From contig NZ_JALHLP010000002.1 of NCBI RefSeq assembly GCF_022844465.1, positions 186,001 to 250,000 on the forward strand: DNA of 64,000 bases, read 5' to 3'. Under the pieces are notes generated by a model. That model did no database searches. It worked only from the letters and a program-made list of their open reading frames with translations, and was not told the origin of the DNA. Shown in pieces: positions 1-64,000 of this stretch. Source of the stretch: Bradyrhizobium sp. GTDB taxonomy: Bacteria > Pseudomonadota > Alphaproteobacteria > Rhizobiales > Xanthobacteraceae. The position numbers and the translations under genes are program-made. The stretch's first letter is position 1; each line of letters begins with the position of its first letter.

Positions 1-199
1 TCAGCATAATCGGCGTGCCGTCGGCGGCATGCAGCGCGAACAGCTTCAGTCCCGGCGCGATCCTCGGCGCCTGCGGGAACAGCCCCGGCACGTCCTCGGA
101 ACGGACTTGCTTCACGTAGGCGATATGGCCTTCGCCAAGATGGGCCAGCGCCTCGACGGAAACCCTTTCGGTTTCGAACGTAACACTCACATCACTCAT
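1..199 (-). CDS. DUF1150 family protein (partial, runs off the left edge)
   Basis: The first 66 residues of a small protein, read on the minus strand from an ATG at 199; no stop is reached before the window edge. It begins MSDVSVTFETERVSVEAL and contains PGLFPQAPRIAPGLKLFALH and GTPIML, which match the alphaproteobacterial DUF1150 family (about 75-80 residues, function unknown). It lies 50 bp downstream of the small heat-shock gene on the same strand, an arrangement I recall from Bradyrhizobium and relatives, so the two probably share a heat-induced transcript. Family assignment is from memory of the conserved N-terminus. No function is claimed. Confidence 0.75.
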   Translation of the reverse strand, partial: MSDVSVTFETERVSVEALAHLGEGHIAYVKQVRSEDVPGLFPQAPRIAPGLKLFALHAADGTPIML

Positions 200-249
200 G
201 GTCTCGACTCCTCTACAACACCAAGCGGTCGAGTCCGCTCCTGGTTCCA

Positions 250-675
250 TTATTCGTGCTCATTGATAGCGATTGTCTTAACGACCCTTTCAGGCTCCGG
301 CCTGGCCAGATCGATAGACAACAACCCGTTCTTCAGATCCGCGCCCAGCACCTGCATCCCTTCCGCCAGCACGAAGGTGCGCTGGAAGTGGCGCGCGGCG
401 ATGCCGCGATGGATGTATTGCCGGGACTTGTCGTCCTGTTGGCGGCCACGGATCAGAAGCTGATTTTCCTCAATGGTTACATCGAGTTGATCGCGGGTGA
501 ACCCCGCCACCGCCAGCGTGATACGCAGCCGATCGGGCTGACCGTTGGTACGGTCACACCGCTCTATGTTATAGGGCGGGTAACCATCGGCACCCTTGAC
601 GACCCGATCGAGCGCACGCTCGATCTCGTCGAATCCAAGCAGAAACGGACTGGACAACGAAGGAACACGAGACAT
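250..675 (-). CDS. Small heat-shock protein, Hsp20/alpha-crystallin family
   Basis: Encodes a 141-residue ATP-independent holdase chaperone that binds unfolding proteins in the cytoplasm. The start is the ATG at 675 (MSRVPSLSSPFLLGFDEIER), because AGAGGA sits just upstream; the reading frame extends further but only through the leader RNA. The alpha-crystallin domain covers roughly residues 35-130, including PPYNIER, the ITLAVAGF strand and the NGLLSIDL motif. The N-terminal FLLGFDEIERALDRV is typical of rhizobial class A sHsps. A ROSE-like RNA thermometer lies in its 5' leader, so translation is probably released at high temperature. DUF1150 follows downstream. Confidence 0.93.
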   Translation of the reverse strand: MSRVPSLSSPFLLGFDEIERALDRVVKGADGYPPYNIERCDRTNGQPDRLRITLAVAGFTRDQLDVTIEENQLLIRGRQQDDKSRQYIHRGIAARHFQRTFVLAEGMQVLGADLKNGLLSIDLARPEPERVVKTIAINEHE

Positions 676-756
676 CACAAAGTCCTCTCGAAGCGACTTT
701 GAGGGGCCCTTGCGGCGCCCCATTTAACCGGCCGGTCGACTATCCCGCCCGGTCAA
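676..756 (-). promoter_or_regulatory. ROSE-like RNA thermometer in the hsp20 leader
   Basis: The leader can fold into three consecutive stem-loops. The one next to the start codon (679-700) pairs AAAGUC with GACUUU and sets UCGCU opposite the GAGAGGA Shine-Dalgarno (683-689). This matches the UYGCU anti-SD with a bulged G that defines ROSE elements of Bradyrhizobium sHsp genes. A second stem (703-721, GGGGC/GCCCC) and a third (724-756, with UUGACCGG pairing CCGGUUAA) lie upstream. Folding was judged by eye. The prediction is low translation at ambient temperature and opening on heat shock. Confidence 0.8.
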
Positions 757-836
757 GAAGCAATATGGGGTCGATTTGGGCCGGGTTCAAGCGCCTCTGA
801 AAGCTGCGTAAATCCGACCGAGGCGGGAGTTTCTGG

Positions 837-962
837 CGTCATTCCGGGATGGTCCGAAGGACCAGACCTCAGGTGTGCAATTGCACACCGGGGAATCTCG
901 AGATTCCCAGGTGCGCGATTTGCGCACCATAGTTCGCCGCTTCGCGTCGCCCCGGAATGACG
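837..962. repeat. Intergenic inverted repeat bounded by CGTCATTCCGGG / CCCCGGAATGACG
   Basis: A 126-bp element whose ends are inverted copies of CGTCATTCCGGGG. It has internal palindromes (GGTGTGCAATTGCACACC; GAATCTCGAGATTC; GTGCGCGATTTGCGCAC). A second element of the same kind lies at 44149-44250. It fills the gap between the ugpC stop and the hsp20 promoter region. The structure suggests a non-autonomous palindromic element. No coding capacity is credible. Confidence 0.8.
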
Positions 963-965
963 CAA

Positions 966-2057
<1,092 letters not shown>

Positions 2058-2068
2058 GGATTGCACCG

Positions 2069-2161
2069 GCGAATAGCGAACAGCGGGTCGCAAATAGGAA
2101 AGCGCAGCACGGGAAGGCTGGTCGGGAGCCTTCCATTCGCCATTCGCCATTCGCTATTCGC
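2069..2161. repeat. Heptamer repeat forming an inverted repeat between ugpE and ugpC
   Basis: Four near-identical tandem heptamers (cattcgc three times, then tattcgc; 2134-2161) are mirrored by gcgaatagcgaa at 2069-2080. The outer 12-bp arms (2069-2080 and 2150-2161) are perfectly complementary, so the intercistronic RNA can form a stem-loop. It may modulate expression of ugpC relative to ugpE or simply be a repeat relic. Confidence 0.65.
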
Positions 2162-2165
2162 ATCC

Positions 2166-3014
2166 CTATTTCTCCGTCTCGACCAGTCCGCGCACGAACA
2201 GCCGCTGCATGAACACGACGACCGCGACCGGCGGCAGCATCGCGAGGATCGTCGTTGCCATCGCAAGCTGCCATTCGGCCAGTTCGTCGGTCGTCACCAG
2301 CATCTTCTTGATCCCGGTGACGATCGTCTGCATCGAATCCTGGGTGGTGATCAGAAGCGGCCACAGATACTGATTCCAGCCATAGATGAACTGGATCACG
2401 AACAGCGCCGCTGTCGTCGTCACCGATAGCGGCAACAGCGTATCCCAGAAGAAGCGGAAGGGTCCGGCGCCGTCGATGCGGGAGGCTTCCAGCAGTTCGT
2501 CCGGCACCGTCATGAAGAACTGGCGGAACAGCAGCGTGCCAGTTGCGGAAGCGATCAGCGGCAGGATCAGGCCGGCATAGGTGTCGAGCATCCCGAGGTC
2601 GGCCACCACCTTGTAAGTGGGATAGATGCGCACCTCGACCGGCAGCATGAGTGTGATGAAGATGATCCAGAATGCGGCCTTGCGAAACGGAAAGCGGAAG
2701 TAGACTACGGCGTAAGCCGACAGGATCGAGATCAGGATCTTGCCGACCGCGATGCCGATCGCCGAGATCAGCGAGTTCATCAGCATGTGGCCGACCGGTT
2801 CGCGGCTGGTGCGCGATCCGCCAACGAAAATGGCGCGGTAGTAATTCTCGAGAGTCTGGCTTCCCGGCGTCGCCGGCATGCGACCGCCGACCACGGTTGC
2901 CGCGTCATGGGTCGAGGCAATCAGCGCGAGGTAGACCGGAAAGGCGACGATGAACACCCCGAGCGTCAGGATGGCATAGGCGATGAAGTCGCTGAGCGGG
3001 CGGTGCTCGACCAT
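2166..3014 (-). CDS. ugpE: sn-glycerol-3-phosphate ABC transporter permease UgpE
   Basis: A 282-residue inner-membrane permease of the MalG/CUT1 type, predicted with six membrane helices (for example AYAILTLGVFIVAFPVYLAL near the N-terminus and a C-terminal MLPPVAVVVFMQ segment). The EAA loop, which contacts the ATPase, is seen as ELLEASRIDGAGPFRFFWDTLLP in the second half. The start ATG at 3014 overlaps the ugpA stop (TGATG), so the two permeases are translationally coupled. It forms the channel with UgpA for periplasmic glycerol-3-phosphate or its diesters. Confidence 0.92.
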   Translation of the reverse strand: MVEHRPLSDFIAYAILTLGVFIVAFPVYLALIASTHDAATVVGGRMPATPGSQTLENYYRAIFVGGSRTSREPVGHMLMNSLISAIGIAVGKILISILSAYAVVYFRFPFRKAAFWIIFITLMLPVEVRIYPTYKVVADLGMLDTYAGLILPLIASATGTLLFRQFFMTVPDELLEASRIDGAGPFRFFWDTLLPLSVTTTAALFVIQFIYGWNQYLWPLLITTQDSMQTIVTGIKKMLVTTDELAEWQLAMATTILAMLPPVAVVVFMQRLFVRGLVETEK

Positions 3015-3895
3015 CAGTACTGCACCTTGCGTTCGACATAGCGGAACTGGATCGCGGTCAGCGCGATCACGATCACCATCAACACGACCGATTGCGCCGC
3101 CGACCCGCCGAGGTCGCCGCCGAGCCGGCCATCGGCATAGACCTTGTAGACCATGGTGGTTGTGGAGCCGGCCGGGCCGCCGCCGGTAACGGCGTCGATG
3201 ATCCCAAAAGTGTCGAAGAAGACGTAGACGACGTTGACGACCAGCAGGAAGAACGTGGTCGGCGACAGCAGCGGGAAAACGATGGTCCAGAAGCGCCGCA
3301 TCGGCCCGGCGCCGTCGATCGCGCCGGCTTCGATGACGCTTCGCGGGATCGATTGCAGCCCGGCCAGGAAAAACAGGAAGTTATAGGATATCTGTTTCCA
3401 CACCGAGGCCATCACCACCAGGATCATCGCGTGGGTGGAGTTGAGCAGCGGATTCCAGTCGACGCCCATCCCGCGCAAGGGGCGCGCCAGCATGCCGAGC
3501 GAGGGCTGGAACATGAAAAACCAGAGCACGCCGGCGACCGCGGGCGCGACCGCATAGGGCCAGATCATCAAGGTCTTGTAGGCGCCGGCGGCCTTGAGAT
3601 TCTTGTCGGCCTGGGTCGCAAACAACAGCGCGATGGAAAGCGACAACGTCGCGACCAGCGATGAGAATATCGCGGTCGTCAGCATCGAGCGATAGTATTC
3701 GGGCTGGGCGAACAGCGCCTGATAATTCTCGAATCCGACAAACTCCGAAACGAGGCCGAACGCATCCTCGCGCAGGAACGATTGCCAGACCGCCTGGCTC
3801 GCCGGCCAGTAGAAGAAGACAATGATGACAACGAGCTGCGGAAACAGCAGCAGATACGGCAGCAGCCGATTGTTGAAGACGGTGGACTTTTCCAT
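3014..3895 (-). CDS. ugpA: sn-glycerol-3-phosphate ABC transporter permease UgpA
   Basis: A 293-residue inner-membrane permease, the MalF-type partner of UgpE. The first helix is near [20 protein letters not shown]. The EAA loop reads [20 protein letters not shown], ahead of two final helices. It starts at the ATG at 3895 (MEKSTVFNN), 90 bp downstream of ugpB, and a stem-loop in that gap may lower its expression compared with the binding protein. The C-terminal residues ERKVQY and the overlap with ugpE are as expected for ugpBAEC operons. Confidence 0.92.
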
Positions 3896-3925
3896 TCAGG
3901 TGTCGCGGGTCTTCCGGGTGAGGCG

Positions 3926-3959
3926 GGCGCTCCCTCCCGGGATTTCGGAAGAGAGCGCC
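3926..3959 (-). other. Stem-loop between ugpB and ugpA
   Basis: An inverted repeat with arms GGCGCTC and GAGCGCC, extended by imperfect pairing, in the 90-bp gap between the binding-protein and permease genes. In ABC importer operons such a structure commonly protects or partly terminates the upstream message so that the binding protein is made in excess. There is no strong T-run, so I do not call it a terminator. Confidence 0.55.
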
Positions 3960-3985
3960 GCTAGCTGACTTGCCGTCGAATCTCC

Positions 3986-5299
3986 CTACTTTGCTGTCTT
4001 CTCGAAGGTACGCAACATGGCGTTGCCGCGCGCCACTGCCGCATCGAGCGCTTCCTTGGCGGTCTTCTTGCCGTCCAGCGCCGCCTCGATCTCCTCGGCC
4101 CAGAGGTCGCGCATCTGCACCATATTGCCGAAGCGCAGGCCGCGGGAATTCTCGGTCGGCGGCTTGTTGGTCAGTCCCTTCAGCGGCGTCTCCGGAATCG
4201 GATTCTTCGCGTAGAAGCCATCCGCCTTGGTCTTTTCGTAGGCCGCCTTGGTGATCGGTAGATAGCCGGATTCCTGGTGCAGCTTGGCCTGCCGGCCGGT
4301 GTCGGAGAGGAAAGCAAAGAACTTCGCGACGCCCTTGTACTCTTCCGGCTTCTTGCCACCCATCACCCACAGCGACGCGCCGCCGATGATCGAGTTCTGC
4401 GGCGCACCCGGGGCATCCGGATAATAGGGCATCAGCGCCGAGGTGAAGTCGAACTTGGCTGTGCTTTTCGCCGTGGCGTAGTAGCCCGACGAGGTCAGGA
4501 AGATCGCGCATTCGCCCGAGGCAAAGCGGGCCTCGTTGGCGCTGCCGCGCCCGCCATAGCTGTAGGTCTTGTCCTTTTGCAGGTCGACAAGGTTCTGCAG
4601 GTGTTTCACGTGAATCGGCGAATTGAACTTCAGCTCGGTGTCAAAGCCGTCGAGGCCGTTGGCCTTGCTGCCGATCGGCAGATTGTGCCAGGCGGAGAAC
4701 TGCTCGATATGAGCCCAGCTTGCCCAGGCATTCGAGAAGCCGCAGGTGTCGTGGCCGGCCGCCTTCAGCTTCCTGGCCGCATCGAACACTTCCGGCCAGG
4801 TTTTCGGAATTTCCGCGACGCCCGCCTTCTTCAGCTCGTCCTTGTTGATCCACATGACCATCGATGAAGAGTTGAAGGGGAACGACAGCATCTCGCCCTT
4901 CGATGTCGAATAATAGCCGGTGATGGTCGGTAAATAGGCATTCGGGTCGAACGGCTCGCCAGCGTCCTTCATCAGCTGGTAGACCGGCTTGATGGCGCCG
5001 GTGGCGCTCATCATCGTGGCGGTGCCGACCTCGAACACCTGCATGATGTGCGGGGCGTTGCCGGCGCGGAATGCGGCGATGCCGGCATTCATGGTGTCGG
5101 GATAGCTGCCTTTGTAGGACGGCACGACCTTGTAGTCGGGCTGGCTGGCGTTGAACTCCTCGGCAAGCCTGTTGACGATGTCGTTGTTGCCGCCGGTCAT
5201 GGCGTGCCACCACTGGATCTCCGTCACCGCGTGGGCGGGGGTTGCCAGCCCCAGTGCAACAGTCAGTGCTGTCGCGACGCCGAATTGTCGAATCGCCAT
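3986..5299 (-). CDS. ugpB: sn-glycerol-3-phosphate-binding periplasmic protein UgpB
   Basis: A 437-residue extracellular solute-binding protein (family 1) that captures glycerol-3-phosphate for UgpAEC. The start is the ATG at 5299, chosen because GGAGG lies 6-7 nt upstream and it gives a clean signal peptide (positively charged MAIRQF, a hydrophobic core, cleavage after ATPAHA). The mature protein starts VTEIQWWHAMTGGN, the usual UgpB opening, and includes SFPFNSSSMVMW and the CGFSNAWASWAHIEQF region. It is the first gene of the operon. A candidate Pho box lies 57 bp upstream, consistent with phosphate-starvation control known for ugp systems. Confidence 0.93.
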   Translation of the reverse strand: MAIRQFGVATALTVALGLATPAHAVTEIQWWHAMTGGNNDIVNRLAEEFNASQPDYKVVPSYKGSYPDTMNAGIAAFRAGNAPHIMQVFEVGTATMMSATGAIKPVYQLMKDAGEPFDPNAYLPTITGYYSTSKGEMLSFPFNSSSMVMWINKDELKKAGVAEIPKTWPEVFDAARKLKAAGHDTCGFSNAWASWAHIEQFSAWHNLPIGSKANGLDGFDTELKFNSPIHVKHLQNLVDLQKDKTYSYGGRGSANEARFASGECAIFLTSSGYYATAKSTAKFDFTSALMPYYPDAPGAPQNSIIGGASLWVMGGKKPEEYKGVAKFFAFLSDTGRQAKLHQESGYLPITKAAYEKTKADGFYAKNPIPETPLKGLTNKPPTENSRGLRFGNMVQMRDLWAEEIEAALDGKKTAKEALDAAVARGNAMLRTFEKTAK

Positions 5300-5355
5300 G
5301 CATTTCCTCCGGGTTGGGTCGTCACCTTCTGCGGTTCGCGCGATAGCAGCGGCGG

Positions 5356-5373
5356 ATGACGTACAAATGACCG
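5356..5373 (-). promoter_or_regulatory. Candidate Pho box upstream of ugpB
   Basis: On the minus strand the site reads CGGTCAT-TTGT-ACGTCAT. These are two direct heptamers 11 nt apart, close to the PhoB consensus CTGTCAT-N4-CTGTCAT (6 of 7 and 5 of 7 matches). It lies 57 bp before the ugpB start. Because ugp genes belong to the Pho regulon in many bacteria, position and sequence agree. The match is imperfect and was found by eye. Confidence 0.6.
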
Positions 5374-5460
5374 TATCCTCACCGATGGTATGAGCAAAGC
5401 CCACGGCAAGGGAAGCCTGAAAATAGGCAATAGCCACACGGTCTCACCCCCGGTCTACGG

Positions 5461-6666
5461 CTAGCGCTTTCGCTCCCTCCCGCAGACCACGCCCTCGGCG
5501 ACAAGGGCTTCGATCTCGCTGCCGGAATAGCCGAACTCGCCAAGAACCTCGGCTGCATGCTGGCTGAACTTTGGCGGCGTCCGCCGCAGGCTCGGCCTGG
5601 TCCGCTCCAGCCGGATCGGCGAGGCGACGCCCTGGTACCAATCCTTGGCAATGACGTCGCCGCGATGCAGCGTGTGCGGGTTGCTCAACGCCTGGTCGAT
5701 CTTCTGCACCGGTCCCGCCGGCAGTCCGGCTGCCAGCAGGCGGTTGCAGAGCGGTTCGGCCTCGTGCTGGCTGAACACGGCGGCGAGTTCCGCGCGCAAC
5801 GCGTCTCGGTTGGCGATGCGGTCCTTGTTGCGGACAAAGCGCGGATCGGTGCCGAGTTCGGGCTTGCCGATCTCGCGGGCCAGCTTGCGGAAGGTGCCAT
5901 CATTGCCGACGCCGATGAAGATGTCGTCGGTCTTGGTCGGAAAGATCGCGTAGGGCACCAGATTGGGATGCTCGTTGCCGGTCAGCCCCGGCGGCTTGCC
6001 GTGCATGAAGTAATTCGCGGCATGCGGATGCATGATCGCAAGGCCGGTTTCGTACAGCGTGGTCTCAAGAAACTGGCCGAGGCCCGAACGCTGCCGTTCC
6101 GAGAGCGCCATCAGGATGCCGATCGCCGCATACAGCCCGGTGCTGATGTCAACCAGCGGCACGCCGATCCGCATCGGGCCGCTCTCCGGCGAGCCGGTCG
6201 CCGCGATCATGCCGGTCATGGCCTGGATGATGGCGTCATAGCCGGGATTGCCGCCGCGCGGGCCGTCGCCGCCGAAGCCGGAAATCCGGCAATGCACCAG
6301 CCTTGGAAATCTCGCGCGCAGGACATCGTTGCCGATGCCCCATTTGTCGAGCGTTCCCGGCTTGAAATTCTCGATCAGGACGTCGGCGGCCTCCAGCATC
6401 TTCAAGAGCACCGCGCGCCCGCCCTCGGCGGCGAGGTCGAGCCCGATCGAGCGCTTGTTGCGGTTGATGCCGACGAAATAGGCCGCGTCTTCGTCGTGGA
6501 AGGGCGGACCCCAGTCGCGCACCTCGTCGCCTGCCGGCGGCTCGACCTTGATGACGTCGGCGCCGTGGTCGGCGAGGATCTGCGTGCAATACGGGCCGCC
6601 AAGCACGCGCGTTAGATCGATGACGCGCAGGCCTGTCATGGCGCCGGGAGCAGCTGGTGAACTCAT
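5461..6666 (-). CDS. CaiB/BaiF-family CoA transferase (family III)
   Basis: A 401-residue family III CoA transferase that moves CoA between organic acids. The N-terminal signature is LRVIDLTRVLGGPYCTQILA followed by GADVIKVEPP, and NRNKRSIGLDL and ENFKPGTLDKWGI are also typical. The likely catalytic aspartate is D173 in PLVDISTG, matching the Asp of formyl-CoA transferase. AAGG lies 8 nt before the ATG at 6666. The acids used cannot be told from sequence; succinyl-CoA, formyl-CoA or dicarboxylate-type substrates are all possible. It is transcribed toward ugpB, 161 bp away, but a separate ugp regulatory site in the gap argues for separate units. Confidence 0.88.
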   Translation of the reverse strand: MSSPAAPGAMTGLRVIDLTRVLGGPYCTQILADHGADVIKVEPPAGDEVRDWGPPFHDEDAAYFVGINRNKRSIGLDLAAEGGRAVLLKMLEAADVLIENFKPGTLDKWGIGNDVLRARFPRLVHCRISGFGGDGPRGGNPGYDAIIQAMTGMIAATGSPESGPMRIGVPLVDISTGLYAAIGILMALSERQRSGLGQFLETTLYETGLAIMHPHAANYFMHGKPPGLTGNEHPNLVPYAIFPTKTDDIFIGVGNDGTFRKLAREIGKPELGTDPRFVRNKDRIANRDALRAELAAVFSQHEAEPLCNRLLAAGLPAGPVQKIDQALSNPHTLHRGDVIAKDWYQGVASPIRLERTRPSLRRTPPKFSQHAAEVLGEFGYSGSEIEALVAEGVVCGRERKR

Positions 6667-6763
6667 CGAAAAAACCTTGGCTCAGGGTGAAAGGGAGATC
6701 CTGAGCTATCGGTCTTCAGGCGCCGCGGCAATGCCCTCCCGCACAGGGCTGCATGAGTGGTCG

Positions 6764-6886
6764 TCAGGCGACCGTCAGGATCCACATTGCCACGGGTGAG
6801 GCGACGAACTTCATGGCGCCGATGAAGCAGGCGGCATAGCCGGCCGCGAACAGCTGCTCGGGATGCGATCGCGGAGGTGTCGCCAG
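6764..6886 (-). pseudogene. Remnant of an organic hydroperoxide resistance gene (ohr/OsmC)
   Basis: Immediately after the TAA of the GIY-YIG gene, in the same frame, the translation includes [20 protein letters not shown]. This is the conserved first-cysteine segment of Ohr ([14 protein letters not shown]...). The frame has no start codon, lacks the N-terminal half and ends after about 40 codons at a TGA (6764-6766), with unrelated residues from ASPVAMW on. The second catalytic cysteine is absent. It looks like a decayed ohr gene whose 5' part was replaced by the GIY-YIG gene. Confidence 0.7.
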
Positions 6887-7126
6887 TTAGAGGCGCTTCT
6901 TGGCGAAGGCGCGGCCGGAATGGGATTTGAGATACTTCTCGAATGCGAGAGCCTTGTACTTGTCGGGAAAGGCGCAGTACCACACCAGTTTCCAAGGTTT
7001 GAACTTTGCGGTGTGGGTGGACTTGCCGGCGTTGTGATCTGAAATCCGATGTTTCAGATCTTCGGTTGCGCCGGTGTATTCGCGATCGGGAAACTCAATG
7101 CTGCGGATGATGTAGACGTACCACAT
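6887..7126 (-). CDS. GIY-YIG nuclease family protein
   Basis: A complete 79-residue single-domain protein. WYVYIIRS stands for the GIY strand, YTGATEDLKHRISDHNAGKS carries the YIG-like strand and the helix with the conserved Arg, and HTAKFKPWKLVWY and EKYLKSHSGRAFAKKRL give the rest, including the Glu that binds metal. This length and pattern match the small UPF0213/YhbQ-like GIY-YIG proteins common in rhizobia, often as several copies. Biological role is unknown; DNA endonuclease activity is inferred from the family. It lies between tRNA-Ala and the ohr remnant. Confidence 0.85.
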   Translation of the reverse strand: MWYVYIIRSIEFPDREYTGATEDLKHRISDHNAGKSTHTAKFKPWKLVWYCAFPDKYKALAFEKYLKSHSGRAFAKKRL

Positions 7127-7267
7127 CGCGCCGCTAGCCCCGTGCGCTGAAAAAGCCGTGTCGCCTCATGCAGCGCCGGCCCGTCTTCGCCCTTCGGGCT
7201 ACGCCGGGCACGCTTCGTCCCTTGGGCACCGCGCGGCTGCGCCACGCGAAGCCCGCAGGGCGAAGCG

Positions 7268-7343
<76 letters not shown>

Positions 7344-7407
7344 TTAAGGATTCGCGCGCCTCGATCGACGCGCGGGCACGACCCTGAACCACAGTTCAGG
7401 GCCGATC

Positions 7408-7833
7408 TCAAGTCTCTTCGTCGCCGCCGACGTCGCCGATGATGTCGGTGACGTCCTCGTCGCCCTCTTCCTCGTCGGGAATGAAGGTCGAGTCATCATC
7501 GTCGTCGCCTTCGATGGTCTCGTCGATTTCGATGTCGTCTTCCGACTCCGGAACGACGGCCTTGACCTTGCCGGTATTCTCCTCGGCGTCGGCCTCCTCA
7601 AGCGAGACCAACTCTTCCGCCTCGGCGGCTTCGGGCAGATCCGCAGCGGCGGTGGCGGTGGCGGCGGCCGCGGCGCGGGCGGCATCGCCACGGGCGGCCC
7701 GCGGCGGCGCTACTGGCGCAATGGGCACGACCTCGCCGGTGTAGGGTGAAACCACAGGGGTCTTGTTCAGGTCATAGAATTTCTTACCCGTCGTCGGGCA
7801 AATGCGCTTGGTTCCGAGATCGGATTTGGCCAC
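7408..7833 (-). CDS. FYDLN-acid family protein (TIGR02300)
   Basis: A 141-residue protein from a GTG at 7833, supported by AGGA 8 nt upstream. It starts VAKSDLGTKRICPTTGKKFY, with the invariant GTKRICPTTGKKFYDLN block and PVVSPYTGEVVP, then an Ala-rich linker. The tail is extremely acidic (runs of D and E from about residue 75 to the end, such as EGDDDDD and DEEEGDED). This is the alphaproteobacterial FYDLN_acid family of unknown function. It is divergent from aroA, with 141 bp between the start codons. The basic head and acidic tail suggest binding to a partner or nucleic acid, but that is inference. Confidence 0.88.
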   Translation of the reverse strand: MAKSDLGTKRICPTTGKKFYDLNKTPVVSPYTGEVVPIAPVAPPRAARGDAARAAAAATATAAADLPEAAEAEELVSLEEADAEENTGKVKAVVPESEDDIEIDETIEGDDDDDSTFIPDEEEGDEDVTDIIGDVGGDEET

Positions 7834-7974
7834 GTGTGCAATCCTGGGAAATTCTGAAAAACGGTGCTTCACTTGGCTAGTTGAGCGGCTGGTGTCAATA
7901 GCACTTTGACGCATTCGACGACCGCGTGACGCCGTGTGGCCGGTGTGATACTGCCCCGCGCAGAGGACACAATC

Positions 7975-9312
7975 TTGACCCATTCAGCCGCCCCGACACC
8001 GCTGGAATCCCGTTCGAGCGGCCCGCTAGCCGGCAAGGTCCGCGTTCCCGGCGACAAGTCGATCTCGCACCGCGCCCTGATCCTCGGGGCGCTTTCGGTC
8101 GGCGAAACCAGGATTTCCGGCCTGCTCGAGGGCGAAGACGTCCTCAATACCGCCAAGTCGATGCGGGCGCTGGGCGCCCAGGTGACGCGCACCGGGTCTT
8201 TTGCGTGGGAGGTCAAGGGCGTGGGCGTCGCAGGCTTCGCCCAACCAAACGCCCCGCTGGATTTCGGCAATTCCGGCACCGGGTGCCGGCTGGTGATGGG
8301 AGCGGTGGCGGGCTGCCCGATCACCGCGGTGTTCGACGGCGACGCCTCGCTGCGATCCCGCCCGATGCGGCGGATCCTCGATCCGCTGGAGCTGATGGGC
8401 GCCAAGGCCGATGACGCCGCCGAAGGCGGCCGCCTGCCCCTGACGCTGCACGGCGCCCGCGATCCGCTCCCGATCCTTTACCGGACCCCGGTGGCGTCAG
8501 CCCAGATCAAGTCGGCGGTACTGCTGGCGGGGCTCGCCGCGCCCGGCATCACCACCGTGATCGAGCAGGAGGCCAGCCGCGACCACACCGAGCTGATGCT
8601 GAAGCATTTCGGCGCTGAAATCGTCTCGGTCAGGGAAGGCGTCCATGGCCGCCGGATCGCGCTCACCGGCCAGCCGGAACTTCATGGCGCCAGCATCGTG
8701 GTGCCCGCCGATCCATCCTCCGCCGCGTTCCCGATCGTGGCGGCGCTCATCGTCGAGGGTTCGGACGTCAGCTTCTCCGACGTCATGACCAACCCGCTGC
8801 GCACCGGGCTGTTCACGACATTGCGCGAGATGGGCGCCACGATCGAGCAGAGCGAAGTCCGCGGCGACGCCGGCGAGCCGATGGCCACCTTGCGCGTGCG
8901 CGCCTCCAGACTGCGCGGGGTCGAGGTGCCGCCGGAGCGTGCGCCCTCGATGATCGACGAATACCTGGTGCTGGCGGTTGCAGCCGCGTTCGCCGACGGC
9001 ACCACCATCATGCGCGGCCTGAAGGAACTGCGGGTCAAGGAATCCGACCGGCTGGAGGCGACCGCCGCCATGCTGCGCGCAAACGGCGTCAGGGTCGAGA
9101 TCGCCGGCGACGACCTGATCGTCGAGGGCAGGGGCCACGTGCCTGGCGGTGGCCTCGTCGCCACCCACATGGATCACCGCATCGCGATGTCGGCGCTGGT
9201 GATGGGGCTTGCCGCCGACAAGCCGGTCAAGGTCGACGACACCGCCTTCATCGCCACCAGCTTTCCCGATTTCATCCCGATGATGCGTTCGCTGGGGGCG
9301 GAATTTTCATGA
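7975..9312 (+). CDS. aroA: 3-phosphoshikimate 1-carboxyvinyltransferase (EPSP synthase)
   Basis: A 445-residue enzyme joining phosphoenolpyruvate to shikimate-3-phosphate in the chorismate pathway for aromatic amino acids. A TTG at 7975 is preferred as the start because AGAGGA lies 7 nt upstream and the product [20 protein letters not shown] matches the expected N-terminus; an upstream GTG at 7936 lacks a site. Motifs are [17 protein letters not shown] (shikimate-3-phosphate binding), NSGTGCRL, the [15 protein letters not shown] segment, and KESDRLEAT and [13 protein letters not shown] near the C-terminus. The lone Ala pattern [18 protein letters not shown] fits class II EPSPS of rhizobia. 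cmk overlaps its stop by 4 nt. Confidence 0.95.
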
Positions 9313-9941
9313 TCATCGCCATCGACGGACCGGCGGCATCCGGCAAGGGGACGCTCGGCAAACGGCTCGCCCACCATTACGGCTATCGCCACCTCGACAC
9401 CGGCGTGATCTATCGCGCGGTGGCGAAAGCGCTGCTGGACGACGGCGTCGATCTCACCGACGAGGCGCGGGCGGTGGCGGCGGCGTTGGAACTCGATCCT
9501 GAAAAATTCGGCCATCCCGAGTTGAAGACCCAGCGCATCGGCGACGCCGCCTCGGTGGTGTCGGCGATTGCAAGCGTGCGCGAGGCGCTGGTGAGTTTCC
9601 AGCGCCAGTTCGCCGCCGGTCCGCCGGGTGCGGTGCTCGACGGCCGCGATATCGGCACCGTGATCTGTCCAAACGCCGACGTGAAGATTTTCGTCGTCGC
9701 CGACCCGCTGGTGCGGGCGCGCCGCCGGACGCTGGAAGCCCGCGCGCGCGGCGAAGCCGCCGACGAGGCGGCGGTACTGGCCGACATTCTCAGGCGCGAC
9801 GAACGCGACCGCAATCGCGTGGCGGCCCCCTTGAAGGCCGCCGCCGATGCCCATGTTCTCGACAATTCCAATCTCGACATCGAGGCTGGCGTTCGCGCCG
9901 CGATCGCCATCGTGGAGGCGGCGCGCTCCCGGCGGGCCTGA
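9309..9941 (+). CDS. cmk: Cytidylate kinase
   Basis: A 210-residue kinase converting CMP and dCMP to the diphosphates with ATP. The P-loop is GPAASGKGT at residues 7-15; [12 protein letters not shown] binds the nucleotide and [15 protein letters not shown] is the family signature, with a C-terminal lid and RR-rich segment ([10 protein letters not shown]). The ATG overlaps the aroA stop (ATGA), indicating coupling. The aroA-cmk-rpsA order is standard in Rhizobiales. Confidence 0.95.
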
Positions 9942-10330
9942 TCCGGCGCTATGGCCTCGTTTCCCGCCGAAGCGGTCGGCGAGCCCGGCATTTCCAGCTT
10001 GCCGAAATGGGCCCTTGGGGCTATATCCACCGCCATCCGGGCCGCCATCGATGAGATCAGGGCTGTCCGAGCGGGCCGGCGTCGGGTTTGAACGTTTTAC
10101 GTCAAACTAAACCGATGCCGTCATTGGAGGAATGTCCGCTCGAGGCTCCTGAAGTCGGTATGCTCGTTTCAGGCTCCGGATACATCAACGTATCGAACGT
10201 GCAGGCATGCTGCCGGCCCGCTTTTGCGCCTTCCGCAAACGCGGTCGCCAGGGTTTTGCGGACCCCTGACACTTCACGCGCGATGCGCCCCTCAACCCGA
10301 TTGGCCGGCAATACCGTACCTGGAGAACAA
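9942..10330 (+). other. 389-bp leader and promoter region of rpsA
   Basis: No credible gene lies between cmk and rpsA; frames reading through it are open upstream extensions of rpsA without coding character. The region probably holds the rpsA promoter and a long 5' leader. A TTGAAC at 10088-10093 could be a -35 element, without a convincing -10. GGAGGAATG at 10125-10133 begins only a six-codon frame. S1 genes are often autoregulated through their leaders, but I cannot identify a defined structure here. Confidence 0.5.
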
Positions 10331-12031
10331 ATGGCTTCGACTGCTGCTTCTTATAATCCGACCCGCGACGATTTCGCTGCGATGCTGGACGAGTCCTTCG
10401 CCGGCGGGAATTTGCAGGAAAGCTCCGTCATCAAGGGCACGGTGGTTGCGATTGAAAAGGACATGGCCGTCATCGACGTCGGCCTGAAGACCGAGGGCCG
10501 GGTGGCGCTGCGCGAGTTCGCGGGCCCTGGCCGTGAAAGCGACCTCAAGGTCGGCGACGAGGTCGAGGTGTTCCTCGACCGGATCGAGAATGCGCTCGGC
10601 GAAGCCGTGCTGTCGCGCGACAAGGCGCGCCGCGAGGAAAGCTGGGGCAAGCTCGAGAAGGCCTTCAACAACAACGAGAAGGTCCACGGCGTCATCTTCA
10701 ACCAGGTCAAGGGCGGCTTCACCGTCGACCTCGACGGCGCTGTCGCCTTCCTGCCGCGCTCGCAGGTCGATATCCGTCCGATCCGCGACGTCGCGCCGCT
10801 GATGAACAACTCGCAGCCGTTCCAGATCCTCAAGATGGATCGCCGCCGCGGCAACATCGTGGTGTCGCGCCGCACGGTTCTCGAAGAGACCCGCGCCGAG
10901 CAGCGCCAGGAACTGGTGCAGAACCTCGAAGAGGGCCAGGTGATCGACGGCGTGGTCAAGAACATCACCGACTACGGTGCGTTCGTCGATCTCGGCGGCA
11001 TCGACGGCCTGCTGCACGTCACCGATATCGCATGGCGCCGGGTCAACCACCCGACCGAGGTGCTCGCCATCGGCCAGACCGTCAAGGTCAAGATCATCAA
11101 GATCAACCACGAGACCCACCGCATTTCGCTCGGCATGAAGCAGTTGCTGGACGATCCGTGGCAGGGCATCGAGGCGAAGTACCCGCTGAACGCGCGCTTC
11201 ACCGGCCGCGTCACCAACATCACCGACTACGGCGCGTTCGTCGAACTGGAGCCGGGCATCGAAGGTCTGATCCACGTCTCGGAAATGTCGTGGACCAAGA
11301 AGAACATGCATCCCGGCAAGATCGTCTCCACCTCGCAGGAAGTCGAGGTGCAGGTTCTCGAAGTCGATTCGGTCAAGCGCCGCATCTCGCTCGGCCTCAA
11401 GCAGACCATGCGCAACCCCTGGGAAGTCTTCGTCGAGAAGTTCCCGGTCGGCTCGACGGTCGAAGGCGAGGTCAAGAACAAGACCGAGTTCGGCCTGTTC
11501 CTCGGCCTCGAAGGCGACGTCGACGGCATGGTTCATCTGTCCGATCTCGACTGGAAGCTTCCGGGCGAGCAGGTCATCGACAACTTCAAGAAGGGCGACA
11601 TGGTCAAGGCCGTGGTGCTCGACGTCGATGTCGAAAAGGAGCGTATCTCGCTGGGCGTCAAGCAGCTCGAGGGCGACCCCTTCGCCGAGCCGGGCGACGT
11701 CAAGAAGGGCGCGGTGGTGACCTGCGAAGTGCTCGAAGTGAAGGACGCCGGCATCGAGGTGAAGATCTCGGGTACCGACTTCACCGCCTTCATCAAGCGC
11801 TCCGAGCTCGCCCGTGACCGCAACGATCAGCGCGCCGAACGGTTCGCCGTCGGCGAGAAGGTCGATGCCCGCGTGATCCAGTTCGACAAGAAGGCCCGCA
11901 AGGTGCAGGTCTCGATCAAGGCGCTGGAAGTCGCCGAAGAGAAGGAAGCCATCGCGCAATACGGCTCCTCGGATTCGGGAGCGACGCTGGGCGACATTCT
12001 CGGCACCGCGCTGAAGAATCGCGACAAGTAG
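10331..12031 (+). CDS. rpsA: 30S ribosomal protein S1
   Basis: A 566-residue ribosomal protein that binds mRNA leaders and helps initiation, especially on weak Shine-Dalgarno sites. The start ATG at 10331 follows GGAG and yields MASTAASYNPTRDDFAAMLD, the usual alphaproteobacterial N-terminus. Six S1/OB repeats follow, visible in repeated VVKNITDYGAFVDLGGIDGLLHV-like blocks (roughly residues 33-100, 120-180, 200-265, 285-352, 372-440, 460-530), each ending in a KRRISLGLKQ-type strand. The fifth repeat is the more diverged TEFGLFLGLEGDVDGMVHLS. A strong intrinsic terminator follows 30 bp downstream. Confidence 0.97.
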   Translation: MASTAASYNPTRDDFAAMLDESFAGGNLQESSVIKGTVVAIEKDMAVIDVGLKTEGRVALREFAGPGRESDLKVGDEVEVFLDRIENALGEAVLSRDKARREESWGKLEKAFNNNEKVHGVIFNQVKGGFTVDLDGAVAFLPRSQVDIRPIRDVAPLMNNSQPFQILKMDRRRGNIVVSRRTVLEETRAEQRQELVQNLEEGQVIDGVVKNITDYGAFVDLGGIDGLLHVTDIAWRRVNHPTEVLAIGQTVKVKIIKINHETHRISLGMKQLLDDPWQGIEAKYPLNARFTGRVTNITDYGAFVELEPGIEGLIHVSEMSWTKKNMHPGKIVSTSQEVEVQVLEVDSVKRRISLGLKQTMRNPWEVFVEKFPVGSTVEGEVKNKTEFGLFLGLEGDVDGMVHLSDLDWKLPGEQVIDNFKKGDMVKAVVLDVDVEKERISLGVKQLEGDPFAEPGDVKKGAVVTCEVLEVKDAGIEVKISGTDFTAFIKRSELARDRNDQRAERFAVGEKVDARVIQFDKKARKVQVSIKALEVAEEKEAIAQYGSSDSGATLGDILGTALKNRDK

Positions 12032-12061
12032 ACTCGCGCTCTAGCGCTTTCATACGCATCA

Positions 12062-12096
12062 GGCCCCGGTTTCGACCGGGGCCTTTTGTTGTTTTT
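12062..12096 (+). terminator. Intrinsic terminator after rpsA
   Basis: A perfect 9-bp stem GGCCCCGGT / ACCGGGGCC closed by a TTCG tetraloop (12062-12083), followed at once by a T-rich tract TTTTGTTGTTTTT. It is a textbook Rho-independent terminator for the aroA-cmk-rpsA unit. Confidence 0.93.
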
Positions 12097-12099
12097 CTT

Positions 12100-12240
12100 C
12101 CCTCTCCCCTTGTGGGAGAGGGTGGATCGGCGCCGCGCAAGCGGCGGCGAGACGGGTGAGGGGTCCGTCTCCACGGATAGAGACCCCTCATCCGGCGCTT
12201 TGCGCCACCTTCTCCCACAAGGGGAGAAGGGGAGAGGAAG
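12100..12240. repeat. Dyad intergenic repeat (CTCCCCTTGTGGGAGAGGG family)
   Basis: A 140-bp element whose left part (ccctctccccttgtgggagag) is mirrored by tctcccacaaggggagaagg at its right end. Its centre holds GTGAGGGGTCCGTCTC and GAGACCCCTCATCCG, also inverted. Related but shorter-armed copies flank trpA (16243-16410) and follow moeB (41984-42150). It fills most of the 314 bp between rpsA and sppA; no gene is present. Confidence 0.75.
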
Positions 12241-12345
12241 CCGGGCCTTGTTTTCTTCATATTGCATCGCAATTGATGTAATCAGGTAACGCTCAGGTCA
12301 CGCTGAGAATGCAAAAAAGCGCGGGTCACCTTCAGGAGAAATTCG

Positions 12346-13326
12346 ATGTCGCTCGATTCGGATGTGATCGTCGATCGCCGCAGGATCCGTCGCAAGCTGA
12401 CCTTCTGGCGGGTCGTGGCCGTCGTGGTTGCGATCGGCGCGATCGTCGCCCTGGGCCTGATCGCCGCGCCCGGCAGCCGCGCATCGCTGACCGCGTCGGG
12501 ATCGATCGCGCGCGTCAATATCGACGGGCTGATCCGCAGCGACCAGAGCCGCGTCGAGGCGCTTGAGCGGCTGGAAAAGTCGCAGGCCGCGGCTGTCATC
12601 GTGCACATCAACTCGCCGGGCGGCACCACGGCCGGCTCCGAACAGCTCTATGACGCACTGGTTCGGCTCAAGGCCAGGAAACCACTGGTCGTGGTCGTCG
12701 AGGGACTGGCGGCGTCCGGCGGCTACATCACGGCGCTCGCCGCCGATCACATTGTCGCCAGGCAGAGTTCGCTGGTAGGCTCGATCGGCGTGCTGTTCCA
12801 GTTTCCGAACTTCACCGAGCTGATGAAGACCGTCGGCGTCAAGGTCGAGGAAGTGAAGTCCTCGCCATTGAAGGCTGCGCCGAACGGTTTCGAGCCAACC
12901 AGCCCGGAAGCCCGCGCAGCGCTCGACGCGCTGGTGAAGGATTCATATGCCTGGTTCCGCGGCCTCGTGAAGGCGCGGCGCGGCATGGACGACGTTTTGC
13001 TCGAAAAAGTCGCGGATGGCCGGGTCTTCACCGGTCGCCAGGCGATCGAACTGAAACTGGTGGATCAGCTCGGCGATGAAAAGGTGGCGATCGCCTGGCT
13101 CGTCGCCGAGAAGAAGATCAAGAGCGATCTGCCGGTGCGGGACTACAAGCTGACCCCGCGATTCGGCGACATGACGTTTCTGCGCACGGCGGCTTCGATC
13201 GCACTTGATGCGCTCGGCCTCGGGTCCATCGCGCGGCAGATCGAGCAGGCCGGCGTGGCGCAGGCGGTCGATCAGTTCGGGCTCGATGGCATGCTGGCCT
13301 TGTGGCGGCCCGCGCTCCCCAATTGA
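12346..13326 (+). CDS. sppA: Signal peptide peptidase SppA, S49 family
   Basis: A 326-residue membrane-anchored serine/lysine-dyad protease that degrades cleaved signal peptides on the periplasmic side. The N-terminal anchor is VVAVVVAIGAIVALGLIAAP (about residues 23-42). The catalytic region has HINSPGGTTAGSEQLYDAL, the nucleophile Ser124 in LAASGGYITALAAD, SLVGSIGVLFQ and the general base Lys176 in KSSPLKAAPNG. AGGAG lies 8 nt before the ATG. Length and single domain match the short (36K-type) SppA of Bacillus and alphaproteobacteria. ihfB follows in the same direction. Confidence 0.93.
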   Translation: MSLDSDVIVDRRRIRRKLTFWRVVAVVVAIGAIVALGLIAAPGSRASLTASGSIARVNIDGLIRSDQSRVEALERLEKSQAAAVIVHINSPGGTTAGSEQLYDALVRLKARKPLVVVVEGLAASGGYITALAADHIVARQSSLVGSIGVLFQFPNFTELMKTVGVKVEEVKSSPLKAAPNGFEPTSPEARAALDALVKDSYAWFRGLVKARRGMDDVLLEKVADGRVFTGRQAIELKLVDQLGDEKVAIAWLVAEKKIKSDLPVRDYKLTPRFGDMTFLRTAASIALDALGLGSIARQIEQAGVAQAVDQFGLDGMLALWRPALPN

Positions 13327-13498
13327 GCCCTGCGGGCCGGATCGCCGCGTCCGGACGCCGCGCGCCGGGATGCGTTACAACCCCCTCGCGGGCGGTTTGT
13401 CACGTCATTTCGCGGGGGGCGAGATTGATTTAGCGTCTTGACAGTCCAAGGTATTTTCACGGAAATGGATATCCGCCCGACCCCGGATCCCAACTCCC

Positions 13499-13804
13499 AT
13501 GATCAAATCCGAACTTGTTCAGCGCATCGCCGAGCACAACCCGCACCTCTATCAGCGGGACGTCGAAAACATCGTAAACGCGATCCTCGATGAGATCGTC
13601 GCAGCCTTGGCGCGTGGCGATCGGGTCGAGTTGCGCGGATTCGGCGCTTTTTCGGTCAAGCACCGCCCGGCGCGCGCCGGACGCAATCCGCGTACCGGCG
13701 CCCATGTTCCGGTCGACCAGAAGAGCGTGCCGTTCTTCAAGACCGGCAAGGAAATGCGCGAGCGGCTGAACCGCGAGGGCGGCTCGCCCGAAGCAGGCGC
13801 CTAA
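13499..13804 (+). CDS. ihfB: Integration host factor subunit beta
   Basis: A 101-residue nucleoid protein that pairs with IhfA to bend DNA. The [21 protein letters not shown] start, the ELRGFGAF beta arm and the [15 protein letters not shown] segment with the intercalating proline are diagnostic of IhfB rather than HU. The C-terminus has a short GGSPEAGA tail. It is preceded by 172 bp; a perfect -35 hexamer TTGACA lies at 13438-13443, 55 bp before the ATG, suggesting its own promoter, though no clear -10 is seen. Confidence 0.95.
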
Positions 13805-13885
13805 GCCCGTTTTTGGGTTTTAACGATCTGGTAACCGCGTGGCGGGTTGGTGCCCGCCGATCTCCATCCAATTCGAGAGATGGTC

Positions 13886-14278
13886 ATGCGAAAGCTTGTC
13901 ACGGCGCTGGTCGTTATTCCTCTCGGCCTCATCTTTGTCGTCTTCGCCGTCGCCAACCGTCATTTCGTGACGGTGTCGTTCGACCCCTTCAATTCGGTCG
14001 ATCCGGCGGTCGCGGTGGCGCTGCCGCTCTTCGTCTTGATCATCGTGGCCGCCATTCTGGGCGTGGCGGCCGGCGGTGTGGCGACCTGGTTCCGCCAGCG
14101 CCATTGGCGTCGCGCCGCGCGCCGCCATGAGGCGGACGCCCGCCGGGCGCGGGCCGAAACCGCCGATCTGCGGGCGGCCGCGGCGGTTTCCAGGGACGAT
14201 CGACTGCGGCTTCCGGCCCCGGCGCAGCCCGGAATCTTTGCATCCGCCGGGCGAGACAAGCAGAGCGCGACGTTGTAG
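13886..14278 (+). CDS. LapA (DUF1049) domain membrane protein
   Basis: A 130-residue protein with two membrane helices, LVTALVVIPLGLIFVVFAVAN and VALPLFVLIIVAAILGVAAGG, separated by HFVTVSFDPFN. This is the LapA/YciS lipopolysaccharide-assembly fold (DUF1049). A basic cytoplasmic tail of about 60 residues (RQRHWRRAARRHEADARRAR) follows. The start at 13886 is chosen because GAGAG is well spaced from it; an in-frame ATG at 13880 is possible. Function is inferred only from the domain; the ihfB-lapA order also occurs in gammaproteobacteria. Confidence 0.82.
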   Translation: MRKLVTALVVIPLGLIFVVFAVANRHFVTVSFDPFNSVDPAVAVALPLFVLIIVAAILGVAAGGVATWFRQRHWRRAARRHEADARRARAETADLRAAAAVSRDDRLRLPAPAQPGIFASAGRDKQSATL

Positions 14279-14336
14279 AACCCGCCGCGTCAGCCTGTCT
14301 TGACCCGATTGCGGCCGAAAAGGCCCTTGAGAGACC

Positions 14337-14996
14337 ATGTCCCTGCTTGTCAAAATCTGTGGCCTGTCCACGCGCGAGACGCTCGACGCCGCGCTTGCGG
14401 CAGGCGCCGACATGGTGGGGTTCGTGTTCTTTCCGCCGTCGCCGCGCCATCTCAGCCTCGAAATCGCGCGCGACCTGGGCCGGCTGGCCAAGGGCCGCGC
14501 CGCCAAGGTGGCGCTGTCCGTCGATGCCGACGATGCCACGCTTGAAAACATCGTCGAGTCCCTGCAGCCGGACCTGCTGCAACTGCACGGCAAGGAAACC
14601 ACCGCCCGGGTCCGCGACATCAAGGCGAAGTTCGGATTGCCGGTCATGAAGGTGATCGCGGTCGAGACGCCGGCCGACCTTGCCATCCTGCCGGGCTATG
14701 CGGACGTCGCCGATCGCATCCTGTTCGACGCCCGCGCCCCCGGCGACGCCACCCGCCCGGGCGGCCTCGGCGCCGTGTTCGACTGGGGCTTGCTGGCGAA
14801 ACTCGAACTCGATTTGCCGTATCTGGTTTCAGGCGGGCTCACTGCCGACAATGTCGCGGAGGCGCTTGCCGTCACCCGCGCCGGCGGCGTCGATGTTTCC
14901 TCCGGCGTCGAGCGCGCGCCCGGTATCAAGGATCCCGAAATGATCCAAAGGTTCGTTCGCGCCGCGCGCGCCACCGAAGAGCTGATGGCCCGATGA
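14337..14996 (+). CDS. trpF: Phosphoribosylanthranilate isomerase
   Basis: A 219-residue TIM-barrel enzyme catalysing the Amadori rearrangement of phosphoribosylanthranilate in tryptophan synthesis. The catalytic Cys is in [11 protein letters not shown] and the acid Asp in [35 protein letters not shown] and the phosphate-binding [15 protein letters not shown] and [15 protein letters not shown] motifs are clear. trpB begins inside its stop codon (ATGA, 4-nt overlap), so the two are coupled. Confidence 0.96.
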
Positions 14997-16213
14997 ATCC
15001 GAACCTGCCAAATTCATTCCGCACCGGCCCCGACGAGCGCGGCCATTTCGGCATTTTCGGCGGGCGCTTCGTCGCCGAAACCCTGATGCCGCTGATCCTC
15101 GACCTGGAAAAGGCCTATGCCGACGCCAAGGCCGATCCGGAATTTCAGATCGAAATGAACGGCTATCTCAAGGACTATGTCGGCCGGCCGTCGCCGCTGT
15201 ATTTCGCCGAGCGTCTGACCGAGCATCTCGGCGGCGCCAAGATCTACTTCAAGCGCGAGGAGCTCAATCACACCGGCTCGCACAAGGTCAACAACGTGCT
15301 CGGCCAGATCATGGTCGCGCGCCGCATGGGCAAGAAGCGCATCATCGCCGAAACCGGCGCCGGCCAGCACGGCGTCGCTACCGCGACGCTGTGCGCGCGG
15401 TTCGGGCTGGAATGCATCGTCTATATGGGCGCGGTGGACGTCGAGCGGCAACAGCCCAACGTGATCCGCATGGAAATGCTGGGCGCCAGGGTTGTCCCGG
15501 TGCAGTCGGGTTCGCGCACGCTCAAGGACGCGATGAACGACGCGCTGCGCGACTGGGTCACCAACGTGCACAACACGTTCTACTGCATCGGCACGGTGGC
15601 GGGGCCGCATCCCTATCCGATGATGGTGCGCGACTTCCAGTCGATCATCGGCATCGAAACCCGCAAGCAGATGCAGGAGGCCGAAGGCCGGCTGCCGGAT
15701 TCGCTGATCGCCTGCATCGGCGGCGGCTCCAACGCGATGGGCCTGTTTCATCCGTTCCTCGACGATCCCAGCATCGAAATCTTCGGCGTCGAAGCGGCAG
15801 GGCACGGCCTGACGCAGTTGCATGCGGCCTCGATCGCCGGCGGCCGGCCCGGCGTGCTGCATGGCAACCGTACCTATTTGCTGATGGACGACGACGGCCA
15901 GATCCAGGACGCGCATTCGATCTCGGCGGGGCTCGATTACCCCGGCATCGGCCCCGAGCATTCCTGGCTGCACGAAACCGGCCGCGTCACCTATTTGTCG
16001 GCGACCGACGAGGAGGCGCTCGCCGCGTTCCAGTTGCTGTCGCGGCTCGAGGGCATCATCCCCGCGCTCGAGCCGGCGCATGCGATTGCCAAGGTGATGG
16101 AACTGGCGCCGAAGCGGCCGAGCGACCACCTGATGGTGGTCAACCTCTCCGGCCGCGGCGACAAGGACGTGCCGCAGGTCGGCGATATCCTGAAGGGCAG
16201 GAAGAAGCCGTGA
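14993..16213 (+). CDS. trpB: Tryptophan synthase beta chain
   Basis: A 406-residue pyridoxal-phosphate enzyme joining indole and serine. PLP Lys lies in the [15 protein letters not shown] motif; EEL/KR before it, [14 protein letters not shown] (indole site Glu region), the phosphate loop GGGSNAMG and the C-terminal NLSGRGDKD are all present. It starts [20 protein letters not shown]. It overlaps trpF by 4 nt, whereas trpA follows after a 250-bp gap containing a palindromic repeat, which may loosen coupling between the two subunits. Confidence 0.97.
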
Positions 16214-16242
16214 TGATTGCGGGCATCGAATCCCGGGAGAGA

Positions 16243-16410
16243 GCCCCCACCCCAGCCCTCCCCCGCAGGCGGGAGAGGGAATCGACGGCCGTGGCGGCGC
16301 GAAAATCGCCTGCACCGCGTCGCCTTCTCCATCGCCTTGGCTTGAACGAACGATCGACCGGGCGAACTCCGCTCCCTCTCCCGCTTGCGGGGGAGGGCCG
16401 GGGTGGGGGT
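16243..16410. repeat. Inverted repeat between trpB and trpA (CCCCCACCCC...GGGGTGGGGG)
   Basis: Long terminal arms GCCCCCACCCCAGCCCTCCC and its near-complement GGAGGGCCGGGGTGGGGG enclose CGCAGGCGGGAGAGGGA and CCCTCTCCCGCTTGCGGG, also mirrored. The whole 168-bp unit could fold into one hairpin. A close copy lies at 41984-42150. Here it interrupts the trpFBA run. Confidence 0.85.
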
Positions 16411-16463
16411 GTCGCCGCGAGCGCAAGTTTCAGTAAAGGGCATGCCGCTGCGAGGCTCGCACC

Positions 16464-17300
16464 ATGACCACCCGGATCGACGCGACATTCGCCGAACTTG
16501 CCAGGCAGGGCCGCTCGGCGTTTGTCACCTTCCTGATGGCCGGCGATCCCGATCCGAAGACGTCGCTCGACCTCATCAAGGCGCTGCCGAAGGCCGGCGC
16601 CGACATCATCGAGATCGGCATGCCCTTTACCGATCCGATGGCGGACGGGCCCTCGATCCAGGCGGCGGGCCTGCGCGCGCTGAAAGCCGGCATGACGCTG
16701 AAGAAGACGCTGGCGATGGTCCGCGGCTTCCGCAACGACGACACCACGACGCCGCTGGTGCTGATGGGCTATTACAATCCGATCTACATCTACGGCGTCG
16801 ATCGATTCCTCGCCGATGCGAAGACCGCGGGCGTCGACGGCCTGATCATCGTTGACCTGCCGCCGGAGGAAGACGGCGAACTCTGTCTGCCGGCGATGAA
16901 GGCAGGGCTCAACTTCATCCGCCTGGCGACGCCGACCACTGACGACAAGCGCCTGCCCGCGGTGCTCGCGAACACCTCGGGCTTCGTCTACTATGTGTCG
17001 ATCACCGGCATCACCGGCAGCGCCGGCGCCGATTCCACCGCGGTCGGCGAAGCCGTCGCCCGCATCAAGCGCCATACAAAATTGCCGGTTTGCGTCGGCT
17101 TCGGAATCCGCACCCCGGACGCGGCGCGCGCGATTGCACAGAACGCCAACGGCGCCGTGGTCGGAACCGCGCTGGTCGATGCCTTGAAGGCCAACCTTGA
17201 CGCCGAGGGGCGGGCGACCGCGGGCACCGTGACCGCGGTAGCCGATCTGGTGTCTTCGCTGGCCGAAGGCGTCCGTAGCGCCCGCCAGGCCGCGGAATAA
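16464..17300 (+). CDS. trpA: Tryptophan synthase alpha chain
   Basis: A 278-residue TIM-barrel subunit that cleaves indole-3-glycerol phosphate to indole. Catalytic Glu is in [18 protein letters not shown] and Asp in [26 protein letters not shown], the phosphate loop [11 protein letters not shown] and [12 protein letters not shown] complete the signature. It starts [17 protein letters not shown]. It is downstream of the intergenic repeat and 94 bp upstream of accD, in the usual rhizobial trpFBA-accD-folC order. Confidence 0.97.
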
Positions 17301-17394
17301 GCCGCGATTGCGGTGGACAACGCGCCTTGCCGGGCTTGGCCCGCGCCGCCATATAGTCTGACTAATGCGTGACTGAGCGCACCCGGAGCGAAGC

Positions 17395-18336
17395 ATGAAC
17401 TGGCTCACCAATGTCGTCCGGCCGAAGATCCGCAGCATCCTGCGCCGCGAGACGCCGGAGAATCTGTGGATCAAGTGCCCGGATTCCGGGCAGCTCGTGT
17501 TCTACAAGGACGTCGAGGCCAATCAGTTCGTCATTCCCGGTTCGAACTACCACATGCGCATGGGCGCGGTGGCGCGGCTGAAGTCGATCTTCGACAACGA
17601 GACCTGGTACGACATCGCGCTGCCTGAGGTGACGGCCGATCCGCTGAAGTTCCGCGACGAACGGAAATACGCCGATCGCATCAAGGACGCGCGCGCCAAG
17701 ACCGGGCTGAACGACGCCATCAAGGTCGGCTACGGCAAGCTCGAGGGCGCCGGCGTCGTGGTCGCGGTACAGGACTTCGACTTCATGGGCGGCTCGCTCG
17801 GCATGGCTGCCGGCGAAGCGATCGTGCGTGGGCTGGAACTCGCGGTCGAAAAGGCATCGCCCTTCATCGTGTTTGCGGCCTCGGGCGGCGCGCGGATGCA
17901 GGAAGGCATTCTGTCGCTGATGCAGATGCCGCGCACCACCGTCGGCGTGCAGATGCTGCGTGAGGCGAAATTGCCCTACATCGTGGTGCTGACCAATCCG
18001 ACCACCGGCGGCGTCACCGCGTCCTACGCGATGCTCGGCGACGTGCAGATCGCCGAGCCCGGCGCGCTGATCGGCTTCGCCGGGGCGCGCGTCATCGAGC
18101 AGACGATCCGCGAGAAACTGCCGGAAGGTTTCCAGCGCGCCGAATATCTGCTCGACCACGGCATGGTCGACATGGTCGTGCATCGCCACCAGATGCGCCC
18201 GACCCTGGCGCGGCTGTGCCGGCTGTTGACCAGATCGCCGGCGCTCGAGGCCGCCGCGAAGCCTGCGCCGGAGGAGGCGGTCCCGGCCGCGGTCGCAGCG
18301 GCGCCGGATGCCGCGCCGGCCGCACCTCAGGCATGA
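17395..18336 (+). CDS. accD: Acetyl-CoA carboxylase carboxyltransferase subunit beta (zinc ribbon lost)
   Basis: A 313-residue subunit that, with AccA, transfers carboxyl from biotin to acetyl-CoA to make malonyl-CoA. The crotonase-like core is clear: [52 protein letters not shown] and [12 protein letters not shown]. The N-terminal zinc ribbon that normally has four cysteines keeps only one: the segment reads [20 protein letters not shown] then FVIPGSNYH where two CxxC pairs are expected. Similar loss is known to me from other rhizobial AccD proteins. A low-complexity Ala/Pro tail (about residues 285-313) ends the protein. folC overlaps its stop by 4 nt. Confidence 0.95.
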
Positions 18337-19661
18337 ACCTGCCTGCCGCCCATCCCGAGTCGCTCGGGAAATTGATCGCGCGGCTGTCGGCCTTGCATCC
18401 GGAGCGGATCGAGCTCGGCCTGGAGCGCACGCAGCGCCTGCTGGCGCGGCTCGACCATCCCGAACGCCTGCTGCCGCCCGTGATCCATGTCGCGGGAACC
18501 AATGGCAAGGGCTCGACCATCGCCTATCTGCGCGCGATCCTGGAAGCCGCCGGACTGCGCGTCCACGTCTATACCTCGCCCTATCTGGTGCGGATCAACG
18601 AATGCTTTCGCCTCGGCGGCCGGCTGGTCAGCGATGACGAACTGCGCCGGGTGCTGGAGCATTGCGAGCGGGTCAACCAGGGCGGGCCGATCACGATTTT
18701 CGAGATCAAGACCGCCGCGGCGTTCTGCCTGTTCGCGCAGCAGGAAGCCGATGTGGTGTTGCTTGAAACCGGCCTCGGCGGCCGGCTCGACGCCACCAAC
18801 GTCATCGAACGGCCGGTCGCCGTCGTCATTACGCCTGTCAGCATGGATCACATGGAGTTTCTCGGCAACTCACTGGCGGCGATCGCTGGAGAAAAGGCCG
18901 CCATCATCAAGCGCGGCGCGCCGGCGATCTGCGCCGAGCAGTCGCCGGAGGCGATGGCGGTGATCGAGGCGCAGGCTGGCCGCATGCGGGCGCCGCTGCA
19001 TCCCGCCGGGCAGCAATGGCATGTCGGCGTCGAGCGTGGGCGGCTGGTTTACCAGGACGAGCGCGGCCTGATGGACCTCGCGGCGCCAAAACTGTTCGGG
19101 CGTCATCAGTTCGACAATGCCGGGCTGGCGATTGCGACCTTGCGCGCGGTCGAGGCGTTCAGGATCGAGGCCGCCGCGTTCGAGGCCGGAATCGTCAACG
19201 CCGAATGGCCGGCGCGGATGCAGCGGCTGGTCGCGGGCGCGCTGGTCGAACAGGCCCCCCCGGGCTCCGAAATCTGGCTCGACGGCGGACACAACGCCGA
19301 AGGCGGACGCGTCGCCGCCGCGGCGCTCGGCGATCTCGAGGAACGGGTGTCGAGGCCGCTGGTGGTGATCGCGGGCATGATGGCCAACAAGGACGCGGGC
19401 GCGTTCCTCGCCAATTTCGTCGGCCTGACGCGCCACATCGTGGCGGTGCCGATCCCCGGCCATGACAACGCGATGCCGCCGGACCGGCTGGCGGATGCGG
19501 CGCGCGCGCTCGGCATGCGGGTGGAAAACGCCGCAAGCGTCGAAGCCGCGCTGCAGACCTTGTCGCGGCTGGCCTATGAGGCGCCGCCGCGGATTCTGAT
19601 TACCGGCTCGCTCTACCTCGCCGGCCATGTGCTGGCCGCCAACGGAACGCCGCCGGCGTAG
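18333..19661 (+). CDS. folC: Bifunctional dihydrofolate synthase / folylpolyglutamate synthase
   Basis: A 442-residue Mur-ligase-family enzyme adding glutamate to dihydropteroate and folates. The start ATG at 18333 overlaps the accD stop (ATGA). The P-loop is [62 protein letters not shown] with [25 protein letters not shown] and [14 protein letters not shown] are family landmarks. Coupling accD with folC is conserved in alphaproteobacteria and many others. A shared terminator separates it from convergent trxA. Confidence 0.95.
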
Positions 19662-19688
19662 TTCCCGTGAGAAGCATCGCTCAACGCA

Positions 19689-19717
19689 AACGGCCGGCTG
19701 CGCGCCGGCCGTTCTTT
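19689..19717. terminator. Bidirectional terminator between folC and trxA
   Basis: A 10-bp perfect stem AACGGCCGGC / GCCGGCCGTT with a 5-nt loop, followed by TTCTTT on the plus strand and by TTTGCG on the minus strand. It lies in the 75-bp convergent gap and can serve both genes, though the T-runs are short. Confidence 0.75.
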
Positions 19718-19736
19718 CATCGACAGTTGGGGCGGA

Positions 19737-20057
19737 TCAAACCGCGGCGGAGATCCACTGCTGCAGCTTCTGCTTCGGCGCGGCGCCGACCTGACGCGAG
19801 GCCATCTCGCCGCCCTTGAAGATCATCAATGTCGGGATCGACATCACGCCGTATTTCGACGCCGTCTTCGGGCTCTCGTCGACATTCAGCTTCACGATCT
19901 TGACCTTGTCGCCCATCGCCCCGGAAATCTCGTCCAGCGCGGGTGCGATCATTCGGCAAGGGCCGCACCATTCGGCCCAGAAATCAACTACCACCGGGCC
20001 GGTCGCGTTGAGCACTTCGGCTTCGAAATCGGCGTCGGAAACCTTGCCAACGGCCAT
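19737..20057 (-). CDS. trxA: Thioredoxin
   Basis: A 106-residue thioredoxin with active site WCGPC (Cys31/Cys34) inside VVVDFWAEWCGPCRM, the buried Asp26 of VDF and the cis-proline of SIPTLMIFKGGE. The start ATG at 20057 gives MAVGKVSDADF, the normal length; the frame extends 31 codons further but without support. It is the last gene of the divL-to-trxA minus-strand run, 67 bp after addA, as in many alphaproteobacteria. Confidence 0.96.
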   Translation of the reverse strand: MAVGKVSDADFEAEVLNATGPVVVDFWAEWCGPCRMIAPALDEISGAMGDKVKIVKLNVDESPKTASKYGVMSIPTLMIFKGGEMASRQVGAAPKQKLQQWISAAV

Positions 20058-20124
20058 GGAATACCTCGTTCGGTTGGGAATTGGCGGACGGGAGAGAATC
20101 GCGTCCGGCACGATAGGGGCCAAC

Positions 20125-23100
20125 CTATGAACGCGGTACCGCCGGGTCAAGCGGGCTCACGCCAAGATGATGAGATGCCAGCTCCGCCTCCAGCGCGTGG
20201 GCGGAAACCTCCGTCAATTCAGGGGTTTCGGTCCACAGCAGCGCCGCACGGACCGGCAGCTGGGGATAAAGCCTGGCGAGCACTGCCCGATACAGCGCGA
20301 GCTGGCGGACATAGGCGCCGGGGGCCTCCTCGGGCCGGCCGGGCGGCGCTTGGCTGGTCTTGAAATCGACGATCAGGACTTCCCGACCGGTGACTACGAG
20401 GCGATCGACTTGCCCTGACACCAGCACCGGCTGCCCGTCGGCGCGCCGCAGCCGTCCGACGATCGGCACTTCAGCGCGGCTGCCGGCGGCGAACACCGGC
20501 GCGAAGCGCGCATCCGCGATCAGGGCGAGCAGGCCGTCCGCCAGCGCCTGCTGTTCTTCCCCGGTCCAGCCGTCGGCGTTGCGGGCGAGGTAGGCGAGAG
20601 CGGCCGCGCGGCGCTGGCCGTCGGGGATGTCGGGCAGCGATTGCAGCAGCCGATGCGTCAGCGAGCCGCGTTGCAGGGCGCGGGCGCGCTGCCCGGGGGA
20701 TTCGGACGGCCGCACCGGGCGGCCGTCGCTCTCGGCGGGGTCGGAAGGTCGCAAAACGCTTTCCGTCGATGGCAGTGATCGTGCGGGTGTCAGCAGCCAG
20801 GATGGGCGCTCGGCTGGCGTGGTTGTCGCGACCGTGAAAACCGGCGCCGCCAACGCCGACGCCTCCTCCGCCCGCGTGTAGCGCTTCACCACCCCCGCCG
20901 AGGTTTCGATCTCCTGAAGCCGCAAGTCCGACTCGGCGAGGCCCTTGGTGATCAGATCGTACCAGCAGTCCGGCCGGACATTCTTCATGTTGCCGGGCAT
21001 GCAGCCGCCGACGATCAGCCGGTCGGCCGCGCGGGTCATCGCGACATACAGCAGGCGGCGGTATTCATCCTCGGTATCGTCGAGCATGGCCGCGCGCGCC
21101 GCGGCGACGGCGGATGGATCCTCGGCCTTGCGGCCGGCCCAGACCACGACGCCAGGGGCATGCGGACCGGCATTGCCCTGCGGCAGATGAATCAGTTTCA
21201 GCCGCTGCGTATCCGAGGGCGACGTCGTGGTGTCCACCAGGAACACCACGGACGCCTCCAGCCCCTTGGCGCCATGCACGGTCATGACCCGGACTTCGTT
21301 GCGCGAGATTTCCATGTCGCGCTTCACTTCGAGGTCGGCCGCGCGCAGCCATGCCATGAACCCCTGCAGCGAGGCCGGCGCCTTGCGCTCGTAGCTCAGC
21401 GCCAGTTCGAGAAACTCGTCGAGCGCATCGTTGGCCTCATGGCCCAGTCGTCGCAGGATCCGCGCCCGGCCGCCGTCGCCGCCGAGCAGCCAGGCATAGA
21501 AGGCAAACGGCGTCTCGCCGGCGAAGCGGCGTTCGCAGGCTTCGAGCCGCCGCAGCGCATCCCTCAATCGGCCTCCCGAAGCCTCATGGGCGGCCAGCGC
21601 GGCGCGCAACGTCCCCTTGCGCTGCCAGGCGATCTCGTACAGGTCGTCCTCGGTGAGCCCGAACAGCGGGCTCTTCAGCGCCACCGCCAGCGCCAGGTCG
21701 TCCTGCGGCAGCAGCAGGGCGTCAGCCAGGTTCATCAGGTCGACAACGGCGATGTGCTCGGTCAGCTTTAGGCGGTCGGCGCCGGCGACGGGGATGCCCG
21801 CGTGCTTCAATGCCTGGATCACGGCGTCGAACGCGTTGCCGCGCCGTCGCACCAGCACCAGCACGTCGCCGTAGCGCAGCCGGCGACGGTCGTCCCCGCT
21901 GCCCGTCAGCGTGCCGGCTTCGACCAGCGCCTTGATCTCGGCCTGGATGCGCCGCGCCAGCTTCACTTCGGGGCTGGTCATGGACAGGCCATCGAACGGC
22001 GCGCGCCAGCCCTCGATATCCTGCTTGTCGTCGCTCACGGCGAGTTCCCAGAGGTCGATCGCGCCGGGGCCGGCGTCTTCCAGCGCATGATGGATCGGAT
22101 ATCCGGTCTCGACCGCGTGGATGCTTCGGAACACATCCTCCTTGCGGAAGACATGGTCGACCGCGTGCAGGATTTCCGGCCCGGAGCGGAACGAATAGGT
22201 GAAAGTGACCGGATCGAACTTCAGCCCGGCGTTCTCGAACCGTTTCTTCAGCGTCCGGCGGCGCAGATCGAACTCGCGGGGCGCGGCGCCCTGAAACGAA
22301 AAGATCGACTGCTTTTCGTCACCGACCGCGAACACTGTTCGGATCACGCCGTCGCGGGCGCCGGAGCCCGACGTGAATTCCGAAATGATATGGCTGACAA
22401 TGTCCCATTGTCGTGGGCTGGTGTCCTGCGCCTCGTCAATCAGCACATGGTCGACGCCGCGGTCGAGCTTGTAATGCACCCAGCCGGCGGCGACGTTGTC
22501 GAGCATCGCCAGCGTCTTGTCGATCAGATCGTCATAGTCGAGCAGGCCGCGCGCCTGCTTCTCGCGCCGGTAGTTCGCCGACGCGGCGGTGGCGATATGC
22601 AGCAGCGCCCCGGTACGGTCGCGGGCAATGACCGCGCGGCGCTTTGCGATCAGCGGCGTGAGGCGGAGCGCTTCTTGCTCGAATTGCCGGCCAAGTTCAG
22701 GGTTGTTGTCGACGAATTTTTTCGTCAGTACGGATTTGCGGGGGGCGCGCTCGTCGGTCAAGAAGACGCCGAGATATTCTTCCACCTGGGCGGCGCCGGA
22801 GAAAGCCAGCGCCGCACGAAGCTTCATCGCCCGGTCCTGATCGGATTTGTTGCCGCTATCCAGCGCGATTGCGGCATCCGACCATCGCGACCGCGGCAGG
22901 TGCGCCCCATCCACAATCTCGCGCTCGACATCCTCGATCCGATCGTCGGGATCGACGCCGAGCGCCGCCGAAATCTGCGCGGCGGCGGCATGCGCGCTGC
23001 CGACGGCGTCGGTCCAGGCCAGGAAATTGCGGCTGAGGCAGGCCTCGCGCACCACGTCCTTGAAGGTGACGTCGGCGGCGCTCGCCATCGCCGTCGTCAG

Positions 23101-23646
23101 CGCCTGCCCGGTGGCGCTTTCGGGGTTGCGCGCGGCGTCGAGAAAAACCTGGAGATTGGCGCGCTCCATCATCTCGTTCTGGTCGCGGTCGTCGAGCACG
23201 GTGAAACGCGCCGGGACATTGGCCTCGAACGGAAATTGCTGCAGCAGCCGTGTACACAGCGCGTGGATGGTCTGCACTTTCAGCCCGCCCGGCGTCTCCA
23301 GCGCGCCGGCGAACAGCTTGCGCGCCGCCTTTCGCAGCCGGGCATCGGGATGCGGAATCCCGGTCTCCCGGATCGCCCTGTCCAGCGCGGCGTTGTGGAG
23401 CGTTACCCAATCGCCAAGCGTGGAGAACACGCGTTCCGCCATGTTGGCGGCGGCGGCCTTGGTGAAGGTGATGCAGAGGATTTTTTCCGGCGGCACACCC
23501 GCCAGCAGCAGCCGGATCACCCGCTGCACCAGCACGTGGGTCTTTCCGGCCCCCGCGTTCGCCGACACGAAGGCGGATGCCGCCGGGTCGGATGCGCGCG
23601 CCTGCGCCGCGCGAACGATGTCGGGAATGATGCGGGGAGCCTTCAT
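20125..23646 (-). CDS. addA: Double-strand break repair helicase-nuclease AddA
   Basis: A 1173-residue UvrD-type 3'-5' helicase with a C-terminal nuclease domain, the large motor of AddAB that resects DNA ends for RecA. Walker A is ANAGAGKTHVLVQRV near residue 30, motif II VLIDEAQDTSPRQWDI, motif III GDEKQSIFSFQGA, and late helicase motifs VMTVHGAKGLEA and YVAMTRAADRL. The PD-(D/E)xK nuclease motif VLIVDFKTSQ is near the C-terminus. The ATG at 23646 overlaps the addB stop by 4 nt. Length fits alphaproteobacterial AddA (about 1150-1190). Confidence 0.96.
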   Translation of the reverse strand: MKAPRIIPDIVRAAQARASDPAASAFVSANAGAGKTHVLVQRVIRLLLAGVPPEKILCITFTKAAAANMAERVFSTLGDWVTLHNAALDRAIRETGIPHPDARLRKAARKLFAGALETPGGLKVQTIHALCTRLLQQFPFEANVPARFTVLDDRDQNEMMERANLQVFLDAARNPESATGQALTTAMASAADVTFKDVVREACLSRNFLAWTDAVGSAHAAAAQISAALGVDPDDRIEDVEREIVDGAHLPRSRWSDAAIALDSGNKSDQDRAMKLRAALAFSGAAQVEEYLGVFLTDERAPRKSVLTKKFVDNNPELGRQFEQEALRLTPLIAKRRAVIARDRTGALLHIATAASANYRREKQARGLLDYDDLIDKTLAMLDNVAAGWVHYKLDRGVDHVLIDEAQDTSPRQWDIVSHIISEFTSGSGARDGVIRTVFAVGDEKQSIFSFQGAAPREFDLRRRTLKKRFENAGLKFDPVTFTYSFRSGPEILHAVDHVFRKEDVFRSIHAVETGYPIHHALEDAGPGAIDLWELAVSDDKQDIEGWRAPFDGLSMTSPEVKLARRIQAEIKALVEAGTLTGSGDDRRRLRYGDVLVLVRRRGNAFDAVIQALKHAGIPVAGADRLKLTEHIAVVDLMNLADALLLPQDDLALAVALKSPLFGLTEDDLYEIAWQRKGTLRAALAAHEASGGRLRDALRRLEACERRFAGETPFAFYAWLLGGDGGRARILRRLGHEANDALDEFLELALSYERKAPASLQGFMAWLRAADLEVKRDMEISRNEVRVMTVHGAKGLEASVVFLVDTTTSPSDTQRLKLIHLPQGNAGPHAPGVVVWAGRKAEDPSAVAAARAAMLDDTEDEYRRLLYVAMTRAADRLIVGGCMPGNMKNVRPDCWYDLITKGLAESDLRLQEIETSAGVVKRYTRAEEASALAAPVFTVATTTPAERPSWLLTPARSLPSTESVLRPSDPAESDGRPVRPSESPGQRARALQRGSLTHRLLQSLPDIPDGQRRAAALAYLARNADGWTGEEQQALADGLLALIADARFAPVFAAGSRAEVPIVGRLRRADGQPVLVSGQVDRLVVTGREVLIVDFKTSQAPPGRPEEAPGAYVRQLALYRAVLARLYPQLPVRAALLWTETPELTEVSAHALEAELASHHLGVSPLDPAVPRS

Positions 23647-26600
23647 CGCTCCTCGATTCCGAGGCCGCCGGCCGCCGACCATTCCTTGATGCGGGCGAGG
23701 TCGTCATAGGCGCCGTAGCGGGTCGACCACATCGACAGGTTCAGGGACGTATAGGCTGTGTCCTCGTCCTCGAACTTGCGAATCAGGGCTTCGAGCGCGG
23801 CGCGGGCGTAGGCGGCGGCCTCGTCGGGCGGCTGCGGCGTATCGCTGTTTCTGATCTTCAGCTCCAGCGAACGCTGCTCGCCCGGCGGATTGTTGCCGCT
23901 CAGCCTGACATAGACGAGTTCGCCGACAGACGAGCCGGCGTCGATATCCGCAAAGCCGCCTTCGCGCAGGATCGCAGCCTCCAGCGTCAGCTGCGGCGAC
24001 AGCCCCATGCGCACCTGCTTGTTGGTCGGCGGTTGTCCCGTCTTGTAATCGAGGATTGCAAAGCTGCCATCGCGGCGCTGCTCGATCCGGTCGGCGCGCG
24101 CGGAGAGGATGAAGGTGCGGCCATGGTCAAGCGGGATGCCGATCTCGCCGCGGATTTCGGCCAGAATCCTGCTGATGTTACCGCGTCGCGCCAGCTCCCA
24201 TTCCGCAAACCATCCGGCGATGCGGTGAAACCGCGGCCACCACAGCGCGCGCGCCTCGGGCCGTTCCATCAGCGGTTCGAAATATTTCTCGCCGATCCCG
24301 CGCAGCACCAGCGCGGGTTGCTCGGGGAGGGCGGTGGCAGACTTCTGCGTGAACTCGCCGAGCGCGCCATGGATCGCGGAGCCGCGGTCGGCCGCCGACA
24401 GCGGCATATCGACGGCGTCGAGCGGGTCAAGCCGCAGAATGTGCCGCGCATAGATCGTGTAGGGATCGCGCAACCAATCCTCGATCGCGGTAACCGATAG
24501 CTTCAGCGGCCGCGCCGCGCGCGTCGGTTTCGGCGCGGGTTGTTTGGCTGGTTCGACCTTGTCTGGCCGGTCGAGTTCAGCGGCGAAGCGGACATAGCGC
24601 TCGCCGGCGCACCGGGCCGCGTCCCAGCGCGCCTGGCCGGCGACGGCCTCTAACCGGTGCAGGAAGCGCGAGGCCACGGCGGGCGCGCCGCCGACCTTGG
24701 CCGAATGGGTCAGGATGACCTCGCCCGCTCCCAGCAATTGCGCGAAGTCGTGTGCGGCGAGGCCGATGCGCCGCTCCGGCAGGTCGAGGCCGAGTTCATG
24801 GCGCATCGGCCGGCTCAGCCACGGATCCACCCGCGGCGCCGGTGGCCACACGCCCTCGACCAGGCCGCCGAGAATGACGCGGTCGGTTTCGGTCAGCCGC
24901 GCTTCCAGTTGACCGTAGATGTGCAGGCGCGCGCTGGCCGCTTCGGGGCGCCGAACCATGCGCTCGGCAAACGCGGTCCGGAACACGTCGGGGTAGTCGC
25001 CGGGCTGGACCATCAGGCCACTTGGCTTCTGTTCGGACAGGAGATCGTCGAATGCCGCGGCAAGCGCCGATCCCTGTCCGCCCTCGAACACGACCGCAAC
25101 TCCCATATCATCGGACGACAATGCGATCAGCGCCTCGCGATGACGGTGCGCCAGTTCGGCGAAGTCATGCGGCGTTGCGACCGCGACGCCTTCCAGCGGC
25201 GACAACGCCTGCTGCAACGCTGCAATCAACGATCGGGCCTGGTCCAGCTCGTCGTCCGTCAATCTCGCGCGCGGTTCGGAGGCGTGAAGTGATGATACCT
25301 CTTTTTTGCGTTTGAGCTTGCCGAGTTCGGCGCAGAAGCGGTCGAAATCGCGCGCAAGCCCGTGGCTTCCGGCCTGCGGCCGGGTGCCGCGCAAGATCGC
25401 AAGCTCGAGCGATTCGATCGCGCGCCTGAACGCGCCAGCCGCGCCGCCAAGCCGTAACAGCGGATGCTTCAGCAATGCCAGCAGGGTTGCCGGCTCCAGT
25501 CCATGGGTGGCGGCTTCGGCGGCGAGACGGGCGAAAATTCCGGCCGGCGTATCCATCAGCGCGTCGCCGCCGGAATCGTCGAACTCGAGATCCCAACGGG
25601 TCAGCGCCGCCATCACCCGCCGCGCCAGTGCGCGGTCCGGCGTCACCAGCGCGGCTGATCTGTCGAGATGCCGCGCTTCGCGCATCGCCACCGCGATCGC
25701 CAGCGCCTCCAGTTCCGGATTGGGCGCTTCGACGACCGCAAGGTTGGTCATGCCGCCGTCGATCTTTCGCGAGACATCCGGCTGCGCCAACCGGTCATGC
25801 CACTGCCCGGTCGCGGCGGAAGGGCGCATCGCCTCCGACACCAGCACGTCGCGGCCCTGCGGCGCCGGCGTCGCCAGAATTTCGACATCGCCTCGCTTGA
25901 GGCCGAAACGATCGAGCAGCGCCTGCATCGCGTATTGCGGGTGGTTCGAGGAGGGCTGCGTGGTGAACCTGCCTTGCGCGTCCCTGACGCCACCGATTGT
26001 CTGCCAGGCCTCGTCGTCGAGATCGGTATCGAGCCCCGGTAACACCACGGCGCCGTGCTTCAGGGCGGCCACCACGGTCAGGAATTTCGCGGTCGCCGGC
26101 ATCGAGCCGGTCGAACCCGCTGCGATGACCGGCCCTTCATGATGCGCGGCCAGCCGGACGGCTTCCGCTTCGATCAGGCGGTCGCGCCGGTCCGCAGGCT
26201 CGATCCGGCCGATCTCCTTGAGGTGGTCGGGCCACGCCTTGCGCGCGATGCGCAGGAAATCCAGCGAGTGCTGCCAGTATTTGTCGAACTGGTCCGGCAC
26301 CAGGCTGTCGAGCGTTTCCCAGGCGACGCCACGGGTGACCATGTCGTCCATCAGCCGCGCCAGGTCACCGGCCAGCGCCAGCGTCGATGCCGGGCCGCCG
26401 ACCACCAGCGGCGCCAGCACCGGACCTTTCGCCCACGCCGCTACCAGATGCGCCAGCGTCAGCCGGCGTTCGAGTTCGCCGAGCCGTGGCGGAAGGTCCA
26501 GCGGCGCGACGTCGCCGAATGGCTCGGAGCCTTCGGAAAACGCCAGTTCGTCTTCGTCGATATCGCCAAGCGCGACAATGCGCGGCAGGATGGCTGCGTT

Positions 26601-26792
26601 CGTATTCAATTCGTCGAGAAAGATTTCCCGCGCCAGCCGGCCGGCGCGTCGGGTCGGCAGGTACAGCGTCGCCCGCGCGAGATTCAGGGGATCCTTGCGT
26701 GCCTCGAATCCCTCCACCACCCGGCCGTTGACCAGCGCAGCAATCACGGTGCGCAGGAACGGCGCGGAAACGGGAACGCTGAAAACGCGCAT
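23643..26792 (-). CDS. addB: Double-strand break repair protein AddB
   Basis: A 1049-residue partner of AddA: an inactivated helicase fold with a C-terminal nuclease. The N-terminus MRVFSVPVSAPFLRTVIAAL and the LYLPTRRAGRLAREIFLDEL block match alphaproteobacterial AddB. The nuclease motif is FAILDYKTGQPPTNKQ, with upstream Asp-rich SARADRIEQRRDG. The four iron-sulfur cysteines of Bacillus AddB are not seen, which is normal for this lineage. Translation is coupled to addA. Confidence 0.95.
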   Translation of the reverse strand: MRVFSVPVSAPFLRTVIAALVNGRVVEGFEARKDPLNLARATLYLPTRRAGRLAREIFLDELNTNAAILPRIVALGDIDEDELAFSEGSEPFGDVAPLDLPPRLGELERRLTLAHLVAAWAKGPVLAPLVVGGPASTLALAGDLARLMDDMVTRGVAWETLDSLVPDQFDKYWQHSLDFLRIARKAWPDHLKEIGRIEPADRRDRLIEAEAVRLAAHHEGPVIAAGSTGSMPATAKFLTVVAALKHGAVVLPGLDTDLDDEAWQTIGGVRDAQGRFTTQPSSNHPQYAMQALLDRFGLKRGDVEILATPAPQGRDVLVSEAMRPSAATGQWHDRLAQPDVSRKIDGGMTNLAVVEAPNPELEALAIAVAMREARHLDRSAALVTPDRALARRVMAALTRWDLEFDDSGGDALMDTPAGIFARLAAEAATHGLEPATLLALLKHPLLRLGGAAGAFRRAIESLELAILRGTRPQAGSHGLARDFDRFCAELGKLKRKKEVSSLHASEPRARLTDDELDQARSLIAALQQALSPLEGVAVATPHDFAELAHRHREALIALSSDDMGVAVVFEGGQGSALAAAFDDLLSEQKPSGLMVQPGDYPDVFRTAFAERMVRRPEAASARLHIYGQLEARLTETDRVILGGLVEGVWPPAPRVDPWLSRPMRHELGLDLPERRIGLAAHDFAQLLGAGEVILTHSAKVGGAPAVASRFLHRLEAVAGQARWDAARCAGERYVRFAAELDRPDKVEPAKQPAPKPTRAARPLKLSVTAIEDWLRDPYTIYARHILRLDPLDAVDMPLSAADRGSAIHGALGEFTQKSATALPEQPALVLRGIGEKYFEPLMERPEARALWWPRFHRIAGWFAEWELARRGNISRILAEIRGEIGIPLDHGRTFILSARADRIEQRRDGSFAILDYKTGQPPTNKQVRMGLSPQLTLEAAILREGGFADIDAGSSVGELVYVRLSGNNPPGEQRSLELKIRNSDTPQPPDEAAAYARAALEALIRKFEDEDTAYTSLNLSMWSTRYGAYDDLARIKEWSAAGGLGIEER

Positions 26793-26921
26793 GGACTTCC
26801 TGATTCGAGGTCAGGGCAATATAGGGAGGTATTAGGAACAGGTCATGGGTGGAGAGGCCAGCCGTTCCCCACAGGACCCGCTGGCGGGGCATGACAACCT
26901 AATTGGATGCCGAATCCGGAG

Positions 26922-27644
26922 CTACGCCACGCTTTCCAGGAACGCCTCTTCCGCGGCCTCGACCGCGTCCGGGGTCCCGACATGCATCCAGACGCCGTCG
27001 AGCCGCAGGCCGAACAGCCGTTCCTGTTCGTTGGCGCGGTCGAAGATCATGGTCAGGGAGAACTCGCCCGCCGGCATGTCGGCAAACAGCGACGGCGACA
27101 TGATCGCCGCGCCGGCATAGACGAACGGCACCACCTGATGTTCCCGGCGCTTGCGCAACGCGCCGTCCGGCAGCATCGCGTAATCGCCACGGCCGCCATA
27201 GCCGATGCTGCTCGTCGTCGGCGCCATCAGCAGCAGAATGTCCATCAGGTCAGGATCGAAGGTTTCGGCCAGCCGCGTCATATTGGGTCTTACCCCGTCG
27301 ATCCACATCGTGTCGGCGTTCACAAGGAAGAACGGCTCCTTGCCCAGCAGCGGCAACGCCTTCACCACGGCGCCCCCGGTGCCGAGCACATGGCTGCGTT
27401 CGTCGGAGATTACGACGCGAGGCCGCGCGCGGGACGCCGCGTGCTGAATGATCTGGTCCGGCAGATAATGGACGTTGACCACGGCTTCGGCGACACCGGC
27501 CCCGGCGAGCTTGTCCAGCACGTGGTCGAGCAGCGGCTGTCCGGCAACCCGCACCAGCGGCTTCGGCAAATGCTCGGTCAACGGGCGCATCCGCAGGCCG
27601 AGGCCGGCGGCAAGGACCATGGCTTTGGTGGGCGTAACCGGCAT
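26922..27644 (-). CDS. murU: Nucleotidyltransferase, probable MurNAc-1-phosphate uridylyltransferase MurU
   Basis: A 240-residue sugar-phosphate nucleotidyltransferase. The N-terminal signature KAMVLAAGLGLRMRPLTEHL with PKPLVRVAGQPLL is clear. FLVNADTMWIDG carries the metal-binding Asp, and VGTPDAVEAAEEAF ends the fold. The start ATG at 27644 gives the standard N-terminus. It is not merely a generic NTP transferase, because an AmgK-type kinase is fused to TsaE just upstream on the same strand. AmgK and MurU together convert recycled MurNAc to UDP-MurNAc, bypassing fosfomycin-sensitive MurA. Function is inferred from context; mannose-1-P guanylyltransferase is the main alternative. Confidence 0.85.
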   Translation of the reverse strand: MPVTPTKAMVLAAGLGLRMRPLTEHLPKPLVRVAGQPLLDHVLDKLAGAGVAEAVVNVHYLPDQIIQHAASRARPRVVISDERSHVLGTGGAVVKALPLLGKEPFFLVNADTMWIDGVRPNMTRLAETFDPDLMDILLLMAPTTSSIGYGGRGDYAMLPDGALRKRREHQVVPFVYAGAAIMSPSLFADMPAGEFSLTMIFDRANEQERLFGLRLDGVWMHVGTPDAVEAAEEAFLESVA

Positions 27645-27768
27645 CGCTGTTCTCGAACCATTGAAATTGCGTCGTGGATGATACCACGGCGGTCCGCCGG
27701 CGACAGCGACGTTGAGGCCATAGTCGTCGCCTGTGACGGCTGTAAGACGGCTTCGCCCCGACCCATCC

Positions 27769-28101
27769 TCAGGCTTCGGCCGCGGTGGCCTCGCTTGTGG
27801 CGGTCTTCTTCCTGTTCTTCTTCTTATCGCCTCGCAGGAGAAAATTGACGCCGATCTGATCGCCATGGACCCAGGCCAGTTCGCAGCGGCGGTAAGCCAG
27901 CCCCGTCGAGGACAGCAGCAGGAAGAATTCCTTCAGGTGCAGGCCCTCGACCGAGCCCTCCACGGTCAGCTTGCCTCCGGTCTCCGAGACGTCTTCCAAC
28001 ACGCAGTTGCGCCGCCAGGTACCGTCGATACCCATCATGTGCGCGGCAAGGCCGCGCTCGAACACAACCCGATCTCCTTTGCGTCGTTCTCCGAAGCCCA
28101 T
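27769..28101 (-). CDS. PilZ domain protein
   Basis: A 110-residue single-domain protein. The c-di-GMP-binding RxxxR site is ERRKGDR and the second motif is VLEDVSETGGKL (D-x-S-x-x-G), followed by the beta-barrel AYRRCELAWVHGDQIGVNFL. A Lys/Ala-rich tail ends it. The start is the ATG at 28101 (MGFGERRKG), with GGGA 8 nt upstream; a GTG two codons earlier is possible. It sits between the TsaE-AmgK and murU genes. Its target is unknown. Confidence 0.85.
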   Translation of the reverse strand: MGFGERRKGDRVVFERGLAAHMMGIDGTWRRNCVLEDVSETGGKLTVEGSVEGLHLKEFFLLLSSTGLAYRRCELAWVHGDQIGVNFLLRGDKKKNRKKTATSEATAAEA

Positions 28102-28188
28102 GGTCACAATCCCGCTTTTAAGGGGCTGGCCGCGCCTTCCCGCATAGCCGGTGCCAGAGTAGCGGCGGAGATGCTAACGGAAGGTAAA

Positions 28189-29709
28189 TCAGCGGGCGGG
28201 CGGTGGGACGTTGGCGGCATACCAGCGGCGAAGCGCGCCCAGCGCCGGATGCGCCAGCGAGCGGTTCAGATAGGTCCAGATTCGAGGCTGGTGACGCAAA
28301 TATTGGCGCTTTCCGTCGCGCTGGCTCAGCCGGGCAAAGGTTCCGAGCAGGCGGGTGTTCCGCTGCGCCGACATGATGGCGTAGATCTCGGCAAAGCCGG
28401 CAGCATCGAAGTCGGCCTCGGCGGTGCGCCGGGCCCTGATATAGCGGGTCAGCAGCGTCAGTTCGAGCTGTTCCGGGATGTCGATGCGCGCATCCTGCAG
28501 CAACGAAACCAGATCGTAGGCCGCGGGGCCCAGCACCGCATCCTGAAAGTCGATCAGGCCGACGCGCAACACCCCGGGGCGATCACCCAGCCAGAGAATG
28601 TTGGGCGAGTGAAAATCCCGCATCACCCAGGTACGCGGCGCGGCCGCAGGCTTTGCCAGCAATTTGCGCCACATTGCGATGAATTCCGCGCGCTGTTCCC
28701 GGCTTGCCGCGGCGCCGCGCTGCGGCAGATACCATTCGAGCATGAGTCCGATCTCGACCAGCCAGGCCTCGATATCGAAAACCGGGATGTCGTAGGTGAG
28801 ACGGGGCGCCAGCGGCACCGTCGCCGGCATGGCCTGGCGGTGCAGCGCCGTAAGCATGTCGATCGCTGCTTCATAGCGCTCGGCGATCGGCCGCGGCGGA
28901 TCACCTTCGACGATACCGTCGCTGCCGAAATCCTCGGTGATCAGGAAGCCGGTATCGAGGTCGGCGTGGCGGATCTCGGGTGCGGAAAAGCCGTGCGCGC
29001 GCAGTCCATCGGCGATGGCGACGAACGGTTTGACGTCCTCGGCGAGATGAACCGCAGCGCTGTAGGATTTCCCGTCGTAGATCGCCGGGCCGTCCGGGCG
29101 GCGCGGCGCGTTCATCAGGATCGAGGTGCCTTCGTCGCGAGCGAGCCGCGCATAGGAGCGCGTCGAAGCGTCGCCCGGCATGCGCTCACGCTGCGCGTCC
29201 AAAAAGCCCGCGCTCTCCAGGAAACCACGCAATGCAGCGAGCCGCGCGACCTGCGCCGCAGCCTTGCCGTAGCCGGTGATGTCAGCGGTGCGGGCGGTGG
29301 ATCCGCTCTCCGGAAGATGGCTGAACGCGACGTTGATGTGGTCTGCGGGCAGCGCATCCGGCGCGCGTTCCGGCCATTCGATCAGCGCCAGCGTGGCCTC
29401 GGGCAGCGGCGACAGCCCGATTTCCTCCAGTTCGCTCGAATCGTTGATGCGGTAGAGATCGGCATGAACGACCGGAAGCGGCAGCTCGTAGCTCTGCGCC
29501 AGGGTGAACGTCGGGCTTGGCACCTCCAGCGCCGGATCGTTGGCGAGATAGCGGATCATGGCCCGAGCAGCGGCGGTCTTGCCGGCGCCGAGATCGCCCG
29601 AAAGCGTGATGGTGTCGCCCGGACCGACCAGCAGCGCAAGGTCGGCCATCAAATGCGCCGTGGCCGTCTCGTCCGCCAGCGTCGCCGAGAATGTCGCGGG
29701 CGGGGTCAT
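28189..29709 (-). CDS. TsaE-AmgK fusion: tRNA t6A ATPase joined to MurNAc/GlcNAc kinase
   Basis: A 506-residue two-domain protein. Residues about 1-150 are TsaE, the ATPase of the t6A37 tRNA modification complex: Walker A LSGDLGAGKTAAARAMIRYL, VPSPTFTLAQSYE, HADLYRI and LALIEWPER. Residues about 160-506 are an aminoglycoside-phosphotransferase-like kinase: GDASTRSYARL, the catalytic loop WVMRDFHSPNILW and the metal-binding LIDFQDAVLGPAAYDL. This matches AmgK, the anomeric MurNAc kinase. Its ATG overlaps the divL stop by 4 nt. In other bacteria the two are separate adjacent genes. Kinase substrate is inferred from similarity and from murU nearby. Confidence 0.9.
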   Translation of the reverse strand: MTPPATFSATLADETATAHLMADLALLVGPGDTITLSGDLGAGKTAAARAMIRYLANDPALEVPSPTFTLAQSYELPLPVVHADLYRINDSSELEEIGLSPLPEATLALIEWPERAPDALPADHINVAFSHLPESGSTARTADITGYGKAAAQVARLAALRGFLESAGFLDAQRERMPGDASTRSYARLARDEGTSILMNAPRRPDGPAIYDGKSYSAAVHLAEDVKPFVAIADGLRAHGFSAPEIRHADLDTGFLITEDFGSDGIVEGDPPRPIAERYEAAIDMLTALHRQAMPATVPLAPRLTYDIPVFDIEAWLVEIGLMLEWYLPQRGAAASREQRAEFIAMWRKLLAKPAAAPRTWVMRDFHSPNILWLGDRPGVLRVGLIDFQDAVLGPAAYDLVSLLQDARIDIPEQLELTLLTRYIRARRTAEADFDAAGFAEIYAIMSAQRNTRLLGTFARLSQRDGKRQYLRHQPRIWTYLNRSLAHPALGALRRWYAANVPPPAR

Positions 29710-32225
29710 TCGGCGGCGTTGCGATGCGCGTTCTGGTCGATCGGAAACTCGCAGGTGACCGTCGTGCCAATGCCGACCGTCGAATCGACCCGCACCTTGC
29801 CGCCATGCAGTTCGACAAAGGAGCGCACCAGTGACAGGCCGAGGCCGGCGCCGCGGTGCCGCGAGCCGTTGGAGTGGCTTTCAAACCAGTCGAACACCTT
29901 GTCCTTGACGTCGGGGGGGATGCCGGGACCGGAATCGGTAACGGAGAACAGGACGCGGTGATCGATCCGCCGGGCGCGGATCGTGACCGTGGCGTCGTGC
30001 GGCGAGAAGCCGACGGCGTTGGCGAGCAGGTTGAACAGCACCTGCACCACGCGCCGCTCGTCGCCGATGAAGTTTCCGGCGTCGGGGTCGATCTCAACCT
30101 TGAGTTCGATGCGGTCGGTCGCCAACCGGTCCTGGATGCCTTCGGCGGCGGCCTGGATGGCTTTCCCGATATCGACGGGTCCGATCTCGAGTTTCATGGC
30201 GCCGGCGTCGATGGTGGCGAGATCGAGGATGTTGTTGGTGAGCGCCAGCAATGCATTGGTCGATTTGGTGACGTAGTCGAGATATTCCGCCTGTTTTGGC
30301 GTCAGCGGCCCGGTCGAGGGATCGCTGAGGAAATGCGCGAAGCCGATGATCGTGGTGAGGGGCGCGCGCAATTCGTAGGACACGTGGTGGACGAAATCGA
30401 CCTTCATCTGATCGGCGGCTTCCAGCGCCTCGTTTCGTTCGCGGAGCGCCCGCTCGACATTCTCGGTGTCCGTGATGTCCTGGAATGTCAGCATGGTCGC
30501 GCCGTCGGGCAGCGGCATGGTCATGCAGTCAAGCACGCTGCCGTCCTTGCGATCGAGCTTGAGCGATTCCTGCGCGCGGTTATCGATGGCGGTGATCGCC
30601 TCACGCAGCGCGCGCCAGGCGCGTTCGTCATCGAACAGCGGCTTGCACCATGCCTCCACGGTTTCGATGTGCGGCTGCTCCTTCAGCGAGTCAGCCGACA
30701 GCCTCCACATCTTCGCAAAGGCCGGGTTGAACAACTCTACCCGGCCGTTGCTGCCGAACACCGCCACCGCCTCGGCGAGATTGTCGAGCGTCTCGTGCTG
30801 GACGCGCGTCAGCCGGTCGAACCTTCGCGCCAGATCGAGGCTTTCGGTGACGTTGTCGAACAGATAGGTGACGCCGCCTTCGAGGTTCGGCGTGGTGACC
30901 ACGCTGAGCGCCCGGCCGTCCGGCAGGAACCAGGTGTAACTTTCCGGTTCGATGGCGCGATAGGCTTCGTGCAGCTTGGCTTTCCAGACCCGGAAGTCCG
31001 GCTGCTCCGGAAGCTTGCGCGCCGCGCGAAGGCGGTCGAGGACGCTGGAATCGTCGGGATGGGAGTCGAGGAAGGCCTGATCGAGGCTCCACAGCCGCCG
31101 GTAGGATTCATTGTAGAAGGCGAGCCGCCGCTGAGCGTCGAACACGGCCACGCCCGACGACAGCTGGTCAAGGGTACGGCGATGGGCTTCCGCCATCCGG
31201 TCCATGGCGTCGCGCAACGCGGTTGCCTCGCTGGCGTCGATGGCGATGCCGGCGCTGCCGGCGGCCAGCTTCAGCGCCTGCACATCGTAGATCCGCCGTT
31301 CGCCGCCGACCACGATCGGCAGCCGGGCGCTGAAGCTGGAATTGTCGTTCAGCGCCCGGCTCATCTCGGCACGCTGGTCGTTCTCCAGCAGTTCGAGGTT
31401 GCGCTCGACGGTATCGGTGATGCTTGCGCCTTCGGTGGCCTGAACATAGGCGGCATTGGCGTAGCGCAGCTGACCGTCCGCGCTTCTGGCCCACATCGGC
31501 CAGGGCGTGGCAGCGGCGAAGTCGCGCAGCAGTTCGGTTTCTTCCTGCAGCGTCCTGTAGCGGAGGTTTGATTCGGCGAGGTCGCGGCGAAGTCCGCCGA
31601 GTTCTCGAATCCTGACAACGGCCTGGCCGCCGATGGCGCGACCCATCGCTTCGAATGCGCGGCCGTTCGCGGTAAAGAGATTGAGCAGGAAGCCTTCGCC
31701 GGCCTCACGCAGGGCGACGACGGCATGGTCCATCTGCCGCGCCGGTTCCGGCGGCAGCCAGGTTCCAAAGGCGAGGATGCGTTGCGGCGAGTTCGCCGAG
31801 GTGTCCTGGGAGATCAGCAGCGTGGTGTCGCCGCTGATCTGGGGCCGGCTATCGCCGGCAGCCCAGGCGATCAGGATCTGGGGTTCGGCGAACAGGAGCG
31901 CGCGAAGCCGGTCGGCCTGAACTTGCAATTCGGCGATGTCGGAGCGGAGCCGTAGTTCGTTTCGGGTGGCCCGAATGCGGGTACGCATCAGTAGGATCGC
32001 GGCGAGGACGGTGAAGCCGAGCAGCGCGAGCGCCGTCGTCAGGGCCGCGAATTCCTGATGATAGAGCTCAAGCCAGTCCGAAATTGCCTGCGTGAAGGCC
32101 ATGTCGCTGGCAAGCGCCGGCTCCGGCGCGGTGAACAGCGCGGCGGCAAGCACAATCAGACCGTGGCGCGCCAGTGAGGTGCGCGACAGCAGGGTTCCAC
32201 GCATCGCCGCGACCACGCCCGACAT
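29706..32225 (-). CDS. divL: DivL-type atypical sensor kinase with tyrosine in place of histidine
   Basis: An 839-residue membrane-anchored regulator of cell polarity and CtrA phosphorelay. A signal-like segment and a helix at about residues 60-80 (TALALLGFTVLAAILLM) precede a coiled region and PAS-like domains (about 230-330, 350-460, 480-590). In the H-box the phospho-accepting His is Tyr617, in VSYELRAPLTTIIGFAHFL, the hallmark of DivL. The ATPase domain has NLLANAVGFSP, DSGPGIPPD and GAGLGLSLVRS. The start ATG at 32225 is uncertain; AAGGA is very close to it. Coupling to tsaE matches the divL-tsaE neighbourhood I recall from Caulobacter. Confidence 0.88.
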   Translation of the reverse strand: MSGVVAAMRGTLLSRTSLARHGLIVLAAALFTAPEPALASDMAFTQAISDWLELYHQEFAALTTALALLGFTVLAAILLMRTRIRATRNELRLRSDIAELQVQADRLRALLFAEPQILIAWAAGDSRPQISGDTTLLISQDTSANSPQRILAFGTWLPPEPARQMDHAVVALREAGEGFLLNLFTANGRAFEAMGRAIGGQAVVRIRELGGLRRDLAESNLRYRTLQEETELLRDFAAATPWPMWARSADGQLRYANAAYVQATEGASITDTVERNLELLENDQRAEMSRALNDNSSFSARLPIVVGGERRIYDVQALKLAAGSAGIAIDASEATALRDAMDRMAEAHRRTLDQLSSGVAVFDAQRRLAFYNESYRRLWSLDQAFLDSHPDDSSVLDRLRAARKLPEQPDFRVWKAKLHEAYRAIEPESYTWFLPDGRALSVVTTPNLEGGVTYLFDNVTESLDLARRFDRLTRVQHETLDNLAEAVAVFGSNGRVELFNPAFAKMWRLSADSLKEQPHIETVEAWCKPLFDDERAWRALREAITAIDNRAQESLKLDRKDGSVLDCMTMPLPDGATMLTFQDITDTENVERALRERNEALEAADQMKVDFVHHVSYELRAPLTTIIGFAHFLSDPSTGPLTPKQAEYLDYVTKSTNALLALTNNILDLATIDAGAMKLEIGPVDIGKAIQAAAEGIQDRLATDRIELKVEIDPDAGNFIGDERRVVQVLFNLLANAVGFSPHDATVTIRARRIDHRVLFSVTDSGPGIPPDVKDKVFDWFESHSNGSRHRGAGLGLSLVRSFVELHGGKVRVDSTVGIGTTVTCEFPIDQNAHRNAAE

Positions 32226-32546
32226 TCCTTGCCCCAAAACGCACGACTTAAGCCTGGCGCTGCCCCCCGCGCGCAATCCGCCAAGTATGAGCGGTCTGGC
32301 GATGGGATCAAACGCTGGCTCAGGTTTGGAGCGTGCCCGGACGCCAAACCGGTCCCCACTTTCGCGGGTCGCGCTCCGTACGAATCGGTTGAGAGTATCC
32401 CCTTGGGGAGTCGGGCGGTAAGAGTCCAGACCGTGAACGTGAAAGCCGGTTGTGAAAAAATGCTGCATTGAACAATCGCGGCGAATCTCGCCAAGCCGGG
32501 CCGCATCCCGACCTGCCGGGTCGATCCTTACCGGTCGGGGATTCGA
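32226..32546 (-). other. 321-bp gap between dut and divL
   Basis: No convincing gene is visible. The region should contain the divL promoter. It holds a short palindrome TCCCCTTGGGGA and, just downstream of the dut stop, GC-rich stems (CCCGACCTGCCGGGTCG and ACCGGTCGGGG) that might form the 3' end of the dut message. A lone TTAA occurs near 32243, but I found no full TTAA-N7-TTAA CtrA site. Confidence 0.5.
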
Positions 32547-33005
32547 TCAGCGGCCGGTCGATCCGAAGCCGCCGCTGCCGCGCCCGGTGGCCGAAAGCGT
32601 CCCCACCTCAACCAGTTGCGCCCGCACCACCGCCGCGATCACGAGCTGCGCGATGCGTTCACCGCGCCGAACGGCAAAGGCCTCATTGCCGTGGTTGATC
32701 AGCAGCACGCTGATCTCGCCGCGATAATCCGCATCCACCGTGCCGGGCGAATTCAGCACGGTGACGCCGTGTTTGGCGGCGAGGCCGGAGCGGGGCCGCA
32801 CCTGGGCCTCGTAGCCGGAGGGCAGCGCGATCGAAAGCCCGGTCGGTACGGCAGCGTATCTGCCGGGCGCTAGAATCAAGGGCGTGTCTGCGGGCACCGC
32901 GGCCAGCAGATCGAGGCCGGCTGCGTCTGCGCTCTGGTAGGCCGGCAAAGCGAGACCCTCGCCGTGCGGCAGTTGGCGGATATCGACCTTTATGGTCGCG
33001 TTCAC
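32547..33005 (-). CDS. dut: Deoxyuridine 5'-triphosphate nucleotidohydrolase (dUTPase)
   Basis: A 152-residue trimeric enzyme that hydrolyses dUTP to dUMP, limiting uracil in DNA. The five motifs are visible: [49 protein letters not shown] and the C-terminal [12 protein letters not shown] arm. The start is a GTG at 33005, with GGAGGAG 5-6 nt upstream, giving [18 protein letters not shown]. It overlaps the coaBC stop (GTGA, 4 nt), so it is coupled to it, like the common coaBC-dut pair. Confidence 0.95.
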
Positions 33006-34426
33006 GAAGACTCCTCCAGCGCTTTGGCGATCGCCGCTACCAGTTTGTCCGCGACCTGTTCCTTGGTCATGACCGGCCATGAATCGACGTCGATATCCTT
33101 GCCCTTGCGCGTCAGCAGGTGGACGGTGTTGCGATCACCGCCCATCACGCCTGTCGCCGGCGAGACGTCATTGGCGAGGATCCAGTCGCAGCCCTTGCGC
33201 GCGATCTTGGCCTTGGCATTGTCTATGAGATGCTCGGTCTCGGCGGCAAAGCCGATCACCAGCGGCGGCCGCTCGTCCTTCAGCCTCGAGATGGTCGCGA
33301 GAATATCCGGGTTCTCCACCAGTGCGAGCTGCGGCATGCCGGCCGTGGTCTTCTTCAGCTTCTGCGCGCCTTCGCTGGCGACGCGCCAGTCGGCGACGGC
33401 GGCAGCGAAGATGGCGATGTCCGCCGGCAGCGCGGCTTCGACCTGATCGAGCATGTCGCGCGCCGATTCCACCCGGATTACCGTCACCCCGGCGGGATCG
33501 CGCAAGCCCACCGGGCCGGAGACCAGCGTGACATCCGCGCCTGCCGCCTGCGCGGCCGCGGCGATGGCAAATCCCTGCTTGCCCGACGAGCGATTGGCGA
33601 TGTAGCGCACGGGATCGATCGGCTCATGGGTCGGCCCCGCCGTGATCAAGACGTGCTTGCCGGCGAGCGGCCTCGGTTTGGGCGGCCGCAGCATGTCGAT
33701 GGCGGCGGCGGCAATCTCGGTGGGTTCTGACATCCGCCCGACGCCGGCTTCGCCGGCTTCGGCCATTTCGCCGGCATTGGGTCCGGTCATGGCGACGCCG
33801 TCGCGACGCAGCTGCAGCACGTTGCGGCGGGTGGCCGCGTTGTTCCACATCAGCGGGTTCATGGCGGGCGCCAGCAGGATCGGCCGGTTCGTCGCCAGCA
33901 GGATCGCGCTGGCGAGATCGTCGGCATGGCCCTGCGCCATCTTCGCCATCAGGTCTGCGGTTGCGGGCGCCACCACGATCAGGTCGCATTCGCGGGCGAG
34001 CCGGATATGCCCGGCGTCGAACTCGCTGCCGGCGTCGAACAGGTCGGTATGGACGCGCTGGTGCGACAGCGCGCTGGCGGCGAGCGGCGTGACGAATTGC
34101 TGCGCGGCCCTGGTCAGCACGCAGCGGACGTCGATGTGCCGCTCCTTCAGGCGCCGGATCAGGTCGAGCGCCTTGTAGGCGGCAATGCCGCCGCCGATGA
34201 TCAAGGTGACGCGGGCCTCACCATGGACGGCCTGCGGCGCGGTGGGCCGTTCAGATTGAGCCGGGGCGGCGGTCGGCGCCGGGGCGGCCGTCGCCGGCCG
34301 ACCCTCGCAATAATCGCGCAGGATGACCCGCACCTCCTCCTCGACCGAACGGCCATTGCTGGCGGAGCGAAGCCGCAGATGCGACTTGATGGCGTCGTCG
34401 AGCTTTCGGATGGTCAGGCTGGCCAC
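33002..34426 (-). CDS. coaBC: CoaBC with an N-terminal ribbon-helix-helix (FitA/VapB-like) domain
   Basis: A 474-residue fusion. Residues 1-40 (from [13 protein letters not shown] through [14 protein letters not shown]) match the FitA/VapB antitoxin-type ribbon-helix-helix DNA-binding fold. An Ala/Pro linker (about 41-70) follows. Residues about 72-245 are CoaC, the flavin decarboxylase: [31 protein letters not shown], and [14 protein letters not shown], which lacks the cysteine seen in E. coli Dfp. Residues about 255-474 are CoaB, the CTP-dependent cysteine ligase: [42 protein letters not shown]. The start is a GTG at 34426 with GGAG 7 nt upstream. An inverted repeat sits at its promoter. 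Confidence 0.9.
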
Positions 34427-34450
34427 GGGCAATCTCCGAAGTCATGAAAT

Positions 34451-34478
34451 CAATGATATCACATGTATGCTATCAATG
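34451..34478. promoter_or_regulatory. AT-rich inverted repeat upstream of coaBC, candidate operator
   Basis: The sequence CAATGATA-N12-TATCAATG has arms that match as inverted copies at 7 of 8 positions (5 of 5 in the inner TGATA/TATCA). It lies 25-52 bp before the coaBC GTG and just after the ubiB stop, in a markedly AT-rich spot of a GC-rich region. FitA-type antitoxins bind TGATAGCA-like half-sites with 12-nt spacing, which is close. Since CoaBC carries an RHH domain, self-binding is plausible but untested. Confidence 0.5.
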
Positions 34479-34481
34479 CAA

Positions 34482-36056
34482 TCATAACTGTCGAACGGCA
34501 ACCAGAATTCCGAGGAAGGTGATCGCAATGATCCAGAGCGCCACCGTCCGCCAGCGGCTCTTGCGGCCCTCGGCACGGCCCAGCGCCGCAATCGTCTCCG
34601 GCGACAAGGTCAGGCCTTCCCGGGTCATCTTCTCCATGTTCTCGAGCACCGCAACCGCGCGCGACGCGATCGACGGCAGGCTCGCCATCACCCGGCCGAG
34701 TTCGCCCGCCCCCGACACCGCGCCCTCGATCCGTCCCACCGGGCCGAGATTGCGCTCGATCCATTCGCGCACCACGGGGTCGGCGATCTTCCAGATATCG
34801 AGCTTCGGGTCGAAACCGCGCGCCACGCCTTCCACAACCACCATGGTCTTCTGCAGCAGGATCAATTCGGGCCGGGTCTGCATGTCGAACAGTCCGGTGA
34901 CCTCGAGCAGCAGGGTCAGCAGCTTCGCCATCGAGATTTCTTCGGCGGTGCGGTTGTGGATCGGCTCGCCGATGGCGCGGATCGCTTGCGCGAAATTGTC
35001 GACCGAGTGATGACCGGGCACGTAGCCGGCCTCGAAATGCACCTCGGCGACACGGCGGTAGTCGCGGGTGATGAAGCCGAGCAGGATTTCGGCCAGGAAG
35101 CGCCGCTCCTTCGGCCCGAGGCGGCCCATGATGCCGAAATCGACGGCGACCAGCCGGCCGGCATCGTCGAGGAACAGGTTTCCCGGATGCATGTCGGCAT
35201 GGAAGAAACCGTCGCGCAGCGCGTGGCGCAGGAAGCTCTGGATCACCTTGCGGCCGAGGTCGGGCAGGTCGACGTTCGAGGCTTCGAGGCGGGCATGGTC
35301 GTTCAGCGCGATGCCGTCGATCCATTCCATCGTCAGCACGTTATGGGTGGTGCGGTCCCAGTCGACGGCCGGCACGCGAAAATCCGGGTCGTCCCGTGTG
35401 TTCTCCGCCATCTCCGACAGCGCGGCCGCTTCCAGCCGCAGGTCCATCTCCATCGCCACCGACCGCGACATCGTGTTGATGACCTCGATCAGCCGCAGCC
35501 GCCGCGCTTCGGCCGAATGCGCCTCCGCATTGTGGGCGACAAAAAAGAAATCGGCGAGGTCGCGGCGGAAACGCGCGGCGACATTGGGCCGCAGCACTTT
35601 CACCGCGACCGATTTGCGGATGCCATCGCGCTCGGTCTCGCCGCGATGCACCTGCGCGATCGAAGCTGCGGCGACCGGCGGGCCAAAGCTGACAAACGAC
35701 TGCGCCACAGGGCGTTCCAGCGACAGCGCGATCACGGCCTCGGCCTCGGCCTGCGAGAACGGCGGCAGCCGGTCCTGCAGGCTCTCGAGGTCGCGCGCCA
35801 TCGCCACGCCAACGACGTCGGGCCGGGTCGCCAGAAACTGTCCGAGCTTGAGGTAGGCAGGGCCAAGCCGCGTCAGCGCGCGCGACAGCCGCGGCCCGGA
35901 TTTGACGCCGGGGCGCTCAATCAGCCGCGCCAGCCGCAGCGCTAACTGGGCGGGCGGCGGCACCAGACTTGGATCGACGACGCCGAACACGCCCTCGCGC
36001 GCGAACACGAAGGCGGCACGCACCAGCCGCGCGATGTGGGTCGCCGCAGAGATCAC
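34482..36056 (-). CDS. ubiB: UbiB-family atypical kinase/ATPase for ubiquinone synthesis
   Basis: A 524-residue membrane-associated ADCK/ABC1 protein needed for ubiquinone production. The KxGQ motif is [18 protein letters not shown], the Ala-rich loop [14 protein letters not shown], the ExD motif [11 protein letters not shown], and catalytic elements [15 protein letters not shown] and [12 protein letters not shown] single C-terminal helix [20 protein letters not shown] anchors it. The start is a GTG at 36056 that overlaps the ubiE stop (GTGA), giving the expected [14 protein letters not shown]-terminus. It follows ubiE directly. Confidence 0.94.
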
Positions 36057-36814
36057 AAACGCCAGCCCGAATGCAGCGCCACCACGCCGCCGGAGAGGCT
36101 CTCCCATTTCACCCGGGAAAACCCGGCGGCGCGGATCATCTCGGCAAACTCATTGGGCCTGGGAAACTTCCGGATCGATTCGACGAGGTACTGATAGGAT
36201 TGCGCATCCCCGGTCACGGCGCGGCCGAGCGGCGGAATCACGTTGAACGAGAAAAAATCGTACAACCGGTCGAGCCCGGGAATGTCGACGGTGGAGAATT
36301 CGAGGCAGAGGAACCGGCCGCCGGGCCGGAGCACGCGGTAGGCCTCGCGTAGCGCGGCGTCGATCCGCGGCACGTTGCGGATGCCGAATGCAATGGTGCA
36401 GGCGTCGAAGCTGCGATCGGGAAAAGCCAGCGCCTCGGCATTGCCCTCGACGAACGAAACCTGCCGGTCGAGATGTCGCGCCAAGGCCCGGTTGCGGCCG
36501 ACCTCGAGCATGTCGGCGTTGATGTCGCAGACGGTGGCGTGGAAGCCGGCTCCGGCCGCCTCGGCCGCGCGGAAGGCGATATCGCCGGTGCCGCCGGCGA
36601 GGTCGAGCAGCGCAAACGGCGCATCCCCCTTCGGCGGGTTGAGCGCATTGATCATGATGCCCTTCCAGACCCGGTGCAGTCCCGCCGACATCAGATCGTT
36701 CATCAGGTCGTAGCGCGCCGCCACGCTGTGAAACACCTCGTTCACCAGCGTCTGCTTGTCCCCCAGGGGCACATCCCGGAAGCCAAAATGGGTGGTTTGA
36801 TCCGGCCGATCCAT
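36053..36814 (-). CDS. ubiE: Ubiquinone/menaquinone C-methyltransferase UbiE
   Basis: A 253-residue SAM-dependent methyltransferase of quinone synthesis. Residues [20 protein letters not shown] and [17 protein letters not shown] are the UbiE signature 1 region; the SAM-binding motif is [35 protein letters not shown] is signature 2. The start ATG at 36814 (MDRPDQTTH) fits known lengths; the open frame upstream is not supported. It is the head of the ubiE-ubiB-coaBC-dut run and is divergent from mutM across 80 bp. Confidence 0.95.
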
Positions 36815-36894
36815 CAACTCATACTCCGTCCGCCGACCATAGCGCGCCCGCCGCAATGGCGCTATCACGTCACCTCCATAAGGTGAATGCCCGC

Positions 36895-37776
36895 ATGCCT
36901 GAATTGCCCGAAGTCGAGACCGTCCGCCGCGGCCTGCAGCCCGCCATGGAGGGGTCGACAATCCTCAAGGCCGAAGCCCGGCGCAAGGACCTGCGGTTTC
37001 CCTTTCAAAAGGACTTTATCGCGCGGCTGGAGGGCCAGACCGTGACCGGCCTCGGCCGCCGCGCCAAGTACCTGATGGCGGATCTTGGCTCCGGCGACGT
37101 GCTGCTGATGCACCTGGGCATGTCCGGGTCGTTCCGGGTGCTGCACGATAGCGCCGCCGCCGCGCCGGGCCGGTTCCACCATCCGCGCGGCGAGGAACGC
37201 GCGCATGATCACGTGGTGTTTCACATGTCGTCGGGCGCCTCCGTCGTGTTCAACGATCCGCGCCGCTTCGGCTACATGAAGGTCATCGCCCGCAATGCGC
37301 TGGAGCACGAACCGCTGCTGAAGGGCCTTGGCCCCGAACCGCTCGGCAATGAGTTCGACGCCGCGATGCTGGCGCGCGCCTGCGCCAACAAGAAGACCAG
37401 CCTGAAGGCGGCGCTGCTCGACCAGCGCGTGGTCGCCGGTCTCGGCAACATCTATGTCTGCGAGGCGCTGTACCGTTCGCATCTGTCGCCGCGCCGGCTG
37501 GCCGCGACGCTGTCGACGAAAAAGGGAGAGCCCACCGATCACGCCGGGCGGCTGGTGACGTCGATCCACGCCGTGCTCAACCAGGCGATCAGGGCCGGCG
37601 GCTCCTCGATCAGCGATCACCGCCAGACCTCGGGCGAACTCGGCTATTTCCAGCACGCGTTTACGGTCTATGACCGCGCCGGCGAAAAGTGCCAGACGGC
37701 GCGCTGCGGCGGCGTCGTGCGCCGCTTCGTCCAGAACGGGCGCTCGACATTCTGGTGCGCGAAATGCCAGAAGTGA
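36895..37776 (+). CDS. mutM: Formamidopyrimidine-DNA glycosylase (Fpg)
   Basis: A 293-residue base-excision glycosylase/AP lyase removing 8-oxoguanine and formamidopyrimidines. The processed N-terminal Pro2 and Glu3 of [14 protein letters not shown] are the catalytic residues. [12 protein letters not shown], the DHVVF and DPRRFGYM region, the helix-two-turn-helix [20 protein letters not shown] and the zinc finger CQTARC...CAKC (C-x4-C, C-x2-C) are complete. The start at 36895 is fixed by the catalytic proline. Confidence 0.97.
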
Positions 37777-37795
37777 CAACAAGCGGGGAAAAACC

Positions 37796-39475
37796 ATGAC
37801 GGGCCATTGGCGGGATCGCGCAGCCACCAGCTTTCAATGCCTGAAGCATCCGGCCTCCGGCAGCCGCGGCATGGTGGTCAGCAATCATCCGCTGGCGTCC
37901 AGTGCGGGTGCCCAAATGCTCGCCGCCGGCGGCAACGCCATCGATGCAGCGATCGCGACGCTGTTCACGCTGACGGTAGTCGAGCCGATGATGGTCGGCA
38001 TCATCGGCGGCGGCATGGCCCATATCCGGCTCGCCGACGGCAGCCATCGCTTCATCGACGGCCAGAGCACGGTGCCGCTGGCGGTCAAGCCCGACACCTA
38101 CAAATCCAAACCCGGCTCGGCGCATGACGTGTTCGATACCGTGGGCGATGAAAACCTGAATGGGCCGAAAGCGGTCGCGGTGCCGGGCTCACTGAAGGCC
38201 TGGTGCGAGACGCTGCAGCGGTTCGGCACCATGCCGCTTGCTGACGTCATGCAGCCCGCGATCAGGCACGCCGCGCGCGGCTTTGCGGTCACGCCCTATC
38301 TGCACGAATGCATTGCCGACGGCGCCGGCGAGATGCTGAAGGACAAGGCGATCTCGGCGATCTATCTGCCGAAGGGGACGCCACTGCAGGCCGGTGAGCG
38401 CGTGGTGCAGCCGGAATATGCGGAGACGCTGACCTATATCGCGCAGCATGGCGAGGCGGCGCTTTATCACGGCCCGCTCGGCGATATCCTCGTCGACTAC
38501 ATGAAGAAGCATGGCGGCTTCATCACCAGCAAGGACCTCACGAGCTACAAGACTGTCGAGCGCCAGCCTATCCGCGGCGACTATCGCGGCTGGGAAATCC
38601 TGGGCCCGCCGCCGCCCGCGGCCTCCGGCGTGCATATCACGCAGATGCTCAACATTCTCGAAGGCTATGACATCGCCGGACTCGGCTTCGGCTCCGCCGC
38701 GACGATCCACTATCTCGCCGAAGCGCTCAAGATCGCCTTTGCCGACCGCGCCGCCGCCAGCGGTGATCCTGATTTCATCAACGTGCCGGTCGAGCGCCTG
38801 ACCTCGAAGGCTTATGCCGACGAACGCCGCCGCATGATCAATCCCGGCCGCGCGCAGGCCTGGGGCGCCGGCGTGACGCAGCTCGAGAGCGCCGATACCA
38901 CGCACATGACCGCGGCCGACGCGTTCGGCAACGTGGTCGCGACCACGCAGACCATCAACAATCTGTTCGGCGCCAGGATACTGATTCCGGGCCTTGGCAC
39001 GGTGCCGAACAATTACATGAACCTGTATGATCCGCGTCCCGGACACGCGCTGTCGCTGGCGCCGGGCAAACGCGTCACCACCTCGATGTCGCCTGTCATG
39101 GCGCTGCGCGGCGGCAAGCTCGTCTATGCGCTCGGTCTGCCCGGCGGAAAGCGGATCTTTCCAAGCGCGATGCAGGCGCTGATCAATTTGATCGATCACG
39201 GTATGAGCCTGCAGGAGGCGGTGGAGGCGCCGCGGGTCTGGACCGAGGGCAACGCGCTCGAGGTCGAACTGGCGGTGCCGGAAAGCGTCCGCGCCAGGCT
39301 CGCCGCGATCGGCCACACCGTGCAGGCGGTGCCGACGGTCGCAGGGGGCATGAATGCGATCCAGTTTCATGCGGATGGGACGATGTCGGGCGCGGCCTGC
39401 TGGCGCGCCGACGGCACCCCGATCGGAATCGCCGGCGGCCTGGCGCGCGCCGGCGTGAGGTTCGGGTTGAGCTAG
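37796..39475 (+). CDS. ggt: Gamma-glutamyltransferase family protein
   Basis: A 559-residue Ntn-hydrolase precursor that would cleave itself at the conserved Thr368 (in ADTTHMTAADAFGNV) to give large and small subunits. The N-terminal VSNHPLASSAGAQMLAAGGN with AIDAAIATLFTLTVVEP is typical. It lacks an obvious signal peptide, unlike periplasmic Ggt, so it may act in the cytoplasm on glutathione or related gamma-glutamyl compounds. GGGGA lies upstream of the ATG at 37796. It starts 19 bp after mutM. Acylase-type substrates cannot be excluded. Confidence 0.88.
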   Translation: MTGHWRDRAATSFQCLKHPASGSRGMVVSNHPLASSAGAQMLAAGGNAIDAAIATLFTLTVVEPMMVGIIGGGMAHIRLADGSHRFIDGQSTVPLAVKPDTYKSKPGSAHDVFDTVGDENLNGPKAVAVPGSLKAWCETLQRFGTMPLADVMQPAIRHAARGFAVTPYLHECIADGAGEMLKDKAISAIYLPKGTPLQAGERVVQPEYAETLTYIAQHGEAALYHGPLGDILVDYMKKHGGFITSKDLTSYKTVERQPIRGDYRGWEILGPPPPAASGVHITQMLNILEGYDIAGLGFGSAATIHYLAEALKIAFADRAAASGDPDFINVPVERLTSKAYADERRRMINPGRAQAWGAGVTQLESADTTHMTAADAFGNVVATTQTINNLFGARILIPGLGTVPNNYMNLYDPRPGHALSLAPGKRVTTSMSPVMALRGGKLVYALGLPGGKRIFPSAMQALINLIDHGMSLQEAVEAPRVWTEGNALEVELAVPESVRARLAAIGHTVQAVPTVAGGMNAIQFHADGTMSGAACWRADGTPIGIAGGLARAGVRFGLS

Positions 39476-39489
39476 CTGCATCAAAGACG

Positions 39490-39518
39490 GTCATACCCGC
39501 GAAAGCGGGTATCCAGTA
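39490..39518. repeat. REP-like short palindrome (GTCATACCCGCGAAAGCGGG)
   Basis: A compact element, GTCATACCCGCGAAAGCGGG followed by TATCCAGTA, with a perfect stem CCCGC/GCGGG around GAAA. A second member on the opposite strand lies at 56865-56895, and a fragment is near 26880. It occupies the ggt/protease-like convergent gap and could act as a transcription roadblock or terminator stem. Confidence 0.75.
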
Positions 39519-39575
39519 CGCCACGGCCTATGGATATTGCCGCGAACGTCCCTGGAATACAGCGCCGGGTCGTGC

Positions 39576-40907
39576 CTACTTCCGCACGCAGATCACACGA
39601 ACCACCGATGCTCTTGCGTCCGTCGATGCGCCTGACGTCTTGACGTCATGGGCTTTGAGGAAATTGCGCACGGTGTCTGCCGTCACCAGGACGGCCTGGG
39701 TCGCCGATCCCGTGTTCGCCGGCCCGGCCATTTGCGCCGGCTTCAGCAGCGCGACGCCGGCGAACTTGCCGTCGCCGTCGAGCGCGGCAGAACCGGAGAA
39801 GCCGGGCGTCGGCGCCGGCGAAAGCGCCACATCTTTGCCGCCGTCGAACTGGGCCACCGACGCCTTGACGCTGCTGACCGCGGCGCCGCCGCCCTGGCTC
39901 AGCGGATCGGCAATGCCGGTAAGGTCGAGCGCGGTTTTCGCGGCGTTGGTGGCGAGGTTGAGCGCCTTCAGCCCGCGTGCGCCATAGATGCGCAACAGCG
40001 CGAGTTCATGCGCCTTGTCCTCGGCGACGCGATCCGCGTTGCCAAAGCCTGCGATCGCGACCGCGAGGCAGCCGTCGGTGATCTGGCGGTCGGCAATGAT
40101 CGCGCCGTCGTCGCTGACCACGATCCCGGTGCCGTATTCCACGGCCTTGCGTGGCGGCGGCCCCGCGGTTTGCACGGCAGCCGCAAACGGGTTGAACGCG
40201 CTCGACATCGCGATCACCACCGGCCCCACGGCAGTCTCGACCGCCGGGTCGTAGAGGATGGTGAGGATGCGAACCTCGTCGCCCCTGAGGGCGCCGCGCA
40301 GGTAGAACTTCTTCAGGCCCTGCAGACCGGACAGCACGAAGAAGTCGGGCTTGACCACGGTGTAGTCGATGCGGCGCCCGGCCTCCTTCTTCTCGCGCTC
40401 GGCGATCCCTGCCGTCGTGGCGTTGCTCTCCTTGCGCCGCTCCAACACGATCTGGACCGTTCCGGTCGCAGACGTCCATCTGGCGCCTTTGGCGTCGCTG
40501 GTCTGCTGCGGCGCCAGTTTGGTGGGGATGCCGAGCCGCGCGCCGCTGCCGGAGTCGGTGACGATCTTCCAGCCGACGCTCTCCTGCTTTCGCTTCGCGG
40601 TGTCGGCGAGCACCCCGCGCTCCTGCGGATTGAGCACGCCGGTTGGCTTGGCGCCGCGTCCTTTCTGGAATTCCTTGATGGCGGCGACCATGCGCGCGCT
40701 GGCGTCGCCCGTGATCGCGCCGTTGTACAGGCCGACCCAGGCGAGGTCCGACTGCAGCGCCAGTCGTTCGGCCTGGCCCATCGTATTCGCCGTTTCCTCC
40801 GGCTTTTGCAGCGCGGGACGGGCCGGCGCCGCCGGCTGCGCGGAGGCTCCCGCCACCGCCGCCACTACGCCTGCCATCACCAATGTTGCCGAAATCAGCG
40901 ATCTCAT
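39576..40907 (-). CDS. Exported peptidoglycan-binding / degenerate trypsin-like protein
   Basis: A 443-residue protein with a signal peptide (MRSLISATLVMAGVVAAVAG, cleavage near ASAQP). Residues about 44-105 resemble a PG_binding_1 domain (RLALQSDLAWVGLYNGAITG, AAIKEFQKGRGAKPTGVL). The C-terminal half (about 250-430) looks like a chymotrypsin-fold domain: VEYGTGIVVSDDGAIIADRQ, ELALLRIYG and PGFSGSAALDGDGKFAGV. The usual His of the triad is Gln275, the Asp position is Glu301, and only Ser371 remains, so proteolysis is doubtful. The start ATG at 40907 follows GGA at 8 nt. Role in the envelope is unknown. Confidence 0.75.
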   Translation of the reverse strand: MRSLISATLVMAGVVAAVAGASAQPAAPARPALQKPEETANTMGQAERLALQSDLAWVGLYNGAITGDASARMVAAIKEFQKGRGAKPTGVLNPQERGVLADTAKRKQESVGWKIVTDSGSGARLGIPTKLAPQQTSDAKGARWTSATGTVQIVLERRKESNATTAGIAEREKKEAGRRIDYTVVKPDFFVLSGLQGLKKFYLRGALRGDEVRILTILYDPAVETAVGPVVIAMSSAFNPFAAAVQTAGPPPRKAVEYGTGIVVSDDGAIIADRQITDGCLAVAIAGFGNADRVAEDKAHELALLRIYGARGLKALNLATNAAKTALDLTGIADPLSQGGGAAVSSVKASVAQFDGGKDVALSPAPTPGFSGSAALDGDGKFAGVALLKPAQMAGPANTGSATQAVLVTADTVRNFLKAHDVKTSGASTDARASVVRVICVRK

Positions 40908-41020
40908 GACATATCCAGCAGGATGCAGGCGTGGAATGGCGAAGGGGTCATTGACGTGCGCCCAATCAAGCACATCTGCTTGGTCGGCGACAGCCGCGCC
41001 CCGGTTCAGGGAATCTCGTT

Positions 41021-41127
41021 ATCCCTCATCCTGAGGAGCCGCGAAGCGGCGTCTCGAAGGATGGCCGCGGGCGCGATCGGGGCCGCAGGGTTCGAGACGC
41101 GCGTTCCGCGCTCCTCACCATGAAGGT
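41021..41127. repeat. Intergenic dyad repeat (CCTCATCCTGAGGAGC family)
   Basis: ATCCCTCATCCTGAGGAGCC and GGCGTCTCGAAGGATGG on the left are mirrored by GGTTCGAGACGCGCGTTCC and GCGCTCCTCACCATGAAGG on the right. This arrangement is a frequent intergenic element in Bradyrhizobium as I recall. It fills much of the gap between the divergent protease-like and moeB genes, leaving about 37 bp before the moeB ATG. Confidence 0.7.
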
Positions 41128-41164
41128 TTGATAGGGTGATGTCGGGGGAGAAAGAATTGCGACT

Positions 41165-41968
41165 ATGCTGACGGTCGACGAACTTGAACGCTACGCCCGC
41201 CATATCGTGCTGCGCGAGGTCGGCGGCCCCGGCCAGGCCGCGCTGAAGCAGGCGTCGGTGCTGGTGGTCGGCGCCGGCGGCCTCGGCGCGCCGGCTCTGA
41301 TGTATCTGGCGGCCGCCGGCGTCGGCACGCTCGGCGCCGTGGATGACGACATCGTCTCGCTGTCCAATCTGCAGCGCCAGATCATTCATGCAACGCCCGA
41401 CATCGGACGGCGCAAGGTTGACAGCGCGGCCGAGCGGATTGGCGCGCTCAATCCCCACGTTCAATTCCAGACGCATGCGGTTCGCGTGGGCGCCACGAAC
41501 GTGATGTCGCTGATCGCCGACTACGATCTCGTGCTCGACGGCTCCGACAATTTCGAAACCCGCTACCTGGTTTCCGACGCTTGTTTCTTCGCCGGCAAGC
41601 CGCTGATCTCGGCGGCGCTGGGCCAGTTCGACGGATCTCTGACCACGATTCGCGCCCATGAGCGTGGCGACGACGGCAAGTTCAATCCGACCTATCGCTG
41701 CCTGTTCCCCGAACCGCCGCCGCCGGGCACCGTGCCGGCCTGCGCCGAGGCCGGCGTGATGGGTGCGCTGGCGGGCATCCTGGGCTCGATGATGGCGCTG
41801 GAGGCGATCCGCGAAATCGTCGGCTTCGGCGAGAGTCTGGTCGGGCGGCTGGTGATGGTGGACGCCCGCGCGATGCGGTTCGAGACCTTGCGCTATGCGC
41901 GCGACCCGGCCAACCCGCTCAATGGCGATGCGCCCACGATCACCGATTTGAGCGGCTATGCGGCGTAG
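41165..41968 (+). CDS. moeB: MoeB/ThiF-family adenylyltransferase
   Basis: A 267-residue E1-like enzyme that adenylates the C-terminal Gly-Gly of a small sulfur-carrier protein (MoaD or ThiS). The nucleotide loop is VLVVGAGGLGAPALMYLAAAG, followed by DDDIVSLSNLQRQIIH with the conserved Arg and Gln. DGSDNFETRYLVSDAC is the adenylation segment. One zinc-binding-type cysteine pair is partial (YRCLFPEPP...PACAEAG). There is no rhodanese domain. Which carrier it serves is not shown by the neighbours, so moeB is a family label. Confidence 0.85.
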   Translation: MLTVDELERYARHIVLREVGGPGQAALKQASVLVVGAGGLGAPALMYLAAAGVGTLGAVDDDIVSLSNLQRQIIHATPDIGRRKVDSAAERIGALNPHVQFQTHAVRVGATNVMSLIADYDLVLDGSDNFETRYLVSDACFFAGKPLISAALGQFDGSLTTIRAHERGDDGKFNPTYRCLFPEPPPPGTVPACAEAGVMGALAGILGSMMALEAIREIVGFGESLVGRLVMVDARAMRFETLRYARDPANPLNGDAPTITDLSGYAA

Positions 41969-41983
41969 GGTCCCCCGCGTGGT

Positions 41984-42150
41984 TGCCCCCACCCCGGCCC
42001 TCCCCCGCAAGCGGGAGAGGGAGTCGTCCAGCGTTTGCGGGACGGACTGAACTTCAACCGCCAAACAAATCAGGCGATCGAGCGCAGCGGACGCCACGCG
42101 ACGTGCTGCTCTCCCTCTCCCGCTTGCGGGGGAGGGTCGGGGTGGGGGTC
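41984..42150. repeat. Second copy of the CCCCCACCCCGGCCCTCCCC inverted repeat
   Basis: A 167-bp element with arms TTGCCCCCACCCCGGCCCTC and GAGGGTCGGGGTGGGGG, and inner mirrored CGCAAGCGGGAGAGGGAG / CTCCCTCTCCCGCTTGCG. It is near-identical in ends to 16243-16410 but differs in the loop, as expected for a family of mobile or gene-conversion-spread palindromes. It lies between convergent moeB and the dehydrogenase gene; the remaining gap to 42263 has no gene apart from an in-frame tail noted in the findings. Confidence 0.85.
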
Positions 42151-42263
42151 TCGCCACGAGGGCAATCGCCGATAACAGGACGAGCTTTTTCCGCTCGCCC
42201 TCACCGCTTCTCGCTGTCCATGTGCGCCAGCAGCGCGTCCGGATAGCGCTTGCCGTCTCGCGC

Positions 42264-43265
42264 TCACAGCATGCTGGGCAGCACGCGGTCCGGCGGCTTG
42301 TGATTGTCGAGGAAGGTGCGGATGTTGATGATGACCTTCTCGCCCATCTCGACACGGCCTTCGATGGTGGCCGAGCCCATATGCGGCAGCAGCGTCGCCT
42401 TGCCGGCCCTGGCGAGGCGCACCAGCTTCGGGTTGACCGCGGGCTCGTGCTCGTAGACGTCGAGGCCGGCGCCGCCGATGTCGCCGCTCTCGATCAGCTT
42501 GATCAGCATGTCCTCGTCGATCACTTCGCCGCGGGCGGTGTTGACGATGTAGGCGTCTTTCCGAATGAGCTTGAGCCGCCGCGCCGATAGCAGATGGTAG
42601 GTCGCGGGCGTATGCGGACAATTCACCGAGATGATGTCCATCCGCGTCAGCATCTGGTCGAGGCTTTCCCAATAGGTCGCGCCCAGTTCTTCGGCGATGA
42701 CAGGGGCCACCGGACGGCGGTTGTGGTAGTGGATCTGCAGGCCAAACGCGCGCGCCCGGCGCGCGACGGCTTGGCCGATGCGTCCCATGCCGATGATTCC
42801 GAGGCGCTTGCCGCCGATGCGATGGCCGAGCATCCAGGTCGGCGACCAGCCCGGCCAGTTCTTGCCTTCGGTCAGGATCGTCGCGCCCTCGATCAGCCGG
42901 CGCGGCACCGCAAGAATCAGCGCCATGGTCATGTCGGCGGTGTCTTCGGTCAAGACCTTCGGCGTATTGGTGACAGTGATGCCGCGCGCATGCGCAGCCG
43001 CAACGTCGATATTGTCGACGCCATTGCCGAAATTGGCGATCAGACGCAGCCTGCAGTCGGGATGCTTGAGGATGTCCTCGCTGATCACGTCGGTGACCGT
43101 CGGCACCAGCACGTCGGCGGTACGCGCGGCGTGGGCAATCTGCTCCGGCGTCATCGGCGTATCGTCAAGATTAAGCCTTGCGTCGAACAGCTCGCGCATC
43201 CGGGTCTCGATCGAGTCCGGCAGCTTGCGGGTGACGACGACGAGAGGCTTTTTCTTAACCGACAT
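42264..43265 (-). CDS. D-2-hydroxyacid dehydrogenase (glyoxylate/hydroxypyruvate reductase type)
   Basis: A 333-residue NAD(P)-dependent oxidoreductase. The substrate domain has LIANFGNGVDNIDVAAAHARG; the Rossmann motif is GKRLGIIGMGRIGQAVARRA (GxGxxG); catalytic Arg lies in NTARGEVIDEDML, Glu in GLDVYEHEP and His in LLPHMGSATIE. HNRRPV after the second strand, with arginines, suggests NADPH preference. The start ATG at 43265 follows purine-rich GAGAG. The substrate may be glyoxylate, hydroxypyruvate or D-glycerate; the sequence does not decide this. Confidence 0.9.
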   Translation of the reverse strand: MSVKKKPLVVVTRKLPDSIETRMRELFDARLNLDDTPMTPEQIAHAARTADVLVPTVTDVISEDILKHPDCRLRLIANFGNGVDNIDVAAAHARGITVTNTPKVLTEDTADMTMALILAVPRRLIEGATILTEGKNWPGWSPTWMLGHRIGGKRLGIIGMGRIGQAVARRARAFGLQIHYHNRRPVAPVIAEELGATYWESLDQMLTRMDIISVNCPHTPATYHLLSARRLKLIRKDAYIVNTARGEVIDEDMLIKLIESGDIGGAGLDVYEHEPAVNPKLVRLARAGKATLLPHMGSATIEGRVEMGEKVIINIRTFLDNHKPPDRVLPSML

Positions 43266-43612
43266 TCTCTGCTCTCACGCAGCGACGGCTCGCCGGAGCT
43301 CGCTGTTCAGACCTCGTTAACCCGGTTGTTCGACACTGCAGACGCCAAGCGGTCCCGGCGCCCCGCTGTTTCCTCAGGTAAGTTCTTGGGTTCCCAAATA
43401 CTTGCCGCGGATGCTCAGCGGAAAATTCGGGTGTTCTTGTTCGCGACGTTCCGTCCTCTCTATCAGAAGGCCGGGCCAAGACAAGAACCCCTCGGAAACC
43501 ACCATCCGGGGGTCCTAAAGCGCGGCGCAGGGGTCTGGGGTTTTTTGAGCGTCGGCAGACGGATTCAACCCGAAACATTCGGGTTGCGGGCATCTCGGCG
43601 GGAGACGGGTTG
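43266..43612. promoter_or_regulatory. Divergent 347-bp gap with an 8-bp inverted repeat before the SH3 gene
   Basis: No gene is visible between the dehydrogenase and the SH3 protein. A perfect inverted repeat AACCCGAA-ACA-TTCGGGTT lies at 43567-43585, 27 bp upstream of the SH3 start, where it could be an operator or a leader hairpin. GGTCTGGGGTTTTTTGAG near 43530 is a T-run without a convincing stem. Confidence 0.5.
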
Positions 43613-44140
43613 ATGGCGTTGGGACGTGTGTGTTCGGTGGCGGTGCTGGCGGGTTGCTGGCTTGTCGCATCGGTCAGCACGGGGCTCTCCGCCAAGGATT
43701 CGGCCATCACCACCAGCGGCCTTCCGGTGCCGCGATATGTCAGCCTGAAATCGGACCATGTGAATGTCAGGGCCGGTCCAACCAAGGACAATGATGTTGC
43801 CTGGGTCTATACCCGCTCCGGCCTGCCGGTCGAGGTCACGGCCGAATTCGAGAACTGGCGCCGCGTCCGCGACTCCGAGGGCGCGGAGGGCTGGGTCTAT
43901 CACTCGCTGTTGTCCGGCCGCCGCACCGCGGTCGTCACCATGAAGACCAAGGAAGAGCTGGCGCCGCTCTACGAGAGCGCCGATCCGAAGGGCGCCATCG
44001 CGGCCCGCCTGCAGGCCGGCGTCGTCGCCCAGGTCAAGAAATGCGCCGCGGGCTGGTGCCGCGTCACCGGCAACGGCTTTGACGGCTGGATCGAACAGCG
44101 GCGGCTCTGGGGCGTTTACGCCGACGAGAAGGTGGATTGA
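43613..44140 (+). CDS. Exported SH3-domain protein
   Basis: A 175-residue protein with a signal peptide (MALGRVCSVAVLAGCWLVAS). The mature part contains two bacterial SH3 (SH3_4-like) domains: residues about 40-105 with YVSLKSDHVNVRAGPTKDND and EGWVYHSLLSGRR, and about 110-170 with GWCRVTGNGFDGWIEQRRLWGVY. Such periplasmic SH3 proteins are thought to bind peptidoglycan or peptides. GGAGA lies 7 nt before the ATG at 43613. An in-frame TTG directly before it is less likely as the start. Confidence 0.87.
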   Translation: MALGRVCSVAVLAGCWLVASVSTGLSAKDSAITTSGLPVPRYVSLKSDHVNVRAGPTKDNDVAWVYTRSGLPVEVTAEFENWRRVRDSEGAEGWVYHSLLSGRRTAVVTMKTKEELAPLYESADPKGAIAARLQAGVVAQVKKCAAGWCRVTGNGFDGWIEQRRLWGVYADEKVD

Positions 44141-44148
44141 CGCTGCAG

Positions 44149-44250
44149 CGTCATTCCGGGGCGATGCGTCAGCATCGAACCCGTAACCTCGAGATTCCCC
44201 GGTCCGCCATGGCGCACCTGAGGTTCACGCTCCGCGTGCCCCGGAATGAC
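44149..44250. repeat. Second CGTCATTCCGGGG-bounded inverted repeat
   Basis: A 102-bp copy of the element at 837-962: it begins CGTCATTCCGGGG and ends CCCCGGAATGAC, with the internal AACCTCGAGATTCCCCGG palindrome and CGCACCTGAGG conserved. It lies between the convergent SH3 and irr genes and may double as a terminator for both. Confidence 0.8.
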
Positions 44251-44270
44251 AATCCATTTTTCGGAAAAGT

Positions 44271-44774
44271 TCAGCGCTTCCGGCGCAGCCGCACGACCAT
44301 GTCGATGCGCGCGATCTCGTAGCCTTCGGGCACCTCCGGCATCCGCGACAGCACCAGATGCGGATCGGGGATATCGACCAGTTCGTGGTTGTTCTCGAGA
44401 TAGAAATGGTGGTGCGCCGTGACATTGGTGTCGAAATACGTCTTGGTGCCGTCGACCGAGACCTGACGCAGCAGGCCCGCGTCCGTGAGCTGATTGAGGG
44501 TGTTGTAGACGGTGGCAAGCGACACCGGAACCTTGGCGAGCGTCGCCTCCTCGTACAGCATTTCCGCGGTCAGGTGGCGGGCGCCCTTGCCGAACAGCAG
44601 CCATCCCAGCGCCATGCGCTGGCGGGTCGGCCGCAACCCGGCGGCCTGCAACATTTCGTTGACGTCGTGCCACGGACAGCCGGTCAGCGCCGGCTGATGC
44701 CCGGCAGCGCGCGCGGCATCGACGCCGTCGTCGTTCAAGGTTGAAGCTGGGTCGTTGATATCCACTGCGGCCAC
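44271..44774 (-). CDS. irr: Iron response regulator Irr (Fur family) with heme regulatory motif
   Basis: A 167-residue transcription factor controlling heme synthesis and iron uptake under iron limitation. The N-terminal heme regulatory motif TGCPWHD (Cys33-Pro34), through which heme triggers degradation of Bradyrhizobium Irr, is intact. The second heme site HHH (residues 121-123) is in TAHHHFYLENNHELVDI. The winged helix reads LRPTRQRMALGWLLF and VSLATVYNTLNQL. A GTG at 44774 is used as start with GGAG 4-5 nt upstream. It is divergent from fabA, the usual Bradyrhizobium neighbourhood. Confidence 0.96.
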   Translation of the reverse strand: MAAVDINDPASTLNDDGVDAARAAGHQPALTGCPWHDVNEMLQAAGLRPTRQRMALGWLLFGKGARHLTAEMLYEEATLAKVPVSLATVYNTLNQLTDAGLLRQVSVDGTKTYFDTNVTAHHHFYLENNHELVDIPDPHLVLSRMPEVPEGYEIARIDMVVRLRRKR

Positions 44775-45104
44775 CGCGCTCCGGCAATAACTCTGCCTAA
44801 TATAAAAGGAAATCAGTTAGATGCAAGTTTTTCGCAACTAGAACGAACCCAAGGTTACCAGGCGATCCCTCGTTGCAGAGGAATCGAGGCGCGAGAGCGC
44901 ACCTTCTTGGCCATTTCGCGCGCTTTGCCGGGCCCGAAGCCCTATGTTAGACAATGCGAGGATCACATATGTGATTTTGGCGGGGGTTAAAGCCCTTGCG
45001 ATCGAAAGCGCGTCTGCGTGCGGGGAAGCGTCCTCCCGCAGGTACTAATGGGTCCGGTTCGCTCCAAAGCGCTCCATCGGGACATCTCAGAGAGGCCGGA
45101 TACC
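44775..45104. promoter_or_regulatory. irr-fabA divergent promoter region with a 14-bp palindrome
   Basis: The 330-bp gap holds no gene. On the irr side an AT-rich block gives TTGCAT-N16-TATATT on the minus strand (about 44801-44828), a fair promoter. On the fabA side the perfect palindrome ATCACATATGTGAT lies at 44962-44975, about 130 bp before the fabA start. TGTGA/TCACA arms in that order are the reverse of a Crp site. The regulator is unknown. Confidence 0.55.
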
Positions 45105-45626
45105 ATGCTGGAACGTCGCAGCGGTTACGAATACGAGGATTTGCTGGCCTGCGGACGCGGTGAGATGTTTGGCCCCGGCAATGCGCAGTTGCCGCTGCCG
45201 CCGATGCTGATGTTCGACCGCATCACCGAAATTACCGAGAAGGGCGGCGAGTATGGCAAGGGCCTGATCCGGGCGGAACTCGATGTGAAGGCGGACCTCT
45301 GGTTTTTCGGCTGCCACTTCAAGAACGATCCGGTCATGCCGGGCTGTCTCGGCCTGGACGCCATGTGGCAAATGGTTGGTTTCTATCTCGGCTGGATCGG
45401 CGGCGAGGGGCGCGGCCGGGCGCTGGGGCTTGGTGAACTGAAGTTCTCCGGCCAGGTGCTGCCGAACGTCCGCAAGGTTGTGTACAACGTCGACATGAAA
45501 CGCGTGATGCGCTCAAAGCTGGTGCTCGGCGTTGCCGACGGCTGGCTTTCCATGGACGGCGAGATTATCTATCGCGCGAAGGACCTGAAGGTCGGACTGT
45601 TCAAGCAGGGCTCCGAGCCCACCTGA
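45105..45626 (+). CDS. fabA: 3-hydroxydecanoyl-[ACP] dehydratase/isomerase FabA
   Basis: A 173-residue hot-dog enzyme that dehydrates and isomerises the C10 intermediate, the branch point to unsaturated fatty acids. Active-site His71 lies in [20 protein letters not shown], with Asp85 in the same motif. [13 protein letters not shown] and the dimer strand [14 protein letters not shown] are also conserved. The start ATG at 45105 gives [21 protein letters not shown] lies upstream. It is followed by fabB after 75 bp. Confidence 0.97.
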
Positions 45627-45701
45627 TCGGCGCGATCAAACACCGGCACACCTTCACACCAGAACCTATCCACACAAAACCTAACGGCAGGCGAGGCGAT
45701 C

Positions 45702-46925
45702 ATGAGGCGGGTTGTCATCACGGGGATGGGCATCGTCTCCTCCATCGGAAACAACACCCAGGAAGTACTGGCGAGCCTCCATGAGGCGCGATCCGGAATC
45801 ACGCGCGCGGAAAAATACGCCGAGCTTGGCTTTCGCTCCCAGGTGCAGGGCGCCCCGACGCTCAATCCGGCCGAGGTCATCGACCGGCGCGCGATGCGGT
45901 TCCTTGGCGAGGGCGCGGCGTGGAACCACATCGCCATGGAGCAGGCGATCCAGGACTCCGGTCTGCAGCCTTCCGAAGTGTCCGACGTCCGCACCGGCAT
46001 CATCATGGGCTCGGGCGGACCTTCCGCGCGCACCATCGTCGAAGCCGCCGACATCACCCGGACCAAGGGACCCAAACGCGTCGGGCCGTTCGCGGTGCCG
46101 AAGGCGATGTCGTCGACGGCATCGGCCACACTGGCGACCTGGTTCAAGATCAAGGGCGTGAACTATTCGATCTCGTCGGCCTGCGCCACCTCGAACCATT
46201 GCATCGGCAACGCCTATGAAACCATCCAGATCGGCAAGCAGGACGTGATCTTCGCCGGCGGCTGCGAGGAACTCGACTGGTCGCTTTCGGTGCTGTTCGA
46301 CGCGATGGGCGCGATGTCCTCGAAATACAACGATACGCCCGCTACCGCTTCCCGCCCCTACGATGTCAGCCGCGACGGTTTCGTGATCGCCGGCGGCGCC
46401 GGCGTGGTGGTGCTGGAAGAACTCGAACACGCCCAGGCGCGCGGCGCGCGCATCTACGCCGAAGTGGTCGGCTACGGCGCGACCTCGGATGGCTACGACA
46501 TGGTCGCTCCCTCGGGCGAAGGCGCCGAGCGCTGCATGCGCATGGCGATGGCGACCGTGAAGACGCCGGTCGACTACATCAATCCGCACGCGACCTCGAC
46601 GCCGGCCGGTGATCCCCCGGAAATCGAGGCGATCCGAAAGGTGTTCGGCACCGGCGACAAGTGCCCGCCGATCTCGGCGACCAAGGCGCTGACCGGTCAC
46701 TCGCTCGGCGCCACCGGCGTCCAGGAAGCGATCTATTCGCTGTTGATGATGAACAACGGCTTCATCTGCGAGAGCGCCAACATCACCGAGCTCGACCCTG
46801 TGTTCGCCGACATGCCGATCGTGCGCAAGCGCATCGACAACGCCAGGCTCGGCACCGTGCTGTCGAACTCCTTCGGCTTCGGCGGCACCAACGCGACGCT
46901 GGTGTTCAAGCGGATGGATGCTTGA
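45702..46925 (+). CDS. fabB: 3-oxoacyl-[ACP] synthase I, FabB
   Basis: A 407-residue KAS I that elongates the unsaturated intermediates made by FabA. The Cys-His-His triad is Cys161 ([15 protein letters not shown]), His296 ([13 protein letters not shown]) and His333 ([10 protein letters not shown]). The N-terminal [17 protein letters not shown] and C-terminal [16 protein letters not shown] are standard. It follows fabA in the same direction and shares its role in making cis-vaccenate, a dominant rhizobial fatty acid. Confidence 0.97.
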
Positions 46926-47004
46926 TCTTGCCTCGGTTGTTTTCGCGGGGCGGTATCGGCAGGTCGCCGATGGTGAGTTTGCAACGGTCCGAAACGGGGT
47001 AGGC

Positions 47005-48177
47005 ATGATTATCGAACCGCGCGTGCGGGGCTTCATCTGCACGACGGCGCATCCTGTCGGCTGCGCCGCCAATGTCCGCGAGCAGATCGCTTACGTTCTC
47101 CGCCAGGGGCCCATTCCCGAGTGTCCCAAGCGCGTCGCCGTGCTGGGGTGTTCGACGGGGTACGGTCTGGCGAGCCGCATTGTCGCGACTTTCGCCGGAG
47201 GCGCGGAAACCATCGGCGTGTCGCTGGAGCGCGAGCCTTCGGCTACCAAGAGCGGCAGCGCCGGCTGGTACAACAACCGCGCCTTCGAGCTTGAGGCGAA
47301 GAAGATTGGACGCTCTCCTCTCACGCTCGAGGGCGACGCCTTCTCCAACGATTTGAAAAAAACCTTCATCGACCGTGTCCGCGAAAAGTTCGGACAGCTG
47401 GACCTGCTGGTCTACAGCATGGCTGCGCCGGTCCGCACCGACCCGGACACCGGCCAGACCTATCGCTCGGCGATCAAGCCGCTCGGCGTTCCCGTTGACA
47501 TCAAGACCCTCAACACCGAGAGCGGCGAGGTCTTCGAGACCACCATTGCGCCGGCGAGTGAGGACGAAGCGGCCGCCACGGTCGCGGTAATGGGGGGCGA
47601 AGACTGGAAGCGCTGGATCGACCGGCTCGCCGACGCCGGCGTGCTGGCGCCGGGCTTCCGGACGCTGAACTACACCTATATCGGCAGCGAACTGACCTGG
47701 CCGATCTACTGGAAAGGCACGCTGGGTCGCGCCAAAGTCGATCTCGACCGCAAGGCGGCAGACATCCGAAGCCGGCTCGGCGCTGACTCGGCCCGCGTGG
47801 TGGCGCTGAAGGCGGTGGTCACCCAGGCGAGTTCGGCGATTCCGGTGGTGCCGCTTTATGGCACGGTGCTGTTCAAGGTCATGAAGCAACTCGGGCTCCA
47901 CGAAGGCTGCATCGAACAGATCGATCGTCTGTTCCGGACGCGCCTTGGCCCGGGCGCCGAAGTCGACGAGGCGCAGCGCATCCGACTCGACGACCGGGAG
48001 CTCTCGCCGGAAGTCCAGGCCGAGGTGTTGCGACGGTGGCCGCTGCTATCAACCGAAACGCTCGGGGAACTGGCGGACCTTCCGGAATACCGGAGCCAGT
48101 TCCTGCGCCTGTTCGGATTTGGTATCGCCGGCGTCGACTACGCCAGGGACGTCGACCCCCGCGTCGTGACGGATTGA
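47005..48177 (+). CDS. fabV: Enoyl-[ACP]/enoyl-CoA reductase FabV
   Basis: A 390-residue NADH-dependent reductase that completes the fatty-acid elongation cycle. The start ATG at 47005 gives MIIEPRVRGFICTTAHPVGC, the FabV N-terminus. The nucleotide motif is VLGCSTGYGLASRI and the catalytic Tyr-x8-Lys is Tyr235-Lys244 (YWKGTLGRAK), the spacing that defines FabV and separates it from FabI (x6). VTQASSAIPVVPLYG and HEGCIEQIDRLFR are further FabV blocks, and KLFGFG-like LRLFGFGIAGVDYARDVDP ends it. It takes the position where I would expect FabI in rhizobial fabA-fabB clusters. FabV enzymes are typically triclosan-tolerant. Confidence 0.94.
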   Translation: MIIEPRVRGFICTTAHPVGCAANVREQIAYVLRQGPIPECPKRVAVLGCSTGYGLASRIVATFAGGAETIGVSLEREPSATKSGSAGWYNNRAFELEAKKIGRSPLTLEGDAFSNDLKKTFIDRVREKFGQLDLLVYSMAAPVRTDPDTGQTYRSAIKPLGVPVDIKTLNTESGEVFETTIAPASEDEAAATVAVMGGEDWKRWIDRLADAGVLAPGFRTLNYTYIGSELTWPIYWKGTLGRAKVDLDRKAADIRSRLGADSARVVALKAVVTQASSAIPVVPLYGTVLFKVMKQLGLHEGCIEQIDRLFRTRLGPGAEVDEAQRIRLDDRELSPEVQAEVLRRWPLLSTETLGELADLPEYRSQFLRLFGFGIAGVDYARDVDPRVVTD

Positions 48178-48197
48178 GCCGCTGGGAAACCACGCGT

Positions 48198-49145
48198 TCA
48201 TGCGCGTCGGTCCGGCGATTTCCGCGCTGACGGTCCCGCCTTGTGCTCCTTGCGCAACGCATCGGCCGAGACGCAAACCACCTCGGAGATCTGCTTGAGC
48301 TGCCCGGCCAGCGGGCTTGTCTTGCGCCACACCATGCCGATCGTTCGCGCCGGTTGCGGGTTCCTGAAGCGCGCGACGCAGACCGGCGCCGATCGCGTCT
48401 CCACTGCGACTGCCATTTCCGGGATCAGAGTGACGCCGATGCCGGCGCCAACCATCTGAACGAGGGTCGACAGCGAACTGGCGTCCAGCACCTCCCGCGG
48501 CGGCGATGCTTGCATGTTGCAAAACGACAGCGCCTGATCGCGGAAGCAGTGCCCTTCCTCCAGCAGCAGCAGCCTCATTTCGCGCAGCGTCTCGTGGCTC
48601 GGCACCGGCATTCCCTTGTCCGCGCCCGGCCGGACCAGCAGGAAGTTCTCTGAAAAACATCTGACCTCGGTCAGCGACGGTTCGGACACCGGCAGCGCCA
48701 CGATGGCGGTGTCGAGCCGGCCTTCCACGACTTCCTTGATCAGCCTCGGCGTCAGCGTCTCACGCACGTGAATGTCCAGCTCGGGATGCATGCGCGCGAG
48801 ATTCTCGATGACCTTGGGCAGCAAATAGGGAGCAATCGTCGGAATCATACCGATGCGCAGCCGCCCCGCGAGCCGGTCCTGCGAGGCGCGCGCAAAGTCG
48901 CCGAGTTCGTCGACCGAGCGCAGGATCTCGCCGATGCGTTGGACGATCTCTTCCCCGAATTTCGTCAGCGTGACCTGCCGCGCGCTTCGCTCCAGCAGCA
49001 CGCCGCCGAGGATTTGTTCCATTTCCTTGATCTGCATCGACAGGGCCGGCTGCGAAATTGAACATGACTCCGCCGCGCGCCCGAAATGGCGATGGCGTGC
49101 CAGCGCATCGAAGTAGCGAAGCTGTCTGAGCGTCGTCTGTATCAT
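48198..49145 (-). CDS. oxyR: Hydrogen peroxide-inducible LysR regulator OxyR
   Basis: A 315-residue LysR-family activator. The DNA-binding helix-turn-helix is in LRQLRYFDALARHRHFGRAA with ESCSISQPALSMQIKEME. The redox pair is seen in LLLEEGHCFRDQALSFCNMQ, with two cysteines nine residues apart, as in OxyR. The effector domain continues with SSLSTLVQMVGAGIGVTLIP. It is divergent from katG across 99 bp, the classic layout for OxyR control of catalase-peroxidase. Confidence 0.94.
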   Translation of the reverse strand: MIQTTLRQLRYFDALARHRHFGRAAESCSISQPALSMQIKEMEQILGGVLLERSARQVTLTKFGEEIVQRIGEILRSVDELGDFARASQDRLAGRLRIGMIPTIAPYLLPKVIENLARMHPELDIHVRETLTPRLIKEVVEGRLDTAIVALPVSEPSLTEVRCFSENFLLVRPGADKGMPVPSHETLREMRLLLLEEGHCFRDQALSFCNMQASPPREVLDASSLSTLVQMVGAGIGVTLIPEMAVAVETRSAPVCVARFRNPQPARTIGMVWRKTSPLAGQLKQISEVVCVSADALRKEHKAGPSARKSPDRRA

Positions 49146-51398
<2,253 letters not shown>

Positions 51399-51420
51399 GC
51401 TCCACGACAGCACAAGACAC

Positions 51421-51453
51421 AAAAAAGGGCGACCGAAAGGCCGCCCTTTTTCC
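51421..51453. terminator. Bidirectional terminator between katG and the SOD gene
   Basis: A stem of AAAAAGGGCG against CGCCCTTTTT with a short inner CC/GG helix and GAAA loop. It is flanked by A and T runs on both sides, so it can terminate katG and the convergent SOD gene. Confidence 0.9.
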
Positions 51454-51481
51454 TTGTCAGATCGCCTTTGAACACCTGGCG

Positions 51482-52231
51482 TTACACACCCAGTGTTCCC
51501 GTCTTCGCTGCGGCGTAGCGCTGCGCGACCTTGCTCCAGTTCACCGTGTTCCACCACGCCTTGAGATAGTCGGCGCGTCGGTTCTGGTAGTTGAGGTAAT
51601 AGGCGTGCTCCCAGACGTCGTTGCCCATCAGCGCGCGCTTGCCGTCCATCATCGGATTATCCTGGTTCGGGCGGGTCTCGATCGCGAGCTTGCCGTCCTT
51701 GGCGACCGTGACGAACACCCAGCCGGAGCCGAACTGGCGCAAGCCGGCGGCGTTGAAGTCGTTCTGGAACTTCTCCATGCCGCCGAGATCGCGGTCGATC
51801 GCGGCCAGCACCTCGCCTTCGGGCTTGCCGCCGTTCGGGCCCATGATTTCCCAGAACATGGTGTGGTTGGCATGGCCGCCGAGGTTGTTGCGGACGGCGA
51901 ATTTGACGCTCTCATCAAGCGCGTTCAGATTGCCGAGCACGTCCTGCACCGCCGCCGTTCCAAGCTGCGGATTGGTTTTGACAAGGTTGTTGAGGTTGGT
52001 GATGAAGGCCTGATGATGCCGGGTGTGATGAATCTCCATCGTCCTGGCGTCGATATGCGGCTCCAGCGCCGCCGTCGGGTAGGCCAGCGGTGGCAGCGTG
52101 AAGGGTCCGGTTGGTGCGGCCGCAGCAGGCGCGGGTGCCGCGGCTTGCGCGAAGCCGAGGCGCGGGGCCGCTGCGACGGCGGCGATGCTGGTTGCCGCAA
52201 GCATCAGATGGCGCCGGGACATGAATGACAT
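51482..52231 (-). CDS. Exported superoxide dismutase, Mn/Fe type, with twin-arginine-like signal
   Basis: A 249-residue protein. The leader MSFMSRRHLMLAATSIAAVA has SRRHLML, a twin-arginine-like motif, and a probable cut after GFAQA, followed by an Ala/Pro linker; so the enzyme is likely periplasmic and exported folded with its metal. Metal ligands are His68 (MEIHHTRHHQAF), His123 (GGHANHTMFW) and the Asp and His of NDVWEHAYYLNYQNR. The GGHANHTMFW and QFGSGWVFV motifs are nearer the Mn-type than the E. coli Fe-type, but cambialistic use cannot be excluded. AGGAG is well placed before the ATG at 52231. Confidence 0.9.
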   Translation of the reverse strand: MSFMSRRHLMLAATSIAAVAAAPRLGFAQAAAPAPAAAAPTGPFTLPPLAYPTAALEPHIDARTMEIHHTRHHQAFITNLNNLVKTNPQLGTAAVQDVLGNLNALDESVKFAVRNNLGGHANHTMFWEIMGPNGGKPEGEVLAAIDRDLGGMEKFQNDFNAAGLRQFGSGWVFVTVAKDGKLAIETRPNQDNPMMDGKRALMGNDVWEHAYYLNYQNRRADYLKAWWNTVNWSKVAQRYAAAKTGTLGV

Positions 52232-52401
52232 CGATTTCTCCTTGGCTGTTGCTTCTTTATCTGTGACGTGACGATGGGCCGTGGGTCGCCGCACGCGGCC
52301 GCACAGCAAGCTACGACAAAAGGCTGGAGCCGGGTTTCGTTGCAGGGCTGCGGCGGAATAGCACAGGGCCTCCCGGTTCGAACTTCTACCGCGCGAGCAG
52401 C

Positions 52402-52429
52402 AAGAAGGGGCGACCTTTCAGCCGCCCCT
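52402..52429 (-). terminator. Terminator downstream of pnp
   Basis: On the minus strand AGGGGCGGCTGAAAGGTCGC and CCCT form an AGGGGCG/CGCCCCT stem with a short inner loop, followed by TCTTG. It lies 22 bp after the pnp stop and would end the rimP-to-pnp transcript. The T-run is weak. Confidence 0.7.
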
Positions 52430-52450
52430 CATTCACTTTCCGGCGATGGA

Positions 52451-54607
<2,157 letters not shown>

Positions 54608-54925
54608 TTCGGTTTCTTTCATGGGTTCCCGGGAGGGTGAAGCCTGGAAACACAAAGACCATGCGCAAGATTGCGGGACGCTGATCGCAATGGGCGATCA
54701 GCGGCCGGCGATCCTGCCATGGTCTTCATATTTCGGATGGCGTCCATCCTCTCGGCAGTCACGGGCACCTTGCCCTGCCCAGCGGCCGGATTGCCGCTGG
54801 ACGTTGGCGAGCACGATCCTTTCGGGACGATGCTCTTGCACATGATCGTCTCCGAAAAATTCGGAGTCCGTTGCTTCGGAAAATCATGCGAAAACGCGCG
54901 CAAGCCGCGCGCGTGTATTATCAAA
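54608..54925 (-). promoter_or_regulatory. rpsO-pnp intergenic leader with a long hairpin (54655-54726)
   Basis: The 318-bp gap has no credible gene. Near the pnp end, a 72-nt inverted repeat has 9-bp outer arms AAGACCATG/CATGGTCTT, a middle helix (GCAGGATCGC against GCAATCTTGC, with one mismatch and one G-U) and an inner perfect CGCTGATCGC/GCGATCAGCG stem. Together these give about 30 paired positions. In E. coli the pnp leader hairpin is cut by RNase III and then used for autoregulation by PNPase. The same mechanism is a reasonable inference here. Confidence 0.65.
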
Positions 54926-55195
54926 TCAACGACGAATGTTGTGCTTCTCGAGCAGCGCCTTGTAACGCGCCTCGTCCTTCTTCTTGATGTAGTCGAGTAG
55001 GGAACGGCGCGTCGACACGAGCTTCAGGAGGCCGCGGCGCGAATGGTTGTCCTTCACGTGGGTCTTGAAATGGCCGGTGAGATTGTTGATGCGTTCCGAC
55101 AGGATCGCAACCTGGACCTCGGGCGAGCCGGTGTCGCCGGCCTTGTTGGCATTGGTCTTGATGACTTCCGCTTTGCGTTCGGCGGTAATCGACAT
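54926..55195 (-). CDS. rpsO: 30S ribosomal protein S15
   Basis: An 89-residue primary binder of 16S rRNA. It starts [20 protein letters not shown] at 55195, preceded by GAGAG. The conserved [39 protein letters not shown] and [12 protein letters not shown] blocks are complete. It begins 2 nt after the truB stop, so it belongs to the same operon. It is the expected neighbour of pnp. Confidence 0.97.
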
Positions 55196-55197
55196 CG

Positions 55198-56376
55198 TCA
55201 AACTCTCTTGTTGCTGCGATCGGGACTGGCAGTCAGCCCGGTCAGGTTGAACACGCGCTTGGGGATGAGTTCGCCATTGCCAATTTCGGCGAGGGCCAGA
55301 AGCTGGCCTGCCACCGTGACATAGACTGTGCCGCTACTATTGGGCGCATCCCGTCCGCGCAACAAAACGGCCTGGCCCCGATGGAGCCTTGCCGCATCCG
55401 CCCGTGTGACGGCCAGCGCCGGGATGTCGTCCAGCGCGGTCTCAACGGGCAAAAGCGCGTCGGCGAGGCTGCCCTCGCCAGACGCGGCTCTATTGCATAA
55501 AGCCTCCAACTGTTCCAGCGGAATCATGTCCGCCTCCCGGAACGGGCCGACCATGGTCCGCCGCAGGGCGCAGATATGGCCGAAACAGCCCAGAATCCGG
55601 CCGATATCGCGGGCCAAGGCCCGAACATAGGTCCCCTTGCCGCACTCGGCTTCGAACACGGACTGGTTGGCATCCCAATGTTCCACAAGGGCCAACTCGT
55701 GAATCTCGACCGGGCGCGGCTTCAATTCGACGGTTTCGCCGTCCCGCGCCAGATCGTAGGCGCGCTCGCCGCGGACCTTGATCGCAGAGTACTGCGGCGG
55801 GATCTGCTCGATCAGGCCGGTGAAGCGCGGCAACAGGGCCCGGATCGCTTCCGCCGATGGCCTGAGGTCGCTGGTCCGGACCACCCGTCCCTCGGTATCG
55901 TCGGTGTCACGCTCCTCGCCCCAGGCCACGGTGAAGCGATAGCGCTTGCGGCCGTCCATCACGAAGGGAACCGTCTTGGTGGCCTCGCCCAGCGCGATCG
56001 GCAGTCCGCCGGACGCCAGCGGATCGAGCGTGCCGGCATGGCCCGCGCGCTTGGCCTGGAACAGGCGCTTGAGGATGGCGACCGCGTGCGTCGAGGTCAT
56101 GCCGATCGGCTTGTCGAGCACCACCCAGCCGTGAACGTCGCGCCGGTCGCGCCGCGGCTGGTTGTTCTGGCGCGGCGGCTTGCCCTGGCGCGGGTCGTTG
56201 TTGACGCGGCGTTCACCATCGCCGGCGCGGCTCTTGCCATCGCCGGCGTGGCCCTTGCCGTCGCCCGCGCGGCGTTCGCCGTCGCCATTTCGCTCCGCAA
56301 GTATATTTATCTCAGCGTCGTGCGAATCGGCAGCTTCCTGCTCGATCGTGCCGTTGGTGGCGGGCGTTATCATCAT
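55198..56376 (-). CDS. truB: tRNA pseudouridine(55) synthase TruB with a repeat-rich N-terminal extension
   Basis: A 392-residue enzyme making pseudouridine 55 in the T-loop of tRNAs. The catalytic Asp is in [38 protein letters not shown] opens the core at about residue 83, and [20 protein letters not shown] and [16 protein letters not shown] follow. The first roughly 80 residues are a hydrophilic extension with four tandem seven-residue units ([28 protein letters not shown]) and an Arg/Gln-rich stretch. The core is normal length. The start ATG overlaps the rbfA stop by 4 nt. Confidence 0.95.
56208..56291. repeat. Four tandem 21-bp repeats inside truB
   Basis: Units at 56208-56228, 56229-56249, 56250-56270 and 56271-56291 share the pattern ggc(g/t/c)(t/c)T(c/t)(a/g)cC(a/g)TCGCC. 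They are in frame and encode the GDGxxxx heptapeptides of the TruB extension. Copy number probably varies between strains. Confidence 0.85.
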
Positions 56377-56786
56377 TTGTCGTCCGAATCGGGTGCGAGG
56401 TCTCTCTGCACCGCAGGTGTTCGCAATAATTTCTCGATCCGTTCCGCTTCGTCGAATCGTTCGTCGGCGTGGAAGCGAAGATCAGGAGCAAATTTCAGGT
56501 TAACGCGGTGGGCGATCTCGCCGCGCAGGAACTTCTTGTGGCGTTCGAGCGCCGCGATCACGATCTCGATGTCGCGGCCACCGAGCGGCATGACGTAAAT
56601 CGTCGCGAGCTTCAGGTCCGGCGACATCCGCACCTCGGCGACGGTGATGATGTGGCCTTCGAGGTCGGGGTCGTGGACGCTGCCTTGCGCCAGAATGTCG
56701 GCGACGGCATGGCGCACGGTCTCGCCGACGCGCAACTGGCGTTGCGATCCGCCGGGAGCGGAACCCTTGGTGTGATGGCGGGGCAT
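56373..56786 (-). CDS. rbfA: Ribosome-binding factor A
   Basis: A 137-residue KH-fold factor for late 30S maturation and cold adaptation. It starts [20 protein letters not shown], then [36 protein letters not shown] and [20 protein letters not shown], all typical. It lies 150 bp downstream of infB and overlaps truB, in the usual infB-rbfA-truB order. Confidence 0.96.
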
Positions 56787-56864
56787 GGTCCAAAATCCCG
56801 ATTGTCGTCATCACCGCCAACTGCGGATGATCCAGTATGCCGCGCCAGAACGGAATGCGGTGAC

Positions 56865-56895
56865 TGCTGGATGCCCCGCCTTCGCGGGGCATGAC
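56865..56895. repeat. REP-like palindrome between infB and rbfA
   Basis: On the minus strand GTCATGCCCCGCGAAGGCGG and GGCATCCAGCA form the same element as at 39490-39518 (stem CCCCGC/GCGGGG around GAAG). A truncated second half-copy lies at 56829-56843. It sits in the 150-bp gap between infB and rbfA, within an otherwise tight operon. Confidence 0.75.
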
Positions 56896-56936
56896 GGCTT
56901 GCTTTAGAAATTCCAGCCTCTTCGCAAGATTTGGAC

Positions 56937-59570
<2,634 letters not shown>

Positions 59571-59647
59571 TCAGCAGTCCTAATCTCGTTGCATTGCGCG
59601 CATTCGCGCAGTCATTGAAGCAAGTCTTCGCAAGCAGTCTTCGTTAG

Positions 59648-60328
59648 TCAGAAATTCCGGCCGCCACCTTCGGTCTTGTCGTCGTCGGCCATCCGGTATC
59701 GAACCAGGGTCTGGCAGCGCGACAGGAACGTCTTGCTCGCCGGGCCCGCGAGCAGCGCAGCATGTATCACATTTGACCGGCCCAGTGCCAAATCCAATTC
59801 TGCGGACGTTAAAGGGCTAACAATCGCTAAATCCGCCGATTCAGCAATATTTCGGCTCCTTTGCCGGGCGATCGCGTCCAATTTTCGGATTCCGTCGGCC
59901 GCGCCGTCGGAAGCGTGGATCAGGGCCTGGGCTTTGCCCTGTTCGAGGATGCCCTCAACCTTGCTGAAGCCGGAAACCACCTGACCCGCCTTGGCGGCCA
60001 TCGCCAGCGCCTCGGTCACGCTGCGGACCAGCAAGGCCTCGGTATCGGCGGGCAGGGTCGCCGCGACGCGGACGTCGCGCTTGAACCCCTTGCTGAACTG
60101 GTGACGCCGCACCGCTTCCGCAACGGTCCGGCGCGACGCCGAGATCCAGAGGCCGCGACCGGGCAGCTTGCGCTTCAGGTCGGGGATCACCTCGCCCTGA
60201 GGGGAGACGACGAACCGGATCAGTTCGTCTATGCCGCGCACCTCGCGGCTGACCGCGCACATCCGCGCGGTCGCAGACCTTTCGGTCCGCGGCCCATTGT
60301 CGAGATCGGGGTCAGCCACTGCAAGCAT
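59648..60328 (-). CDS. YlxR-type RNA-binding protein with L7Ae-like C-terminus
   Basis: A 226-residue protein between nusA and infB. Residues about 18-95 are the YlxR (DUF448) domain: RMCAVSREVRGIDELIRFVV, then KLPGRGLWISASR. The rest resembles an L7Ae/ribosomal-protein family fold (EALAMAAKAGQVVSGFSKVE, KAQALIHASDGA). This two-domain form is the usual alphaproteobacterial nusA-neighbour. It probably binds RNA, but its precise job is not established. The ATG at 60328 lacks a strong ribosome-binding site. Confidence 0.87.
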   Translation of the reverse strand: MLAVADPDLDNGPRTERSATARMCAVSREVRGIDELIRFVVSPQGEVIPDLKRKLPGRGLWISASRRTVAEAVRRHQFSKGFKRDVRVAATLPADTEALLVRSVTEALAMAAKAGQVVSGFSKVEGILEQGKAQALIHASDGAADGIRKLDAIARQRSRNIAESADLAIVSPLTSAELDLALGRSNVIHAALLAGPASKTFLSRCQTLVRYRMADDDKTEGGGRNF

Positions 60329-60405
60329 GCGCTGGGCGTTGCTCCTAACATTCGCGCGGGTTGCTGGCGCGAAACCGGCTATTGTTGTTGCGGAACACCT
60401 GAGGC

Positions 60406-62013
60406 TTACGCCGTCTGGTCTTCGGGGGCCTCGGCCAACTCAGGCTTGGCAAGGTCCGCTTCGGTGACCCAGCCGGCGATGACACGGGCCTGCATGATCA
60501 TGCGCTCGGCATCGTCGCGCGAAACCTCGTTGGCGTCGAGGATTCCCGGGTGCTTGGTCGGCTCGCCGCCTTCCTTGCGCTCGGTCCAGCCGACCAGATC
60601 GTCGGTCGCGCAGCCGGCCAGATCCTCGACCGTCTTGATGTCGTTCTCGCCGAACTTCACCAGCATTTTCGAGGTGACGCCTGGCACATCCTTCATGGCG
60701 TCATCCACACCGAGTTCCTTGCGCTTGTTCTCCAGCTCGGTCTCGAGCTGTTCAAGATATTCCCTGGCCCGGTTCTGCAGCTCGTTGGCGGTTTCGTCGT
60801 CGAAACCCTCGATGCCGGCGAGTTCCTTGACGTCGACCAGTGCAAGTTCCTCGACCGAGGTGAAACCTTCCGACGCCAGCAACTGGCCGACAACCTCGTC
60901 GACGTTCAGCGCTTCCATGAACACCCGCGTGGAGTTCTCGAAGTCGGCCTGGCGGCGCTCGGATTCTTCCTGTTCGGTAAGGATGTCGATATCCCAGCCG
61001 GTCAGCTGCGAGGCGAGGCGCACGTTCTGGCCGCGGCGGCCGATCGCCAGCGACAGCTGGTTGTTGGTGTCGGGGACGACCACCTCGATCCGCTCGCGGT
61101 CCTCGTCGATCACGACCTTGGCGACTTCGGCGGGCGCCAGCGCATTGACGACGAAGGTCGCGATGTCGGGCGACCATGGAATGATGTCGATCTTCTCGCC
61201 CTGCAGCTCGTTGACCACCGCCTGCACGCGCGAGCCGCGCATACCGACGCAGGCGCCGACCGGATCGACCGAGGAATCCCTGGAAATCACCCCGATCTTC
61301 GCGCGCGAGCCGGGATCGCGGGCCACCGCCTTGATCTCGACGATGCCGTCATAGATTTCCGGGACTTCCTGCGCGAACAGCTTGGCCATGAACTGCGGAT
61401 GGGTGCGCGAGAGGAAAATCTGCGGGCCGCGGGTTTCGCGCCGCACGTCGAAGATATACGCGCGAACGCGATCGCCGTTGCGGAACACCTCGCGCGGCAG
61501 CATTTCGTCACGGCGCACGATGGCTTCGCCGCGGCCGAGATCGACGATCACGCTGCCATATTCGACGCGCTTGACGACGCCATTGACGATGTCGCCGATG
61601 CGGTCCTTGAACTCCTGGTATTGCCGGTCACGTTCGGCCTCGCGCACCTTCTGCACGATCACCTGCTTGGCGGATTGCGCGGCGATGCGGCCATATTCCA
61701 GCGGCGGCAAGGTATCGGCGATGGTGTCGCCGACCTGGGCGCCGGGATTGGCGCGCTGCGCATCCGCCAGCGAAATCTGGTTCGACGAGTTCTCGACCTG
61801 GTCGACCACCAGCATGTGGCGCGACAGCCGAAGTTCGCCCTTTTTGGCGTCGATCTCGGCGTGAACGTCGGTCTCGCTGCCGTAGCGGGCGCGCGCCGCC
61901 TTGGCGATGGCGTCTTCCATCGCCGCGATCACGATGCCTCGGTCGATCGACTTCTCGCGGGCGACGGCGTCCGCGATCTGCAGCAGTTCGAGTTTATTGG
62001 CGCTGACTGCCAT
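60406..62013 (-). CDS. nusA: Transcription termination/antitermination factor NusA
   Basis: A 535-residue RNA-polymerase-associated factor. Domain order is an N-terminal polymerase-binding domain (about 1-130), an S1 domain (GDIVNGVVKRVEYGSVIVDL), KH1 and KH2 (VGACVGMRGSRVQAVVNELQ; DTNNQLSLAIGRRGQNVRLA) and two C-terminal acidic helical repeats (FTSVEELALVDVKELAGIEG; DIKTVEDLAGCATDDLVGWT). It starts 3 nt after the rimP stop, so both are cotranslated. Confidence 0.97.
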   Translation of the reverse strand: MAVSANKLELLQIADAVAREKSIDRGIVIAAMEDAIAKAARARYGSETDVHAEIDAKKGELRLSRHMLVVDQVENSSNQISLADAQRANPGAQVGDTIADTLPPLEYGRIAAQSAKQVIVQKVREAERDRQYQEFKDRIGDIVNGVVKRVEYGSVIVDLGRGEAIVRRDEMLPREVFRNGDRVRAYIFDVRRETRGPQIFLSRTHPQFMAKLFAQEVPEIYDGIVEIKAVARDPGSRAKIGVISRDSSVDPVGACVGMRGSRVQAVVNELQGEKIDIIPWSPDIATFVVNALAPAEVAKVVIDEDRERIEVVVPDTNNQLSLAIGRRGQNVRLASQLTGWDIDILTEQEESERRQADFENSTRVFMEALNVDEVVGQLLASEGFTSVEELALVDVKELAGIEGFDDETANELQNRAREYLEQLETELENKRKELGVDDAMKDVPGVTSKMLVKFGENDIKTVEDLAGCATDDLVGWTERKEGGEPTKHPGILDANEVSRDDAERMIMQARVIAGWVTEADLAKPELAEAPEDQTA

Positions 62014-62016
62014 GGC

Positions 62017-62793
62017 CTAGTCTCCTTCGGTAGGATCGATATCACCCCTGCGCAGTCTTTCTGCGGCGAGGCGGTGTTTCTTGGTATTCGTCGGTTCCGG
62101 CCTGGTGCCGGGCCTAGTACCGGGTTTCGGCCTCGGCTTGTTGCTCTTGGCCGGGTCGCTTTTCCTGGCGTGCGGCGGCGGTGGCGGCGCCAGCCCCAGA
62201 TTCTGTTTGAGCGCGCGCTCGGCGGCCTTGCCGCGCCGCATCGATTCCGCAATCAGCTCGTCGGTCAGAACCAGGCGCGCATCGGCGATGTCTTCCATCA
62301 CCAGCAGCACCTCGGCATCTTCGCCTTCGCGTATGTCGTCGCGATGCAGCCGCACGGTGTCGCCCTCGCAGCCGGCGAGAAGCCCGCGGAAACGCTTGCG
62401 GCCCTGATGGGCGACCGCCATTTCGACCTTCACGAGATGGCCGGTGTAGCGCTCGAAGTCGGAACGGCGCACCAGCGGGCGATCGATGCCCGGCGAGGAT
62501 ATCTCCAGCCGGTAGGCGCGGTCGATCGGGTCGGCGACATCGAGCACCGGCGACAGCGCCCGCGAGATCGCCTCGCAATCCTCGATCTGCATGGTTCCAT
62601 CGGGCCGCTCGGCCATGATCTGCACGGTGCAGCCGTATTCGCCCGAAATCTTGATCCGGACCAGCCGGTAGCCCATGCCCTGCAACACCGGTCCGGCGAC
62701 CGCCGACACCCGCGCCGCCGCGCCGGGCTCGACAACGAGCCGGGGCTCGGCCAACAGGTCGACATCCTCTGAAGCAGCAGTTGGATCGGTCAT
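62017..62793 (-). CDS. rimP: Ribosome maturation factor RimP
   Basis: A 258-residue factor for 30S maturation, first gene of the operon. The core has [53 protein letters not shown] and [15 protein letters not shown] basic, Pro/Lys-rich C-terminal tail (about residues 195-258) is typical of Bradyrhizobium. The ATG at 62793 ([20 protein letters not shown]) is preferred; a TTG four codons upstream is the only alternative. A promoter and a terminator-like hairpin lie upstream. Confidence 0.94.
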
Positions 62794-62907
62794 GTCGAGG
62801 GTCAAGAGAGTTTTTCTAGCCTGGGTTGAAGCCGGATCACCACCGCGATCCGGCCGGTTAGCTGAACCGCACCCGAAGCCGTTTCGGACCGGGCTCGTTC
62901 AGGTAAC

Positions 62908-62937
62908 AAAAAAGAGCGGGTCCCGGGGGGCCCACTC
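62908..62937 (-). terminator. Terminator-like hairpin (attenuator candidate) in the rimP leader
   Basis: On the minus strand GAGTGGG pairs CCCGCTC (one mismatch) with an inner GGG/CCC helix, followed by TTTTTTG. It lies 114 bp before the rimP ATG and about 30 nt after the predicted start of transcription, so it would stop the operon message early unless prevented. NusA, encoded in the operon, is a natural candidate for control. Confidence 0.65.
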
Positions 62938-62974
62938 TCAATACGCGATCGTATGAGAACCATAAGTTGCCGTG

Positions 62975-63003
62975 GATATAGCGGTTTTTCAGCAATCCGA
63001 CAA
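62975..63003 (-). promoter_or_regulatory. Promoter of the rimP-nusA-infB operon
   Basis: On the minus strand TTGTCG (63003-62998) and TATATC (62980-62975) are separated by exactly 17 nt, a good housekeeping sigma pattern. Transcription would begin near 62968 and reach the rimP start after about 175 nt, passing the attenuator-like stem. Confidence 0.7.
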
Positions 63004-63093
63004 GGCCTGCGATCCCATTAACGGCAATTTTGCCGCGCCTTGACCTAACCCTTCCTTCACCAACGCCGCCTAGATTGGGTCAAAACCAGCAGA

Positions 63094-64000
63094 ATGGCCG
63101 GTTTGGACGGGCTAATGACACCAGCGCCATCGCTAATCCCTGAGCTTGACGAAATTGTCGGCCGTGGCGACCCCAAGCGCCGCAACGATGCCGTGCGCCG
63201 CATCAGCGAACTGTATCTGCAGGGTGCGGCGAGCTTCACTTCCGACCATGTCTCCCTGTTCGACGAAGTCCTGACCAGCCTTGTCCCACACGCCGAAGTC
63301 ACATCGCGCGCCGAACTGGCCGAGCGGTTGTCGGTTCTGGAGAACGCGCCGCGCGGCCTTGTCGGCCAACTGGCGCAGGAAGACGAAATTGCAGTTGCCG
63401 GTCCGCTGCTGCGCCGGTCCACCGTCATCGATGAACAGATGCTGGTCGAAATCGCCGCTGCCAAGGGCCAGGATCATCTGCTGGCCATGGCCGAGCGGCC
63501 GACGCTATCGTCCGAGGTTACCGACGTCCTTGTCAGCCGCGGCGACCGCGCCGTGGTGCGCCGCACCGCCGGCAATGCCGGCGCCAACTTCTCCGCGGGC
63601 GGCTATTCGAGCCTGATCCAGCGCGCGGGCCAGGATGGCGTACTGACGATCAGACTCGGCCAGCGTGACGATCTCTCTTCGGAACAATTGAAGGATCTTC
63701 TGGGCGGTTCGATCGACATCGTCCGCCGCCGCCTGGTCAAGGTGGTGAAACCCGAGCGGCAGGCCGAGATCAAGCAGGCAATGGCCGATATCACCGGCGT
63801 GAAGGGATGGGCTTTGAGCCGCGACTTTTCGCTGGCGCAGCGAACGGTCCTGAAGCTGGGCCGCGAGGGCTCGCTCGGCGAAGGCGCGTTGCTCAACTTT
63901 GCCAAGGCCTTCAAATACGAAGAGGCGGTAGCCACGCTCGCGGCGATGAGCGGCGTCGAGATCGAAACCCTTGATCGCCTGATCAGCGGCGAGCGCGACG
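63094..64000 (+). CDS. DUF2336 domain protein (partial, runs off the right edge)
   Basis: The first 302 residues of a plus-strand protein with no stop before the window end. It begins MAGLDGLMTPAPSLIPELDE; an internal ATG at 63115 (MTPAPSLIPELDEIV) is an equally likely start and matches homologues better. It contains the HEAT-like helical repeats of DUF2336: RNDAVRRISELYLQG, DHVSLFDEVL, LAQEDEIAVAGPLLRRS, VTDVLVSRGDRAVVRRTAGN and ALSRDFSLAQRTVLKLGREG. This family is frequent in Bradyrhizobium and of unknown function. The gap before it holds the divergent rimP promoter. Confidence 0.85.
   Translation, partial: MAGLDGLMTPAPSLIPELDEIVGRGDPKRRNDAVRRISELYLQGAASFTSDHVSLFDEVLTSLVPHAEVTSRAELAERLSVLENAPRGLVGQLAQEDEIAVAGPLLRRSTVIDEQMLVEIAAAKGQDHLLAMAERPTLSSEVTDVLVSRGDRAVVRRTAGNAGANFSAGGYSSLIQRAGQDGVLTIRLGQRDDLSSEQLKDLLGGSIDIVRRRLVKVVKPERQAEIKQAMADITGVKGWALSRDFSLAQRTVLKLGREGSLGEGALLNFAKAFKYEEAVATLAAMSGVEIETLDRLISGERD

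Follow-up and report, generated by a model that had tools for sequence, protein, structure and literature searches.

The closest described parallel to the gene reported here is PutA, a metabolic flavoenzyme whose trifunctional type C forms carry an N-terminal ribbon-helix-helix (RHH) domain of approximately 45–50 residues that represses the enzyme's own genes (PMC5293562). According to the same source, grafting the RHH domain of E. coli PutA onto another PutA transferred DNA binding, and the catalytic properties were retained. In the VapBC-type toxin–antitoxin system FitAB, antitoxin dimers bind DNA via their RHH domain, and the toxin, without contacting DNA itself, promotes this binding in that it stabilizes the complex (PMC3920265). 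The bifunctional enzyme CoaBC (Dfp) of coenzyme A synthesis is described as essential in B. subtilis (PMC11487621), and in M. smegmatis and M. tuberculosis it forms dodecamers with CoaC at the core; mycobacterial CoaB is reported to be inhibited by CoA thioesters, with acetyl-CoA competing with CTP and phosphopantothenate (PMC7794376). No description of a CoaBC–RHH fusion was found in our literature search, from which subscription journals were mostly out of reach, and a term search of the main text of a comparative toxin–antitoxin survey (PMC2701414) gave no pantothen-, Dfp or COG0452. The RHH-bearing enzyme that represses its own genes is already known as a kind from PutA; the CoaBC version, whose toxin–antitoxin origin is unusually visible, would be a further case.

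The window analyzed here comprises 64,000 nucleotides of a Bradyrhizobium sp. contig (NZ_JALHLP010000002.1, positions 186,001 to 250,000). Its minus strand has the gene order ubiE, ubiB, coaBC, dut, the first of which is assigned as ubiE from its sequence, and coaBC is fused to an RHH head. The features of this region are:

34482..36107, minus strand: ubiB (ABC1 kinase), upstream neighbor, separated from the fusion gene by a 55-bp gap
34494-34467, minus strand: promoter TCGACA-16-TAGCAT proposed by a promoter scanner, overlapping operator copy 1
34467..34484, minus strand: putative operator copy 1, TGATTGCATTGATAGCAT, the first TGA of which is the ubiB stop codon
34453..34481, minus strand: possible promoter TTGCAT-17-TATCAT, read by eye and covered by the putative operator
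34444..34461, minus strand: putative operator copy 2, TGATATCATTGATTTCAT, 23 bp from copy 1
34434..34437, minus strand: GGAG, likely ribosome-binding site, 7 nt before the GTG
33002..34426, minus strand: RHH-CoaBC fusion gene, 474 aa, GTG start, defined by its open frame and Pfam/NCBIfam profiles
34307..34426, minus strand: FitA-like ribbon-helix-helix head, approximately residues 1–40 (PF22513, models, Foldseek)
34220..34300, minus strand: Ala/Pro-rich linker, approximately residues 43–69, unconserved, predicted to be disordered, without in-frame start codon
33692..34213, minus strand: CoaC domain, Flavoprotein PF02441, residues 72–245 (Pfam)
33029..33667, minus strand: CoaB domain, DFP PF04127, residues 254–438; TIGR00521 extends to residue 466
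32547..33011, minus strand: dut (dUTPase), downstream, overlapping the end of coaBC

The frame starts with the GTG at 34426, and an in-frame TTG is also present at 34432. Just past dut, a sensor-kinase-like protein of 920 residues (named by eye) is encoded at 29706-32468 on the minus strand. The genome of the window contains a single coaBC match, and the CoaBC part of the fusion is therefore presumably active. An assembly accident is excluded, the same fusion being present in dozens of further genomes.

The original prediction had taken the first ~40 residues for a FitA-type RHH domain joined in frame to a full CoaBC, and had called for a profile search, a structure prediction and a survey of relatives. 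Searched alone, the N-terminus matched the Pfam FitA-like_RHH profile (PF22513) with 61.2 bits, above the curated cut-off of 27, and had no match in NCBIfam; within the whole protein, residues 2–38 matched the same profile (55.0 bits, E 8e-15). Among PDB sequences, the one closest to the head comes from N. gonorrhoeae FitA (2bsq/2h1o, E 0.002). Structures were predicted with AF2 as single chains. As the full-length model (pLDDT 73.5) was built on a shallow alignment of close relatives, the head was modeled alone, which gave a pLDDT of 88.8 with an extended N-terminus followed by helices at residues 11–24 and 28–40. This corresponds to the strand-helix-helix fold with a basic strand residue, in a single-chain model of a domain whose strand pairs only in the dimer. 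In Foldseek the FitA chains of 2bsq ranked first (TM-score 0.82 by query length), with E-values of only ~0.1 because the domain is so short (45 residues). VIA-align retrieved RHH proteins, namely CopG (Z 6.6), the PutA RHH (6.3) and Arc (6.2), ahead of FitA (5.3). The remainder of the protein is a full CoaBC: residues 72–466 match TIGR00521 coaBC_dfp with 392 bits (cut-off 219.7), and the bifunctional CoaBC of M. smegmatis (6TGV), which likewise has complete CoaC and CoaB domains but lacks an RHH head, matches residues 70–465 (E 1e-74). Also as predicted, head and enzyme lie in one open frame (33002..34426, minus strand) that begins with GTG and is preceded by the likely ribosome-binding site, and they are joined by an Ala/Pro linker (pLDDT below 50 at residues 46–68 of the full-length model).

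From codon 39 to CoaC, the linker in the window contains no in-frame ATG, GTG or TTG, and thus internal initiation at CoaC is unlikely there. As a general argument this was dropped, since one or more such codons occur in the linker in 56 of the 85 fused rows used for the trees; a second, head-less CoaBC form may accordingly exist in other species.

The head is under purifying selection. Its dN/dS is 0.18 vs. 0.11 for the CoaC segment (87 fused sequences, mostly from Bradyrhizobium; Nei–Gojobori, pooled over pairs and assumed to be gap-free), and R7, A22, S27, E29, and R33 are invariant in all 164 fused loci examined, a count that excludes L120 and L204 (loci, genomes, and families are cited by our own L, G, and f numbers). 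Such constancy of Arg7 and other head residues beside a freely varying linker argues against the head being a frozen remnant, retained for translation start or oligomerization and devoid of a role in DNA binding. We regard this reading as unlikely, although RHH domains do dimerize, the RHH of PutA being reported to mediate dimerization (PMC5293562), and a head once fused could be carried along passively.

CoaBC matches were obtained in 147 of the 149 genomes searched from the window's GTDB family, and the survey of CoaBC N-termini revealed 83 fused loci in 27 of the 47 sampled genera; partial matches at contig ends in G004, G048, G055, and G147 were left out of the classification. An order-wide search (150 genomes, 145 from other families) gave two fused genes among the matches listed, in G251 and G281, genomes that belong to a single genus of family f24. 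In a class-wide search (142 genomes, 108 with a match), no CoaBC among the matches listed except the window's own extends into the head. Save for the two f24 genomes, the CoaBC of other families is thus head-less among the matches listed in both searches. The best 80 of 195 named relatives, a selection that favors close kin, all match from residue 1, and most are titled Bradyrhizobium. Automatic classification yielded 168 fused loci (among them the window's own locus in two copies), 78 without a head, six with fitA-fitB, and two with an 'RHH not in frame'. Before tree construction, L113 and L219 were reassigned by hand to 'toxin deleted' and L252 to 'toxin-antitoxin', and L120 was dropped as a frameshift splits its gene; this left a tree set with 85 fused rows, of which another family contributed two. 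For unfused genes, a script took as start the in-frame start codon lying closest ahead of CoaC. The named relatives overlap with the loci from the family search: at least three pairs (L003/L040, L006/L109, L007/L110) have contigs of equal length and probably represent the same record, so that the 166 fused loci counted below do not equal 166 independent genomes. The split in L120 (G020:C41) is an apparent frameshift near residue 250 in a fragmentary assembly. At G337:C10:39973-40092, the head gave a weak match (E 8.8e-6) within an open frame of 397 codons that does not encode CoaBC; this long frame either arose by chance or encodes a different protein headed by an RHH.

As one possible origin of the head, capture of an antitoxin had been proposed, and relatives that carry fitA-fitB at the same place, with and without the toxin, point to such an event. 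A fitA gene and a PIN-domain gene precede an unfused coaBC in L111, L139, L224, L226, L228, and L252, where this toxin–antitoxin operon lies between ubiB and coaBC (Pfam was run on L111, L139, L228, and L252); a PIN gene adjoins coaBC only in such unfused relatives. L111 (G079) encodes a FitA of 93 residues (PF22513, 70.5 bits) and a PIN protein of 145 residues (45.2 bits); the stop codon of the PIN gene and the start of coaBC share the sequence ATGA. The arrangement in L139 (G182), from another family, is identical to that in L111, with a PIN match of 61.8 bits and the overlap GTGA. L228, its congeners L224 and L226, and L252 of family f24 have FitA-like and PIN genes; in L252 (positions 805-1271), tandem FitA-like genes (69 and 84 aa) stand before the PIN gene and coaBC. 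Two other sampled members of the L252 genus are fused. In L113 and L219 the antitoxin is kept and the toxin is a scar. The PIN gene of L113 (G009) is reduced to its first and last dozen or so codons, and in L219 (G049) VIVLD and IDPW-like ends remain in different frames; these scars were read by eye, local alignment giving scattered matches past the first L113 block.

The PF22513 profile matched 94 times in 61 genomes of the family, and 33 of the matches are fused heads by hand count. One further match, in G055, is possibly a fused head cut by the contig end. Three of the remaining 60 lie just upstream of coaBC (G009, G044, and G049; in G044 with a toxin gene between fitA and coaBC), where approximately 0.01 would be expected by chance (a rough estimate at one in some 4500 per gene). 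Free FitA-like genes are few in this family, and in 18 of the 33 fused genomes (61 searched; hand count) the head is the only FitA-like match, as it is in the window's genome. Other toxin–antitoxin-like genes also occur between ubiB and coaBC: L123 has a HicA match (29.6 bits; cut-off 27) next to a HicB-like partner that stays under its own cut-off, L220 a gene of DUF4258, a family with a toxin role, and L214 a weak addiction-module antidote match below cut-off. Because fitA occurs near coaBC beyond expectation and is joined there by these genes, the ubiB–coaBC junction looks, over few loci, like a place where toxin–antitoxin modules collect or persist. Inserts of other kinds are present at this junction as well, such as the GNAT acetyltransferase-like gene that precedes coaBC in the unfused loci L118, L125, L223, L229, and L234 (Pfam was run on L125 only).

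The head of the fusion might conceivably still act as an antitoxin against a PIN toxin encoded elsewhere, thereby tying survival to the presence of CoaBC. It belongs to the FitA family, and the window's genome contains seven PIN-domain matches. However, none of the seven lies on the contig of the fusion, and the C-terminal part that FitA has when free, as in L111, L113, and L219, has given way in the fusions to the unconserved linker, which leaves no toxin-binding segment after approximately residue 42. We therefore consider a still-active antitoxin highly improbable. The fusion has no adjoining toxin gene of the kind seen in type II toxin–antitoxin systems, its neighbors being ubiB and dut.

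In the CoaBC tree, a single clade of fused genes was rejected (AU p 2e-28 with both families), and the two fused families are well apart. For family f1 alone the AU p was 0.013, and for narrower sets 0.008 and 0.005. The fused state requires 9–10 changes on the CoaBC trees, which have poor backbone support; by their starred branches, the minimum is four in the two 171-row trees and only two in a 70-row mixture-model tree. The fused genes thus do not form one clean clade, and repeated fusion, or one gain with several losses inside f1, may account for the pattern. L219, with its free fitA and toxin scar, is nested inside a clade of fused congeners, and L252, with the module, is sister to the fused L250, a placement which fits repeated exchange between free and fused states. 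The fitAB-coaBC loci may be precursors of the fusion or, as the nesting of L219 suggests, parallel cases rather than ancestors.

Both 18-bp copies of the putative operator sit at the gap between ubiB and the fusion. The promoter scanner found one promoter (shuffle mean 0.0), and this candidate and the one read by eye both overlap the repeats; as in PutA, conserved sites would therefore lie on the predicted promoter of the enzyme's own gene. In L200, L204, and L205, a TATAAT read by eye follows 16–17 bp after a TTGATT inside the putative operator, and the TTGCAT-17-TATCAT of the window agrees with this layout. Allowing up to one mismatch, the pattern TGATWNCATTGATWNCAT occurs at only two places in the whole 5.0-Mb genome, both upstream of coaBC; as it was derived from these two sites, only its absence elsewhere is informative. 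In the window, 0.01 tandem sites would be expected.

Of 166 fused loci, 153 have a half-site of the form TGATWGC/GCWATCA no more than 100 bp from the start, vs. one of 78 unfused loci, a contrast somewhat inflated by the greater A+T content of the fused upstream regions (48 vs. 35%; dinucleotide-shuffled half-site rates of 8% in fused and 2% in unfused regions). Two or more half-sites are present in 115 of the 166 fused loci. With a slightly wider pattern and 120 bp, 66 of the 85 fused tree-set rows have at least two sites, nine have one and ten have none, vs. no unfused row with two sites and two with one (78 rows), the operator patterns having been derived from loci that are also counted. 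At least one member with two or more sites occurs in 21 of the 28 fused genera, and seven genera have no such member. The ten fused rows without a recognizable half-site are what a head frozen as a remnant would allow, but the difference between fused and unfused loci tells against it. Since fused loci share ancestry, the starred branches provide only approximately three informative independent comparisons; all of these favor an association between operator and head and none opposes it, but with so few a sign test cannot reach significance. At head residue 3, loci with N3 lack an exact half-site in 5 of 12 cases vs. 5 of 153 with S3, and the single T3 locus also has none; most of the N3 loci concerned are close kin, and this co-variation is therefore only suggestive. 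Six of the eight rows with a module or scar have no exact half-site or one, so that the fusions have a clearer operator than their supposed precursors.

In several other genera the typical form is the palindrome TGATTGCNNTGCAATCA, which occurs at 72 places in 47 of the 149 family genomes. Thirty-nine of these, in 39 genomes, lie 16–212 bp upstream of a matched RHH-bearing coaBC unit, comprising 37 fusions (including the frameshift-split G020 and G147, which is cut by a contig end) and two free fitA genes (G049 and G079). The remaining 33 places fall in eight genomes, seven unfused and the fused G065, whose copy is 4.3 kb away; the other 32 are in unfused genomes. Variants, mostly with the center GA, recur several times in unfused G116, G022, G094, and G145, where they look like dispersed repeats unrelated to coaBC. 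Palindrome copies in unfused genomes such as G116 and G094 could suggest that the upstream repeats serve another regulator or are a relic of the old fitAB promoter, the head acting elsewhere. However, the copies in unfused genomes are not upstream of coaBC, and among the 40 genomes with a fusion or free fitA and an exact palindrome, 39 have it at coaBC and no further copy. A dead relic, moreover, would hardly keep at least two half-sites in three quarters of the fused genera. We thus hold this alternative to be very unlikely.

Autoregulation, which the original prediction had suggested, gains strong comparative support from the tandem half-sites of most fused loci, nearly absent from unfused ones, and from the lack of further tandem sites in the window's genome. 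The fusion shares with PutA the RHH domain at the N-terminus of a metabolic enzyme, but the enzyme is another one, belonging to CoA synthesis, the RHH is of FitA type by profile, in the window's genome the putative operator is found at no gene but its own, and relatives carry a toxin–antitoxin operon at the same place. With FitA, its closest PDB sequence and first Foldseek match (2bsq), it shares the RHH family and a putative self-operator of tandem or inverted half-sites; it differs in lacking a toxin gene and a FitA-like C-terminus, and in being fused to an enzyme.

We consider it probable that RHH-CoaBC is a three-function autorepressor which arose from a captured fitAB antitoxin at the coaBC promoter; operator binding, repression, tethering, and the order of events are inferred from comparison. 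The protein would combine the two activities of CoA synthesis with an N-terminal FitA-type RHH that dimerizes and recognizes tandem TGATNNCA half-sites located on the coaBC(-dut) promoter; RHH-CoaBC in excess would thus repress, and probably switches down, its own gene. As to its origin, a fitA-fitB operon would have settled between ubiB and coaBC and become the promoter-proximal part of the coaBC transcript, whereby FitA would have repressed coaBC too. The toxin would then have been lost, the C-terminal toxin-binding part of FitA would have become dispensable, and the RHH would finally have been fused to CoaBC. Given the dodecamers with a CoaC core formed by mycobacterial CoaBC, the fused head might be displayed in many copies by the CoaBC oligomer, which may replace the toxin as the tether of antitoxin dimers on the operator. 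An effect of metabolites on DNA binding is conceivable as well, since CoA thioesters inhibit mycobacterial CoaB. Only tentatively, and with more doubt than conviction, would we extend this to the proposal that coaBC in this order, as an essential metabolic gene, has been wired repeatedly to toxin–antitoxin modules, and that in several lineages the antitoxin was domesticated into the enzyme itself. The product would be an autorepressor that senses CoA or acyl-CoA, with the CoaBC oligomer in place of the toxin as tether on DNA and with repression gated by enzyme occupancy.

Little is known about the control of CoaBC, and in the case described here the repressor seems to be part of the enzyme itself. 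Possible steps toward this state are found among the related loci, from a whole module upstream of coaBC via deletion of the toxin with retention of the antitoxin to fusion of the antitoxin head. These loci thereby outline a possible route by which a toxin–antitoxin module may become the regulator of a housekeeping gene, and make the fate of chromosomal toxin–antitoxin modules directly testable in soil bacteria.
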